DNA from: Pseudomonadota bacterium
Lineage (GTDB): Bacteria > Pseudomonadota > Alphaproteobacteria > Sphingomonadales > SMXR01
Length of the DNA stretch: 64,000 bases
Direction: 5' to 3'
Assembly: GCA_022566895.1 (NCBI GenBank)
Contig: JADFIA010000005.1
Span: 1 to 64,000, forward strand
Shown: positions 1 through 64,000 of the stretch, in pieces
Numbering within the stretch: position 1 is the first letter of the stretch
How the letters are laid out: every line of letters begins with the position of its first letter
The notes under the pieces: model-generated
Databases searched by the model: none
What the model saw: the letters and a program-made list of their open reading frames with translations, nothing else
What the model was told of the DNA's origin: nothing
Made by a program: the position numbers and the translations under genes

Positions 1-2
1 GC

Positions 3-877
3 GAGGAGTTTGGGCGCAATTTTCTTGATAAGATAATTCAGGTGCCATTCCGTGTACCGGCGCTCGATGCCGACGGGTTGACCGAGTTGGGGTTGACCAG
101 GAAGCGTGTCACAGAATTCGCGGCGCCCAAGGTACGGACCCCGGATCCCAAATCTACGGGCAAAAAACAGAGTTCACCTGCACCGGCATCTGTTCCAATT
201 CCAGATCCCGATCCCGATCCCGACCCCGATCCAATCATAGAGGAAGTGCCGCTGCCATCACTGCCGGAGGGCTACCGGGATGGCATACAGGCTCGAAGCG
301 AAAAGTTCTGCCAGGAATTGGGCGCCGCTTCGGCCGACGAGAAAGATACCGTTTACGCCTTTGCTTCGCCGATCGCTACCTCCCGGACTGGTTGGACGGG
401 TTCCAGCTTGGCCAAGCTGACGCCATCCCGGCCGAAGCGCTCGGTGGGCTCAGCGGCGAAGCGGGCGATGAAGTCAGGCGGGCGCTTATGGAAAATCCGG
501 AAATTGTCGAAGGGTTGGTTGTGCACAGGCTGGTGCGCATATCTGAGGTTCTCGACGAGGTCTTGGGCCCCCTCACCTCGCCGTTGCGACTGGCGCCACG
601 GGATGTGAAAAGCCTCAGCAATCAACTCCGCATTTATTTGCGGATCGATCCCTTTGAGGAATTTGACGAAGCCAAGCTCGCCGCTGCCTATTTGCTGGCT
701 GACCGGCTCGACCCCATCTGGCTCGATCAGCACATGGGGCTGCCGGTTCAAACTGCGGCGAGCAGAAATGGGCGCATCAATAGAGCAACAGCTGAAACGC
801 AGGAAGCTATAGAAAATATGATCGACGTAGACGAGGTAAAGCGGCTTGGACTGTGTCGCTGGCGGGCTAGCGCTTAA
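3..877 (+). pseudogene. C-terminal part of a KAP-family P-loop NTPase-like protein, apparently frameshifted (left-truncated by window edge)
   Basis: Open frame from base 3 reads EEFGRNFLDKIIQVPFRVPALDADGL, resembling the KAP NTPase 'FLdKIIQvPFrlP' motif. Frame +3 reads ...KDTVYAFASPIATS while frame +2 reads ...FADRYLPDWLDGFQLGQADAIPAEAL...DPIWLDQHMGL to a stop at 877, so the product seems to switch frame near 360-372. Confidence 0.55.
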
Positions 878-916
878 GCGGCCCCTCCCCGCGCCTCGCC
901 GCTTTCCTTTCCGGGG

Positions 917-1723
917 GTGAGTTTCTATAACTCTTTGATGGACGAACTCTTGAAAATCATGGCCCGCTTGCGGGACCCCGAGAGGGGCTGCCCGTGGGAT
1001 GTGGAGCAGACCTTTGCGACCATCGCTCCCTACACCATCGAGGAGGCCTACGAGGTCGCCCAGGCGATCGACGCCGGCGATATGGAGGAGCTAAAAGGCG
1101 AGCTCGGTGACCTCCTCTTCCAGGTCGTCTTTCACGCCCGCATGGCCGAAGAGGCCGGGCATTTCGATTTTGAGGAGGTGGTAAAATCGGTGGCCGAAAA
1201 AATGATCCGCCGCCACCCCCACGTCTGGGGCGAGGCCCAGGTGGACAGCGCTGCCGCCCAGACCGCGGCCTGGGAGGATCACAAAGCGGCCGAGCGGGCC
1301 GCGGACCCCAAAAGCGACCAGGCCAGCCTGCTCGACGATGTGCCGCTGGCCCTGCCGGCGCTGCTGCGGGCCGAGAAACTTCAAAAGCGGGCCGCCCGGG
1401 GGGGCTTCGACTGGCCGGAAGTGGGGCCGGTGGTGACCAAGATCAAGGAGGAGATTGCCGAGCTGTCCGAGGCGCTGGCCGAGCGGTCCGGAAGCGACAA
1501 GGTGGCCGAAGAGCTTGGTGATCTTCTGTTCGCGGTGGTCAATCTGGCCCGCCATATCGATGTGGCGCCCGAAGAGGCGCTGCGCCGCAGCAACCAGAAA
1601 TTCGGCCGCCGCTTCCGGCATATCGAAGCGGCGCTGGCCGCCAGCGGCCGCAAGATGGGGGAAATGAGTCTCGACCAGCTCGAAGCCTTGTGGCAGGAAG
1701 CCAAAAAGCAAGACCCCTCTTAA
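917..1723 (+). CDS. mazG: Nucleoside triphosphate pyrophosphohydrolase MazG
   Basis: MDELLKIMARLRDPERGCPWDVEQTFATIAPYTIEEAYEVAQAI...GELGDLLFQVVFHA; two MazG repeats. ATG at 938 is an alternative start. Confidence 0.95.
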   Translation: MSFYNSLMDELLKIMARLRDPERGCPWDVEQTFATIAPYTIEEAYEVAQAIDAGDMEELKGELGDLLFQVVFHARMAEEAGHFDFEEVVKSVAEKMIRRHPHVWGEAQVDSAAAQTAAWEDHKAAERAADPKSDQASLLDDVPLALPALLRAEKLQKRAARGGFDWPEVGPVVTKIKEEIAELSEALAERSGSDKVAEELGDLLFAVVNLARHIDVAPEEALRRSNQKFGRRFRHIEAALAASGRKMGEMSLDQLEALWQEAKKQDPS

Positions 1724-2988
1724 GACGCCAGGCGCGATCCGGACCCGATATCCGCCGCGAAATGTTTTTCGAAATAGCCTCGGAGCTGCGGCGCGATTCG
1801 CACCGACAGACGCAGCTGATCGTCGACCATCTCCTCGCCAAGCACCTGGGCGTTTCGATGCAACCAGGCCCGGGCCTTGCCGGCCCTCAGCGCCAGACAT
1901 ACCTCGATCCGAACCTCGTGGCGGGCCAGGCTGGCATCGAGCGCCGTCAACAGGTCGTCGATTCCCTCTCCGGTAACGGCTGAACAGTAAATGGTTGCGG
2001 CGTTCTCCGGCCGCGGCGCGGCGGCAAGAAGATCCAGTTTATTGCGCACCATGAAGGTCTCCGGCCCGTCCTGATGCACCCCCAGATTTTCCAGCACCTT
2101 GTTTACTTCGCGGCGCAGAATGCGGGCGTCGGGATTGGCGGCATCCTCGATATGCAGGATCAGATCGGCTTCGATCACCTCCTCGAGCGTGGCCCGGAAA
2201 GCGGCAATCAATTCGGTTGGCAGATCCGAGATGAAACCCACCGTATCCGAGAGTATGAGTTTGCGCCCAGACGGCAGCTTCAAGACCCGCATGGTCGGGT
2301 CCAGGGTCGCAAAAAGCATAGCCGCAACCAGCACCTTGGCGCCCACCAGGCGGTTAAACAGGGTCGACTTGCCGGCATTTGTGTAGCCCACCAGTGCGGC
2401 GGTCGGATAGGGAACGCTGGTGCGGGCCCGGCGCTGCAGGCGGCGAGTGCGGCGAATTTCCTCAAGTAGCGTTCTAAGCCGTTTGATGCGCTCGCCGATC
2501 AGCCGGCGGTCGGCCTCGATCTGCCGCTCGCCCGGCCCACCAAGAAAGCCGAAACCGCCACGCTGGCGCTCAAGGTGGGTCCAGGAGCGCACCAGGCGGC
2601 CGCGCTGATATTCGAGATGCGCCAGCTCGACCTGCAAGACCCCTTCCCGGGTGTGGGCCCGTTGCCCGAAAATCTCCAGGATCAGCGCCGTGCGGTCGAT
2701 GACCTTAAGGCCCCAGGCCTGCTCGAGATTGCGCTGTTGAATGGGCCGCAAGGTGCAATCGAGTATGACCAGCCCGGCTTTTTCCGCCGCGATCAGCTCC
2801 TTGAATTCCTCAACCTTGCCGTGACCGATGAAAGTATCGGTTTGAATGCGCGCTAGCGGCACCAAAAAACGGCCGGCGATCTCAACCTTCATCGCTACTG
2901 CCAGAGCGACCGATTCCGCAAGCCGCCGCTCCGGATCACGAACTCCCTTGGCGCGCTTCAAGTAGGCATGGACTATGAGCGTTCTCAC
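1720..2988 (-). CDS. hflX: GTPase HflX
   Basis: GGPGERQIEADRRLIGERIKRL...ALVGYTNAGKSTLFNRL...LSDTVGFISDLP; adjacent to hfq. Confidence 0.96.
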   Translation of the reverse strand: MRTLIVHAYLKRAKGVRDPERRLAESVALAVAMKVEIAGRFLVPLARIQTDTFIGHGKVEEFKELIAAEKAGLVILDCTLRPIQQRNLEQAWGLKVIDRTALILEIFGQRAHTREGVLQVELAHLEYQRGRLVRSWTHLERQRGGFGFLGGPGERQIEADRRLIGERIKRLRTLLEEIRRTRRLQRRARTSVPYPTAALVGYTNAGKSTLFNRLVGAKVLVAAMLFATLDPTMRVLKLPSGRKLILSDTVGFISDLPTELIAAFRATLEEVIEADLILHIEDAANPDARILRREVNKVLENLGVHQDGPETFMVRNKLDLLAAAPRPENAATIYCSAVTGEGIDDLLTALDASLARHEVRIEVCLALRAGKARAWLHRNAQVLGEEMVDDQLRLSVRIAPQLRGYFEKHFAADIGSGSRLAS

Positions 2989-3032
2989 GACGTCACTTTA
3001 GTGGAATTCAGGCGGCAAGTCGTCCGTTCCAC

Positions 3033-3299
3033 CTAGTCGCCGTCGCTGTCGCTGTCGTCTTTTTCCTCACTGTCAGGTTCAAAAAGCTGCAAGGGTCCAG
3101 CGGGCATGACCGTCGAGATGGCATGTTTGTACACCAGCTGCGAATGTCCATCGCGCCGCAACAATACACAGAAATTATCAAACCAAGTGATAACCCCCTG
3201 AAGCTTGACCCCGTTTACGAGAAAAATTGTTACCGGCGCTTTGTCTTTTCTTACCTGATTGAGAAACACGTCCTGAAGGTTATTTTGTTTTTCAGCCAC
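3033..3299 (-). CDS. hfq: RNA chaperone Hfq with short acidic C-terminal tail
   Basis: [61 protein letters not shown]; tail [15 protein letters not shown]. Confidence 0.98.
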
Positions 3300-3485
3300 T
3301 ATTTATATCCTTCGTTGCCGGAAGATTCTCTCTTCCAGCGGTTTCGAATCTCCTTCCTCCCCGTTGCCCCCGGTCAGGCGGCCGATGTGCCGTCCTGAGA
3401 AATCAGGTTCAGGAAAATTCACTGTGTCACCAAGCAGCAAGGCTTGTCAATTTGGCCTAACCTAGAAGTGATCGGCGCCAGCCGA

Positions 3486-4934
3486 TTAGCGCCGCCAAAA
3501 TCCGGCCGAAATGACCGAAAGCACTGCGACGATTTCCAGTCGGCCCAAGATCATAAGGGCAGCAAAAAAACCAAGCCCCCAGTTCCCCAGACTTTCCATG
3601 CCCGCAAACTGTCCGTCGACCATATAGATAAGCGGTCCGGTGTTGGACAGGGCCGCGACAGTCAGGGCTACGGCGCTGGTTATTTCAAAGCCAAACAGAG
3701 CGAACACCAGCGTCGACAGCATCAGCGTTATCCCAAACGCGAAGATCAGCAGCCAAATGCGGCCAAGATAGCCTTCGTTGACCAGACGGCCGGCAAAATG
3801 TGGTGCGAAGGCGTCGTGGGGGTGGGCGAGATGCCGCAGCTCCGCGAGTATGTGACGAAAAAGGATAATCAGGCGCATGGCCTTGATGCCACCGCTGGTC
3901 GAGGCGACGCTGGCGCCCAAAAAAGCCAGACTGACCAGAACAAGGAGCGTCACAAGGCTGGTCTCCGGCGCTGCGCTGCTGATAAAGCCGGTCGTCGAGA
4001 AAGCCGAAATCGCACTGAATATGCCGCCCCTCAGCCAATCGCCCACGGACGCCGTCAGCGGCAGACCGACGATCAGCACGGCGATCACCGCTAGCACCGT
4101 GAATCGCAAATAAGTCAGCGCATGTTCACGCTCCTGCCGGCGCACACGCCGCAACCGGAAAACGTACCAGAAAAGCGGCAGATTAAGACCCGCGACCAGC
4201 ATAAAAAGGCTCAGTATCCATTCTCCTGCCGGATTGTCCACCAGGGCCGACTGTCCGATCGTCTGCACAAACCCGCCGCTGCTCAAAGTCGCCAGGGCGA
4301 CCGTGGACGAGCGAAAGCCGTCTTCCCCGGCCAGCACCAGGGCGATCGCACAAAGAAGCGTTAGACCGGCATAGGGAATAAACAGAGCCGCTCCATACTT
4401 TCTCATCCGCTCGCCGGTTGCTTCGCCTTCCCCCTTTGGCAGGCCGCAGTCGTAAAGTTGCAGCGCCCCAATATTCAGATGCGTCAGGACAGCCAGCACC
4501 ATGACCACGGTCAAAAGCCCGCCTCCCCACTCCAAGAGAGCCCGATAAAAATAGAGCCCCCGGCCAAGCTCGTCGCCGCTGCCAAGGAGGCTGGCCCCGG
4601 TCGTCGTGAGGGCGGAAACGGCTTCGAAGTAGCCGCGCCAGAAGCCGCCCGCATTGGCATCAATGACAAAGGGCAAGGCCGCAAATACCGGCAGCAGCAA
4701 TAGCACCAGGAGCGGCGTGAAGACGTCGACCCGACGATCGAGTTGAAGCTTGCTGCCGCGGAATGCGATCATCAGCCCGAGGCTGCAGAAGGCGGTGAAA
4801 GCCGCCGCCGCCAGCAAAGTCCCTGCAGGGCCGGACTCGCCATAGCCCATGGCCACCAGATAGCCGAATGTCTGCACGCCGCTGAGCACGATCAGGAGCC
4901 TGGCGATGATATATCCCACATGGGCGACAAACAT
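3486..4934 (-). CDS. trkH: Trk-type potassium uptake membrane subunit TrkH
   Basis: TTTGASLLG, STTGFISS, STSGGIKAMR, LSNTGP selectivity-filter-like repeats; multi-TM; next to trkA. Confidence 0.95.
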   Translation of the reverse strand: MFVAHVGYIIARLLIVLSGVQTFGYLVAMGYGESGPAGTLLAAAAFTAFCSLGLMIAFRGSKLQLDRRVDVFTPLLVLLLLPVFAALPFVIDANAGGFWRGYFEAVSALTTTGASLLGSGDELGRGLYFYRALLEWGGGLLTVVMVLAVLTHLNIGALQLYDCGLPKGEGEATGERMRKYGAALFIPYAGLTLLCAIALVLAGEDGFRSSTVALATLSSGGFVQTIGQSALVDNPAGEWILSLFMLVAGLNLPLFWYVFRLRRVRRQEREHALTYLRFTVLAVIAVLIVGLPLTASVGDWLRGGIFSAISAFSTTGFISSAAPETSLVTLLVLVSLAFLGASVASTSGGIKAMRLIILFRHILAELRHLAHPHDAFAPHFAGRLVNEGYLGRIWLLIFAFGITLMLSTLVFALFGFEITSAVALTVAALSNTGPLIYMVDGQFAGMESLGNWGLGFFAALMILGRLEIVAVLSVISAGFWRR

Positions 4935-4939
4935 GGCGC

Positions 4940-6316
4940 TTAGAAGTATTCGAGGCGAACCGAAAACATATGTTCGATCTTTTTGACGTCGGGCGCCCGG
5001 GCCAAAATGACGACGCGGTCATCGGTTTCAAAGGTCGTGTCCCCCCGCGGGATCAAGACTTCGCCGTCGCGAACGATGGCGCCGATCATAATCCCGGACG
5101 GCAGCTTCAGATCGCGAATGGACTTGCCCACGAGAGGCGAAGTTTCAAGAGCTTCGGCCTCGATGATCTCGGCTTCGCCGCCGCGAATCGTGTGCAGTCC
5201 CAGAATACGGCCCCGGCGGATATGCTGGATGATCGTCGAAACCGTGGTCTCCCTGGGGTCCACATAAACGTCGATGCCCAACGAGCCCAAGAGCGAACTG
5301 TAGATGGGATTGGCCACCAGGGCCACAACCCGCCCCGCGCCAAGGCTTTTGGCCAGAAGCGAGGCAAGAATATTGACCTCGTCTTCATTGGCCACCGCAA
5401 CCAGCGTTTCAGCCCCCTGGACGTTCGCTTCCTTCAGAATTTCGGAATCGAGCGCATCGCCATTGATCACCATGGCCTTGGACAGTTGTGAGGCCGCGAA
5501 TTCGGCCCGGGCGGCATCGCGCTCGATCAGCTTGACGTTGACCGGCTCGGCGTTGGCTTCAAGTTCCTTGGCAAGGAACAGCCCGACATTCCCTGCGCCG
5601 ACAATGACAATGTGCCGGGCTTCTTTTTCCTCGTGCCCGAAGACAGACATGGCCCGGCTCAGGTGCGTATCCTCGACCGCCAAGTAAATGCTGTCACCGG
5701 CTTCCATCGGGTCATCGCCGGAAGGTACGAACAGCTTTTCGTTGCGGACTATCGCCAGAACCGTAATGTGCATTTCGGGAAACAGTTCGGTGAGCTGTCG
5801 CAGCGGCGTATCGAGGATCGGGCAGGACTCATCAAGATGTACACCGACGACCCGGACCTTGCCGTCGACGAACGGGATGACCTCGAAGGCACCGGGCACT
5901 TCTAGCCGCCGGTGAATCGCCCGTGCGACCTCCACCTCCGGCGAAATAATGACGTCGATCGGCATATGGTCACGGCTGAAGAGATCCTGCCACATGGGCT
6001 TTAGATAACTCTGATTGCGGACCCTGGCGATTTTGGTTGGCACATTGAAAAGCGAATGGGCGACCTGGCAGGCGACCATGTTAACCTCGTCTGACTGGGT
6101 CACGGCGATGATCATGTCGGTGCCGGCTGCACCGGCCCTCTCGAGAAGATCCGGATCGGAGGCGTAGCCCTCAAGGGCCTGCACGTCCAGGCTTTCCATT
6201 ATCTTTTGGACCAGCGCAGGTGAGCGGTCGATGACCACGACGTCGTGGCCTTGTTGGGCCAGATGGCGGGCAATGTTGAATCCAACCTGACCTGCCCCGC
6301 AAACGATGACTTTCAT
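4940..6316 (-). CDS. trkA: Trk potassium transporter NAD-binding subunit TrkA
   Basis: MKVIVCGAGQVGFNIARHLAQQGHDVVVIDRS and a second Rossmann VIVGAGNVGLFLAKELE; two TrkA_N/TrkA_C modules. ORF extends to 6343. Confidence 0.96.
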   Translation of the reverse strand: MKVIVCGAGQVGFNIARHLAQQGHDVVVIDRSPALVQKIMESLDVQALEGYASDPDLLERAGAAGTDMIIAVTQSDEVNMVACQVAHSLFNVPTKIARVRNQSYLKPMWQDLFSRDHMPIDVIISPEVEVARAIHRRLEVPGAFEVIPFVDGKVRVVGVHLDESCPILDTPLRQLTELFPEMHITVLAIVRNEKLFVPSGDDPMEAGDSIYLAVEDTHLSRAMSVFGHEEKEARHIVIVGAGNVGLFLAKELEANAEPVNVKLIERDAARAEFAASQLSKAMVINGDALDSEILKEANVQGAETLVAVANEDEVNILASLLAKSLGAGRVVALVANPIYSSLLGSLGIDVYVDPRETTVSTIIQHIRRGRILGLHTIRGGEAEIIEAEALETSPLVGKSIRDLKLPSGIMIGAIVRDGEVLIPRGDTTFETDDRVVILARAPDVKKIEHMFSVRLEYF

Positions 6317-6367
6317 ACGCCCATCTTTCCTGTGATTGGGCAATCATTGCCCGAAAGTTTGAAAAGC

Positions 6368-7762
6368 TCAACCGTTCTCGCTCGAATTGGCTCTGCGGTT
6401 GGAAGACAGACCGAGGGTCTTGAGCTTGCGGTGTAATGCTGAGCGCTCCATTCCAACGAACGTTGCGGTGCGCGAAATATTGCCGCTGAAGCGGCTGATC
6501 TGGACCTTCAAATACTCCCGTTCGAAGGCAGCGCGGGCCTGACGCAGTGGAATCGACATGATCGAAGCGTGGCCGTTAGCGCCCAGCATCTCCGCCGACT
6601 GGCCGCTGATTTCCTTGGGCAGCATGTCCGCCGTAATCTCCTCGCAATCGATATTGGCCAAAATGATCAGACGCTCGACCATGTTCTTGAGCTGGCGCAC
6701 ATTGCCGGGCCAGTCATAGGCCTGGAGCGCCGCCATCGCTTCGGCGTTGACCGGGTGTCGGGGACGGCCGGTCGTCGACGACAGTTGATCCATGAAATGA
6801 TCCACCAGAATCGGGACATCCTCGCGGCGTTCGGTGATCGGCGGCACGGTGACGGGAACAACGCTCAGCCGATGAAACAAGTCCTGGCGAAATACCCCCT
6901 GCTGGATCGCCTCTTGAAGGTTGCGCGATGTGGCGCTGATCACCCGCACATCGACCGCCACCTGTTTGGCGCCGCCGACCCGGTTGAAGGTCTGTTCGGT
7001 CAGGACCCGCAATATCTTTGCCTGTGTGGGCACCGGCATGTCTACCACCTCGTCGAGAAACAGGGTACCGCCGTGCGCCTGTTCAAATAGACCAGTTTTC
7101 ACCACCGCGCCGTTCTGCTCGATGCCGAACAGTTCCTGCTCCATGCGCTCGGGCTCAATATTCGCCGAATTGACGATGACAAACTTGCCGGCTGCTCTTT
7201 TGGATCTATTATGGATCAAGCGAGCGGTGACTTCTTTCCCGCATCCGGCTGGCCCTGAGATCATGACGCGGCTGCCGGTTGGTGCCACCTTTTCGATCAT
7301 TACACGCAACTGATTTATGGCGCTCGAGCGACCGATAAGCTCGTCCACCATGCCGGCCTTGCGCCGCAATTCCACGTTTTCCCCGCGCAGCCGCTCGGCC
7401 TCGGTTGCCCGCCCGACCAAATGAATCAACTTGTCCGCCTGAAAGGGCTTCTCGATGAAATCATAGGCACCAAGTTTGATCGCCGCGACAGCGGTCTCGA
7501 TATTGCCGTGACCGCTGATCATCACGACTGGCAGGTCGCGGTGCCGGCTCTTGACGATCTTTAGAATCTCGAGGCCGTCACGCTTGCTCCCTTGTAACCA
7601 GATATCCAGAACCAGCAGTGACGGCCGGCGCGCCTCAATCTCGCGAAAGGCGGTGTCGCTGTTATGGGCGCAGCGCGTTTCGTAGCCTTCGTCGGCGAGG
7701 ATGCCAGCGATCAGCTCACGGATATCGTCTTCGTCGTCAACGATCAGGATATCAAGTGCCAT
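6368..7762 (-). CDS. ntrX: Sigma-54-associated response regulator NtrX
   Basis: MALDILIVDDEDDIRELIAGILADEGYETR; AAA+ domain with atypical ISGPAGCGKEVTARLIH; downstream of ntrY. Confidence 0.93.
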   Translation of the reverse strand: MALDILIVDDEDDIRELIAGILADEGYETRCAHNSDTAFREIEARRPSLLVLDIWLQGSKRDGLEILKIVKSRHRDLPVVMISGHGNIETAVAAIKLGAYDFIEKPFQADKLIHLVGRATEAERLRGENVELRRKAGMVDELIGRSSAINQLRVMIEKVAPTGSRVMISGPAGCGKEVTARLIHNRSKRAAGKFVIVNSANIEPERMEQELFGIEQNGAVVKTGLFEQAHGGTLFLDEVVDMPVPTQAKILRVLTEQTFNRVGGAKQVAVDVRVISATSRNLQEAIQQGVFRQDLFHRLSVVPVTVPPITERREDVPILVDHFMDQLSSTTGRPRHPVNAEAMAALQAYDWPGNVRQLKNMVERLIILANIDCEEITADMLPKEISGQSAEMLGANGHASIMSIPLRQARAAFEREYLKVQISRFSGNISRTATFVGMERSALHRKLKTLGLSSNRRANSSENG

Positions 7763-10085
7763 GGCCAACCCCCTTAACACGTTCACTCGGTGCCGGGTTG
7801 GCCTGCTGGACCGGCGGTGCAGAGTTCTTGCCGCTGCCCTGGAGCCGCGACCTTAAAGCAGGAAGGTCAAACGAAATCACGACGCGGGCACCGCTATCTT
7901 TCTTGTTTTCGAGGACGAGCTGGCCAGCGTGATCCTCGACCACCTTACGCACGATGGCCAGGCCCAGTCCGGTCCCCTTGCCCCGGGTGGTGACATAGGG
8001 TTCGGTCAATCGTTCGATCAAGTCTTCGGGCAGTCCTGTGCCGTTGTCGCAAATGCTGATCACCAGAGTCTTGTTGCCGCTCACGGACAACCGCACGTCG
8101 ATCCGGCTCTTCTTGGTCCCGCTGTCGCTTCTGGAGAGCTTTAAGGCGGCGATGGATTCGGCTGCATTCTTCAAAATATTGGTCAGCGCCTGAGCAATCT
8201 GCCGGCCATCGCAAATCATGTGAACGGACTTGTCGGGAACGCTGAGCTTGTACTCAATGTTCGGCCGGCCGACCTCTTGCAGAAAAACCGCCTGCCTAAC
8301 GATATCGACCATATCCTCTTTCCTGAATATCGGCTCGGGCATGCGAGCGAAAGACGAAAACTCGTCGACCATGCGGCGCAGATCGCCGACTTGGCGGATT
8401 ATGGTGTTGGTGCACTGCTCGAAGACCTCGGGATCGGTCGTCACCTCCTTTTGGTATTTCCGCTGCAGGCGCTCGGCAGACAATTGAATTGGCGTGAGCG
8501 GGTTTTTAATCTCGTGCGCGATGCGGCGAGCAATATCGGCCCATGCGGCGATCCTCTGGTCGGCCAGCTGTTTAGTGATGTCGTCAAAGGTCACGACAAA
8601 TCCAGCGGCCGAATCCGCGCCGATGTCTTTGGCGATGCGCACTAAGAGCATGCGCTGCTGCCCCTTGCGCGTCACCGAAACCTGATGCTGTACGGTGTCA
8701 TCCAGGCTGCCCTTCAATTCATGGAAACAGGCCGCCAGCTCTGGCAAAAGCAGGCTCAGTTTCTTGCCCTCCAATTGATCCGGCTCAGCGCCGAGAAACT
8801 CGCAGGCAGCACGATTGGGCAGGTTGATAGCTCCCGTGCTGTCCAGACCGATGACCCCGGCCGAGACCCCCGACAGGACCGCCTCGGTAAATCTTCGGCG
8901 GGTGTCCAGTTTTCGGTTGGCCTGCATCAGTTGATCCTGTTGAAGGGATAATTGTTTGGTCATTCGATTGAAAGACCGGCCAAGCATACCTAATTCGTCG
9001 GCTCCCTTCAGCGACGGCACGCGGACCTTCAGGTTGCCCTTGGCGACCTTCTCCGAGGCCTCAACGAGGCTCGCGATCGGTGCGACAAGCTGGTTGGCCA
9101 ACGACAGTCCGATCCACACCGCGACCAAGAGAATCAGGAAGGCGAGGATAAAAAACACGGCATTGGTTTGAAACTGAATGCTCGAACGTTGACCTTCGAG
9201 ATTTTCATATTCGGCGATCGACGCGCGCACCGCATCGGCGCGTGCGACGACGTTGGAATTTACAAATCGGCTGACATAAAGATAGGTGTTGATGAAGTCC
9301 TCGAGCTTGACCAAGGCCCGCACACGGTCGTCCTCGGTTTCGGAAACCAGGACCAGGTCGCCTTCGTTCAGGCGCTCCATGACCACGTCGGGGACCCGTT
9401 CCGGTGCCAGTTCCAGATTCAGGGTTGCCCGCGCTAGAACAATGCCATTGCCAGTAAACACAATCGCTTCCGAAAGGGCGCGCTTGGCGGTCTGGTCTTC
9501 AACCATGGCCCGCAAGAGCTTCCTGTCCTGCTGCAGAAACAACGCCTGCCGATTCAAATCGACCGCCATAGCCAGAATATCGCCCTGGATGACCTGCCGA
9601 TGCTCGGCCACATAGGAATCAGCAACGACAAGAGAATCCTGAAGCGTTGAACGGACCTTGTCGCTGAACCAGGACTGTATGCCGAACTCGAAAAGGACGG
9701 CTGAAAAGATGGCCATGAGAATGGGTGGCCCGACCGCGATCAAGGCGAAAATGCGGACCAGACGGCCATGCAGCTTTGAGCCGGCCAAGCCCTGTCTGCG
9801 GGCGGTCCATAAACCGGCCAGGGGCCGCACGATCAGGGCGGCAAGCGCCAACAGCAGAATCACATCGAGCAGTAGAAGCGCCCGGATGGTGCCGCCGGTC
9901 ACATCGAACGGCGCTTCCCTGGTCAGCGCGACAACGGTGGCGATGCTTGAGACCAGTGCCAACGTGGCAACAGCTGCCGCCATTTTGGCGCCAAGGCGGG
10001 CGTTACGGGCCCGGCGGCGCGCCATCGCCAGGAGTTGAAGCGCCGCCCGGCGGTCAAAGCGATCGATCGAAGTGGTACTGTCCAT
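7752..10085 (-). CDS. ntrY: Nitrogen regulation sensor histidine kinase NtrY
   Basis: N-terminal TMs, HAMP, PAS, IAHEIKNPLTPIQLSAERLQRKY, GKGTGLGLAIVRKVVEDHAG. Confidence 0.95.
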   Translation of the reverse strand: MDSTTSIDRFDRRAALQLLAMARRRARNARLGAKMAAAVATLALVSSIATVVALTREAPFDVTGGTIRALLLLDVILLLALAALIVRPLAGLWTARRQGLAGSKLHGRLVRIFALIAVGPPILMAIFSAVLFEFGIQSWFSDKVRSTLQDSLVVADSYVAEHRQVIQGDILAMAVDLNRQALFLQQDRKLLRAMVEDQTAKRALSEAIVFTGNGIVLARATLNLELAPERVPDVVMERLNEGDLVLVSETEDDRVRALVKLEDFINTYLYVSRFVNSNVVARADAVRASIAEYENLEGQRSSIQFQTNAVFFILAFLILLVAVWIGLSLANQLVAPIASLVEASEKVAKGNLKVRVPSLKGADELGMLGRSFNRMTKQLSLQQDQLMQANRKLDTRRRFTEAVLSGVSAGVIGLDSTGAINLPNRAACEFLGAEPDQLEGKKLSLLLPELAACFHELKGSLDDTVQHQVSVTRKGQQRMLLVRIAKDIGADSAAGFVVTFDDITKQLADQRIAAWADIARRIAHEIKNPLTPIQLSAERLQRKYQKEVTTDPEVFEQCTNTIIRQVGDLRRMVDEFSSFARMPEPIFRKEDMVDIVRQAVFLQEVGRPNIEYKLSVPDKSVHMICDGRQIAQALTNILKNAAESIAALKLSRSDSGTKKSRIDVRLSVSGNKTLVISICDNGTGLPEDLIERLTEPYVTTRGKGTGLGLAIVRKVVEDHAGQLVLENKKDSGARVVISFDLPALRSRLQGSGKNSAPPVQQANPAPSERVKGVGHGT

Positions 10086-10204
10086 GTGGTCTCCGGCGGG
10101 TTGGGAAATCTTTGGCGGCGCACGCAGGGCGACACTGCGTCATAATTATCACAGAATCGCGCAATACGTTACATATTTGCCAGACGGAGGCAAGACTTGA
10201 CGGT

Positions 10205-11638
10205 CTAGCGCCGGATCTTCAGGCCTAAATCTTTGATTTTCTTACGTAAAGTATTGCGATTCAGTCCCAGGAGCTCGGCTGCCCGGAGTTGATTTCCCTG
10301 GGTTGCGCGCAGGCTTATATCGATAAGCGGCCTTTCGATCTCCCTGAGAATACGGCCATAGAGCCCGTCCGGCGGCAGTTCGCCCCGGTGGGCTTGGAAA
10401 TAGATATCCAAATGCCGGTGGACCGCCTGCGAAAGGCCTTCCCCCTGACCTGCCATGCTGGCCGAGCCTTTGGTGCCCTGGCGGCCGATTTCAGCCCGAA
10501 TCTGAGCGCCATCAATCACCGGCTCCGGATACAGCGCGCAGATTCTTAGGACCATATTTTCAAGCTCTCGCACGTTGCCTGGCCAGGCATGGCTGGCCAG
10601 CGCGCCCAGTGCCTCGGCGGAAAAGCGTTTGCTCTCAAGCCCGTCCCGATGGGCCCGGGCCACAAAGTGTTCAACCAGGTCGGGGATATCCGCCAGCCGC
10701 TCGCGCAACGCCGGTACCCCGATCGGCACAACATTGATTCGGAAGTATAAATCTTGCCGGAACCGACCGGCCTCGACCAACTCCACCAGGTTTTGATGAG
10801 TCGCCGCGATGATCCTCACGTTGACCCTTTTAATCTCGCGGCCGCCAACAGCGCGGAACTCGCCCTGTTGCAGGACGCGCAACAGCCGCGTCTGGGCATC
10901 CAGCGGCATATCGCCGATCTCGTCGAGGAACAGCGTACCGCCGCTGGCTTCCTCGAAGCGTCCCGGAGCCCGCTGGTCGGCGCCGGTAAAAGCTCCTTTT
11001 TCGTGGCCGAAAAGTTCGCTCTCGATAAGGTCCCTGGGGATGGCGGCCATGTTGACGGCGACAAAAGGATGTTCCCGCCGGTTGCCAAGCTCGTGGACCG
11101 CCCGGGCGACGAGCTCCTTTCCGGTTCCGGACTCCCCATAGAGAAGAATAGTCAGACCCGTATGAACGACCCGGGCCAGTATCTTGTAAAGGTCTTGCAT
11201 GGCCGGGGAATGGCCGACCAAGGGGGTCTTGGAGATGTCCACCTTGAGGCTCGCCGGGATGACCTCGTGAGCTCCCGACAGAGCCCGGTTCACACAGGCG
11301 GTAAGCTCATCGAGATCAAACGGCTTGGGTAGATATTCAAAGGCCCCGGCCTCGGTCGCCCGTACCGCGGTCTCCAAAGTACTTCGGGCGCTGATAACGA
11401 TGATCGGAAGTTCGGGCCGACGGCGGCGAATTCGTGGTACCAGCTCCAGGCCATCCACATCGGGCAGTACAACGTCGCACACCAGCACATCGCCGAGCCC
11501 CTCTTCGACATGTTGCCATAAGGCCGAACCGCAATCGACGGCAATAACGTCAAAGCCTTCGTCGCCGAGAGATTCGGCGATGATCGTGCGGATCGAGGCA
11601 TCGTCGTCGGCGACCAGAACCGTAAGTCGCCGGCTCAT
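10205..11638 (-). CDS. ntrC: Nitrogen regulation response regulator NtrC (NRI)
   Basis: VLVADDDASIRTIIAESL; LLYGESGTGKELVARAVHELG; GAFTGAD; C-terminal Fis-like HTH RAAELLGLNRNTLRKKIKDLGL. Confidence 0.96.
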   Translation of the reverse strand: MSRRLTVLVADDDASIRTIIAESLGDEGFDVIAVDCGSALWQHVEEGLGDVLVCDVVLPDVDGLELVPRIRRRRPELPIIVISARSTLETAVRATEAGAFEYLPKPFDLDELTACVNRALSGAHEVIPASLKVDISKTPLVGHSPAMQDLYKILARVVHTGLTILLYGESGTGKELVARAVHELGNRREHPFVAVNMAAIPRDLIESELFGHEKGAFTGADQRAPGRFEEASGGTLFLDEIGDMPLDAQTRLLRVLQQGEFRAVGGREIKRVNVRIIAATHQNLVELVEAGRFRQDLYFRINVVPIGVPALRERLADIPDLVEHFVARAHRDGLESKRFSAEALGALASHAWPGNVRELENMVLRICALYPEPVIDGAQIRAEIGRQGTKGSASMAGQGEGLSQAVHRHLDIYFQAHRGELPPDGLYGRILREIERPLIDISLRATQGNQLRAAELLGLNRNTLRKKIKDLGLKIRR

Positions 11639-12774
11639 AACGCCGCACCTTCAGTTTTGTGATCTTGGGGTTTGGGAATGGGAAACAATATCCGAAACCG
11701 GCCGCCGGCCGCCGACGGCTCGCAGCTGACCAGACCGCCGTGTGCGGCCACGATCCTTCGCACCAGGGCCAGACCCAGTCCGGTGCCGCCGCCACCCGGC
11801 CGGGCGCTCACGAAGGGTGCGAAAATCCGCTCGCGATCCGCTTCGTCAACCCCGGGGCCGTTATCCGAAATCACGACTTCGAGGGGCAGCGGCAACGGTT
11901 GGCCTGCAGGATCGCGCTTGACACTGAAACCGGGCCGGAAAGCTGAGCTGATTTTGACCGTGCCGTTGACGCCGCCGGCCGCCTCAATGGCGTTCCTTAC
12001 CAAATTTTGAAAACACTGGATCAGCAACCCGGGGTCGCCCTCCAGCAGCGGCAGCGAGGGATCGTACTGGCGCTGAAAACTGAACCCTTCAGGCGCCCCG
12101 GATTTCTCCAGAGTGATGACCTGATCGAGAATACGATGGATATTCACTGGCTCACGCGTGCCAAGGCCGCGGCTTCCCAAGAGTTCCATGCGGTCGATCA
12201 AAGCGTTGATGCGGTCGCATTCGTCGATAATCAATCTCGGCAGATGTTCATGGTCCGGGTCGATCTGTCGGGCCAGCAGCTGGGCCGCGCCGCGGATTCC
12301 CGCAAGGGGGTTCTTAACCTCGTGAGCTAGGATCGCGCCCATTCCTGATTCGTGAGTGCCCCGCCCCTGCCCGCTCATCAGGCGACCAATTTCCTCACCG
12401 AAGCCCAAAGGAAGGATCGAGAGCACCATCTGATCGGTCTGTTCCGGCAGGGGCACGGCGCGCACATCCGCTCTTGCCTCGCTATCGCGACCCAGATTGA
12501 GATGCATCTCGCGCTGGCTGACCACGCCCTGGCGCTGGCTGGCCCGTTTTACCAAGGCAAGAAGCGGCGAATCTTCGCTCACCAGATCTTCCAGGCGGCT
12601 TTCCAGGAAGGTGCCGCGGCTGAGGCCGAAGAACTCCTCAGCCGGCGGATTGGCGAAGCGCACCCGGTTTTTTCGATCCAAAATGAGAATGACGGTGTCG
12701 AGAGCCGCCAAGACTTGGTGAAAATCAACCCGCTCCTCGACCGGAGCCGCTGGCAATTGGGTGGTATCCGCCAT
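11635..12774 (-). CDS. ntrB: Nitrogen regulation histidine kinase NtrB (NRII)
   Basis: PAS domain, LAHEVKNPLAGIRGAAQLLARQ, GTGLGLALVRRIVAAHGG; adjacent to ntrC and dusB/nifR3. ORF extends to 12795. Confidence 0.95.
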   Translation of the reverse strand: MADTTQLPAAPVEERVDFHQVLAALDTVILILDRKNRVRFANPPAEEFFGLSRGTFLESRLEDLVSEDSPLLALVKRASQRQGVVSQREMHLNLGRDSEARADVRAVPLPEQTDQMVLSILPLGFGEEIGRLMSGQGRGTHESGMGAILAHEVKNPLAGIRGAAQLLARQIDPDHEHLPRLIIDECDRINALIDRMELLGSRGLGTREPVNIHRILDQVITLEKSGAPEGFSFQRQYDPSLPLLEGDPGLLIQCFQNLVRNAIEAAGGVNGTVKISSAFRPGFSVKRDPAGQPLPLPLEVVISDNGPGVDEADRERIFAPFVSARPGGGGTGLGLALVRRIVAAHGGLVSCEPSAAGGRFRILFPIPKPQDHKTEGAAL

Positions 12775-12775
12775 T

Positions 12776-13777
12776 TCAGGCAGCCCGCGCCGCAATCAAT
12801 GGGCCATAGAAGGCCCGGAGCGCGGATTTTACTTGAAGTGGATCAGATAACCGATTGATTTGACTACGCAATTCAGTTGATTTTGGGAGACCCTTTGTGT
12901 ACCAGCCCAGATGCTTGCGGGCCACCTTATGCCCGGTTTGCGGTCCATAATGGTCGAGCATGGCGTCATAATGGCTCATCATGGCTTCGAACTGGACCTG
13001 AAGCGGCGGGTCCGGCGGCCGCAGGCCGGTTTTCAGGTAGGTGATGATCTGGGCGACAAACCAGGGCCGGCCATAGGTTCCACGGCCGATCATCAGACCG
13101 TCGGCGCCGGATCTGGCCAGGGCCAGAGTGGCGTCATCGTAGCTCACAATATCGCCGTTCACGATCACCGGCAGGTCCACCGCCTCCTTGACCCGGCGGA
13201 CAAAGGGCCAATCGGCCGCCCCGCGGTACATTTGGCTGCGCGTACGGCCATGCACGGTAATCATTTGAATGCCTTCTCCTTCCGCCCTTCTGGCCAGTTC
13301 CGGGGCGTTGCGGTGCTCATCGTTCCAGCCCGTACGCATCTTGAGGGTCACCGGAATGTCGACTGCGGCGACCGTGGCCTTGATGATTTTCGTGGCCTGA
13401 TCCAGATCACGCATCAGGGCCGAGCCGGCTTCGCCGCCGACCACCTTCTTGGCCGGGCAGCCCATGTTGATATCGATGATATCGGCTCCGCGGTCCGCAT
13501 TGAGCTTGGCTGCTTCGGCCATCACAGCGGGTTCGCAGCCGGCAAGCTGGACCGCGATCGGTCGCTCCTCTTGGCCATATTCGGCCATCTTGAGGGTCCG
13601 CCGATTTTGGCGGATCATGGCTTGGCTGGCGATCATCTCGGAAATCACCAATCCGGCGCCGAAACTTTTGACCAATCGGCGAAACGGCATGTCACTGATC
13701 CCCGACATGGGGGCCAGGAACACAGGGTCCTTTATGACTAGATTTCCGACTCTTATGCTCATTTCTTGTGCAGTCAT
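12776..13777 (-). CDS. dusB: tRNA-dihydrouridine synthase (DusB / NifR3)
   Basis: [63 protein letters not shown]. Confidence 0.96.
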
Positions 13778-13920
13778 TTTTGGTGCTCAAAAAACAGGCA
13801 CCTATATGCCAGAAGTCGGCCCCGAATGCCACCCGAATCTGGCACCCATTGCGGCCCATTGTGCATTTTCGGCGGAGCGAATAGAGTTCCCGCGGGTGGC
13901 GGTAAAAAGGAGCCGGCTGA

Positions 13921-15081
13921 ATGAGGGTCTATGCGTTGATCGTAGCGGCCGGACGCGGCGAGCGCGCCGGCGGTGAGGTGCCCAAGCAATATCGCCAAGT
14001 GGCCGGAAAAACGGTTTTGCGCCGCAGCATCGACAACTTTCTTTACCATCCGGCGGTGGAGGCGGTCTGCGTTGTGGTTCACAAGGATGACGGCGAACTT
14101 TACGATGCGGCCACCAATGGCCTCCGAATTCTCGCCCCGGTGACCGGCGGCGATAGCCGTCAGGCCTCGGTCCATAATGGTTTGAAGGCGCTGCGGGAGA
14201 TCGGGGCGCCGCCGCCGGACATTGTTTTGATCCACGATGCCGCCAGGTGTTTTGTCTCGCCGGAGGTGATCAGCCGGGTCATCGAGGGAGTACGGACCGC
14301 CGGCGAAGGCGCGATCCCCGCCCTGCCGCTCTCGGATTCGATAAAACGCGGCACCACCCACGCCGAAGAAAGCGTCGATCGCAGCGACTTGTGGCGCGCC
14401 CAGACCCCACAAGGCTTTCCCTTCGAGGCCATCCTCAAGGCTCATGAAGCCGGGGCCGGACGCTCGTTGAGTGATGACGCGGCGGTGGCCGAGGCGGCCG
14501 GACTGGCGGTGCGGATTGTTGAAGGGGACGAAGCGAACATCAAGCTCACGCGGCCGGCAGATTTTCTCCTGGCCGGGCAGCGCTTGGCGACGTCGGATGT
14601 TCGCACCGGCTTCGGCTTCGATGTTCATCGCTTCGAGGACGGCGATGGTGTGATCCTGTGCGGCGTCACCATTCCGTTCGAGAAAAAGCTCAAGGGCCAT
14701 TCGGACGCCGACGTGGCGATGCACGCGTTGACCGATGCGTTGCTAGGCGCCACCGCGGGGGGCGATATCGGGGATCACTTTCCGCCCTCCGATCCCCAGT
14801 GGAAAGACGCTCCCTCCGAGATATTCCTGAAGTTTGCGGCCGAGCGGCTGCGGGCCATGAATGGCAAGATCATCAACGTGGATCTGACGATCATTTGTGA
14901 GCAGCCGCGAATCGGCCCCTACCGGATCCAGATGCAAGCGCGGTTGGCGGAAATTCTCGGCCTCGGTACGGACCGCATCAACGTCAAAGCGACGACCACG
15001 GAGCGGCTGGGGTTCGCCGGCCGTGAAGAAGGTATCGCCGCCCAGGCAGTGGCCACCGTGCGGCTGGAAGCGGCATCGTGA
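13921..15081 (+). CDS. ispDF: Bifunctional IspD/IspF (MEP cytidylyltransferase / MECDP synthase)
   Basis: YALIVAAGRGERAGGEVPKQYRQV...; RTGFGFDVHRFEDGDGVILCGVTIPFEKKLKGHSDADVAMHALTDALLGA. Confidence 0.97.
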   Translation: MRVYALIVAAGRGERAGGEVPKQYRQVAGKTVLRRSIDNFLYHPAVEAVCVVVHKDDGELYDAATNGLRILAPVTGGDSRQASVHNGLKALREIGAPPPDIVLIHDAARCFVSPEVISRVIEGVRTAGEGAIPALPLSDSIKRGTTHAEESVDRSDLWRAQTPQGFPFEAILKAHEAGAGRSLSDDAAVAEAAGLAVRIVEGDEANIKLTRPADFLLAGQRLATSDVRTGFGFDVHRFEDGDGVILCGVTIPFEKKLKGHSDADVAMHALTDALLGATAGGDIGDHFPPSDPQWKDAPSEIFLKFAAERLRAMNGKIINVDLTIICEQPRIGPYRIQMQARLAEILGLGTDRINVKATTTERLGFAGREEGIAAQAVATVRLEAAS

Positions 15082-15581
15082 ACCCGGACCCGGGCACCCC
15101 GACCAGCGGCGGGAATTGGCTGGCTTATTCGCTGGCCACCTGGTTCGGGGCCGGTTTTTTGCCCAAAGCGCCCGGCACTTGGGGCTCCCTGGCCGCCCTG
15201 CCCCTGGCTTGGCTGCTGCTTGAATTTGTCGGGCTTTACGGCCTCGCTTCGGCGACCTTCTTGCTTTTGGCGGCCGGTGTCTGGGCGGCTCAGAAATATA
15301 TCGAAAGGTCGGGTCGCAACGATCCGAGCGAAGTGGTGATCGATGAAGTTGTGGGCCAATGGCTGACCATTCTGGTGATGGCCCTGTTCTCCTCTTTCCA
15401 TGACTCTGTGGCCAATTACGGACTGGCCTTCGTGGCCTTTCGCCTGTTTGATATCTGGAAACCCTTTCCCATCGCCTTTGCCGAACGGCGCTTCGACGAC
15501 GGACTGGGGATCATGATCGACGATCTTATTGCTGCGGTTTATGCCGCAGCGGCGGGACTGCTGCTGGGAGCCGTTCTATGA
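15078..15581 (+). CDS. pgpA: Phosphatidylglycerophosphatase A
   Basis: GAGFLPKAPGTWGSLAALPLA; DEVVGQWLTIL; FRLFDIWKPFPI; DDGLGIMIDDLIAAVYA. Confidence 0.95.
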   Translation: MNPDPGTPTSGGNWLAYSLATWFGAGFLPKAPGTWGSLAALPLAWLLLEFVGLYGLASATFLLLAAGVWAAQKYIERSGRNDPSEVVIDEVVGQWLTILVMALFSSFHDSVANYGLAFVAFRLFDIWKPFPIAFAERRFDDGLGIMIDDLIAAVYAAAAGLLLGAVL

Positions 15582-16084
15582 CCTTTTCGCCTGAAATATT
15601 ATCGACCGCCGAACGGGTTATCGACCTGGCGCGACAACGCGGCTGGCGGATCGGCGCTGCCGAATCCTGCACCGGTGGTTTGCTGATGGCGGCACTGACC
15701 GAGATCGCCGGCGCTTCAGATGTGGTGGCGGCCGGGTTCGTGACCTATGCGGACGACGCCAAGGTGGAGCTCTTGGGTTTGGACGCGGAGAATCTTGAAG
15801 AGCACGGCGCAGTCTCGAAAAGGGTGGCCCAATGGATGGCCAGGGGGGCGCTTGATGCCGCCGGGCTGGACTTGGCGGTGGCGATCACCGGGATCGCCGG
15901 ACCGCACGGCGGCAGCGAGGAAAAACCGCTCGGCTTGGTGCATATCGCGACCGCCCGGCGTCAGGGGAAAAGGATTATTCTCGATCATAAGGAGGTACGC
16001 TATGGCGATCTCGGGCGGCACCAGGTGCGGATGCGGGCAGTCCTGGCGGCGCTTTTAATGCTCGAAGGAGCAGCCGGACATTAA
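15578..16084 (+). CDS. CinA-family nicotinamide-nucleotide amidohydrolase
   Basis: IGAAESCTGGLLMAALTEIAGAS...VAITGIAGPHGGSEEKPLGLVHIA (CinA C-terminal domain only). Confidence 0.93.
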   Translation: MTFSPEILSTAERVIDLARQRGWRIGAAESCTGGLLMAALTEIAGASDVVAAGFVTYADDAKVELLGLDAENLEEHGAVSKRVAQWMARGALDAAGLDLAVAITGIAGPHGGSEEKPLGLVHIATARRQGKRIILDHKEVRYGDLGRHQVRMRAVLAALLMLEGAAGH

Positions 16085-16098
16085 ACAGGAGGAATGAG

Positions 16099-16494
16099 AT
16101 GAATTATGTAACCGGCCTGGGCGGCGTCTTTTTCAAGACCAAGGACAAAAAGAAGCTTCTGGCCTGGTACCAGGAACATCTCGGGATCGAGGCCGACGAA
16201 TACGGCAGCAAGTCGTTTATGTGGCGAGAAGAGAGCGGTGAAAAGGCCTTTTCGGTCTGGAGCCCGTTTAAAGAGGAAAGCGATTATTTCGACCCCTCCA
16301 AACAGCCCTTCATGGTCAATTTCCGGGTCCGCGATCTCGATGGGCTTCTCGAACATCTAAAATCGAAGGGCGTCGATCAGGTCGGCGGGATCGAGGAATA
16401 TCCCTTCGGCCGCTTCGCTTGGATACTCGACCCGGAAGGCATCAAAATCGAGTTGTGGGAACCGACCGAAGTCGTGCCAGGCAACGCGTGCTAG
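16099..16494 (+). CDS. VOC (glyoxalase/bleomycin-resistance) superfamily protein
   Basis: GGVFFKTKDKKKLLAWYQEHLGIEADEYG...WILDPEGIKIELWEP; AGGAGG RBS at ~16086. Confidence 0.88.
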   Translation: MNYVTGLGGVFFKTKDKKKLLAWYQEHLGIEADEYGSKSFMWREESGEKAFSVWSPFKEESDYFDPSKQPFMVNFRVRDLDGLLEHLKSKGVDQVGGIEEYPFGRFAWILDPEGIKIELWEPTEVVPGNAC

Positions 16495-16495
16495 A

Positions 16496-16927
16496 TCAGC
16501 CGTAAATCTCTTCGGCCCGGGTCTCGAAGGCGAGGACCATGCGGTGCACGGCCTCTTCGAACAGCGCCCCGATCAATTTCTCCAGGAGGCGGCTCTTGAA
16601 CTCGAAATCGACTACGAAATCCACCCGGCACCGCCCGGCCCCGTCCGCGGCAAAGCGCCAGTCGTTGTGCAGATATTTCATCGGCCCGCGCACATAATCG
16701 ACGGAAATCACCGACGGTCGCTCAAGGCTTACTTTCGAGGTAAAGCGCTCGCTAAACATTTTGAAACCAATCACCAGATCGGCCTCGAAGCCATCGGGGC
16801 TCTGGTTATAGACCCGCGCCGCCTTGCACCAGGGTAAAAATTCGGGATAGAGGGCCACGTCGGCGACCACGGAAAACATCTGTTCGGGGGTAAAGGAAAG
16901 CCGGCGTTTCTCCTGGTGCCGGGGCAT
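16496..16927 (-). CDS. RatA/COQ10-type START-domain (SRPBCC) protein
   Basis: FTPEQMFSVVADVALYPEFLPWCKAARVY...VDFVVDFEFKSRLLEKLIGALFEEAVHRMVLAFETRA; next to lipA as is usual in alphaproteobacteria. Confidence 0.9.
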   Translation of the reverse strand: MPRHQEKRRLSFTPEQMFSVVADVALYPEFLPWCKAARVYNQSPDGFEADLVIGFKMFSERFTSKVSLERPSVISVDYVRGPMKYLHNDWRFAADGAGRCRVDFVVDFEFKSRLLEKLIGALFEEAVHRMVLAFETRAEEIYG

Positions 16928-16930
16928 CGC

Positions 16931-17872
16931 TCAGATTTTGGCCGACGCCTGGTCGGCGAGCTGGGCCTCGCGGGCCCGGCGCAAGGCTTCGAAATCACGC
17001 CCGGCATGATAGCTCGAACGGGTCAGCGGCGTCGCCGAGACCATCAGAAAACCCTTGGCCCGAGCCATGCGCTCCATCTCTTCGAACTCCTCGGGCGGCA
17101 CATAGCGTTCGACCGGCGCGTGCCGGGGCGTCGGACGCAGATACTGACCGATGGTCAGAAAATCGATCCGGGCCGAGCGCATGTCGTCCATAACTTCGTA
17201 GACCTCGCGGCGCTCCTCGCCGAGACCGACCATGAGGCCGGACTTTGTAAAGATCGACGGATCCATATCCTTGACCCGATCGAGAAGCTTCAGGGAATGA
17301 TAATAGCGGGCCCCCGGGCGGATGGTCGGATAGAGCCGCGGCACCGTCTCGAGATTGTGATTAAAAACATCCGGCTTGGCGACCACCACCGGCTCCAATG
17401 CACCCTCCTTGTTGCGGAAATCGGGGGTCAGAATCTCGATCGTGGTCGACGGCGAATGGGCCCGCAGCTCTTCGATCACACGCACGAACTGCCCGGCCCC
17501 GCCGTCGGGCAAATCGTCCCGGTCCACGGAGGTAATGACGATATGGGCCAGCCCCATTTCCTGGCACGCCGTTGCCACATGGGCCGGCTCTTCCACATCA
17601 ACGGCGCCGGGCCTGCCGGTCTTGATATTGCAAAAGGCGCAGGCGCGGGTGCAGATGTCGCCGAGAATCAGCACCGTGGCGTGTTTGTTGGCCCAGCACT
17701 CGCCGATGTTCGGACAGGCCGCCTCTTCGCAGACCGTGTTGAGTTTCAGCTCGCGCATCAGCCGTCTGGTCTCGGCAAAGGCCGGCGAGGTCGGCGCCTT
17801 GACGCGAATCCACGGCGGCTTGCGCAAATAGGGCTGCTCTTCGCCGCGGCGTATGCTTTGGATCTTGCTCAA
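16931..17872 (-). CDS. lipA: Lipoyl synthase
   Basis: [13 protein letters not shown] and radical-SAM [13 protein letters not shown]. Confidence 0.98.
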
Positions 17873-17941
17873 ACTCTGGCCCTCTTGATCTTTCTAGATA
17901 ATGTTGCCATCCGCCTTGGCCAAGCCTTTAATGCGCCAAGC

Positions 17942-19348
17942 TTACAAATGCAATGTCCGTCCGAAGGCGTCAAGAACGCTCTCGTGCATCATTTCGGACA
18001 GGGTGGGATGCGGGAAGATTGTTTTCATGAGCTCGGCCTCGGTGGTCTCGAGGGTTTTGGCGATGGCATAGCCCTGGATCAACTCGGTGACCTCGGCGCC
18101 GATCATATGGGCGCCCAACAATTCGCCGGTCTTGGCGTCAAAGACCGTCTTGATCAAGCCCTCCGTATCGCCCAGGGCGATCGCCTTGCCATTGGCCATA
18201 AAGGGAAAGCGCCCGATCTTGACCTGGTGCCCGGCCTCGACGGCCGCTCCCTCGGTCAGGCCGACGCTGGCGATTTGCGGCCGGCAATAGGTGCAGCCGG
18301 GGATATTCCCCTTATCGAGCGGCTGGAGGCCTTTCTCACCGGCCATGGACTCGACCGCAATCACCCCTTCATGGCTTGCCTTGTGGGCCAGCCACGGCGG
18401 CCCGGTGACGTCACCGATCGCCCACAGGCCGGCTTGACCGGTGGCGCCCCATTGGTCGGTGACGATATGGCCCTTCTCGACCTTGACGCCCTGGGCCTCC
18501 AAGCCGAGCCCTTCGACGTTGCCGGTAATCCCGATCGCCAGAATGACACCGTCGAAGATCTGGCTGTCGGACTTCGAGCCTTCCTTTTCGATCGTCGCCG
18601 TGACCCCGTCCTGGCCGGTCTTCAGCTCGCTAACCGATGCTGAGGTGATCAGCGTCATGCCCTGTTTGGTGAACATTTTGGCGGCCAGTTCCGAAATTTC
18701 CCGGTCCTCGACCGGTAGAATACGATCGAGCATCTCAACCACCGTGACCTCAGAGCCCATATCGCTGTAAAAACTCGCGAACTCCATGCCGATGGCCCCC
18801 GATCCGATGACCAGAAGCCGGCCGGGAATCTCCTTGGGCACCATGGCCTCCTTGTAGGTTCGGATCTTGTTGCCGTCGGCTTTGAGGTGCTCCAACTCGC
18901 GGGCCCGGGCCCCGGTAGCGATAATCACGTTCCTGGCCGCCAGGGTGGCTACCGCCTTGCCCTTCTCCATAACCGCGACCTGATTGCCGTCCGATAACTG
19001 CGCCGCACCGTCGAAGACTTCGACCCTGTTTTTCTTGAGCAGGTGCTTGACGCCCTGATTAAGCTGTTGGGCGATGGTCCGCGAGCGCTTGACCACCGCC
19101 TTGAGGTCGTAGGTCACCCTTTCCGCCGACAGCCCGAAATCGCCGGCCCTGCGCATCAGGTGATATACCTCTGCCGTGCGCAAAAGCGCCTTGGTGGGGA
19201 TGCAGCCCCAATTGAGGCAGATACCGCCCAGATGCTCGCGCTCGACCAAGGCCACCTTCATTTTCAGTTGCGCGGCCCGGATCGCCGCCACGTAGCCGCC
19301 GGGGCCGCCGCCGATGATAATCAGATCGTAAGTCTTGTTGCTCATCAC
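17942..19348 (-). CDS. lpdA: Dihydrolipoyl dehydrogenase (E3)
   Basis: DLIIIGGGPGGYVAAIRAAQL; GGICLNWGCIPTKALL; IGMEFASFYSDMG; HPTLSEMMHESV. Confidence 0.97.
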   Translation of the reverse strand: MMSNKTYDLIIIGGGPGGYVAAIRAAQLKMKVALVEREHLGGICLNWGCIPTKALLRTAEVYHLMRRAGDFGLSAERVTYDLKAVVKRSRTIAQQLNQGVKHLLKKNRVEVFDGAAQLSDGNQVAVMEKGKAVATLAARNVIIATGARARELEHLKADGNKIRTYKEAMVPKEIPGRLLVIGSGAIGMEFASFYSDMGSEVTVVEMLDRILPVEDREISELAAKMFTKQGMTLITSASVSELKTGQDGVTATIEKEGSKSDSQIFDGVILAIGITGNVEGLGLEAQGVKVEKGHIVTDQWGATGQAGLWAIGDVTGPPWLAHKASHEGVIAVESMAGEKGLQPLDKGNIPGCTYCRPQIASVGLTEGAAVEAGHQVKIGRFPFMANGKAIALGDTEGLIKTVFDAKTGELLGAHMIGAEVTELIQGYAIAKTLETTEAELMKTIFPHPTLSEMMHESVLDAFGRTLHL

Positions 19349-19357
19349 CGCATCCCG

Positions 19358-20638
19358 TCAGATCAGCATGGTTAAAGGCGCTTCCAGATAGTCTTTGAAA
19401 GCGTTCAGGAACCGGGCGCCGATCACTCCGTCGATGGCCCGGTGATCGGCCGATATTGTTACCGTCATCAAGGTCGCGATCTGCACGGCCCCGTGGCGCA
19501 CGATGGGGCGTTCCTCGCCCTTGCCAATGGCCAGAATTGCCGCCTGTGGCGGATTGATCACGGCTGAAAACTCGCGGATGCCGTACATGCCGAGGTTCGA
19601 GATCGAGATGGTGCCGCCCTGATATTCCTCGGGCAGGAGCTTGCCGCTCCGGGCCCGCTCGGCCAGGTCCTTCATTTCGATTGAAATCTGAACCACGCTT
19701 TTGTTGCCTGCGTCGCGTATGATCGGTGTGATCAGCCCGCCGTCGGTGGCCACGGCTACCGAAACATCGGCCCGCTCGAAGCGGCGCATCATATCACCGG
19801 CAAATTGGACATTGGCATCGGGCACCTTGCCAAGCGCCAGGGCGACGGCGCGGATAATAAAGTCGTTGAGAGAGACCTTGCTCTTGCCCAGCTCTTCATT
19901 AAGCTCTTTGCGCAGCTTGAGAAGCTTGTCGATTTCCACATCCAGGGTCAGATAGAAATGCGGCACCGTTGCCTTGGCCTCCTCCAGACGGCGGGCGATG
20001 ATCTTGCGCATGGTGGACAGACGTTCTTCAACGTAAGGAGTATCGGTTGGCACGGGTGCTGGGGTTGGCCTCGCAACGGCAGCGCCGCCTGCCGCCGCGG
20101 CTTCCATGTCCCGCTTGACGATACGACCGTGGGGTCCACTGCCCTGAATCGTCTCAAGAGGAATATTGCTATCCTTGGCCATTCGGCGGGCCAAGGGGGA
20201 AGCCTTTATCCGCCCGCCGCTTGGCGGCGCGGCTGCCGGGACCGGCGGCGGCGCAGCGGGTTCCGGGTCAGCCGCAGCCGGAATGGTTGGCGCCACCGGC
20301 GCTTCAGGCACTGGCTTGACGGCGGGCGGTTCAGGTCCTGGCTTGGCGGCGGCTGCCGCAGCCGCAGCTGCGGTCTCGGCGTCACTTGCCTCCTCGCCTT
20401 CCTCCAATAGGATTGCGATTACCGTGCCGACCGGTACGCCTTCGGTACCGTCCGGGACCAAAATGCGGCCGATTATCCCCTCATCTGCCGCCTCGACCTC
20501 CATCGTCGCCTTGTCGGTCTCGATCTCGGCCAGGAGATCGCCGGCCCGCACTTCATCGCCTTCGCTGACCAGCCATTTGGCCAGCGTGCCCTCTTCCATG
20601 GTCGGCGACAGCGCCGGCATGCGAAGTTCGATGGTCAT
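19358..20638 (-). CDS. pdhC: Dihydrolipoamide acetyltransferase E2 of pyruvate dehydrogenase
   Basis: Lipoyl domain ...[17 protein letters not shown]; Ala/Pro linker; E3-binding [16 protein letters not shown]; catalytic [13 protein letters not shown]. Confidence 0.97.
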
Positions 20639-20644
20639 ACAACT

Positions 20645-21184
20645 TTACTCCTTAAGCAGCCGTGCCCAGCCGGTAAGCGCCATTGCCATACCGAGGAAGG
20701 CGAAGGCCGGCCACAGATATTTGAAGCCCCCGATAACACGCAGATACTTATGAAAAATATTTCCGTATTCGGCAGTCAGGTAATGGTACAGGCCCATATG
20801 CATCTCAATGCTTATAAAAACGAATAAAACCCCATAAACCGAAAAACCGGCGATCAGATAAAGAAACCCGAACTGCATGTTCATGCGCTCAAGGAACCGA
20901 TAAAGCGGCACGCCGATCACGATCCCAGTCAGGACTGATGCGACATAGTTGACAACCATATATATGGCCGCAAAATTTACCAAAAAGTCATATTTTGATT
21001 GGAAAGCCAGGTTGACCGTTACCGCGGCCATCAGGGTCGGGATCGTAAAGAACAGAGTCCACAAGCTCAATGTGAGCGTCGGATCCAGAACCCGTGGGTT
21101 TGAAATTCTGGCATCGTCAAAGAACGCTTGGTTCCTCGCTACCTTGCGCCTTTCCTTCCTCGCCTTCATACTCCCCCTCCGCAC
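20645..21184 (-). CDS. Uncharacterised ~4-TM membrane protein embedded in pdh operon
   Basis: Clean ORF between pdhC and pdhB on the same strand; hydrophobic segments LSLWTLFFTIPTLMAAVTV, FAAIYMVVNYVASVLTGIVIGV, FLYLIAGFSVYGVLFVFI, YLWPAFAFLGMAMALTGW; basic N-terminus. Family not recognised. Confidence 0.8.
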   Translation of the reverse strand: MRRGSMKARKERRKVARNQAFFDDARISNPRVLDPTLTLSLWTLFFTIPTLMAAVTVNLAFQSKYDFLVNFAAIYMVVNYVASVLTGIVIGVPLYRFLERMNMQFGFLYLIAGFSVYGVLFVFISIEMHMGLYHYLTAEYGNIFHKYLRVIGGFKYLWPAFAFLGMAMALTGWARLLKE

Positions 21185-21258
21185 GGCTGAAATCGGTTTA
21201 TTTTTGTCTCGCTAAGTCGCTGACAACGAACCCCTTTAATTATGCCCCAAAATCGGCC

Positions 21259-22644
21259 TTAGTCTTTGTAGGTGGCCGCCTTGACCGAGGCGACTACTTT
21301 GTCGGCCGAGATCAACGCCAGCTTTTCAAGATTGGCCGCATAGGGCATCGGCACGTCGGCGCCGGTCACCCGGCCCACCGGTGCATCGAGCCAGTCGAAG
21401 GCCTCCTCGATTAGCCGTGCCGAGACTTCGGAAGCGATCGAGCATTGCGGCCAGCCCTCTTCGACGACGACACAACGATTGGTCTTTTTAACCGAGGTCA
21501 CTACGCTAGCCATATCCAGGGGCCGGAGAGTCCTCAAATCCACCACTTCAGCCTCGATTCCCTCTGCCGCCAATGTCTCGGCGGCCTCGAGTGCCACACC
21601 GACGGCGATCGAATAGGCAACGATAGTGACGTCTGTCCCTGGCCTGGCGATCCGCGCCTTGCCGATTGGCAACCGGTGATCGTCGAGCTGCGGCACCTCG
21701 AAGGTGCGCCCGTACAAAAGCTCGTTCTCCAGAAACACCACCGGATTGGGATCGCGGATGGCCGCCTTTAACAGCCCTTTGGAATCGGCGGCCGAATACG
21801 GGGCCACGACTTTGAGGCCCGGGATATGCGCGAACCAGGCACCGTAGTTCTGGCTGTGCTGGGCCGCGACACGGCTAGCCGGGCCGTTGGGGCCGCGGAA
21901 AACGATCGGGCAAGTCAGCTGGCCACCGGACATATAATGCGTCTTGGCGGCCGAGTTAATCATCTGATCAATGGCCTGCATGGCAAAATTGAAAGTCATG
22001 AACTCGACGATCGGCCGCAAGCCGGCGAAAGCGGCGCCGATCCCCAGACCGGCAATACCTTGCTCGGTAATCGGCGTGTCGACAACCCGGCGCTCTCCGA
22101 ATTCGGCCAGAAGCCCCTGCGAAACCTTGTAGGCCCCTTCGTAATGAGCGACCTCCTCTCCAATGAGAAAAACATCTTCATCGTGCCGCATTTCTTCGGC
22201 CATGGCATCGCGAAGCGCCTCGCGGACGGTCATCGTGACCATTTCGGTACCGGCCGGCACTGCGGGGTCGTCGGCAACCGCCGCTGCGGCTGATGTTGTC
22301 ACCTCGTCGGGCTCGGGGGGCGGTGAAGGCGCTGGCTCGGCAGCCCGGGGAGCCGGTTCGGCGGCCGGTGCCAAGCTGAGTTCCACCTGGTTGAGGTCCT
22401 CGCCGTCTTCGAGAAGCACTCCGATCGGCGTACCGACGGCAATCTCCTCGGTCCCATCGGGCACCAGAATGCGCCCCAAAACGCCATCCTCCGGCGCTTC
22501 CAATTCCATGGTTGCCTTGTCGGTTTCGATTTCGGCCAGAAGATCTCCGGCCGACACCGCATCACCTTCCTTGACCAGCCAGCGGGCAATGGCCCCTTCG
22601 GTCATGGTTGGCGACAGGGCTGGCATCAAGATCTCGATGCTCAT
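21259..22644 (-). CDS. pdhB: Pyruvate dehydrogenase E1 beta subunit with N-terminal lipoyl domain
   Basis: Lipoyl domain [16 protein letters not shown] fused to E1beta [42 protein letters not shown]. Confidence 0.97.
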
Positions 22645-23705
22645 GCCGGCTCTCCGTCGGTTTCAATGAGAATGTCGGCAAACAGCTCGGATGGATCCGG
22701 CTGCGGGCTTTCCTGGGCGAAATCAACCGCTTCGGCGATCTGCGCCTTGATCTCCTTGTCGATCTCCTTGATTTCGGCTTCGTCGAACCCATCGTCGAGC
22801 AGCCGCTGGCGGGCCTGATCGATCGGGTCACGTCCGGCACGAATTTCCTGGACCTCGTCTTTCGAGCGGTATTTCGCCGGGTCGGACATCGAATGGCCGC
22901 GATACCTGTAAGTTTTCATCTCGAGGATGATCGGCCCCTCGCCGCCCCTGACCCGGGTCACCGCCTCGTCCGCCGCGGCCCTGACCGCCAGAACATCCAT
23001 GCCGTTGACCTCGGAGCCGGGAATGTGAAAGCTCCGCCCGCGGTGAAAGAGATCGGAAGCTCCAGTGGCCCTGGCCACCGAAGTGCCCATGGCGTACTGG
23101 TTATTTTCGATTATGTAGAGGACCGGCAGCTCCCACAGTTTGGCCATGTTGAAGGATTCAAAAACCTGGCCCTGGTTGGCCGCTCCGTCGCCGAAATAGA
23201 CCACCGAGATGGCGTCGCTGCCGCGGTACTTTGCGGCAAAAGCCAGCCCGGTGCCCAAGGGCACCTGGGCACCGACGATGCCGTGGCCGCCATAAAAACC
23301 GTGGCTCGGCGAGAACATATGCATCGAGCCGCCCTTGCCGGCCGATACGCCGCCCTGGCGACCCATGAGTTCGGCCATCACCGCTTTGGGGTCGATGCCG
23401 GCAGCTAACATATGACCGTGGTCGCGGTATCCGGTAATGACCGTATCCTGGTCCTCGATCGCCGAGGCGACGCCGATCACCACTGCTTCCTGGCCGATAT
23501 AGAGATGACAAAACCCGCCGATGAGGCCCATGCCGTACATCTGTCCGGCTTTTTCCTCAAAGCGGCGGATGCGCAGCATTTCCCGATAGAAGTTCACGAG
23601 CTCGTCGCGGCCGGCCTTATAAAGCGCCGGCTTGCCCCCGTTCGATTTTTTGTTGGCTCCCTCGGCCATTCGGCGCCTTTCCTCTTGCTGCCCCGAAAGC
23701 GTCAT
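22641..23705 (-). CDS. pdhA: Pyruvate dehydrogenase E1 alpha subunit
   Basis: [68 protein letters not shown]. Confidence 0.97.
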
Positions 23706-23860
23706 ACGAAGCGGAATTGCCTGATGCCCTCAACGGCAATCCCGCTGCTGCATGTGATTATAAGGAAAGCCGTTGTTTTTCCACAGAAATTTCGTGATGG
23801 CCGCGGCCGCTTCGGGCAGGTCCTTGGAACTTGCTGATTCCTCAAAGACTTAGCGCTGGT

Positions 23861-24241
23861 CTAATGCTCGGCCGGAGCGAGAAGGATCAACACTTCATCA
23901 CGTCGCACAAAGCCGAGAACCTTGCGCGCTTGCTGGTCCAAAAGTTCCGGATCGAGGTTATCGGGCCGCAAGCGGTCGGTTTTCGCTTCGAGCGCCAGGC
24001 GGTGGGCTCTCACCTGGGACGACAGCGACTGGAGTTGAACCAGCTCGTGATCCAGCTCACGCATGGCCAGCAAACCGTAGTTGCCCTGGATGACGTGATA
24101 TACAAGGTAGATCGCGGCCAGCAGCAGGATCGTCGGGTGCAAAGCCCGGCCGGCCCGGTAACGCAAATGTTCGATCAGCCTCATGAGCCCCATCGAATCA
24201 TGCACGAGCCAGAGCGTCAAGAAAAAAGTTATGAGATTCAA
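23861..24241 (-). CDS. ftsB: FtsB/DivIC-like septum formation initiator
   Basis: Short bitopic protein: TM ILLLAAIYLVYHVIQG, NYGLLAMRELDHELVQLQSLSSQVRAHRLALEAKTDRLRPDNLDPELLDQQARKVLGF; upstream of pdhA as in other alphaproteobacteria. Confidence 0.87.
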   Translation of the reverse strand: MNLITFFLTLWLVHDSMGLMRLIEHLRYRAGRALHPTILLLAAIYLVYHVIQGNYGLLAMRELDHELVQLQSLSSQVRAHRLALEAKTDRLRPDNLDPELLDQQARKVLGFVRRDEVLILLAPAEH

Positions 24242-24357
24242 TGAATTAGAATTGGTTTCTTAACCTGATTCTCTAAGCTATTGAGCGGACTCATTTATTT
24301 CCGGGAGAAAATTTTCAGGGGTGCAGAGCACGGTCGCCCGCCGAGCCGAGGCGGCCG

Positions 24358-25671
<1,314 letters not shown>

Positions 25672-25774
25672 TCAATAGCCTTAACCGGCCCCGCGGTACA
25701 AGATGAAATGTTGTAGCAAATAAACATACAGCCGACCCCAGGGGTTCGCTCCACTCTTAGGCCGGCAATAGAAC

Positions 25775-26212
25775 TTATTCGTTTTCGGGTTCTTCCGTGC
25801 TGGGCTCCAATTGCTGATTGACTGCGTCCTTTAACGCTTTTCCCGGCTTGAAACCGGGTACCTGTCTTGCGGGCCTCCTGATCAACTCGCCGGTCCGAGG
25901 ATTGCGCCCCATTGTCGCAGCGCGCTGGTACAGCTTGAAGGTGCCGAACCCCAGGATCTTAACTTGGCCGTCATTGGCCAGAGCAGCTGTTATGGAGTCA
26001 AATACAGCATCAACCGCCAGTTTGGCCTCTTCCTTGTTGCTTCCGGTAAGGCAGGAAATTTGGGCGATCAATTCCGTTTTATTCAGGCTTGTGCCGAAAC
26101 AATCCTCCTCCTCTGCGAGAGCGTCTGAATTGCTTCCCACAGCTAATAAAACAAATAAGGCCAGCAGCAGAAGTTCGAGAGGCTTAAACATTTTAATGTA
26201 AATTTCGCGCAT
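25775..26212 (-). CDS. HU/IHF-family DNA-binding domain protein with N-terminal signal peptide/TM segment
   Basis: MREIYIKMFKPLELLLLALFVLLAVGSNSDALA|EEEDCFGTSLNKTELIAQISCLTGSNKEEAKLAVDAVFDSITAALANDGQVKILGFGTFKLYQRAATMGRNPRTGELIRRPARQVPGFKPGKALKDAVN. HU signature GFGTF..RAAxxGRNPRTGE is intact. ATG at 26212 or 26191; the longer supplied ORF to 26776 overlaps pyrG and is not credible. Confidence 0.85.
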   Translation of the reverse strand: MREIYIKMFKPLELLLLALFVLLAVGSNSDALAEEEDCFGTSLNKTELIAQISCLTGSNKEEAKLAVDAVFDSITAALANDGQVKILGFGTFKLYQRAATMGRNPRTGELIRRPARQVPGFKPGKALKDAVNQQLEPSTEEPENE

Positions 26213-26280
26213 AGTTATGCACCTTCCGTTGTTACTTAGACAAGGAAGAATACATCTTAGGAGAGCGCAGAGGAAGAAAT

Positions 26281-27921
<1,641 letters not shown>

Positions 27922-28009
27922 CTATAGAACAATTTCGCCGCTCTTAAACCCAAAAAAACACAAACCACCTGCCCGGCCCGATCACCGGCTCAATCTCGTT
28001 TCATGGTCT

Positions 28010-28315
28010 CTAGGAGGTGGATCTCTGGTCCGGAACCGTGGGACCTTGTTCCACGGTTTCCGCCTCGGGTACCGTTTCGATGACCGAAAGATCCTCCCGG
28101 CCTTGCCGCGCCAACACGGTCATGGCGATGCTGATCAGGATAAAAACCGTTGCCAGCACGCCGGTCGCCCGGGTCAGGAAATTGGCTGTGCCGCGGGCCG
28201 ACATCATGCCGCCGCCGCCGATACCAAGTGCTCCGCCCTCCGAGCGCTGTATAAGGATCAAAAACACCAGCGCGATCGCGACCAGTAAATGGATTACCAA
28301 AAGAACCTCAACCAT
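28010..28315 (-). CDS. secG: Preprotein translocase subunit SecG
   Basis: VEVLLVIHLLVAIALVFLILIQRSEGGALGIGGGGMMSARGTANFLTRAT. Confidence 0.95.
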   Translation of the reverse strand: MVEVLLVIHLLVAIALVFLILIQRSEGGALGIGGGGMMSARGTANFLTRATGVLATVFILISIAMTVLARQGREDLSVIETVPEAETVEQGPTVPDQRSTS

Positions 28316-28433
28316 CGGAACGCCTCTTCATATCAAATCCGGACCTCTGACGCGGCTCGGTCGTGGCGCCTTTTATACCAAAGCCCAGGCCTTGACCAGC
28401 TTAAATTTGTGCACCGGCAGACCACCGGCCGGA

Positions 28434-29189
28434 TTAGCGGTAGGCATCGATAATGCCGTTAAATTCGTGGGCCTTGAGGCTGGCCCCGCCGACCAGCGCC
28501 CCATCGACGTTATCGACCGCCATCAGCGCGCCGGCGTTCGATGGTTTGACCGAGCCGCCGTAGAGGATATTCATCCCGGCTCCCTCGGTGCCAAAACGCG
28601 CTATCAGATCTTGCCGGATCAAGCTGTGCACTTCGCCGACGTCCTCCAGACTAGGGGTCAGGCCGGTGCCGATCGCCCATACCGGCTCGTAGGCGACCAA
28701 AGTGTTGCCAATGCCCGACCCATCGGGTAGCGAGCCCGCCAATTGCATCTGTATAACATCCAGGGTCTGGCCGGCCTGGCGTTTATCCTGTGTCTCGCCG
28801 ATGCAGACGATGGCCTTTAGGCCCGCCTCGTGGGCCGCTTCAGCCTTGGCGCGCACCAGCGCGTCGTCTTCGCCGTGACCGGCCCGGCGCTCGGAATGGC
28901 CAACAATCACATATTCGCAGCCCAAGTCCTTGAGCATTTCGGCGCTGATATCCCCGGTATTGGCGCCGGCCCGGTTGCTGTGGCAATCCTGGCCACCCAG
29001 CCCGATGCCGGTTCCTTCGAGAAGACTGGCAAACGGTGCCAGAAGCGTAAACGGCGGGCACAGGAGAACGGAACATCCGCTCACCGCGTCTTGCGTAAGA
29101 AACTCGGCCAGCGCGCGCGCTTCGGCGGCGCTCTCCGTGAGGCCATTCATTTTCCAGTTTCCGGCCACCAAGGCCCGAATTTCCGTCAT
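28434..29189 (-). CDS. tpiA: Triose-phosphate isomerase
   Basis: [43 protein letters not shown]. Confidence 0.98.
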
Positions 29190-29369
29190 TGAATATTCCT
29201 CCGCCCTAATCGTGGCGGTTAATCGGAAACCGCCAGCAATTCGGCCAAATGCTGTTGCCTGGACCGGTTCGGCTGACTATGATGCGCCGCCGCGGATCGG
29301 CCCGTGCACACAGCCTTGATAACCGGTCTGCAGCGAGAGTTCGAGGATAAAAGTAACGAAAGGTTGGCC

Positions 29370-31307
29370 ATGCTTACCGGCATCCGCAAGGGACTAAACT
29401 CGTTTCTGGTCATGGCCCTCCTGGGGGTGCTGATCGCCAGCTTCGCAATCTGGGGCGTCGGCGATGTTTTCCGCACGCCGAGCCTGACGGTGGCCAAGGT
29501 CGGTGACATCGAGATCGGGGCCAACGACTTTCTCCGTGAGTTCGAAGGCCGCGTAAATTCCTTGCGGCTGCAGTTTGGCGGGGACTTCGACCGCCAGCAG
29601 GCCCGGGCCATGGGACTCGACCAGATGGTCCTCCACCAGATGATCGCGCGGGCGGCCTGGGATGAAGAGGTACGTGAAATGGGCCTCGTGGGTTCGGACA
29701 AGAAGGTGGCTGAGACCCTGCGCAATATCGAATCCTTCAAGGGCCTGACCGGCAGCTTCGACCGCTTCGCCTATGAGCAGGCCTTGCGCCGCATCGGTCT
29801 GACTTTTAAACAGTTCGAGGCTTCGCTGGCCGACGAAGTGGCGCGCGGTCAGCTTCTCGATACGATTTCCGCGACCACACCTCTACCGGCGGCCTTTGTC
29901 CGGGAGATTTACCGTTACCGCAAGGAGGCACGGACGTCGCGCGTTCTGACCATCCCCACTTCGAGCGTCGGCAGCATCGAAGCCCCGAGCGAGGGGGCGC
30001 TCCGGGAGTATCACGACTTCAATAAGATCCTGTTCATGGCGCCAGAGTATCGCAACCTGAGCATTCTGCTCCTGCGTCCAGGCGATTTCGCGGCGGCCGC
30101 CGATATTACCGAGGAGGAACTGCAGGCCGCCTACGAAGAGCGCATTAACGATTATCAGGTGCCCGAGAAGCGCCGCCTGCTGGTGGTCACCCTCCCCGAT
30201 CGGCAGACGGCTCAGGATTTTTATGACCAGGTCTCGACCGGCGGTAATTTCGAGGCCTTGGCCGAAGTCATGGCCGGTTTCGCAGCCAGCGAACTGGACA
30301 TCGGGGAAAAATCGCTATTCGATCTGAAGTCCGATTATAGCGAGGTTGTGGCGCAAACGGTTTTCGGTCTGGATCTGGATGGCATCAGCCGACCGAAGCA
30401 GACGATTCTCGGCTGGTACGTTTTCAGAGTGAACGCGATAACCAAGGGCACCAGCCGCACCTTCGAGCAGGTACGTGACGAATTGCGTAATCTTGTGGCC
30501 GGCGAGCGGGGGATCGATGCGCTATACGATACTGCGGCCCAGGTCGACGATAATCTGGCTGAAGGGGCGACGGTCGAAGAGATCGGCACGGCGCTGCAGC
30601 TGAAGGTCCAGACTTTCCGGGCGATCGATCGCTCGAGTCTCGATCCCGAGAGGCAGCTTATCTCGGCCGACCCCAATATTTTACCGTATCTGCAATACGC
30701 CTTTTCTCTAATCCCTGAAGACGAGCCGATTTTGATGGAGGACGAAAATCGAACCGGTTTCTATCTGATCCAAGTCAACGATGTGATCGAACCGGTACTC
30801 AAGCCCTTCGAGAGTGTCGAGGCCGAAGTGCGAGCCCGCTGGCTGGCCGATGAACGCAACAAGAAAGCGGGCGTATTGGCTGACCGGGCACTGCAGGAAG
30901 CCAAGGCCGGCGTGACGCTGGAGGAATTGGCAGACAGGTACAAGGGTCAACTGATCGAGGCGCCGGTGATCCTGCGCGACGAGATGCTCGGCCAGCAGGT
31001 TTTGGCCCCGAATGTGGCCAATCTGGTGTTCAGCCTGCAGGCCGGCGAGGTCGGATTGGAACGCTCGGCGACTGGTGAGGGTTATGTCCTGGTTCAGGTC
31101 ACCTCGATCACGGCCGGCGATCCGGATGCCGACAAGCCCCGGTTTGCTGCCTTGAGATCGGGTTTAATCCGTGAGTTTAATGGCGATCTTTACGCCCAAT
31201 ATCAGACCAGTCTGCAGATCGGCTTTGGGGTCACCATCAACCAACAACTAATCAACGATCTGTTCAACCCCAGCGCCGGCATCGGGACGATCAGGCAGAG
31301 GCCCTAA
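29370..31307 (+). CDS. ppiD: Periplasmic folding chaperone / peptidyl-prolyl isomerase (PpiD/SurA-N type)
   Basis: MLTGIRKGLNSFLVMALLGVLIASFAIWGVGDVFR N-terminal TM; rotamase-like PEKRRLLVVTLPDRQTAQDFYDQV. ORF begins 29304. Confidence 0.92.
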   Translation: MLTGIRKGLNSFLVMALLGVLIASFAIWGVGDVFRTPSLTVAKVGDIEIGANDFLREFEGRVNSLRLQFGGDFDRQQARAMGLDQMVLHQMIARAAWDEEVREMGLVGSDKKVAETLRNIESFKGLTGSFDRFAYEQALRRIGLTFKQFEASLADEVARGQLLDTISATTPLPAAFVREIYRYRKEARTSRVLTIPTSSVGSIEAPSEGALREYHDFNKILFMAPEYRNLSILLLRPGDFAAAADITEEELQAAYEERINDYQVPEKRRLLVVTLPDRQTAQDFYDQVSTGGNFEALAEVMAGFAASELDIGEKSLFDLKSDYSEVVAQTVFGLDLDGISRPKQTILGWYVFRVNAITKGTSRTFEQVRDELRNLVAGERGIDALYDTAAQVDDNLAEGATVEEIGTALQLKVQTFRAIDRSSLDPERQLISADPNILPYLQYAFSLIPEDEPILMEDENRTGFYLIQVNDVIEPVLKPFESVEAEVRARWLADERNKKAGVLADRALQEAKAGVTLEELADRYKGQLIEAPVILRDEMLGQQVLAPNVANLVFSLQAGEVGLERSATGEGYVLVQVTSITAGDPDADKPRFAALRSGLIREFNGDLYAQYQTSLQIGFGVTINQQLINDLFNPSAGIGTIRQRP

Positions 31308-31319
31308 GGCTGATTTTGT

Positions 31320-33689
31320 TTACTGACCGGCTCCCGCGGCTTCAGCACGGCGGGCTTCGGCGTTTGCCTTTTTTCCGTAGATCAGTTCTGAAACCGTCAC
31401 CAGCTGAAAGCCGGCGCTTTGAACCGCGGGCAGCCAATCGCGGAGCGCGTCAAGCGTAACCTGATAATTGTGACCAATGGCCACCGCTTGGCCGCGCTGT
31501 TGCGCGACCCGTACGGTGCGCGCCAGTTGCTCGTCGATCGCTACGCGGGTTCGGATATTGTCGAGAAAAATGTCCCGACGGATCCAGGGCACACCCAGTT
31601 CTTCAGCCAGCTCGGGGCCGACATCGGTCGCCGTAGTCTTTGAATCGAGATACACCAGATGCCGGCTTCTCATCGCTTCCAGGACCGGCCGCATGTGAGC
31701 GCGGCTTTGGGTAAACAAGCTTCCCATATGATTGTTGATGCCAACAAAACCATCGAAGCGATTGAGATTCCACTTGATCCTGCCGACCAGCTCCTCAGCC
31801 GAGAGGCGGGTCAACAAGGCGTTTGGCCCGGGATCCTCGATCCGGCTCTTGGGCTCCATGGGAAGATGCACGAACAGTTCGTGACCTGCTTCCCGTACCC
31901 GGCGGGTCTGGCGCCGCAGATCGCCCGCATAAGGCAAAAAGGCGAACGTCAGGCGGCCGGGCAGTTCGGCAAAGGGCCCGGTCATGCCGCGCTTCATACC
32001 CATATCGTCGATAACGATAGCGATCTTGGCAGTGCCAGGAGGCACGGCTCTCGGGGCTGGCCGTTGTCTTGGCGCTGCCCCCGGGTCGGGTGTTTCGATG
32101 ACCGGTGGCGCGACCACAGGGGGCTTGGCATAGGCCATTTTGGGCTCGGCCGCCGGCGGCTCCTTGATTTCGGGTGTCAGGGCCTCGGTTGGAGTTATTT
32201 CCTGGGCCTCGAGTTCGGACTCCACCGGCGGCGGTGCCCTGGTCTCGGCGAGGGTCGCCCTTGCTGCGGGAGCTGGCGCCGGCGGTGGCAGCGGCCCAGG
32301 CTCGACCAGGCCCGTATACATCAACAGAGCGATCGAAAGGCCGACCACGGCGGTGTAGGCCAGCGCCTCTTCACCCCGCGGGCGCAGCCTGAAGCGCGGC
32401 AACCGGATGGCAGTTATTCTGACCCAAAGATGTTCGAGGACAAGCGTCAGGGCCAGCCACCGTCGATAGAACGCTTTCCCTAACCGCCGCGAGGCGGCTG
32501 CCAGGGTGCGGGCCGAAACCAGCAGGAAATCCCTGGTCGCCGCCAGTGCGGCAACGATTGGCCGCAACACGAATTGAAGAACCCGCGGCATGGCCGCGTA
32601 GCCGGCGGCTAGGCTTCTTAAGCCAGAGCGAAGGATCGCGCCGGCCAGGCGCGCCAAAAGCATCAGCCCATACGCTGTTGCCAGCCCCAGGCCGCGGATT
32701 GTCCACCAGGCGATCTTGACGGCAATGATCGCCAGCCATACAGAAGCCATTGCCGAGGCCTGTACAAGAGACCAAGTCCCGCGGCCGACCACGGTTATCA
32801 CAAAGAGTATCGTGAATCCGGCGATCAAGAGGACCGACGCTACGGCCCGCAGCGTGTTGCCCAGGAAGCGCTTGGCCGTGACCCCGGCCCGTCCGGCGAT
32901 TTGGCCGAGTGTGGCAGCCGCGACGGGCAGCCAGCCGGCAAAGCGGCGTAGCAGTTTGATCGGGGCCGTCCAAAACTCCGGGAAGCTGCGAGCCAGGTTG
33001 ACGGCTCCGGTCATCAGCCCCTGCGCTCCGGCCTGCCCCGAGGTCCGCAGAGTCCGCAATAGAACATGGCCGCCTTGCCGGATCGCGGCACTCGTCTCGT
33101 TCAGGAATAGTCTCGTCCGCTCGGCCAAGCCAAGTGCTCTTCGTCTGACCGCCAGAAAATTAGCCAGAGCCCGCTTGCCGAGACTTTCTGATGCCGCTGC
33201 CACATCTTCGCGGGTTGCGATTACCAGGCGCCTTGCATTTTCAGCCCCAAGCTTGCGCAGCCGTGCGATCTCCATGCGGACCGCCTGAATAGCGGCAACG
33301 AACTGTCGGGCTTCGCTAGCCGCCAGCCCGGGCGCAAGAACAATGCCAAGGATTATCGGGCGCAAAAGGCGCCATGCGGCCGACCCGGCCTGTCTGACGA
33401 CTCCAGTAAAAAACCGCCTGATCGGCCTTATCGAGCGCCAAAATACGTCACCGGCACGGCTGAACATTGCTGCGAAACGTGCCACAGCTCGCCACAGGAT
33501 CTGCGCGGCTTGTCTGAACGCCAGACCAGACCGCTTGGCGAAGCCGGCGACGGGCCGCGCGACGGCAAATAAAGGCGCCAGCACCCGTCGCACCGCTGCC
33601 TTGATGGTGCGGCGGCGACGCTCGCGAACCTTCTGCTGCGGCATTGCCGTGCCAAAGGTCTTGCCGGAAAAAGCGTTGATCCCTCTCAT
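31320..33689 (-). CDS. Divergent polysaccharide deacetylase (YibQ/DUF610-like) with a very long Arg/Ala-rich, partly membrane N-terminal region
   Basis: C-terminal ~230 aa: KIAIVIDDMGMKRGMTGPFAELPGRLTFAFLPYA...GHELFVHLPMEP...FVGINNHMGSLFT. N-terminal ~500 aa has Arg/Ala-rich helices and hydrophobic segments. Confidence 0.85.
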   Translation of the reverse strand: MRGINAFSGKTFGTAMPQQKVRERRRRTIKAAVRRVLAPLFAVARPVAGFAKRSGLAFRQAAQILWRAVARFAAMFSRAGDVFWRSIRPIRRFFTGVVRQAGSAAWRLLRPIILGIVLAPGLAASEARQFVAAIQAVRMEIARLRKLGAENARRLVIATREDVAAASESLGKRALANFLAVRRRALGLAERTRLFLNETSAAIRQGGHVLLRTLRTSGQAGAQGLMTGAVNLARSFPEFWTAPIKLLRRFAGWLPVAAATLGQIAGRAGVTAKRFLGNTLRAVASVLLIAGFTILFVITVVGRGTWSLVQASAMASVWLAIIAVKIAWWTIRGLGLATAYGLMLLARLAGAILRSGLRSLAAGYAAMPRVLQFVLRPIVAALAATRDFLLVSARTLAAASRRLGKAFYRRWLALTLVLEHLWVRITAIRLPRFRLRPRGEEALAYTAVVGLSIALLMYTGLVEPGPLPPPAPAPAARATLAETRAPPPVESELEAQEITPTEALTPEIKEPPAAEPKMAYAKPPVVAPPVIETPDPGAAPRQRPAPRAVPPGTAKIAIVIDDMGMKRGMTGPFAELPGRLTFAFLPYAGDLRRQTRRVREAGHELFVHLPMEPKSRIEDPGPNALLTRLSAEELVGRIKWNLNRFDGFVGINNHMGSLFTQSRAHMRPVLEAMRSRHLVYLDSKTTATDVGPELAEELGVPWIRRDIFLDNIRTRVAIDEQLARTVRVAQQRGQAVAIGHNYQVTLDALRDWLPAVQSAGFQLVTVSELIYGKKANAEARRAEAAGAGQ

Positions 33690-33816
33690 GGCACGAGCTT
33701 ACTCCAGACCGCCCCGTGGTACAATCTTGTGACGCCGGGTTTGCCAAGGCCCGAGATTCGGCGGTTCTCATCACAATCATTTTATCGCGCGGGCTCGGCC
33801 GTTTCGGCGGCAAGGC

Positions 33817-33846
33817 TTGGCACGACCACGCGAATCGGCGTATAGA
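33817..33846 (+). promoter_or_regulatory. Candidate sigma-70-type promoter for trp leader
   Basis: TTGGCA (33817-33822), 18-nt spacer, TATAGA (33841-33846); predicted start ~33853. Confidence 0.4.
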
Positions 33847-33895
33847 GCCTGTCTTGACGGAACTTGCCAGGCCTTGGGGTCAAGGGAAGGATCAA

Positions 33896-33973
33896 ATGGC
33901 GACCAGAACTTCCATCGACGCAAAAACCGTTTCGGTTTTTTCCGGCCCTGCTGTGCTGTGGCGCTGGCGCTAG
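33896..33973 (+). CDS. Candidate 25-aa leader peptide upstream of trpDC, ending in W-R-W-R-stop
   Basis: SD AGGGAAGGA, then ATG: MATRTSIDAKTVSVFSGPAVLWRWR*. Trp codons at 33959-33961 and 33965-33967, just before the stop at 33971-33973. Confidence 0.5.
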   Translation: MATRTSIDAKTVSVFSGPAVLWRWR

Positions 33974-33990
33974 GATAGCCGGCGCCTTTT
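33960..33990 (+). terminator. Terminator-like hairpin overlapping the Trp codons of the leader ORF (putative attenuator)
   Basis: GGCGCTGGC (33960-33968), 9-nt loop GCTAGGATA, GCCGGCGCC (33978-33986): nine pairs including one U.G, then TTTTCT. Confidence 0.55.
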
Positions 33991-34075
33991 CTCCACATAT
34001 AAAATTGAAAGTGCTGGCGATGATTGGAACCATCGAAGATCGTTTTTCTATTGGACCCGTAAAGCGGCGGCGGCG

Positions 34076-35092
34076 ATGACCGACCTGCGACCCTTCATGG
34101 AGCCGCTGGCGCGGGGGCTGGAGCTTAGCGACGACGAGGCCACCGCGGCATTCGAGGCGATCATGTCCGGGGCGGCGACGCCGAGCCAGGTCGGAGCGTT
34201 TTTGATGGCCCTGCGCCAGCGCGGCGAGACGGTGACCGAGATTGCTGCCGCGGCCCGCGTTGTGCGCGGCAAGGCGCTGGCCATCCAGGCGCCGCCCGGG
34301 GCCATCGATACCTGCGGTACCGGCGGTGACGGTTCCGGGACCTTCAATATCTCGAGCGCCGCGGCCCTGGTTATCGCCGCCTGCGGTGTGTCCGTGGCCA
34401 AGCACGGCAATCGCGCCGTCTCCTCGAAGTGCGGCTCGGCCGACGTGTTTGCAGAACTCGGGGTTGATCTCGAGGCACCGATCGACCTCTGTGAACGCTG
34501 CCTCAATGAACTGGGTATCACCTTTTTGATGGCGCCGCGGCATCATGCTGCCATGCGTCACGTCGCGGCACCGCGGGGCGAGTTGGGGATCCGCACGATT
34601 TTCAATCTGATCGGACCTCTGGCCAATCCGGCCGGGGTGAAGTGCCAGGTGCTCGGAGTCTTCGACCGCAAATGGCTGAAGCCTCTGGCCGAGGTCTTGA
34701 AAAGCCTGGGCACCCACCGGGCCTGGGTCGTCCACGGGGCCGATGGCCTCGACGAACTGACGACCACTGGCGAGACCTTCGTGGCCGAGTTGAGGGACGG
34801 CAAAATCCGCGAATTTCAGGTCGTGCCCGAGGATGCCGGCCTCAAGCGCGCCAAGTCAAAGCAACTGAGAGGCGGCAGCCCGAAGAAAAACGCCAAGGCC
34901 ATCCGGGACATACTGGCCGGCCGAAAAGGGCCGTTCCGCGACGTTGTGCTGTTGAATGCGGCGGCCGCCCTCATGGTGGCGGACAAGGCCCCGGATCTCG
35001 ACAACGGCTGCAAGATCGCCGCCGACGCTTTGGATAGCGGCGCCGCCAAGGCGCTGCTGGCCGAGTGGGTCAAGATGAGCCGCGGCGGCTGA
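34076..35092 (+). CDS. trpD: Anthranilate phosphoribosyltransferase
   Basis: DTCGTGGDGSGTFNISSAAALVIAACGVSVAKHGNRAVSSKCGSADVFAELG. Confidence 0.98.
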   Translation: MTDLRPFMEPLARGLELSDDEATAAFEAIMSGAATPSQVGAFLMALRQRGETVTEIAAAARVVRGKALAIQAPPGAIDTCGTGGDGSGTFNISSAAALVIAACGVSVAKHGNRAVSSKCGSADVFAELGVDLEAPIDLCERCLNELGITFLMAPRHHAAMRHVAAPRGELGIRTIFNLIGPLANPAGVKCQVLGVFDRKWLKPLAEVLKSLGTHRAWVVHGADGLDELTTTGETFVAELRDGKIREFQVVPEDAGLKRAKSKQLRGGSPKKNAKAIRDILAGRKGPFRDVVLLNAAAALMVADKAPDLDNGCKIAADALDSGAAKALLAEWVKMSRGG

Positions 35093-35913
35093 TGACCGGC
35101 CTTCTCGATGAAATCTGCCAGGCCAAGCGCCAATATGTGGCGGCACGAATGAAAGAGGTGCCGTTGGCGGCGCTCGAAGAGGCCGCCGCTTCCATATCAA
35201 AGCCCCGCGGTTTGATTCAAAGCCTGAGAGCGGCGCGGGCTCGGGGCCAATTCGGGCTGATCTGCGAGATCAAACGGGCCAGCCCGTCGGCCGGCCGGCT
35301 GCGGCGCGATCTCGACGTTGCGGCGCTCGCCAAATCCTACGCCAAGGGCGGCGCGGCCGGCCTTTCGGTTTTGACCGACCGGCCCTATTTTGCCGGTCAT
35401 GACGACGACCTTGGAGCCGCCCGGGCGGCCACGGACCTGCCGGTTCTGCGCAAGGATTTCATCCTCGATCCCTACCAGATCGTCGAAAGCCGGGCCCTCG
35501 GCGCCGATTGTATCCTGCTAATACTGGCGGCGCTCCAGCCGCTTGAGGCCAACGATCTTGAGGCTCAGGCTCTGGACTTGGGAATGGACGTGCTTTTGGA
35601 AGTGCACGAGGCGGCCGAACTGGAGATCGCCATGTCGATGCAAAGTCCCTTGATCGGCCTTAACAACCGCAATCTTGCCACCCTCGAAGTGGATCTCGCC
35701 ACTTCCCATACCTTGGCCGGCCTTATTCCGAATGACCGGCTGAGCGTTTCTGAATCGGGCCTGCGAGGTCGCGACGACCTCATGGCCCTTGAAAAATCGG
35801 GCATTGGGTGCTTTTTGATAGGCGAATCGCTGCTGCGGCAGCATGATATCGAAGCTGCCACCAAAGCCCTCCTAAAGGATACCGCGCATGGGAAAACTCA
35901 GCCATCTGGATGA
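35092..35913 (+). CDS. trpC: Indole-3-glycerol phosphate synthase
   Basis: [70 protein letters not shown] overlap with trpD. Confidence 0.97.
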
Positions 35914-36364
35914 AAAGGGCCGGGCCACCATGGTCGATGTCTCGCAAAAGCCGGTCACCCACCGAGTCGCGGTCGCCGCGGCGCGCGTCCTGATGCAGCC
36001 CGAAACCCGCGATCTGGTGCTTTCGGGCCAGGCGCCCAAGGGCGATGTGCTGGCCACGGCGCGGCTGGCCGGGATTATGGCGGCCAAGCGCACGGCCGAG
36101 CTGATCCCGCTGTGTCATCGGCTCGAGATCGACCAGGTGACGGTCGATTTTGCAGCGCCCGAGGACGGCAGTCATATTGAAATTACCGCAACCGCTTCCA
36201 CCGATGCCAAGACCGGGGTGGAAATGGAGGCCCTGACCGCTGTGAGCGTTGCCGCGCTGACCCTCTATGACATGCTTAAAGGGGTCGAGAGGGGCATTCG
36301 CATCACCGATCTGCGGCTGTTAAAGAAAACCGGAGGAAAATCCGGTGATTACAATGCCTTATAG
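35888..36364 (+). CDS. moaC: Cyclic pyranopterin monophosphate synthase
   Basis: [77 protein letters not shown]. Confidence 0.98.
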
Positions 36365-36373
36365 GCTTTTCTT

Positions 36374-37579
36374 ATGATCTCCGTCGGGGACGCTCTGGGG
36401 CGCATCCTGAGCGCCGCAAAGCCGCTCGGCAGCCAAAGCGTGTCCTTGGCCGAAGCTTTGGGCCGCGTGCTTAGCGAACCGGTCGTGGCCCGCTGCACCC
36501 AGCCGCCGGACGATCTCTCGGCCATGGACGGTTATGCGGTCAGGGCGGCGGATGTGGCCGCGGCGCCGCTCGAGCTACGGCTGATCGGCGAAGCCCCGGC
36601 CGGCGCGCCGTTTGCGGGCATCGTCAAGGCGGGCCAGGCGCTGCGCATCTTTACCGGCGGCGCGGTACCCGATGGGGCCGATACCATCGTCATCCAGGAA
36701 CATACGATCGCCGGCGCCGAAGGGCGGGTGCGGATCGAGCGAGCCGCCGCCGAGGGCCGCCATATACGCCGCAAGGGGTTTGACTTCAAAGCTGGAGAGA
36801 CGGTGCTCGAGGCCGGTGGGCGCCTCGGCTCGCGCCAGATTGCGCTGGCCGCCGCGGCCAATGTGCCAGAACTCACGGTAGGCCGCCGCCCGGTCGTGGC
36901 GATCCTGGCCACCGGCAGCGAACTGGCGGCTCCCGGCTCCAAGCTGGCCCCGGGGCATATCGCCAATTCCAATACGCCGCTTCTGGCCGCTATGGTCACC
37001 AGGCGCGGCGGCGTGGCCAAGGATTTGGGAACCATTGGCGATGATTCCCAGGAACTGAAAGCGGCCCTCGAGGGGCTCGAAGGCGCCGATATGCTGGTGA
37101 CCATCGGCGGCGCCTCGGTGGGCGATCATGATCTGGTCCAGGAGACGCTGTCGGAGATCGGGCTTACGGTCGATTTCTGGAAGATCGCCATGCGGCCCGG
37201 CAAGCCGCTCATATTCGGCGATTTCGGCGGCATCCCGATGATCGGCCTGCCCGGCAATCCGGTCTCGGCCGCGGTCTGCACCATCGTCTATCTGCTGCCG
37301 GCCCTCGACCGCATGCAAGGGGCTTCAAGGCTCGGCGTCGAAGAAGTGACGGCGCGGCTCCAGGGCGATCTGCCCGAAAACGGTCCGCGCCAGGCCTACT
37401 TGAGAGCCGGCTATGCGACCGGCTCCGACGGCGTGCCCGAGGCGACGCCGATGCCGGTGCAGGATTCGAGTGCTCTGAAAAGCTTGTCCGAGGCCGGGGC
37501 GCTGATCGTCCGCCCGCCCGGCGCCCCTGCCCTGGTGGCCGGCGATTTGGTTCCCGTCCTGCCGCTTGAGGGATTGTGA
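36374..37579 (+). CDS. moeA: Molybdopterin molybdotransferase
   Basis: PPDDLSAMDGYAVRAAD; FTGGAVPDGADTIVIQEH; MRPGKPLIFGDFGGIPMIGLPGNPVSA. Confidence 0.97.
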   Translation: MISVGDALGRILSAAKPLGSQSVSLAEALGRVLSEPVVARCTQPPDDLSAMDGYAVRAADVAAAPLELRLIGEAPAGAPFAGIVKAGQALRIFTGGAVPDGADTIVIQEHTIAGAEGRVRIERAAAEGRHIRRKGFDFKAGETVLEAGGRLGSRQIALAAAANVPELTVGRRPVVAILATGSELAAPGSKLAPGHIANSNTPLLAAMVTRRGGVAKDLGTIGDDSQELKAALEGLEGADMLVTIGGASVGDHDLVQETLSEIGLTVDFWKIAMRPGKPLIFGDFGGIPMIGLPGNPVSAAVCTIVYLLPALDRMQGASRLGVEEVTARLQGDLPENGPRQAYLRAGYATGSDGVPEATPMPVQDSSALKSLSEAGALIVRPPGAPALVAGDLVPVLPLEGL

Positions 37580-37648
37580 ATAAGCCACACAAGTCCCAGG
37601 CCAAACCAAAAAAGAGAAAAATGGGAAGGGTTTCCCCGCTTAAATTTG

Positions 37649-37663
37649 TTAATACTTCGTTAA
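37649..37663. promoter_or_regulatory. Perfect CtrA-type full-site TTAA-N7-TTAA
   Basis: TTAATACTTCGTTAA, ~60 bp upstream of the Flp pilin ATG, in an AT-rich patch. Confidence 0.6.
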
Positions 37664-37726
37664 CAGTTTATTTACACATCGTGGTAATACTGGCGACATT
37701 GCTGCCAAGCTGTTGGAGTGGCGCTT

Positions 37727-37912
37727 ATGTTTAAGATTATTCGCAAACTGCGTAAGAGCAAGCGAGCGGCTACGGCCATCGAATATGCCCTGATCGCGGC
37801 TCTGGTTTCGATTGCCGCGGTAGCTGCGTTTCAGGCGCTCGGAGACGCCGTTACGGACATTTTTTACGGCCTTACGAGCTCTGTTGATGCCGCCGTGCCG
37901 AGCGCCCTCTAA
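37727..37912 (+). CDS. Flp/Fap-type pilin subunit (Tad pilus)
   Basis: MFKIIRKLRKSKRAATAIEYALIAALVSIAAVAAFQALGDAVTDIFYGLTSSVDAA: class IVb prepilin motif ATAIEY followed by a hydrophobic stretch. Confidence 0.92.
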   Translation: MFKIIRKLRKSKRAATAIEYALIAALVSIAAVAAFQALGDAVTDIFYGLTSSVDAAVPSAL

Positions 37913-38043
37913 TTTTATCCTCGTAGATTATCAGCCCGCTCCGAGGCCCCGGCTCTTCTCCCCCGGCGATCCCGTTGCCGTTCCGCCTCTTTAGGATCTC
38001 TGGACAGCCCCACCTAAAACCGTCAAAAACTTGACAAAAGGGG

Positions 38044-38058
38044 GAACTTATGGTGAAC
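38044..38058 (-). promoter_or_regulatory. Alphaproteobacterial SOS (LexA) box GTTC-N7-GTTC
   Basis: + strand GAAC-TTATGGT-GAAC, the reverse complement of GTTC-N7-GTTC, 28 bp before the lexA ATG and just after a TTGACA. Confidence 0.75.
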
Positions 38059-38086
38059 ATAGGGGAAACAAACTGTGGAGGTCCGC

Positions 38087-38797
38087 ATGTTGACGAAAAA
38101 ACAGCATCAGCTTTTGATGTTCATCGATGAGCGCCTTACGGCCTCGGGTATCGCGCCCTCGTTCGAGGAGATGAAGAGCGCTCTGGGCCTCCATTCAAAA
38201 TCGGGCATCCACCGGCTGGTCAAGGCTTTGGAGGAGCGCGGCTTTATCCGCCGCCTGCCGCACCGGGCCCGGGCCCTCGAGATTCTGCGGCTGCCGGGCG
38301 ACGCCGGCCGGCTCGGCCGTGATGTGACACCCTCCGGGGCGGCGGCGACCAACGTGGTCAGCGCCAATTTCGGGCGCCGCAAGCCGGGACCCGAAAGCGT
38401 ACCCATGGACAGCGGCGGGATCGAGATTCCCTTGCACGGCAAAATCGCCGCCGGCACGCCGATCGAGGCCTTGCAAAACACCGACCAGATGGTCACCGTG
38501 CCGCCCCAGTTTATCGGCCGCGGCAATCATTTCGCACTCGAGATTTCCGGCGACAGCATGATCGAATTGGGCATCCTCGATGGCGACACGGCGATCATCC
38601 GCAGCACCGATACGGCCGAGAATGGCGACATCGTGGTGGCCCTTGTCGACAACGAAGAAGCGACCTTAAAGACCCTCCACAAAAAGGGTGACCAGATCGC
38701 CTTGCGGCCGGCCAACGCCTCCCACTCGACCCAGATTCTGCCGGCCCACCGGGTCCAGATCCAGGGCCGCCTGGTGGGGCTTTTGCGCCGCTACTAG
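38087..38797 (+). CDS. lexA: SOS repressor LexA
   Basis: [67 protein letters not shown]; peptidase [15 protein letters not shown]. Confidence 0.98.
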
Positions 38798-38819
38798 ATC
38801 CCCGACCGCGAGGCGCCGC

Positions 38820-40913
38820 TTAGCGGCCGTCCGTGGGTACCACCCACGGCCGAAGCCCGCGCGTATCGTTGGCGCCTTGTATCCTGATCTTGCCATTCTC
38901 TTCGAACCACAGGGCCAGCCCGCCGGCCTGGCGCACAAAGCGCCGGTCGATCACCAGCTGCGGGCCGCGGCAGTCGCGCGGCGCCCTTAAAGGGGTAATC
39001 AAGAGATCGGCTTGCCGGCAATCGAGGCGAAAGCCGTCAGGCTTCTGGGTCAGGGCCAGCACAGCGGGACCGCCACGCCGCCCCTTCGGCCAGTGATAGA
39101 TGCAACCTTCGGGCCGGCAGGCAAAGCGGCTTTCGCCGAGGCCTGGATCATGGGAGCGCTCCAAATCTCGAAAGCCCAAATAGTCCTGTTGCGCCATGGC
39201 CCGCTGCCAGGCTTGGCGGGAGAAGCGTTCGGCCCGGCCGCTGGAGAAATAATAGAGCCCGCTTTGCCAGTGGCGAATGGCCACCAGCCGTCCGTCCCGG
39301 CCGATCAGAAGATCCGGCGGTGTGGTATTCATCCAAATCAGGCCGGCGGCGACAAAAAGTAGCAGCGCGAGGCTGCGCAGCCGTTTATCCTGCCACAGGG
39401 CCAGCCACAAGCCGCCGAGAGCCAGGAGAGCCAGTGTGGCTTGCGGCATTTGCACCAGCTCGAGGGTTGAGTTTGGCACAGCCGAAATCTCGGCGGCGGT
39501 AGAGAGAATCACCTCGAGCCCGCCACCCATGACCTGCAAGGGAAGACCTTCGAGGCCGAAGGGCATCAGGAAAAGGGACAGCAGACCGGCCGGCATGACC
39601 CAAAAGCCCATGACCGGCATGGCCACCAGATTGGCCGGAATACCCAACAGCGCCATGCGGTTAAAATGGAAGACGGCGAAAGGCGCGATCGCCGCCTCGG
39701 CCACCAGGGTCGAAAGCACGATGCCCAGGAAATAAAGCCGCAGCGTGCCAAGGTGTCGCGATTCGCGGGCCCGCAGGCGCCACAAGAAAGGGCGCACCGC
39801 CTTGTAAACCGCAACCAGCGCCACCACGGCGGCAAAGGACATCTGAAAGCCGGGACTGAACAGCGCCTCCGGCTGCAGCATCAGAACCACCGTCGCAGCG
39901 ATCGCCACCAAACGCATCGAGATGGCCCGCCGGTCGAGGAGTACAGCCAGCAAGGCGATCGTGACCATGATAAAGGCGCGCTGGGTCGAGATCGCCATAC
40001 CGCTTAGGAATAAATATCCGAGCCCCACGAACCAGGCCGCAACGGCAGCCCATTTCCTGATCGCGTAGCGCGCTGCCAGCCGCGGAATGGCGGCTAAGAT
40101 TGCCCGGAACAGAAAAAAGCTGGTGCCCACAAACAGCGCCATGTGCAGCCCCGATATGGCCAAGAGATGAGCCAAGCCGGTGCGGCGCAGATTGTCCACG
40201 ATCTCTTTGGGGATGCCGCCGCGCAGGCCGGTCAGAAGGGCCGCCGCCACGGCTCCCTTGGGACCCTCGATGCTGGCCCGGATACGCGCCGTGACGTGAA
40301 GCCGCAGAGTTTCCAGCCTTTCGCTCCAACTCGGGGTCGCCGGGCGCTCGATAACCCTAACCTCGCCGACCGCAAAGCCGGAGCCGCCGATGCCTTGAAA
40401 CCACATCTGGCGGGCGAAATCATAACCGCCCGGAATGACCGGTCCCGATAACGGCAACAGGATCGCCCGGGTCGAGATAATAGCGCCCGGCAGCAGATGA
40501 TCGTGCCGTGTGCGTACGGTAATCCGCAGGCGCTCAGGTGTCTCCGCGGCTGCGAGCCGCGAAACCTCGAGCCGGTCAAGGGTGATCCGGATAGCCCCAT
40601 TTTGCCGCTCTTCGACCCGCACAAGCCGTCCGCTCAGCTTGGTCGGCCCCAGCTCTTGAAGAATCAACGGACCCTTGAACTGGGCCGAGCGGACGGTTGC
40701 AAAAGCCAAGCCCAGCACCAGGAGAAGCGCGACCTCGGTGACAAATCTCAAGCCCGGCTTGTTCTTGCACAGCGGCCACAGGGCAGCCGGGACGGCCGGG
40801 AATAGAATTACCATGGCTAGTGGCGGCTCAAACGGTAAAGCGAAATAGACCACAATCCCGGCCGCGAAGATCACAACCGCCCAATAGATGCGGGCCCGCA
40901 AGTCGTCACGCAT
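38820..40913 (-). CDS. comEC: ComEC/Rec2 family DNA-internalisation channel protein
   Basis: LRRTGLAHLLAISGLHMALFVG; SGMAISTQRAFIMVTIALLAVLLDRRAISMRLVA; multi-TM. ORF extends to 41078 but ATG at 40913 is plausible. Confidence 0.92.
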   Translation of the reverse strand: MRDDLRARIYWAVVIFAAGIVVYFALPFEPPLAMVILFPAVPAALWPLCKNKPGLRFVTEVALLLVLGLAFATVRSAQFKGPLILQELGPTKLSGRLVRVEERQNGAIRITLDRLEVSRLAAAETPERLRITVRTRHDHLLPGAIISTRAILLPLSGPVIPGGYDFARQMWFQGIGGSGFAVGEVRVIERPATPSWSERLETLRLHVTARIRASIEGPKGAVAAALLTGLRGGIPKEIVDNLRRTGLAHLLAISGLHMALFVGTSFFLFRAILAAIPRLAARYAIRKWAAVAAWFVGLGYLFLSGMAISTQRAFIMVTIALLAVLLDRRAISMRLVAIAATVVLMLQPEALFSPGFQMSFAAVVALVAVYKAVRPFLWRLRARESRHLGTLRLYFLGIVLSTLVAEAAIAPFAVFHFNRMALLGIPANLVAMPVMGFWVMPAGLLSLFLMPFGLEGLPLQVMGGGLEVILSTAAEISAVPNSTLELVQMPQATLALLALGGLWLALWQDKRLRSLALLLFVAAGLIWMNTTPPDLLIGRDGRLVAIRHWQSGLYYFSSGRAERFSRQAWQRAMAQQDYLGFRDLERSHDPGLGESRFACRPEGCIYHWPKGRRGGPAVLALTQKPDGFRLDCRQADLLITPLRAPRDCRGPQLVIDRRFVRQAGGLALWFEENGKIRIQGANDTRGLRPWVVPTDGR

Positions 40914-41091
40914 GGCGCTCAGCAGCGCCCGCAAGTAATCCCCGGCCCTGCCCCGGTGCCGGCTTAAGGCATTGAACTGCAATTGTTTGTCTCGGCCCAC
41001 TGTGTTACATACGCCATCAAATTTGACTGCTCCGACCAGGGCCAGCCATTTGCCCGGCCGGTCGGTTAGTGAAACCAATCATAAGAGCACA

Positions 41092-42507
41092 ATGACAAAA
41101 AGCCTACCCCCAGTTGTGACACGCTTTGCTCCCTCTCCGAGTGGATTTTTGCACATAGGCGGCGCCCGGACGGCACTCTTCAATTGGCTGTTTACGCGCC
41201 ATCACGGCGGTCAGTTTCGCTTGCGGATCGAGGATACGGACCGGGCCCGCTCGAGCGACGAGGCGATCGCCGCGATCATCGATGGACTGACATGGCTGGG
41301 GCTCGACTGGGATGACGAAGTCTTCTACCAGTCGTCGCAACAGGCGCGGCACGCCGAGGTCGCGGCGGATCTCCTGGCGGCCGGCAAGGCCTACAAATGT
41401 TTTGCAACCCCGGAGCAGCTCAAAGACATGCGTGAGGCGCAAAAAGCGGCCGGACAGCCGATCCGATACGATGGCCGCTGGCGGGATCGAGATCCCGATG
41501 AGGCGCCGCAAGGCGCGCCCTTCGTGGTGCGCCTCAGGGCCCCGCAGAACGGTCAGACGGTGATCGATGACAAGGTGCAGGGCAAGGTCGTGGTCAAGAA
41601 CGATCAACTGGACGATATGGTGCTCCTGCGCAGCGACGGCACGCCTACCTATATGCTTTCGGTGGTGGTGGACGATCACGATATGGGAATTACCCATATC
41701 ATCCGCGGCGACGATCATCTTTCAAACGCCTTCCGCCAGAGGGCGCTCTACGACGCCCTGGGGTGGGCGGCACCGAGCTTCGCGCACATCCCGCTGATCC
41801 ACGGTGCGGACGGCGCCAAGCTCTCGAAGCGCCATGGTGCGCTTGGGGTCGAGGCCTATCGCGAGATGGGGTATTTGCCCGCAGCCTTGAGAAATTATCT
41901 TTTGCGCCTCGGTTGGGGACACGGCGATGCCGAGATCATTTCTGCGGACGAAGCGGTCAAGCTGTTCAGCCTTGAAGGCGTAGGCAAAGGACCAGCCCGA
42001 TTTGACTTCAAGAAACTCGACGCTTTAAACGCTCATTATATGCGTCACGGTGATCCGGCGGCGACCGTTAGCGCCGCTGCACCTTTCTTCGAGACCAAAC
42101 TCGGCCGGCCGCTGGACGGCGACCAGCGGGCGCTTCTTGAGACCGCTCTGCCCCTGCTCAGCGAACGCGCCAAGACCTTGCGCGATCTGGTCAGTGGCGG
42201 CGGGTTCCTGTTTGCCGAGCGGCCAATCGAGCCGGATGAAAAGGCGCAAGAGGTTCTCACCGATGAGGCCCGCAAAATCCTGGCCAGGCTGGTGCCGCAA
42301 CTTGAGGCACTTGAGCGTTGGGACGCCGAAACCCTGGGCCAGGCGATAGGCGCGTTTGCCGAAACCGAGGGCTTGAAGCTTGGCAGCATAGGACCGGCAG
42401 TTCGCGGTGCGCTGACCGGCGGTACGGCTTCGCCCGGCATTTTCGAGGTTCTGGCTTTGCTCGGCCGGACGGAAAGTTTGGCCCGGCTGCGCGATCAGGC
42501 GATCTGA
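41092..42507 (+). CDS. gltX: Glutamyl-tRNA synthetase
   Basis: [58 protein letters not shown]. Confidence 0.97.
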
Positions 42508-42619
42508 CCCGAAATTGCCTTTGCCGGTCGTAGGGTGGTGGATTGTTGCCGACCGGCGTGTCATATTGCCGTAAGCAAGAGCTGGCAAAAGAACCGGCTC
42601 GAAAACAGGAAGGAACCCG

Positions 42620-43909
42620 ATGTCGGACGAAACTGTAAAGCTTAAAGGAGCGGATATCGATATTGACCTGCCGCTCCTCGGTGGATCTATGGGGCCTAAG
42701 GTCATCGATGTGCGGAAGCTTTACAAGGAGACCGGATATTTTACCTACGATCCCGGATACACCTCGACCGCCAGCTGCGAATCCGCGATCACCTATATCG
42801 ACGGTGACGAAGGAATCCTGTTGTATCGCGGCTATCCGATCGAGCAGCTGGCCGCACAGAGCAACTTTATGGAAGTCTGTTATCTCCTGTTGTTCGGCGG
42901 TCTGCCCAATCAGGCGGAATACGACCAGTTTGTTAGCGATATTACCTACCACACGATGGTCCACGAGCAATTAATGCAGTTCTATAATGGCTTTCGGCGC
43001 GACGCCCATCCGATGGCGATCATGGTTGGCGTCGTGGGCGCCCTGGCCGCCTTTTACCACGACAGCACGGATATTAGCGACCCGCACCAGCGGCGGGTGG
43101 CCAGCTACCGTCTGATCGCCAAAATGCCGACCCTGGCCGCCATGGCCTACAAATACTCGAACGGCCAGCCCTTCATCTATCCGCGCAACGACCTGAACTA
43201 CGCCGCTAACTTCCTTCAAATGGCCTTTGCGGTGCCCTGCGAGGAGTATCAGACCCGCGAGACCCTGGCCCGGGCTATGGATCTGGTCTTCACGCTGCAT
43301 GCGGACCATGAGCAAAACGCGTCGACTTCGACCGTGCGTCTGGCCGGATCTTCGGGGGCCAACCCCTTCGCCTGTATCGCCGCCGGGATCGCCTGCCTGT
43401 GGGGCCCGGCCCATGGCGGCGCCAATGAAGCCTGTCTCAAGATGTTGGCCGAGATTGGCACGGCCGACCGGATCCCACTGTATGTTGAAAAAGCAAAGGA
43501 CAAGAGCGACCCCTTCCGCCTGATGGGATTCGGGCACCGGGTCTACAAGAACTTTGACCCGCGGGCCAAGGTGTTGCGCACCGCGGCCCATGACGTTCTG
43601 GATGAGCTGGGGATAAACGAACCGCTTTTTGAAGTGGCGATGGAGCTCGAGCGGATTGCGCTCGAAGACGATTATTTTATTGAAAAGCGCCTCTATCCGA
43701 ATGTCGATTTTTATTCGGGAGTGATATTAAAAGCGCTAGGGTTTCCGACCGAGATGTTTACCGTGCTGTTTGCCCTGGCCCGCACGGCGGGCTGGATTTC
43801 CCAATGGAATGAGATGATCAGCGATCCGGTCCAGAAGATCGGCCGGCCGCGGCAGCTGTTTACCGGCCCCACGCAGCGCGAATATGTGGCGATAAATAAA
43901 AGGAGCTAG
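42620..43909 (+). CDS. gltA: Citrate synthase
   Basis: [93 protein letters not shown]. Confidence 0.98.
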
Positions 43910-43918
43910 ACTCTTTTC

Positions 43919-44389
43919 CTACTCGTCCGCCAGCATCGCCGTAAACTTGGCCTCGGCCATCACTTGGCCGCCGGCCGAGGCGACGCCGGAAAATCGCCAC
44001 ACCGCTCCACGCGCCCTGTCGACTGTAACCGCCAATTCGAGCTGATGCCCCGGTTCGACCGGGCGGCGGAATTTGGCCTGCCGGATGGCCAGGAAATATA
44101 CCAGCTTGCCAGCTCCTTCCTTGCCGAGGCTGATGGCCGCCAGCACGCCGGCGGTTTGCGCCAGCGCCTCAATAATTAGGACGCCGGGCATCACCGGACG
44201 GGTCGGAAAATGACCGACAAAAAAAGGCTCGTTTATGGTGACGTTCTTAATGCCGACGGCACTTTCACCGGGCACGATCCGCTCGACCCGATCGACCAGC
44301 AGCATGGGATAGCGATGCGGGATCAGCTCCATGATCCGCTTCAGATCGGCCGTCTGTGAGGCCGTTTCCTCGTTTCTTTCGTTGCTCAT
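43919..44389 (-). CDS. fabZ: 3-hydroxyacyl-ACP dehydratase FabZ
   Basis: IMELIPHRYPMLLVDRVERIVPGESAVGIKNVTINEPFFVGHFPTRPVMPGVLIIEALAQTAGVL. Confidence 0.97.
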   Translation of the reverse strand: MSNERNEETASQTADLKRIMELIPHRYPMLLVDRVERIVPGESAVGIKNVTINEPFFVGHFPTRPVMPGVLIIEALAQTAGVLAAISLGKEGAGKLVYFLAIRQAKFRRPVEPGHQLELAVTVDRARGAVWRFSGVASAGGQVMAEAKFTAMLADE

Positions 44390-44464
44390 CCTGGCCTCCA
44401 AGAGATAAGGACGGGTCACCCCGTCCCGGTAGTCTTGAAATTGAACCGGCGATGGCTTGAGCTA

Positions 44465-45037
44465 TTACATCGTCGCACCACTAATATCCGGGAACGCGGT
44501 CTTCAGTGTTGTGATTTGCGAATTCAAACGGTCGATAATCTCACTGGTCGCGTCAAGGGCACCGGTGAAGTGATAGACCACTGCTTTGTCGATGACTATG
44601 GTTGCCGACTTTTCAGTCATCAGTTGGACCACGATTGGCTTCAGGACCCGTTGAATTTCCAAGGTTGCCTGACGGGCCGCGACATTGAGATCACGCCGCA
44701 GCTGCTTGACCAGGGCCTCAGCCTGTTGGGCCTTTTGGTCGAGCTCGCGGGCCCTTTGTTGCAACGCTTCCTGGGCGATGATGTTCCTTTGTTTGTCGAG
44801 TTCATCTTTGTCCGCCAGGAGTTCCTGAACCAGATCGCCCTCTTTGGTTTCGATCGACAGACGCGATGAATTGATTTGTGATGCATAGTCCTGACCGACC
44901 AGCGATTCATTCTGCACCCGCTGGAAATCAACAATCATGAACTTGGCCTCTCCGATTTCCTGTTGCGCAATCACCTGGCCCGAAAGGCCAAACAACAGGC
45001 CAAAAGCCATCAGGATTCGCGTAAAGTACTTTGACAT
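44465..45037 (-). CDS. skp: OmpH/Skp family periplasmic chaperone
   Basis: Signal peptide MSKYFTRILMAFGLLFGLSGQVIAQ; coiled-coil-like RQRNIIAQEALQQRARELDQKAQQAEALVKQLRRDLN; directly downstream of bamA. Confidence 0.88.
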   Translation of the reverse strand: MSKYFTRILMAFGLLFGLSGQVIAQQEIGEAKFMIVDFQRVQNESLVGQDYASQINSSRLSIETKEGDLVQELLADKDELDKQRNIIAQEALQQRARELDQKAQQAEALVKQLRRDLNVAARQATLEIQRVLKPIVVQLMTEKSATIVIDKAVVYHFTGALDATSEIIDRLNSQITTLKTAFPDISGATM

Positions 45038-45048
45038 TGTCTTAACTC

Positions 45049-47388
45049 TCAAAATGTTGTTCCGATGTTAAACTGCAGGAACTGGGTCCTATCAGTTGGT
45101 TCCTTTCGTATGGCTTTGGCCAAGTCAATTCGGAAAGGCCCGAACGGTGATTGCCAGATCACACCTATCCCAACTGCAATACGGGGGCTTCCATTGCTGA
45201 TAACCAAAGAATTGTCAATGGGAAACCCTTGGAAATCGGTCTCCTCGAGGTCGAGTTTTGCCAACGCTCCGACATCGACAAAGGCCGTGATCTGGATCCC
45301 CAACTCTTCGGCTGCGGCCCCTAAGGGAATAGCCACGCCGGCGGTTGCGGCATAAAATGCGTTACCGCCCAGAAAGCTCCCGGTCAGGAGGTCGACCGGC
45401 CCGATGCCGGCGACATCGAAGCCGCGCATGCGCGGGTTTCCAAGGAAGAAGCGATTATTAATGCGGATATTTTCACCGATTCCCTTGATGTACCCCATGT
45501 CCGCTCCAAGATGGAAAATCCAGCGCCCGGTAATTGGCTTGTAATAATCGTATTGCAAGGTTGATCGCAGATAATTGACGTTGCCGCCGAGACCGGCGAA
45601 GTCTTGGCTCAGGCGGAAACTCGTGCCTCGGCTCGGGCGCAGGAAATTATCTACCGTATCGAAAAACAACGAATAACCGATCGCCGAGGTTGTCGTGACA
45701 CCGGGAAAAATAAAACGCGACGAAAAAAGCTCGATTTCTACGTCATCGCGCCGCAAGGTGTAACGCAGTCCGAGCTGAACCGTCTCGTCCAATCGAAACC
45801 CGGTTCGTAGCGCGCCGCCAGTCGAAGTCGTCTTGAAGGTGCTTTCCGTAAAATTGTCGACTTCAGTGCGAAACAAGTCGATCCCGGCCGCCAGTTCGCG
45901 ATTGAGAAAATAGGGTTCGGTAAATCCGATGTCGATCTGCTGGCGCCGGCTTGAGTAGAGGGCGCCAAGCCTCAATTGCTGGCCTTTTCCTAAGAGATTG
46001 CGTTCACTGATTGAGAATTCGAAAAGCAAGGATTCAAAGCTCGAAAAGGCCGCACCCAGCGACAACTCCCCGGTCGCCGTTTCCTCGACTGTGACATCTA
46101 TAATTACGCGGTCCGGTTGGCTGCCACGCTGTTGCTCAATCTCGACCGTGCGAAAAAAGCCGAGTGAATTGAGGCGGGTCTCGGACCGCTTGACGCGGGC
46201 TGAACTATAGGCGTCGCCTTCGGCCAGGCGAAACTCCCTACGGATCACGCGGTCGAGGGTTCGAACATTGCCGTGAATTTCGATCCGCTCAATATAGGTC
46301 CGCTGCGCTTCCTCGATCTTGAAGGTGACTTCGAGGATGCGCTGATCGCGGACCCTTCGGATCTGTGGGCTGACATCTAGAAAGGCATAGCCCAACAGGC
46401 CGCCAGCTTCGGTCATCAAGTCGACCGAATCTTCAATTTTCTTGGCGTTGTATATGCTGCCTTCCCTGGCCCGGATGAAGTTTCGGAATAATTCCGGTGA
46501 CAGGTCACGGACATCGCTATCGACGTCCAGTTTGCCAAACCGATAGCGCTCACCTTCGTGTACGGTAAAGGTGATAAAGAAGTCTCGTTGGTCTGGCGTC
46601 AGTTCGGCCACGGCCGATATCACCCGGAAGTCCGCATATCCTTTCGACAAATAAAACTGGCGCAGCAACTCGCGGTCGAACGCCTGGCGGTCCGGATCGT
46701 AGGTATCGTTCGAGCTGAAAATCTTCCACCATCGGGCTTCTGTAGTGACCAGCTCGCCACGCAGTTCACGATCGCTAAAGATCTTGTTGCCGAGAAAAGT
46801 GATCCGGCTGATGCGGCTCTTCGCGCCCTCAGTCATCTCGAAGACAAGATCGACCCGGTTCTGCTCCAAGAGAATGATTTTGGGTTCGACAACCGCAGCG
46901 AAACGGCCTGAGCGGCGGTACAGTTCAATGATCCGCTGGACATCTTCCCGCACCCGGGAGCGGGTGTAGACCATACGTGGTCGCAACTGGACTTCTTCCA
47001 AGAGGTCGTCGCGATCAAGGCGCTTATTGCCTTCAAAGACGATCCGGTTAATGACCGGGTTTTCCGTCAACCGGATTATCAGATTGTTGCCGTCGCGCTC
47101 CATGACCACGTCGGAAAACAGGCCGGTCGAAAATAGCGCCTTCAGGCTGGCGTCAATAAGCAGCGGGCTGAACGGATCGCCGGACCTGACCGTGAGATAG
47201 GACAAGATCGTGGCCGGCTCGACACGCTCGTTGCCGCTGACCAATATCTGATCGATCTTATCGGTCGGACTTTGGCCCTGCGCCTGAGCCTGAGCCGGGT
47301 TGTAACCGGCGCCTACGGCGAAACACAGGACAAGCGACAGTAACGCCGCGGCACCCCAGGTCCTGAATACAACAAATACCGTCTCCAA
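45049..47388 (-). CDS. bamA: Outer membrane protein assembly factor BamA
   Basis: Signal peptide; POTRA repeats (DQILVSGNERVEPATILSYLTVRSGD); GNPRMRGFDVAGIGP; C-terminal FRIDLAKAIRKEPTDRTQFLQFNIGTTF. Confidence 0.97.
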   Translation of the reverse strand: METVFVVFRTWGAAALLSLVLCFAVGAGYNPAQAQAQGQSPTDKIDQILVSGNERVEPATILSYLTVRSGDPFSPLLIDASLKALFSTGLFSDVVMERDGNNLIIRLTENPVINRIVFEGNKRLDRDDLLEEVQLRPRMVYTRSRVREDVQRIIELYRRSGRFAAVVEPKIILLEQNRVDLVFEMTEGAKSRISRITFLGNKIFSDRELRGELVTTEARWWKIFSSNDTYDPDRQAFDRELLRQFYLSKGYADFRVISAVAELTPDQRDFFITFTVHEGERYRFGKLDVDSDVRDLSPELFRNFIRAREGSIYNAKKIEDSVDLMTEAGGLLGYAFLDVSPQIRRVRDQRILEVTFKIEEAQRTYIERIEIHGNVRTLDRVIRREFRLAEGDAYSSARVKRSETRLNSLGFFRTVEIEQQRGSQPDRVIIDVTVEETATGELSLGAAFSSFESLLFEFSISERNLLGKGQQLRLGALYSSRRQQIDIGFTEPYFLNRELAAGIDLFRTEVDNFTESTFKTTSTGGALRTGFRLDETVQLGLRYTLRRDDVEIELFSSRFIFPGVTTTSAIGYSLFFDTVDNFLRPSRGTSFRLSQDFAGLGGNVNYLRSTLQYDYYKPITGRWIFHLGADMGYIKGIGENIRINNRFFLGNPRMRGFDVAGIGPVDLLTGSFLGGNAFYAATAGVAIPLGAAAEELGIQITAFVDVGALAKLDLEETDFQGFPIDNSLVISNGSPRIAVGIGVIWQSPFGPFRIDLAKAIRKEPTDRTQFLQFNIGTTF

Positions 47389-47403
47389 AGAGCGCTCCCC
47401 TTG

Positions 47404-48510
47404 CTATTGCCCGAGATTTTGCCAAATTTCCAGCGAACTCAGGTCATTCCACGTCACCACTAGCAACAGCCCGATGACGATTGTAAAGCCGATCATATAG
47501 CCAATTTCCTGCATCCGGAGGCTGACCGGGCGGCCCCGAATGGCTTCGAAACCGAAGAACAGCAAGTGTCCACCATCCAGAAGCGGGATCGGGAACAAGT
47601 TCACCAGCCCCAGATTGACGGAGATTAGTGCCATAAACCAAATGAAGGAATCAAGGCCTTGTGAGGCCGCCACTCCGGAGATCTGGGCGATCTTGATCGG
47701 ACCGCCCAATTCGTCGGTCGAGACGGAACCCGTGAGCAGTTGGCCGACCGTCGTCATGATCAGTCCCATGATGCGACCGGTGGTAATTGTTCCTTCGATC
47801 AGGGCCGCAGCCGGTCCCAGGGTTACGTATTCGACCGTCCCACCGCGAACGCCGAGGAAGGGGAGATCAAGCGGCTTGCCGTCGGCGTCAACCATGCGCG
47901 GGGTGGCGATCAGGATGATTTCCAGTTCCCCGCGGCTGATCAGGAGTTCAAGGGGTACGCCACCGTTTGAGACGATCAGCTGCCCCATTTCCTGAAAGGT
48001 CTGAATCGGTTGCTGATTGATTGACAGCACCACATCACCGGCCTCAATCCCTGCCGTCTCGGCCGCTGAATCGGGCGTTACTTCGGTAATTTCGGCGGTC
48101 ACGATGGGGTGGCCAGCTGTCATAAAAATGCCGGAGAACAGGAGTGCAGCGAAGATCAGATTGACCGCCGGGCCGGCGGCCACGATGGCGACGCGCTGGC
48201 GCAGCGGTTTCAACGGGAAGGCCTGCGCCCTATCCTCGTCGCTCATGGCCTCGAGGCCGCCGGGCATACTCGCCGCATTGGCGTCGCCAAAAAACTTGAC
48301 GTAGCCGCCAAGTGGGATCATTCCGATCTTCCAGCGGGTGCCGTGGCGGTCGTTCCAGCCGTAAATCTCGCGTCCGAAACCAATCGAAAAAACTTCCACC
48401 CGGACCCCGCAGCGGCGGGCCACGAAGTAATGCCCCCATTCATGCACGAAGACCAAAATGGTCAGCAGAATGAGAAAAGTAACGAGTGTGAATGCGAAAC
48501 TGAAAATCAT
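47404..48510 (-). CDS. rseP: RIP metalloprotease RseP
   Basis: FVHEWGHYFVARRCGVRVEVFSIGFG; PDZ domain; NLFPIPLLDGGHLLFF. Confidence 0.97.
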   Translation of the reverse strand: MIFSFAFTLVTFLILLTILVFVHEWGHYFVARRCGVRVEVFSIGFGREIYGWNDRHGTRWKIGMIPLGGYVKFFGDANAASMPGGLEAMSDEDRAQAFPLKPLRQRVAIVAAGPAVNLIFAALLFSGIFMTAGHPIVTAEITEVTPDSAAETAGIEAGDVVLSINQQPIQTFQEMGQLIVSNGGVPLELLISRGELEIILIATPRMVDADGKPLDLPFLGVRGGTVEYVTLGPAAALIEGTITTGRIMGLIMTTVGQLLTGSVSTDELGGPIKIAQISGVAASQGLDSFIWFMALISVNLGLVNLFPIPLLDGGHLLFFGFEAIRGRPVSLRMQEIGYMIGFTIVIGLLLVVTWNDLSSLEIWQNLGQ

Positions 48511-48546
48511 TACTGTTGTTCCGTGGTGCTTTGGTTCTTGCCGGTG

Positions 48547-49707
48547 CTAGTGCAAACTGGCGGCCAGATCTTTTGCCTTGCGTCGGGCCGCGGCGTCGAT
48601 TTCCTCGATATCGTCTAGGCAGCCGGCCTCGTTTGGCTCGGTACTGTCCAATGTATCTTCGACCAACCGGCAGATATCGAGAAAGCCGATTTTCCGTTCC
48701 AGAAAATTCTGAACCGCAACCTCGTTGGCGGCGTTGAGTATGGTCGGCATAGCGCCCCCAGCCCTGAGAGCATCGCGGGCCAGGCGCAAAGCAGGAAACC
48801 GCTCCGGATCCGGGGCCTCGAAGGTCAGGCTGCCAATGCGCGCCAGATCGAGCCGTTCGACCGGCGTTTTCATGCGCTGCGGCCAGTTCAAGGCGTAGGA
48901 AATTGGCGTCCGCATGTCCGGGCTTCCCATCTGCGCCAGCACCGATCCATCCTCATACTCGACCATCGAATGCACCACGGATTGCGGATGGACCAGGATA
49001 TCGATCGCCGGCTCCTCCAGCGGGAACAAATGAAAAGCTTCGATCAATTCCAATCCCTTGTTCATCATGGTCGCCGAATCCACCGAGATTTTTGCGCCCA
49101 TATCCCAGTTGGGGTGAGCTACCGCCTGTTCCGGGCTGACATGCCGCATCTCGTCGCGGCTTTTGGTGCGGAACGGTCCACCAGAAGCCGTCAATATAAT
49201 CCGCGTGATGCTGTGCTGATGGTCAAAATCGAACACCTGGAAGATCGCGTTATGCTCTGAATCGACAGGCAAAAGCGTCGCACCGTTGCGCTCAACCTCG
49301 GCCATGACAATAGCGCCTGCACAGACCAAACATTCCTTATTCGCGAGGCCGATGATGACCCCTCTTCGTATCGCCGCCAGGGTCGGCTTGAGGCCGGCGG
49401 CACCTACAATTCCTGCCATGACCCAGTCAGATGGCACGTCGGCGGCTTCAACGATAGCACTGGCACCGCCAGCGGCTTCGACCTCGGTTCCAGCCAGGCC
49501 ATCTCTAAGCGCCGGCAGCAAAGTTTCATCACCAATTACGGCAATTCCGGGGCGGAAATGCAGGGCTTGTTCGATCAGCCGATCGACGCTCTTGTTCGCG
49601 GTCAGTGCGACGACCGAAAAACGCTCGGAATTCTTGTCGATCAAATCGAGCGTATTACAGCCGACCGAACCGGTCGATCCAAGAATTGTAACGGATCTGG
49701 TAGTCAT
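48547..49707 (-). CDS. dxr: 1-deoxy-D-xylulose 5-phosphate reductoisomerase
   Basis: VTILGSTGSVGCNTLDLIDKN; LANKECLVCAGAIVM; PVDSEHNAIFQ; ASGGPFRT. Confidence 0.98.
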   Translation of the reverse strand: MTTRSVTILGSTGSVGCNTLDLIDKNSERFSVVALTANKSVDRLIEQALHFRPGIAVIGDETLLPALRDGLAGTEVEAAGGASAIVEAADVPSDWVMAGIVGAAGLKPTLAAIRRGVIIGLANKECLVCAGAIVMAEVERNGATLLPVDSEHNAIFQVFDFDHQHSITRIILTASGGPFRTKSRDEMRHVSPEQAVAHPNWDMGAKISVDSATMMNKGLELIEAFHLFPLEEPAIDILVHPQSVVHSMVEYEDGSVLAQMGSPDMRTPISYALNWPQRMKTPVERLDLARIGSLTFEAPDPERFPALRLARDALRAGGAMPTILNAANEVAVQNFLERKIGFLDICRLVEDTLDSTEPNEAGCLDDIEEIDAAARRKAKDLAASLH

Positions 49708-49731
49708 AAATCTTGCTTCCCTGCCCCGCTG

Positions 49732-50559
49732 CTAGGCATAATTCATTCCCCAATAAACCGCAACAGCAACCACTGCGAAAATAAGGCCGTCCACACGATC
49801 AAGCAGCCCTCCGTGGCCCGGAATAAGGCGGCTCGAATCCTTTACATCGAAGCGTCGCTTTAGCGCACTCTCCATCAGATCTCCGGCCTGGGACAAAAGC
49901 GATACCCCGCCGGCAAAAAGCAGCGGCGGCAGATGATCGGCCAGCCCGTCCGGCCAATATTGATCGGCTAATTCGCCGCCACCCCAGGCGGCAAGCATCG
50001 CCAGCGCCAAGCCGCCGAATAGACCGGCCCAGGTTTTTTTGGGGCTGAATATTGGTGCCAGTTTGGGGCCACCGATGATGCGGCCGGCAAAGAAAGCCCC
50101 GATATCGGTGGCCCAAACCACGGCCAGTGTCCACAGCACCCAGAAAGCTCCATCGGGGGCCAGTCGCAGATACAAAAGCGCACCGATGGGAACCAGCACG
50201 TAAACCAGACCCATGCAGATCCAGACAATATCGCGCCAGCGAAACAGAAGGCCCAGGGCGGCCAAAGTCAATCCGGACAGGACCGCGGCAAACGTCGCGT
50301 CGCGCACTCGGATTTGATCTGAAAACAAAAATGCGCCGGCGCCCAGCAATAAAAGAAAGGCGATGGTAGCGGCCCGCGCCAGCTGCGGGCGAACTCCGGT
50401 CAGGCGGGTCCATTCAAAAAGCATCAGACCGCCGGCAACAACCAGCATCGCAAGGAAAGGCGCCCGCCCATAGATCACTGCGAACAGCACCAGCGGCAGT
50501 AGTGCCAGGGCTGAAATGACGCGGGTCAGAAGCTCCCGGTTCCAAAGGCCGGCCATCAT
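49732..50559 (-). CDS. cdsA: Phosphatidate cytidylyltransferase
   Basis: ATDIGAFFAGRIIGGPKLAPIFSPKKTWAGLFGG; SQAGDLMESALKRRFDVKDSSRLIPGHGGLLDRVDGLIF. Confidence 0.96.
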   Translation of the reverse strand: MMAGLWNRELLTRVISALALLPLVLFAVIYGRAPFLAMLVVAGGLMLFEWTRLTGVRPQLARAATIAFLLLLGAGAFLFSDQIRVRDATFAAVLSGLTLAALGLLFRWRDIVWICMGLVYVLVPIGALLYLRLAPDGAFWVLWTLAVVWATDIGAFFAGRIIGGPKLAPIFSPKKTWAGLFGGLALAMLAAWGGGELADQYWPDGLADHLPPLLFAGGVSLLSQAGDLMESALKRRFDVKDSSRLIPGHGGLLDRVDGLIFAVVAVAVYWGMNYA

Positions 50560-50569
50560 GATCGACCCC

Positions 50570-51298
50570 CTATCCGCGGGCGCCGAAGCGCCGCTCGCGA
50601 CCGGCAAAAATACGCACCGCATCGCCAAGCGCCGCCTGGTCAAAATCGGGCCAAAACGTATCCAGGAAAAGAAGCTCTGAATACGCCGATTGCCACAACA
50701 GAAAATTCGACAGGCGCTGCTCGCCGCTCGTGCGGATGATCAGGTCGGGATCCGGCAGGTCGGCGCTGGCCAGATGGCTGGCCAGCATCGTTTCGTCGAT
50801 AGCGGCCGGCTCAAGATCGCCAGCCTTGACCTTGGCGGCGAGGTCCTGCACGCCACGAACAATCTCGGCCCGGCTGCCGTAATTGAGCGCGATGGTCAGC
50901 GTCAGCCGGTCGTTCTGCCGGGTCGTGGATTCCGCATGTTCGACCAGCCGGATGATATCGTCGGCCAGAGCTTCGCGCGCCCCAATAAAACGAACCCGTA
51001 CGCCCGAGCGGTTGAGTTCTTTGATCTCCTGCCGGATATACAAACGCAAAAGGCTCATCAAGGTGTCAACCTCAGTGGCCGGTCGCTTCCAGTTTTCGGA
51101 CGAAAAGGCGAACAGCGTGAGATACCGGATGCCCAGGGAAATGCATTCCTTAACCGTTGCCCTGACCGCTTCAGCCCCCTGCCGGTGACCCGCGGCCCGC
51201 GGCAACCCCTTTGCGGCCGCCCAGCGACCGTTGCCGTCCATGATGATAGCGATATGGACCGGCGGGGCGCCATCATCTTTAGTTCTGGGGTTGGCCAT
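50570..51298 (-). CDS. uppS: Undecaprenyl diphosphate synthase
   Basis: HIAIIMDGNGRWAAAKGLPRAAGHRQGAEAVR; YLTLFAFSSENWKRP; PDLIIRTSGEQRLSNFLLWQSAYSELLF. Confidence 0.98.
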   Translation of the reverse strand: MANPRTKDDGAPPVHIAIIMDGNGRWAAAKGLPRAAGHRQGAEAVRATVKECISLGIRYLTLFAFSSENWKRPATEVDTLMSLLRLYIRQEIKELNRSGVRVRFIGAREALADDIIRLVEHAESTTRQNDRLTLTIALNYGSRAEIVRGVQDLAAKVKAGDLEPAAIDETMLASHLASADLPDPDLIIRTSGEQRLSNFLLWQSAYSELLFLDTFWPDFDQAALGDAVRIFAGRERRFGARG

Positions 51299-51299
51299 T

Positions 51300-51860
51300 T
51301 CAGACCTGCGTGATTTCTTGTTCTTTTTTATGATAGGTGGCATCCACTTCACCGATTATTCGGTCGGTCAATTCCTGAATTTCGTCGGCCCACATTTTGT
51401 GCTCGTCCTCGCCCATATGGGCATCTTTTTCACAGCGCTTGAGCCTTTCCATGCCGTCCCGACGCACATTGCGGACGGCGATCCGCGCCTGCTCAGCGTA
51501 TTTTCCGGCGATCTTGGCAAGCTCGGCCCGCCGCTCTTCATTGAGTTCCGGGATCGGGATGCGGATTGTCTGACCGTCCATAATTGGATTTAACCCCAGA
51601 CCGGAATCGCGGATTGCCTTTTCAACCGCGCCGGCATTGGATTTGTCCCAGACCTGGATCGCCAAAAGCCGTGCCTCGGGGACGGTTACGGTACCGATCT
51701 GATTGAGTGGCATGGAGGTTCCATAAACCTTGACGGTGATCGGTTCCAATAGCGCGCTGGTGGCGCGACCGGTGCGCAAACCGGCGAATTCCTGGCGCAG
51801 TTTCTCAAACGCGCCTTTCATTCGGCGTTCAAGGTCGTCGAGGTCGGGTTCGTCGCTCAT
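51300..51860 (-). CDS. frr: Ribosome recycling factor
   Basis: [54 protein letters not shown]. Confidence 0.98.
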
Positions 51861-51863
51861 GGC

Positions 51864-52583
51864 CTAGCTCCCTGCAATCACTGTACACCGTCCCTCGCCG
51901 CGAATCACGTCTGCAAATGCACCCTCGGATTGGATCGAGAAAATGATAATCGGAATATTGTTCTCGCGGCAAAGGGAAATTGCCGCGGCATCCATAACCT
52001 TGAGATCGCGCTGTAGAACTTCGAGATGAGTCAGTCGCTCAAACCGCTCGGCGTTCCTGTCTTGCTTGGGGTCGGTGGCGTAGACGCCATCGACCTGGGT
52101 GCCCTTCAAAAGGACGTCGCACTCCATTTCCGCAGCCCGCAATGCGGCCGCCGTGTCGGTCGTAAAATAAGGGTTGCCGGTTCCAGCGGCGAAAATGACG
52201 ACGCGGCCCTTTTCCATATGCCGCATGGCGCGCCGCCGGATATAGGCTTCGCATACCGAAGCCATGGGGATGGCTGACTGAACCCGGGTGTCGACCTTTC
52301 TTTTTTCGAGCGCGCCCTGGAGCGCAAGGGCATTCATGACCGTTGCCAGCATACCCATATAGTCGGCCGAAGCCCGGTCCAATCCATCCGAGGCACCGGC
52401 CAGGCCGCGGAAAATATTGCCACCGCCGACCACCAGGGAGACTTGAGCCCCAAGTTCGCGAACCGTCTCAATCTCGCCGGCGATCCGGGCCACGGTGTCC
52501 TGGTCGATACCGTAGTCGCGCGGACCCATCAGAGCTTCACCCGATAGCTTCAGAAGAATTCGTTTGTATTGCAGACCGATCAT
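51864..52583 (-). CDS. pyrH: UMP kinase
   Basis: [66 protein letters not shown]. Confidence 0.98.
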
Positions 52584-52696
52584 AAGTCCCTCTTTCATCC
52601 CTCGCCTGCCCCGGTAACGGAAATCTGCGGCAGGTTAGCGGCTCTTTTAAAGTATTTCCACTTCAACCTGTGTGGTGCGCCCAAAGCGGGGCGGTC

Positions 52697-52736
52697 AAAA
52701 AAAGAGACCCCGGCCTCACGAGGCTGCCGGAGTCTC
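52697..52736 (-). terminator. Intrinsic terminator downstream of tsf
   Basis: Minus-strand RNA GAGACTCCGGC...GCCGGGGTCTC (11-pair outer stem with one U.G) followed by TTTTTTT. Confidence 0.88.
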
Positions 52737-52759
52737 GATGTTGATCCAGCCAAGTGGGT

Positions 52760-53686
52760 TTATGACGCCACTGCAGCGGCAACCTCGGCCGCAAAGTTTG
52801 TCTCATTTTTTTCGATTCCCTCGCCGAGACCAAACCGCAGGATGGCCGTGATCGAGACCGGGCTGCCGAGTTCTTCGGCTGCCTCAGAAAGCACCTTTTC
52901 GATCGTCCGCTCACCATCGATGACGAAGGCTTGCTTCAAAAGCACCACTTCGCGATAAAACTTGCCTAACCGCCCTTCGATCATCTTGCTGATGATTTCT
53001 TCCGGCTTGCCCGATTGGCGGGCCTGATCGGTCAAGACTTGGCGCTCGCGCTCGACCAGCTCCGGATCCAGATCATCGACCGAGATCGCGGCCGGGTTGG
53101 TTGCCGCCACATGCATGGCAATCTGTTTGCCGAGAGCCTCCAGGGCGGTTGGGTTGCCTTTTCCCGAAAGCGCCACGAGGACGCCGATCTTGCCCAAGTC
53201 TCCAGCCACTGCATTGTGCGTGTAGCTGGCGATAACGCCGTCGTCGACCGCCACTGTGCCCAGGCGGCGAATGTTCATATTTTCGCCGATCGTCGCGATG
53301 TTATGGCTCAGTTGCTCTTCGACCGTACGGTCCGTTCCCGGATAACCGCTGGCCAGAACCGCATCGCGGTCACCTTCATTGGCCAGCGTCAAGCCCGCTA
53401 CGGTCGCCACAAAGTCTTGAAATTGCGCATTCAGGGCCACGAAGTCGGTCTCGGAGTTCACTTCAACCAGGGCCCCCATATTGCCGCCGATGGTGACCCC
53501 GATCAGGCCTTCGGCTGCAATCCGGCCCGATTTCTCGCCCGCCGCGGCGAGCCCCTGCTTTCGCAGCCAGTCGAGCGCCGCATCGAGAACGCCGTTGGTT
53601 TCCACTAGCGCCTTTTTACAATCCATCATGCCGGCGCCGGTCCTTTTTCGCAGTTCCTTGACGAGCCCTGCAGTAATCATGGTCAT
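52760..53686 (-). CDS. tsf: Elongation factor Ts
   Basis: LVKELRKRTGAGMMDCKKALVETNGVLDAALDWLRKQG; VEVNSETDFVALN. Confidence 0.98.
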   Translation of the reverse strand: MTMITAGLVKELRKRTGAGMMDCKKALVETNGVLDAALDWLRKQGLAAAGEKSGRIAAEGLIGVTIGGNMGALVEVNSETDFVALNAQFQDFVATVAGLTLANEGDRDAVLASGYPGTDRTVEEQLSHNIATIGENMNIRRLGTVAVDDGVIASYTHNAVAGDLGKIGVLVALSGKGNPTALEALGKQIAMHVAATNPAAISVDDLDPELVERERQVLTDQARQSGKPEEIISKMIEGRLGKFYREVVLLKQAFVIDGERTIEKVLSEAAEELGSPVSITAILRFGLGEGIEKNETNFAAEVAAAVAS

Positions 53687-53729
53687 CTTACTCTCTCTAC
53701 CTTAAATAAACGTTCTAATATCTTGGAAC

Positions 53730-55076
53730 CTATGAGGTTTCAGTCTTTTCGGCCTCGGGAGCCGCCTTCGGGGCCGCTTTTTTGCTTGCCGGGGGTTTGC
53801 CCTGGGCAGTGTCTTTCTTGGCCGCCGCGGTCTTTGCCGCCGGCGCACTCTTCTTGACGGCGCTTACCTTTTTCTTTGGGCCGGCCGCGCTCTTAGCGAT
53901 TTTCTTGGCGGCTGCCTGTTTCCTGGCTGGGAGGGTCTTGGCCTTGGCCTTTTCTGCCTGCGCTTCTTCATCCGTTTTTGCTTCAATAGCCTTTTGCTCG
54001 GATGCTTTTGTCTCGGCAGGTTTGTCCTCGGCGGCCGGTTTCGGTGCCGCCTCTATCTCTTTCGGGGTTTCCAGTACGGCTTTTGGTTTCTCGGGCGCCT
54101 TTTCTTCAGCGGGTTTACTGGTTTTTAAAGCTTTCTTGGCCTTCCTAATCACCTTGAAGAGAACGCTCTCCTCCTTGGTCGCTTCTGCGCCCTCGGTGGT
54201 TTTGTCGTCCGGGTCCGGCTTTTTCTCGGATTTTGCAATCGCCTCGTCGGCTTTCGGCGTCTCGGCCTTAGCCTCCCCGGTCTCGGTAGAGCTCGCGGTT
54301 GCGGTGGCGGTGGCTGCTTCGATGGCTTCGAGCACCGGTTCCGGTGCCGGCTCCTCGATCGCGCCAAGATCTGCGCCGCGGCCCTTCATTTCTTCTTTGA
54401 TGCCATCAAGGACGGCAGCGCTCACGAGTTCACAGTAGAACTCAATGGCCCGCGTGGCGTCGTCGTTGCCCGGTATCGGAAAGGCGATACCATCGGGATC
54501 GCAGTTGGTGTCGAGAATTGCCACGACCGGGATTTGCAGCCGCTTGGCCTCACTGATGGCGATATCTTCGCGGTTGGTATCGATGACAAAGACGATATCG
54601 GGCAGACCACCCATGTCCCGGATGCCGCCGAGGGAGCGCTCTAGCTTGTCCCGGTGGCGGGTTATTTTCAGCAGCTCCTTCTTGGTCAGACCGCTGTCCT
54701 CGGCCGACAATTTTTCATCCAGTTGCTTGAGCATGGTGATCGATTTGGAGATCGTTTTCCAATTGGTCAGCATGCCGCCGAGCCATCGATGATCGACGTA
54801 ATACTGACCGCAGCGCCGGGCCGCCTCGGCGATTGGCTTGCTGGCTTGGCGCTTGGTGCCCACAAACAGCACGCGTCCGCCGCTGGCCACAACTTCGCGC
54901 ACCTGCACCAGCGCCCGATGCAGGGCCGGCATGGTTTGCGACAGATCAATAATGTGAATCCCGCCCCGGGCGCCGTAAATATAGGGCGCCATTTTGGGAT
55001 TCCAGCGATGGGTCTGGTGACCGAAGTGAACGCCCGCTTTCAAAAGCTGGCGCATGGTAAACTCTGGCAGAGCCAT
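53730..55076 (-). CDS. rpsB: 30S ribosomal protein uS2 (RpsB) with long Ala/Lys/Glu-rich C-terminal extension
   Basis: [48 protein letters not shown] core; after ~residue 235 an Ala/Lys/Glu/Pro-rich tail to residue 448. Confidence 0.97.
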
Positions 55077-55256
55077 TTTATCATCTCCTTGCCGGTTCGT
55101 CCGCCGCAGAAGGGAACCCTAATCGGGCACCGGAGGGCCGGCGGATTTGGCCGCCGGACTTGTCTTCCGCGTGTGAAGTTGGCCTCATTTATCCGAGGCA
55201 GGGACCATTTTCAAGCAATTTCTTGAGGCCCGGCAAGCCGCGGCGTTTGTCAGTGG

Positions 55257-56075
55257 TTAACTAAAGGCCGGTCCCGGCCCGAGATTGAGGCGCCGCTCTT
55301 GCCAGACGCCGTACCCGGCTTCCTCGGGAATGTGGGCCCAGGGCTCGCCGTCCCTATCAAAAACCTCTGGCATCACAGGCACGACCGGCCTTGTGCGGGC
55401 CAGCTTGAGCGCCTGCTGAACGCTCCTGCAGGGGGTTAGTACCTCGAGGTTCAGGCGGGTTGGGAACATCAGCCCAAGGCCTCCCTGCCGCGCTTCATCG
55501 AGCAGGTAGCGTGGCTTGGCCCAAACGATCTCGACCGCCTCCTTGCCGTCGCAGGTCGCATTCTGGCCGTCAGGTGCGGCGGCAAGATAGAATTGTGTAT
55601 CGAACCGCTTGGGGTCGATTTGCGGAGTGATCCAGTGGGCAAAATGGAGAAAATCATCGAGTGCGAATTGCAGGCCCTCTTTGGCCGCGAATTCTGCGAA
55701 TGAAATGTTGCCGGCCCGCAGGGGCTCCTGATAATCGGCGGCGTAGGCGGTGCGGCGGCGCTCGCCGATCGACCAGCCCTCTGCGTCGAAGGCAAATAGC
55801 AAACCGGTTTCCTCAAAAGTCTCGCGGATTGCGGCCAGGCGAAAGGCGATCGGCTCCGGGTCCATCTGGCCGGGGCTTTGACAGCGCGCCTGCAGGTCGG
55901 TAGAACGGTCTCCCTCTTCAACCAGACCGCCGGGGAAGACCAGGGCGCCAGCGGCAAAGCTCAGGTTGCTGTGTCGCTTGGTCATCAAGACGTCGATAGC
56001 TTGGCCATCCTCACTGTCCCGAACGATTATCACCGTGGCGGCCGGCCGGGGCTCCTGTACTGGGCTCGTCACCAC
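55257..56075 (-). CDS. NUDIX-fold hydrolase family protein
   Basis: AGALVFPGGLVEEGD and AIRETFEETGLLFAF, a NUDIX box with an insertion as in NUDT19-like proteins. Confidence 0.85.
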   Translation of the reverse strand: MVTSPVQEPRPAATVIIVRDSEDGQAIDVLMTKRHSNLSFAAGALVFPGGLVEEGDRSTDLQARCQSPGQMDPEPIAFRLAAIRETFEETGLLFAFDAEGWSIGERRRTAYAADYQEPLRAGNISFAEFAAKEGLQFALDDFLHFAHWITPQIDPKRFDTQFYLAAAPDGQNATCDGKEAVEIVWAKPRYLLDEARQGGLGLMFPTRLNLEVLTPCRSVQQALKLARTRPVVPVMPEVFDRDGEPWAHIPEEAGYGVWQERRLNLGPGPAFS

Positions 56076-59000
56076 TAGACCTCTCTGGCATCGGCGACGC
56101 CTGGACAGGCCATAATCGCGGCCCGCAGCTCGGGCGTTACTTTATGGGGCTCGGGCAGCTCAAGGCGAACTTCGCGAACACCGCCGTGGGTCAGCATAGC
56201 CAGCGAGACCTGGCCCCGGCCGCCTCTACTCTCGCGCAGAATGTTGGACAAGGCAGGCAGGGCGGCGGCGTCCCGGATATGTATCTCCAGATTGACCGGG
56301 GTCCGTTCGGCGACTTGTTCGAGCGATTCGAGACCCCGCAAAAGAAGACCGATGCGTTCGTCGTCGCCCCGTTTGTCGACACTGACCGTAAGAATCACCG
56401 GAGCACCGTCCCCGACCGCGCTGCGGGCCGCATCGAGGTGGTCGCTAAAGACCAGAACCTCGAAGCCCCCGGCTTGGTCCGACAACGATAAATGTCCATA
56501 GGGCGTGCCTTTTCGCGAGCGCCGCTCCTTAAGGCCGTCTGGAGCGCCGGCCATCTTGATTTCCTGGCCGACAAAGGTGTCGTCGGCCAGCACCTCCGTG
56601 CTCCTGCGGACCGCGTGGCGCTTCAGGGTGGGCTGGTGAATCTCCAGCGGGTGCGAGCTCAGATAAAAGCCGATCGCCTGCCGCTCCCGGCGCAACAATT
56701 GTGACTGGGTCCAGGCGGTCACATCCGGCAGACTCGGCTGGATCGCTGCCTCGCCGGTCTGGCCAAACAGGCTGGATTGACTGCTCTCGCGGTCGTCTGC
56801 CGCCGCGTGCGCCTCTTTGAGCAGCATTTCGACCGCCTCAAAGAGTTGTGCACGGTTTGGATTAAGCCGATCGAAGGCGCCGGCCATCACCAGGTTTTCA
56901 AGTTGGCGCTTGTTGACCTGGCGCACATTCATGCGCCGGGCAAAATCCAGCGGGTCCCGGAACGGCCCATTTTCGTTTCGTTCGGCGACGATCGAGTGCA
57001 TGGCCTTTTCACCGACATTCTTGATCGCCGAGAGGGCATAGCGCACGGCCAAACCGGCGCGCGGGTCACGGGCCTCATGCGGCGCCCCATGCGGTTCCAC
57101 CGTAAAAGCCACGCCGGATTGGTTTATATCTGGAGGAAACAGAGGAATATCAAGGTGTTGCAGGTCTTTCTTAAAGCTATCGAGTTTGTCGGTGTTCTGG
57201 CGGTCCAGGGACATCGATGCGGCTATGAACTCAACCGGAAAATTGGCCTTGAGATAGGCCGTCTGGTAGGCCACAAGCGCGTAGGCCGCGGCGTGGCTCT
57301 TGTTGAAGCCGTAGCCGGCGAATTTGGCGACCAAATCAAAAATAAACTCGGCCCGCTCCTTAAGCACACCCTTTTCGACCGCGCCGTCGACAAAATGGCG
57401 GCGCTGGGCATCCATTTCGGTCTGTTTTTTCTTGCCCATGGCGCGCCTTAGGATGTCCGCTTGGCCGAGGCTGTAACCAGCCAGGATCTGGGCGATCTGC
57501 ATCACCTGTTCCTGGTAGATGATGACGCCGTATGTCTCCTTGAGGATTTCCTCGAGCCATTCGTGCAGATATTCGGTCTTTTCGACCCCATGCTTGCGGT
57601 TGATATAGGTCGGAATATTGTCCATCGGACCAGGCCGGTAGAGGGCCACAAGGGCGATGATATCCTCGAAGCTGTCCGGGCGCATGGACTGCAAAACATT
57701 GCGCATGCCCGAACTTTCCAGCTGGAACACACCGGCCGTGTCGCCGCGGCTCAGGAGTTCGTAGGTCGCCTTGTCGTCGAGCGCCAGATGTTCGAGGTCG
57801 ATCTCGATGCCGCGCAGTGCCACAAGATCCACCGCCTTAGAGAGAACGGTCAGGGTCTTAAGCCCCAGGAAGTCGAACTTCACCAGCCCAACTTTTTCAA
57901 TGCAGCGCATATCGAACTGGGTGACCGGCATGTCCGAGCGCGGGTCGCGGTAGAGGGGGACCAGCTCCTCAAGCGGCCGCTCGCCGATCACCACTCCGGC
58001 GGCGTGGGTCGAGGCGTGCCGATATAACCCTTCGAGTTTTAAGGCGATGGCAATCACGGCCGCCGTCTGCTCGTCGTGGTCGCGCTCATACTGCAGGCGC
58101 GGCTCCATCTGGATGGCTACGCCGAGACTGACAGGATTTGCCGGGTTGTTGGGCACCATCTTGCAGATCCGGTCGGTGACCGGAAACGGCTGCTGCATGA
58201 CCCGGCCCACGTCCCTCAAGACTGCGCGGGCCTGCAACTTGCCGAAGGTGATAATCTGGGCCACGTGATCGTGGCCGTATTTGTCCTGGACATAGCGAAT
58301 CACCTGGTCGCGCTTTTCCTGGCAAAAGTCGATGTCAAAATCCGGCATCGATATGCGTTCGGGATTGAGGAAGCGCTCAAACAGAAGCCCGAAGCGCAGG
58401 GGATCAAGGTCGGTGATTCTAAGCGACCAGGCAACCAATGATCCGGCCCCCGAGCCGCGCCCCGGGCCGACCGGCACGTCGTGGGATTTTGCCCAGTGAA
58501 TAAAATCGGCGACGATCAGGAAATAGCCGGCAAAGCCCATCTGGGTAATGATTTCGAGCTCGTGCTGCAGCCGCGCGCGGTAGGGCGCCGCCCTAACCTC
58601 CTGGCTTGCCTTGTCGCCACTTTCGTCAAGCGCCAGGCGCCTGAGGCGCCGCTCCAGGCCCTGTTCCGCGATGTCGCGCAAGACACCTTTCTCGGTCTTT
58701 CCTTCGGCCACCGCAAAGTTGGGCAAAATGGGCTCGATTATAGGAACCAGAAAGTGGCTGCGCCGGGCCACGAGCAGCGTGTTTTCGATCGCCTCCGGCA
58801 GATCGGAAAACAGCTTGCGCATTTCTTCGGCCGTCTTGAATCGATGCTCGGGCGTCAGGCGGCGCCGGTCCTCGGCCACCACATAAGTGCCGTCGGCGAT
58901 GCACAAAAGGGCGTCGTGGGCCTGATGCATCGAGGCGTCCAGAAAATGCACATCGTTGGTGGCGACGATCGGCACATCATATTCGAAAGCCATATCGAGC

Positions 59001-59575
59001 ATCGCTTCTTCGGTGCGGCGCTCATCGTCGAGGCCGTGCCGCATCACCTCGGCGTAGAAGCGACCGGGAAACATCCTGTTCAGTTCGACAAAGGCCTGGC
59101 GTGCCTGATCGGGCTTTCCGGCCAGAAGCAGGCGGCCGACCGGCCCCTGGTGACCGGCCGAAAGGGCCATAAGCCCCTCGGATAGGCGCGCCAGCTCAGC
59201 AAAGGTCGTGCGGGGGTCCTCGCCGGGGTGGCTTTCGAGGTGGGCGCGGCTTACGAGTTTCAGCAGGTTTCGATAACCGCGATCATCCTGCACATAGAGG
59301 CGAATGCGGTCCGGACTGCCTTTTTTCCCCGAGCGGTCAACTTCCAGAAAGGGGTTTTCGACCAAAAGCGTACAGCCGATGATGGGCTGCACCCCGGCCT
59401 GCGCCATGGTCTCGGAAAATTCGAGAGCGGCGAAGAGATTGTTGCTGTCGCTCATCCCCACGGCGGGCATTTTCAGTTCCGCCACCCGCCGGGCCAAGTC
59501 CTTGATATGGATTGCCCCCTCGAGAAGAGAGAGCGCGGTCTTTACACCGAGATGGACAAAACTGCCATGGCCCAT
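56075..59575 (-). CDS. dnaE: DNA polymerase III alpha subunit
   Basis: FVHLGVKTALSLLEGAIHI PHP start; GPGRGSGAGSLVAWSLRITDLDPLRFGLLFERFLNPERISMPDFDIDFC; GYGFNKSHAAAYALVAYQTAYLKANFPVEF. Confidence 0.98.
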   Translation of the reverse strand: MGHGSFVHLGVKTALSLLEGAIHIKDLARRVAELKMPAVGMSDSNNLFAALEFSETMAQAGVQPIIGCTLLVENPFLEVDRSGKKGSPDRIRLYVQDDRGYRNLLKLVSRAHLESHPGEDPRTTFAELARLSEGLMALSAGHQGPVGRLLLAGKPDQARQAFVELNRMFPGRFYAEVMRHGLDDERRTEEAMLDMAFEYDVPIVATNDVHFLDASMHQAHDALLCIADGTYVVAEDRRRLTPEHRFKTAEEMRKLFSDLPEAIENTLLVARRSHFLVPIIEPILPNFAVAEGKTEKGVLRDIAEQGLERRLRRLALDESGDKASQEVRAAPYRARLQHELEIITQMGFAGYFLIVADFIHWAKSHDVPVGPGRGSGAGSLVAWSLRITDLDPLRFGLLFERFLNPERISMPDFDIDFCQEKRDQVIRYVQDKYGHDHVAQIITFGKLQARAVLRDVGRVMQQPFPVTDRICKMVPNNPANPVSLGVAIQMEPRLQYERDHDEQTAAVIAIALKLEGLYRHASTHAAGVVIGERPLEELVPLYRDPRSDMPVTQFDMRCIEKVGLVKFDFLGLKTLTVLSKAVDLVALRGIEIDLEHLALDDKATYELLSRGDTAGVFQLESSGMRNVLQSMRPDSFEDIIALVALYRPGPMDNIPTYINRKHGVEKTEYLHEWLEEILKETYGVIIYQEQVMQIAQILAGYSLGQADILRRAMGKKKQTEMDAQRRHFVDGAVEKGVLKERAEFIFDLVAKFAGYGFNKSHAAAYALVAYQTAYLKANFPVEFIAASMSLDRQNTDKLDSFKKDLQHLDIPLFPPDINQSGVAFTVEPHGAPHEARDPRAGLAVRYALSAIKNVGEKAMHSIVAERNENGPFRDPLDFARRMNVRQVNKRQLENLVMAGAFDRLNPNRAQLFEAVEMLLKEAHAAADDRESSQSSLFGQTGEAAIQPSLPDVTAWTQSQLLRRERQAIGFYLSSHPLEIHQPTLKRHAVRRSTEVLADDTFVGQEIKMAGAPDGLKERRSRKGTPYGHLSLSDQAGGFEVLVFSDHLDAARSAVGDGAPVILTVSVDKRGDDERIGLLLRGLESLEQVAERTPVNLEIHIRDAAALPALSNILRESRGGRGQVSLAMLTHGGVREVRLELPEPHKVTPELRAAIMACPGVADAREV

Positions 59576-59590
59576 GGTTGAGACTATCTC

Positions 59591-59995
59591 CTATGACCAG
59601 CCGGCAAGGATTGCGCCCATAACCATCAGCCCAAAGATCGAGTTGCCCATGTGGATCATGAACAGGCGCAGGGACTTGTTTTCAAACGCGTAGTTCGGAA
59701 AACTCGCCGCGCCATGCACGAAGATGGCCACAATGGCACCGAACGCGGCGCCGTTCAGCCAACCGGTGATGCCCGCCAGCCGCAAAAGAATCGCCAGTCC
59801 GAAGGCAAGCAGCAAGGTGGCAATGAAGGACTTGATCATTGCCGGCTTGGGATCGGCCAAATCCTCCGCGGTAAAATTGTTTTCGGTCATCCAGTCCTTG
59901 GCGAAAAGGCTGTTGGAATACCATAGGCCGGCGATTACAAAGCTGCTGATGGCGGCCGATAAAATTGCTATGAAATTGAGTTCACCAAACGGCAT
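59591..59995 (-). CDS. DUF1761-like small membrane protein
   Basis: MPFGELNFIAILSAAISSFVIAGLWYSNSLFAKDWMTENNFTAEDL...; four hydrophobic segments. Confidence 0.75.
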   Translation of the reverse strand: MPFGELNFIAILSAAISSFVIAGLWYSNSLFAKDWMTENNFTAEDLADPKPAMIKSFIATLLLAFGLAILLRLAGITGWLNGAAFGAIVAIFVHGAASFPNYAFENKSLRLFMIHMGNSIFGLMVMGAILAGWS

Positions 59996-60063
59996 GATCC
60001 CCTCCTGCGATTGCGCCTGAAGCAACCTACCGTCTCGATGGGGTGATCGCAATCGGAGAAAGA

Positions 60064-60738
60064 TCAGGCTGGGGCAAGAACTCCGTCGTGCAGGCGTAAA
60101 CAAAAGTCCATGCGGCTTGCAAGCTCCATATTGTGGGTTGCTATGACCGCCGCCAGTCCGCTCGTGCGGATCATTTCGATCAGAATGTCGAACACTACGT
60201 CGGCGGTCGATTCGTCAAGGTTCCCTGTCGGTTCGTCGGCCAGCAAAACGAGGGGTGAATTGGCCATCGCCCGGGCCATGGCGACCCGCTGCTGTTCACC
60301 TCCGGACAGCTCTGCTGGCCGGTGCTCCAGACGATCGGACAAGCCCAGGGAATCGAGCAGTTCGGCCGCGTGGGCCTTGGCCTCGCCTTTGGGCCGGCCG
60401 GCAATGCGCTGCGGGATCATGACATTTTCAAGGGCTGTGAACTCGGGCAGCAAATGGTGGAACTGGTAGACAAATCCCAAATTATGACGCCGCACCTGGG
60501 TCCGCTCCCTCTCCCCGAGCTGACCGCAGTCCTGGCCGCCGATAACCACCGTGCCACTGTTTGGCCGCTCAAGCAGTCCGGCAATGTGGAGGAGCGTAGA
60601 CTTGCCGGTCCCCGATTGTCCGAGCAAGCCGACCACCTGGCCGGCCTCGACCGCCAGACTGGCGCCGCGCAACACGCGAATGTCACGCCCGCCCTGCTGG
60701 AAGGTGCGCACCAGATTTTTGACCTCAAGGGCACTCAT
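60064..60738 (-). CDS. lolD: Lipoprotein-releasing ABC transporter ATP-binding protein LolD
   Basis: LLGQSGTGKSTLLHIAGLLERPNSG; LSGGEQQRVAMARAMANSPLVLLADEPTGNLD; overlaps the lolC stop. Confidence 0.96.
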   Translation of the reverse strand: MSALEVKNLVRTFQQGGRDIRVLRGASLAVEAGQVVGLLGQSGTGKSTLLHIAGLLERPNSGTVVIGGQDCGQLGERERTQVRRHNLGFVYQFHHLLPEFTALENVMIPQRIAGRPKGEAKAHAAELLDSLGLSDRLEHRPAELSGGEQQRVAMARAMANSPLVLLADEPTGNLDESTADVVFDILIEMIRTSGLAAVIATHNMELASRMDFCLRLHDGVLAPA

Positions 60739-61982
60739 CACTCGTACCTCAGCACTTCGACCGGATCGAGCGTTGCCGCTCGCCAAGCCGGAAAAAGAGT
60801 GGCCAGAAACGACAGGATAATCGCCATGACCACCGTCATGCCAACCTCCCAATTGTCGATCTTGGCCGGCATCTCGCTCAAAAAGCGCACCTCGGCGTTC
60901 CACAACTGGGTGCCACTCAGGCGGCTCATCCATTGCTGGATCGCTTCGATGTTGAGGGTCATCAACAGGCCGAGCCCAAATCCGAGCATTGTACCCGCCA
61001 CGCCGACACTGCCGCCGGCAATGATAAAGATGCGCATCATCGAGCCGCGCCCTGCCCCCATTGTCTTGAGGATGGCGATATCCTTGGCCTTGTCCTTTAC
61101 CAGCATCACCAAGCTTGCGATAATGTTAAAAACAGCGACGATAATAATCAGCGTCAGGATCAGGAACATTACGTTGCGCTCGACTTCAAGGGCCGAAAAA
61201 AAGCTCTGGTTGACCATCCGCCAATCGTTTGTCGTGCCGACCTGAAGCACCAAGGGCATGATGGCGTCCGTAATGCCATCCACCTGATCCGGATCTTCGA
61301 CGAAGATTTCGATCCCCGAGACGGCATTTTCAAGCCGCGTGTAGATCTGCGCCGCCTCAAGCGGCATATAGACGAACAAATTATCGTAGTCGTATACGCC
61401 GATCTCAAACAACGCCACGACTTCATAGGCGGCCATGCGGGGCGCCGTACCGAAGGGCGTCGAAACGCCTTGAGGGGAGATCAGGGTGACCCGGTCACCA
61501 ACCCCGACCCCCATATTCCTGGCCAACTGCGTACCCATGATAATCGCTTCATGACCCTCGAAGCGATCGAGCGAGCCGGCCATGATATTGGGCGCGATAT
61601 GGGCATGCGTTTTTACCGAAATCTCCGGCGCACCGCGCAGCAGCCCGCCGCGCGCCCGACCCTGGAAGGTAACCATGATCTGCCGCTCGACCAGCGGCGT
61701 GACGCTGACCACCCCGTCGATTTGACGGATTTTGTCGCTTAAGGGTTCGTATCCTCTGAGCTCGCCGTCATATCCGACCACCGAGATATGACCGTTCAAT
61801 CCCAGAATGCGATCCAAGAGCTCCTCGCGAAAACCGTTCATCACCGCCATAACAACGATCAAAGTGGCAACGCCAAGGGCGATGCCAATGAGCGAAATGA
61901 CAGCAATCACCGAGATAAAGCCGTCGCCGCGCCGGGAACCCAGATAGCGTAATGCGATCATCCATTCAAAAGCCGAAAACAT
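60738..61982 (-). CDS. lolC: Lipoprotein-releasing ABC transporter permease LolC/LolE
   Basis: FEWMIALRYLGSRRGDGFISVIAVISLIGIALGVATLIVVMAVMNGFREEL; FtsX-like C-terminus. Confidence 0.95.
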   Translation of the reverse strand: MFSAFEWMIALRYLGSRRGDGFISVIAVISLIGIALGVATLIVVMAVMNGFREELLDRILGLNGHISVVGYDGELRGYEPLSDKIRQIDGVVSVTPLVERQIMVTFQGRARGGLLRGAPEISVKTHAHIAPNIMAGSLDRFEGHEAIIMGTQLARNMGVGVGDRVTLISPQGVSTPFGTAPRMAAYEVVALFEIGVYDYDNLFVYMPLEAAQIYTRLENAVSGIEIFVEDPDQVDGITDAIMPLVLQVGTTNDWRMVNQSFFSALEVERNVMFLILTLIIIVAVFNIIASLVMLVKDKAKDIAILKTMGAGRGSMMRIFIIAGGSVGVAGTMLGFGLGLLMTLNIEAIQQWMSRLSGTQLWNAEVRFLSEMPAKIDNWEVGMTVVMAIILSFLATLFPAWRAATLDPVEVLRYE

Positions 61983-62000
61983 CGTCCTGGACTATCCTGG

Positions 62001-63314
62001 TTAAGCGGTCAGCAGGTCGAGCGCCGCCTCGGCGCTGACCTCTTCGCGTTGACCCGTGGCCCGGTTCTTGATCTCGATGGTGCCCGCTTTAATGCCCCGT
62101 GGCCCAATCGCGACCTGCCAGGGAAGCCCGATGAGATCCATTTCAGCGAACTTGGCGCCGGCCCGCTCTGGGCGATCGTCGAACAGGACCTCAAGCCCGG
62201 CCGCCCGGGCTTTTTTATAGAAGTCCTCGGCCGCTGCGGTGGTCGCCTGATCCTCGACCCGCAGATTAAGGATACCGAGCTTGAACGGCGCTACCGCTTC
62301 GGGCCAGATAATGCCGGCCTGGTCATGGCTCGCTTCGATCACGGCACCCACGAGACGCGAGACGCCGATGCCGTAGGATCCCATCTGGACCGGCACCTGG
62401 TTGCCTTCGGGATCCTGCACGTAGGCACCCATCGATTCCGAATATTTGGTCCCGAAGAAGAAAATATGGCCCACTTCGATGCCCCGCCCGCTCAGCAACT
62501 CGTCCTCGTTTAGAGGACAGGCGTCGGGGTCGTGCTTGTCGTCGGTTGCCGCGTAAAGGCTGGTCCAATGGTCGACGATCGGCTGCAGGTTGGCGGCATA
62601 GTCGGCCGGTTCTGCAAGCCCGTCGAAGTCAAGGAAATCCTTGTGACAATGAACCTCGCTCTCGCCGGTCTCGGCCAGGACGATAAATTCATGGCTCAAG
62701 TCGCCGCCGATCGGTCCGGCGTCAGCGGCCATCGGGATGGCCTTTAATCCCAAACGGGCGAAGGTTCGCAAATAGGCCACGAACATGGCATTATACGAAT
62801 GCCGGCCCGCCACCTCGTCGATGTCAAACGAATAATTATCCTTCATCAGAAACTCGCGGCCGCGCATCACCCCGAAGCGCGGACGAATTTCGTCGCGGAA
62901 TTTCCATTGGATCTGGAACAGATTTTTGGGCAGGTCACGATAACTCTTGATGCTGTGGCGGAAGATATCGGTGATCTGTTCCTCGTTGGTCGGACCATAG
63001 AGCATGTCGCGTTGGTGGCGATCCTTAATCCGCAGCATCTCGGCGCCATATTCGTCATAGCGACCGCTTTCCCGCCACAGATCTGCCGATTGAATGGTCG
63101 GCATCAAAATCTCCTGGGCCCCGGCCAGCACCTGCTCCTGGCGCACGATCTCCTCGATTTTCTTCATGACCCGCAGGCCGAGCGGCAACCAGTTGTATAT
63201 TCCGGCGCTGGCCTGGTGAATCATGCCCGCTCGAAGCATCAGGCGATGTGAGACCACCTGGGCTTCGGCCGGGGTCTCCTTTCGAGTCGGCATAAAATAC
63301 TGCGACAGACGCAT
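62001..63314 (-). CDS. proS: Prolyl-tRNA synthetase (short alphaproteobacterial type without INS domain)
   Basis: [63 protein letters not shown] extends to 63506. Confidence 0.97.
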
Positions 63315-63504
63315 AATACATTGGCTCCGGTTTCTTGGGCCGTGCGGTTCTGCACTCTTTTGCCAAGCTACGCGCCCAAGAGCAACGGCCTTTTTTAATA
63401 TTGAGCGCCAAATTGGGCCCAAAAAGGCCAAAAGACCTAGTGGCAATATTGACACAGGATTTGGCGAAGTCGGGCCGAGATGACAAAAAAATGGCGACAA
63501 GAGC

Positions 63505-63533
63505 ATGACAGACCGGCGATCGGACCATATCTT
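63505..63533 (+). promoter_or_regulatory. Candidate sigma-70-like promoter for an unannotated + strand transcript
   Basis: ATGACA (63505-63510), 17-nt spacer, TATCTT (63528-63533). Confidence 0.25.
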
Positions 63534-63539
63534 AGCGCC

Positions 63540-63691
63540 ATTCGAACGTACGGCCTTGGCCGGAGTTCAGGGAGGCCCTCGAGAGTATTGCGGGGCAAAC
63601 AAGGTAAAGGCCGAAAAGGCCATGATCGGCGGGCGCAGCGCTCGTCACGCAAGATCAGGAAAGCAAGGCACTTGGTGCCTTGCTTTTTTTT
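63540..63691 (+). ncRNA. Candidate ~150-nt small RNA upstream of proS (antiparallel)
   Basis: Promoter-like site to the left, strong intrinsic terminator to the right, several GC-rich stems between, no convincing ORF. Boundaries are guesses. Confidence 0.25.
63662..63691 (+). terminator. Strong intrinsic terminator
   Basis: AGCAAGGCAC-TTG-GTGCCTTGCT perfect 10-bp stem followed by an eight-T run on + strand; only a short T run on - strand. Confidence 0.8.
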
Positions 63692-63707
63692 GACCGTTTG
63701 CCTTGGC

Positions 63708-63962
63708 CTAGAACCCCGATGGGCGAAGAGTGATGATTTGACTATCGACAAACCAATCGAAAAAAATTACAGCAAACGTAGCCAGCACCGCCGCGGCGAT
63801 CGCCTTTCGCAATAGATATGGCTTTTTGGGAGCGCTTTCGACGGTCCCGGGTACGATGTCGTCGCCGGCCTCTGCCTGTGACTGAACGCCGATCGGCAGG
63901 ACCATGAAGAAAAATAGCCACCAGCTGATCACAAAAACAAGGATGCCGCCGAGCCAGGTCAA
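63708..63962 (-). CDS. DUF1467-family small membrane protein
   Basis: GGILVFVISWWLFFFMVLPIGVQSQAEAGDDIVPGTVESAPKKPYLLRKAIAAAVLATFAVIFF, typical DUF1467 pattern. Confidence 0.87.
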   Translation of the reverse strand: MTWLGGILVFVISWWLFFFMVLPIGVQSQAEAGDDIVPGTVESAPKKPYLLRKAIAAAVLATFAVIFFDWFVDSQIITLRPSGF

Positions 63963-64000
63963 AACTCAGGCCTCCTCAATCTCGATCAGCGTGCCGAAGC

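Follow-up and report, generated by a model that had tools for sequence, protein, structure and literature searches.

The window analyzed here, a stretch of 64,000 nucleotides, contains a gene for an HU-family protein that begins with a predicted Sec signal peptide. On sequence evidence, this HU variant is real, intact, and so far unique, and it carries a strong export signal. The reading we favor, with a probability of roughly 0.55, is that the protein is an HU paralogue exported by the Sec pathway that binds DNA outside the cytoplasm; its location, cleavage, DNA binding, and use are what we infer, as is its biological role. The features on which the argument rests are as follows (window coordinates unless a contig is given).

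25775..26212, minus strand: gene for the predicted exported HU-family protein, 145 aa, stop codon included (open frame, Shine-Dalgarno GGAAGG, PF00216 match with E 1.4e-28)
26222..26227, minus strand: Shine-Dalgarno-like GGAAGG (sequence and duplex energy of -7.0 kcal/mol)
26114..26212, minus strand: predicted Sec signal peptide, residues 1-33, SPase I-type site ALA-EEE (positive n-region, 15-residue hydrophobic core, AxA, hydropathy 2.98; AlphaFold helix 11-26)
26087..26113, minus strand: acidic linker EEEDCFGTS with Cys38, residues 34-42 (net charge -4)
25817..26086, minus strand: HU domain, residues 43-132, with Cys54 at HU position 12 (PF00216; pLDDT above 90 over most of the domain; Foldseek 5lvt_A)
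25778..25816, minus strand: acidic C-terminal tail QQLEPSTEEPENE, residues 133-145 (net charge -5)
26281..27912, minus strand: pyrG (CTP synthase), upstream neighbor, with homologues 76-80% identical in relatives
24358..25632, minus strand: eno (enolase), downstream neighbor
Contigs C72:6498-6767, C39:17329-17595, and C61:1556-1825 of the same genome (G000): leaderless HU paralogues L001, L002, and L003

The 145-residue minus-strand frame at 26212-25775 reported in an earlier note on this DNA was confirmed. The note had also described a signal peptide starting at the second methionine (MFKP...); the signal peptide stands, but the start does not, and the coordinates begin at MREIYIKMFKP.... Among the in-frame ATG and GTG codons, only the first ATG has a Shine-Dalgarno sequence, GGAAGG with a 9-nt spacer, whose duplex energy of -7.0 kcal/mol is reached by 5.7% of random windows and is comparable with that of eno (-7.3). 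Internal starts were rejected as the source of a leaderless product: Met8 (+0.1 kcal/mol) and the in-frame GTG at Val25 (+1.3 kcal/mol) have no Shine-Dalgarno sequence, and no ATG, GTG, or TTG between the leader and the HU domain is preceded by one. The canonical HU start corresponds to Leu43, which is encoded here by CTG; the duplex energy ahead of this codon is -5.6, with the purine run 17 nt off, and 20% of random windows are as low. Homologues that start downstream of the hydrophobic stretch, named in the note as evidence against export, do occur in that the paralogues begin at the equivalent of residue 43, but the exported HU gene has CTG at this position and offers no usable internal start. 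Because only the first ATG has a Shine-Dalgarno sequence and Leu43 is encoded by CTG, a leaderless product of this gene is unlikely.

By inspection and hydropathy, the leader and cleavage site (MREIYIKMFKPLELLLLALFVLLAVGSNSDALA, then EEE) are of the Sec/SPase I type. Residues 1-33 read MREIYIKMFKP-LELLLLALFVLLAVG-SNSDALA and are followed by EEED; the n-, h-, and c-regions and the AxA site are all present, as a positive start (R2, K7, and K10 ahead of the core, EEED behind it), a 15-residue core, and a polar end with ALA. Mean hydropathy of the core is 2.98 over 14 residues, the highest value in a set of 228 distinct HU/IHF domains whose upstream frames were scored (background for upstream frames having a start codon, 0.35 +/- 0.85); exported and membrane proteins of the same window (SecG, a BamA-like protein at 45049-47388, and an OmpH-like protein at 44465-45052) have hydropathies of 1.8-3.2. 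Hydropathy alone is no proof, because the next-highest value, 2.70, belongs to an upstream frame (at L246) that continues into the ATG of the L246 gene itself (MDDMAT). The AlphaFold model places residues 11-26 in a separate helix and has low confidence at residues 28-35. The proposal that this HU is exported or inserted into the membrane is thus backed by the predicted leader regions, the AxA site, the ribosome-binding site, and the lack of an alternative start. Since established Sec and SPase I rules fit the leader, export of the HU variant across the inner membrane is likely.

If the leader were left uncut, it would act as a signal anchor that fixes the HU domain to the inner membrane, on its outer face, as a DNA-holding receptor that perhaps helps DNA to reach ComEC. 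The long and very hydrophobic core (2.98), with its model helix at 11-26, is consistent with such an anchor, as are the presence of comEC and the absence of ComEA in the genome. We nevertheless consider it improbable, although it survives best among the alternatives: a clear AxA site lies at the right distance after the core, no PilQ-type secretin attains its cut-off, and ComEA is absent family-wide, so its absence predicts nothing special. The link to comEC suggested earlier is generic and weak, because comEC (38820-41078) is separated from the HU gene by 12.6 kb and lies outside the pyrG-HU-eno stretch, and ComEA of the HHH_3 type was found at cut-off in none of the eight genomes of the family f1 (G000-G007). 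Replacement of ComEA was rejected as specific evidence on the same ground, ComEA being absent from the whole family and not from this genome alone. No genetic link between the exported HU gene and competence genes was found. The type II secretion protein GspD is present (446.8 bits, curated cut-off 351) with a GspK-like frame beside it; therefore, a route for onward export exists. A second secretin in the genome fits no equivalog, and none reaches the PilQ cut-off.

The PF00216 match covers profile positions 1-90 of 90 over residues 43-132 (99.4 bits against a curated cut-off of 22.4). The NCBIfam models for HU-alpha, HU-beta, IhfA, and IhfB all match, none at its equivalog cut-off; IhfA scores best (82.4, cut-off 111), and HU-beta reaches 77.4 (cut-off 157). 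A Foldseek search with the AlphaFold model, which was built from 67 aligned sequences, found HU crystal structures (5lvt_A, E 3.7e-10, TM 0.90 on the target). The intact HU/IHF signature noted earlier, including the arm-tip proline, was recovered: the arm contains GRNPxTG, and the intercalating proline, Pro105, corresponds to HU Pro63. All invariant HU columns are retained, and so are the equivalents of HU Lys80, Lys83, and Lys86. The arm tip (55-67) is identical to that of the three cytoplasmic paralogues at 13/13 positions, compared with only 16-17/45 over residues 1-45. The arm tip is unchanged while the remainder has diverged; therefore, the DNA-contacting part of the variant seems, from this comparison, to be under constraint.

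Alone, the HU domain has a net charge of +6 and a pI of 9.9. The predicted mature chain has a net charge of -3 and a pI of 5.1 (10.3-11.3 in the leaderless paralogues), being acidic overall because both of its ends, the linker at -4 and the tail at -5, are acidic. An acidic mature protein could bind DNA more weakly, and the acidic tails could act as tuners of DNA binding. The acidity of the mature protein and its diverged body would also fit an exported protein that no longer binds DNA, in which the HU fold binds a different anionic partner, such as lipopolysaccharide or polysaccharide, or serves as an acid-tailed structural protein; surface HU-type proteins elsewhere are reported to contact surface polymers in work cited in PMC4103569. 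The retained arm tip and lysine equivalents argue for a DNA-binding protein instead, and we regard the loss of DNA binding as doubtful.

Two cysteines are present, as noted earlier: the linker contains Cys38, and Cys54 occupies HU position 12. The accompanying statement that HU proteins usually lack cysteine needs weakening, given that 24 of the 228 HU/IHF domains contain one; at position 12, cysteine occurs in the exported HU variant and in none of the others. A cysteine at HU position 27 (VDCVF) recurs in several alphaproteobacterial HUs (L106, L113, L127, L133, L134, and L058). A disulfide between Cys38 and Cys54 is possible but not supported, and the link is a weak one. No PF02600 match (DsbB) was found in the 86% complete genome.

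To survey other HUs for leaders, upstream frames were read for the 228 distinct HU/IHF domains, a set that spans relatives, class, phylum, and genomes with many HU copies, all within the Pseudomonadota. Since a leader cannot fit into frames under about 115 codons, loci whose frames are longer were deliberately included. The exported HU variant alone has a credible signal peptide in this set, and none was seen in 64 HUs from phage and plasmid loci. Whole-genome searches with the protein took in the genomes of 61 relatives, 385 of the class, 399 of the phylum, and 401 of the order, or about 1,200 once overlaps are removed. The gene itself scored 306 bits (290 in the last search, where the query was shorter); among the matches listed, any other scored at most about 101 bits, and the good matches covered the HU domain only. 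The search for signal-peptide HUs in related genomes that the earlier note proposed thus gave no leader-bearing orthologue among the matches listed. Beyond the Pseudomonadota, sampling was through phage and plasmid sequences and a single scan of GTDB genomes for a peptide pattern. The leader-bearing HU is so far a singleton, as judged from these searches, and comes from an incomplete draft assembly (2.15 Mb in 81 contigs); its lack of an orthologue counts against the favored reading.

Several candidates from the survey were rejected. An alignment at L255 ran into the leader, but the L255 protein begins with MNKQEL, and what matched ahead of it is upstream frame; plasmid matches with long upstream overlap (Dongshaea and Aeromonas) owe their overlaps to neighboring genes. 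A phage origin was set aside after phage and IMG/VR scans gave leaderless HUs only. The PHROG profile for phage HU (phrog_379) has about 27 positions ahead of the HU domain, a hint that some phage HUs have an extended N terminus. Some genomes (G445, G514, G571, and kin; families f194 and f202) carry up to 16 HU-family genes each, some as neighboring tandem pairs; no signal peptide was found in those of their HUs examined.

The genome has six HU/IHF genes, compared with mostly three in its relatives. The three leaderless HUs form one clade (support 100/99); relatives mostly have one such HU, and two of the three have short added tails, one of them Gly-rich. The arm sequence RAATMGRNPRTGE is common to the exported HU variant and the three leaderless HUs, and the arm motif AATMGRNP occurs in 5/83 HUs compared, four in this genome and the fifth in a distant Rhodoblastus HU. 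In the HU tree, the exported variant sits on a long branch with unsure placement. Duplication within the lineage, as part of a lineage-specific HU expansion, is favored but not proven as its source, because a tree constrained to join the four HUs has a log-likelihood 10.7 above that of the free search (p-AU 0.67). Horizontal transfer of the gene from elsewhere is less favored, since the constrained tree speaks for an origin among its genome-mates.

The gene is flanked by pyrG and eno, both also on the minus strand. In the relative G002, eno directly follows pyrG, about 27 bp apart with nothing between; no HU was found within 1.5 kb after pyrG in G001, G004, and G005, nor in the 0.6 kb after pyrG in G007. 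GC3 is 0.575 for the exported HU gene and 0.42 for its leader, compared with 0.72-0.79 for the neighbors. Searches around the gene gave no match to a promoter, a terminator, or an Rfam family, and no partner gene in the neighborhood hints at a role. Elsewhere in the window, a 179-residue ORF at 20645-21184 within the pyruvate dehydrogenase cluster has no Pfam match.

The long branch and low GC3 make it possible that the gene is young or decaying. Taken further, it would be a young duplicate whose leader arose by chance, one that is poorly expressed or being lost and has no exported function; its status as a singleton and the lack of a promoter match also point that way. Against this stand the intact 145-codon frame, the good ribosome-binding site, the unchanged arm tip, and a leader hydropathy above that of every other upstream frame tested, and we think a functionless duplicate quite unlikely. 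The suggestion that the protein anchors the nucleoid to the membrane, with its N terminus in the membrane and the HU domain in the cytoplasm, draws on HU being a nucleoid protein with one hydrophobic helix here, but it is very improbable, because the positive-inside rule (R2, K7, and K10 against EEED) gives N-in, HU-out even with the leader uncut, and a cleavage site is present.

The favored explanation, Sec export of a DNA-binding HU, can be stated as a series of steps. A copy from the lineage-specific expansion would have gained a cleavable Sec signal peptide, and the three leaderless HUs of the genome would remain for the normal job. The chain would be exported unfolded by Sec and cut after Ala33, and the mature protein would fold and dimerize in the periplasm and bind DNA through its unchanged HU arms. 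It may then remain in the periplasm, or it may pass out by way of the type II system encoded by the genome and bind DNA at the cell surface or the extracellular DNA of a biofilm matrix. A general extracytoplasmic DNA-binding role, with matrix DNA first, is preferred over DNA uptake because ComEA is absent from this genome and from all seven other members of the family. More tentatively, the protein may be a dedicated extracellular chromatin protein that organizes DNA outside the cell and is secreted for that purpose by way of Sec, with type II secretion perhaps taking part; the known extracellular HU and IHF, by contrast, are borrowed cytoplasmic proteins.

Compared with bacterial HU (HupB/HBsu, DNABII, PF00216), the exported variant shares the complete domain, fold, invariant columns, and arm tip but differs in its predicted signal peptide, acidic tails at both ends, acidic mature pI, and cysteine at position 12. 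No bacterial HU with a Sec signal peptide was found in open-licence papers. The Toxoplasma HU (TgHU) resides in the apicoplast (PMC10302316), a compartment whose proteins generally arrive by signal peptide and transit peptide; it belongs, however, to a eukaryotic organelle nucleoid and is not a case of bacterial export. ComEA, a periplasmic DNA receptor, would act alike if the exported HU served in DNA uptake, but its helix-hairpin-helix domain is unrelated and it was not found in this genome.

Anabaena asr3935, streptococcal HlpA, and mycobacterial histone-like proteins are likewise HU-type proteins outside the cytoplasm. The Anabaena HU was found on the surface and is listed among proteins without a signal peptide (PMC4103569), whereas the exported variant is predicted to have one. 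The HU and IHF of biofilm matrices, in Haemophilus and others, are the usual nucleoid proteins, set free when cells lyse or by way of type IV secretion remnants and pilus machinery (PMC8878592). Their route into the matrix is an open question, since such nucleoid proteins have no export signal. If our interpretation is true, a purpose-made DNA-binding HU for use outside the cytoplasm has evolved, and it offers a clean test, because its place outside would be by design and would owe nothing to lysis. Like the extracellular DNABII proteins of biofilms, the variant would be an HU-type protein that binds DNA outside the cell, but, unlike them, it appears to carry its own Sec signal.
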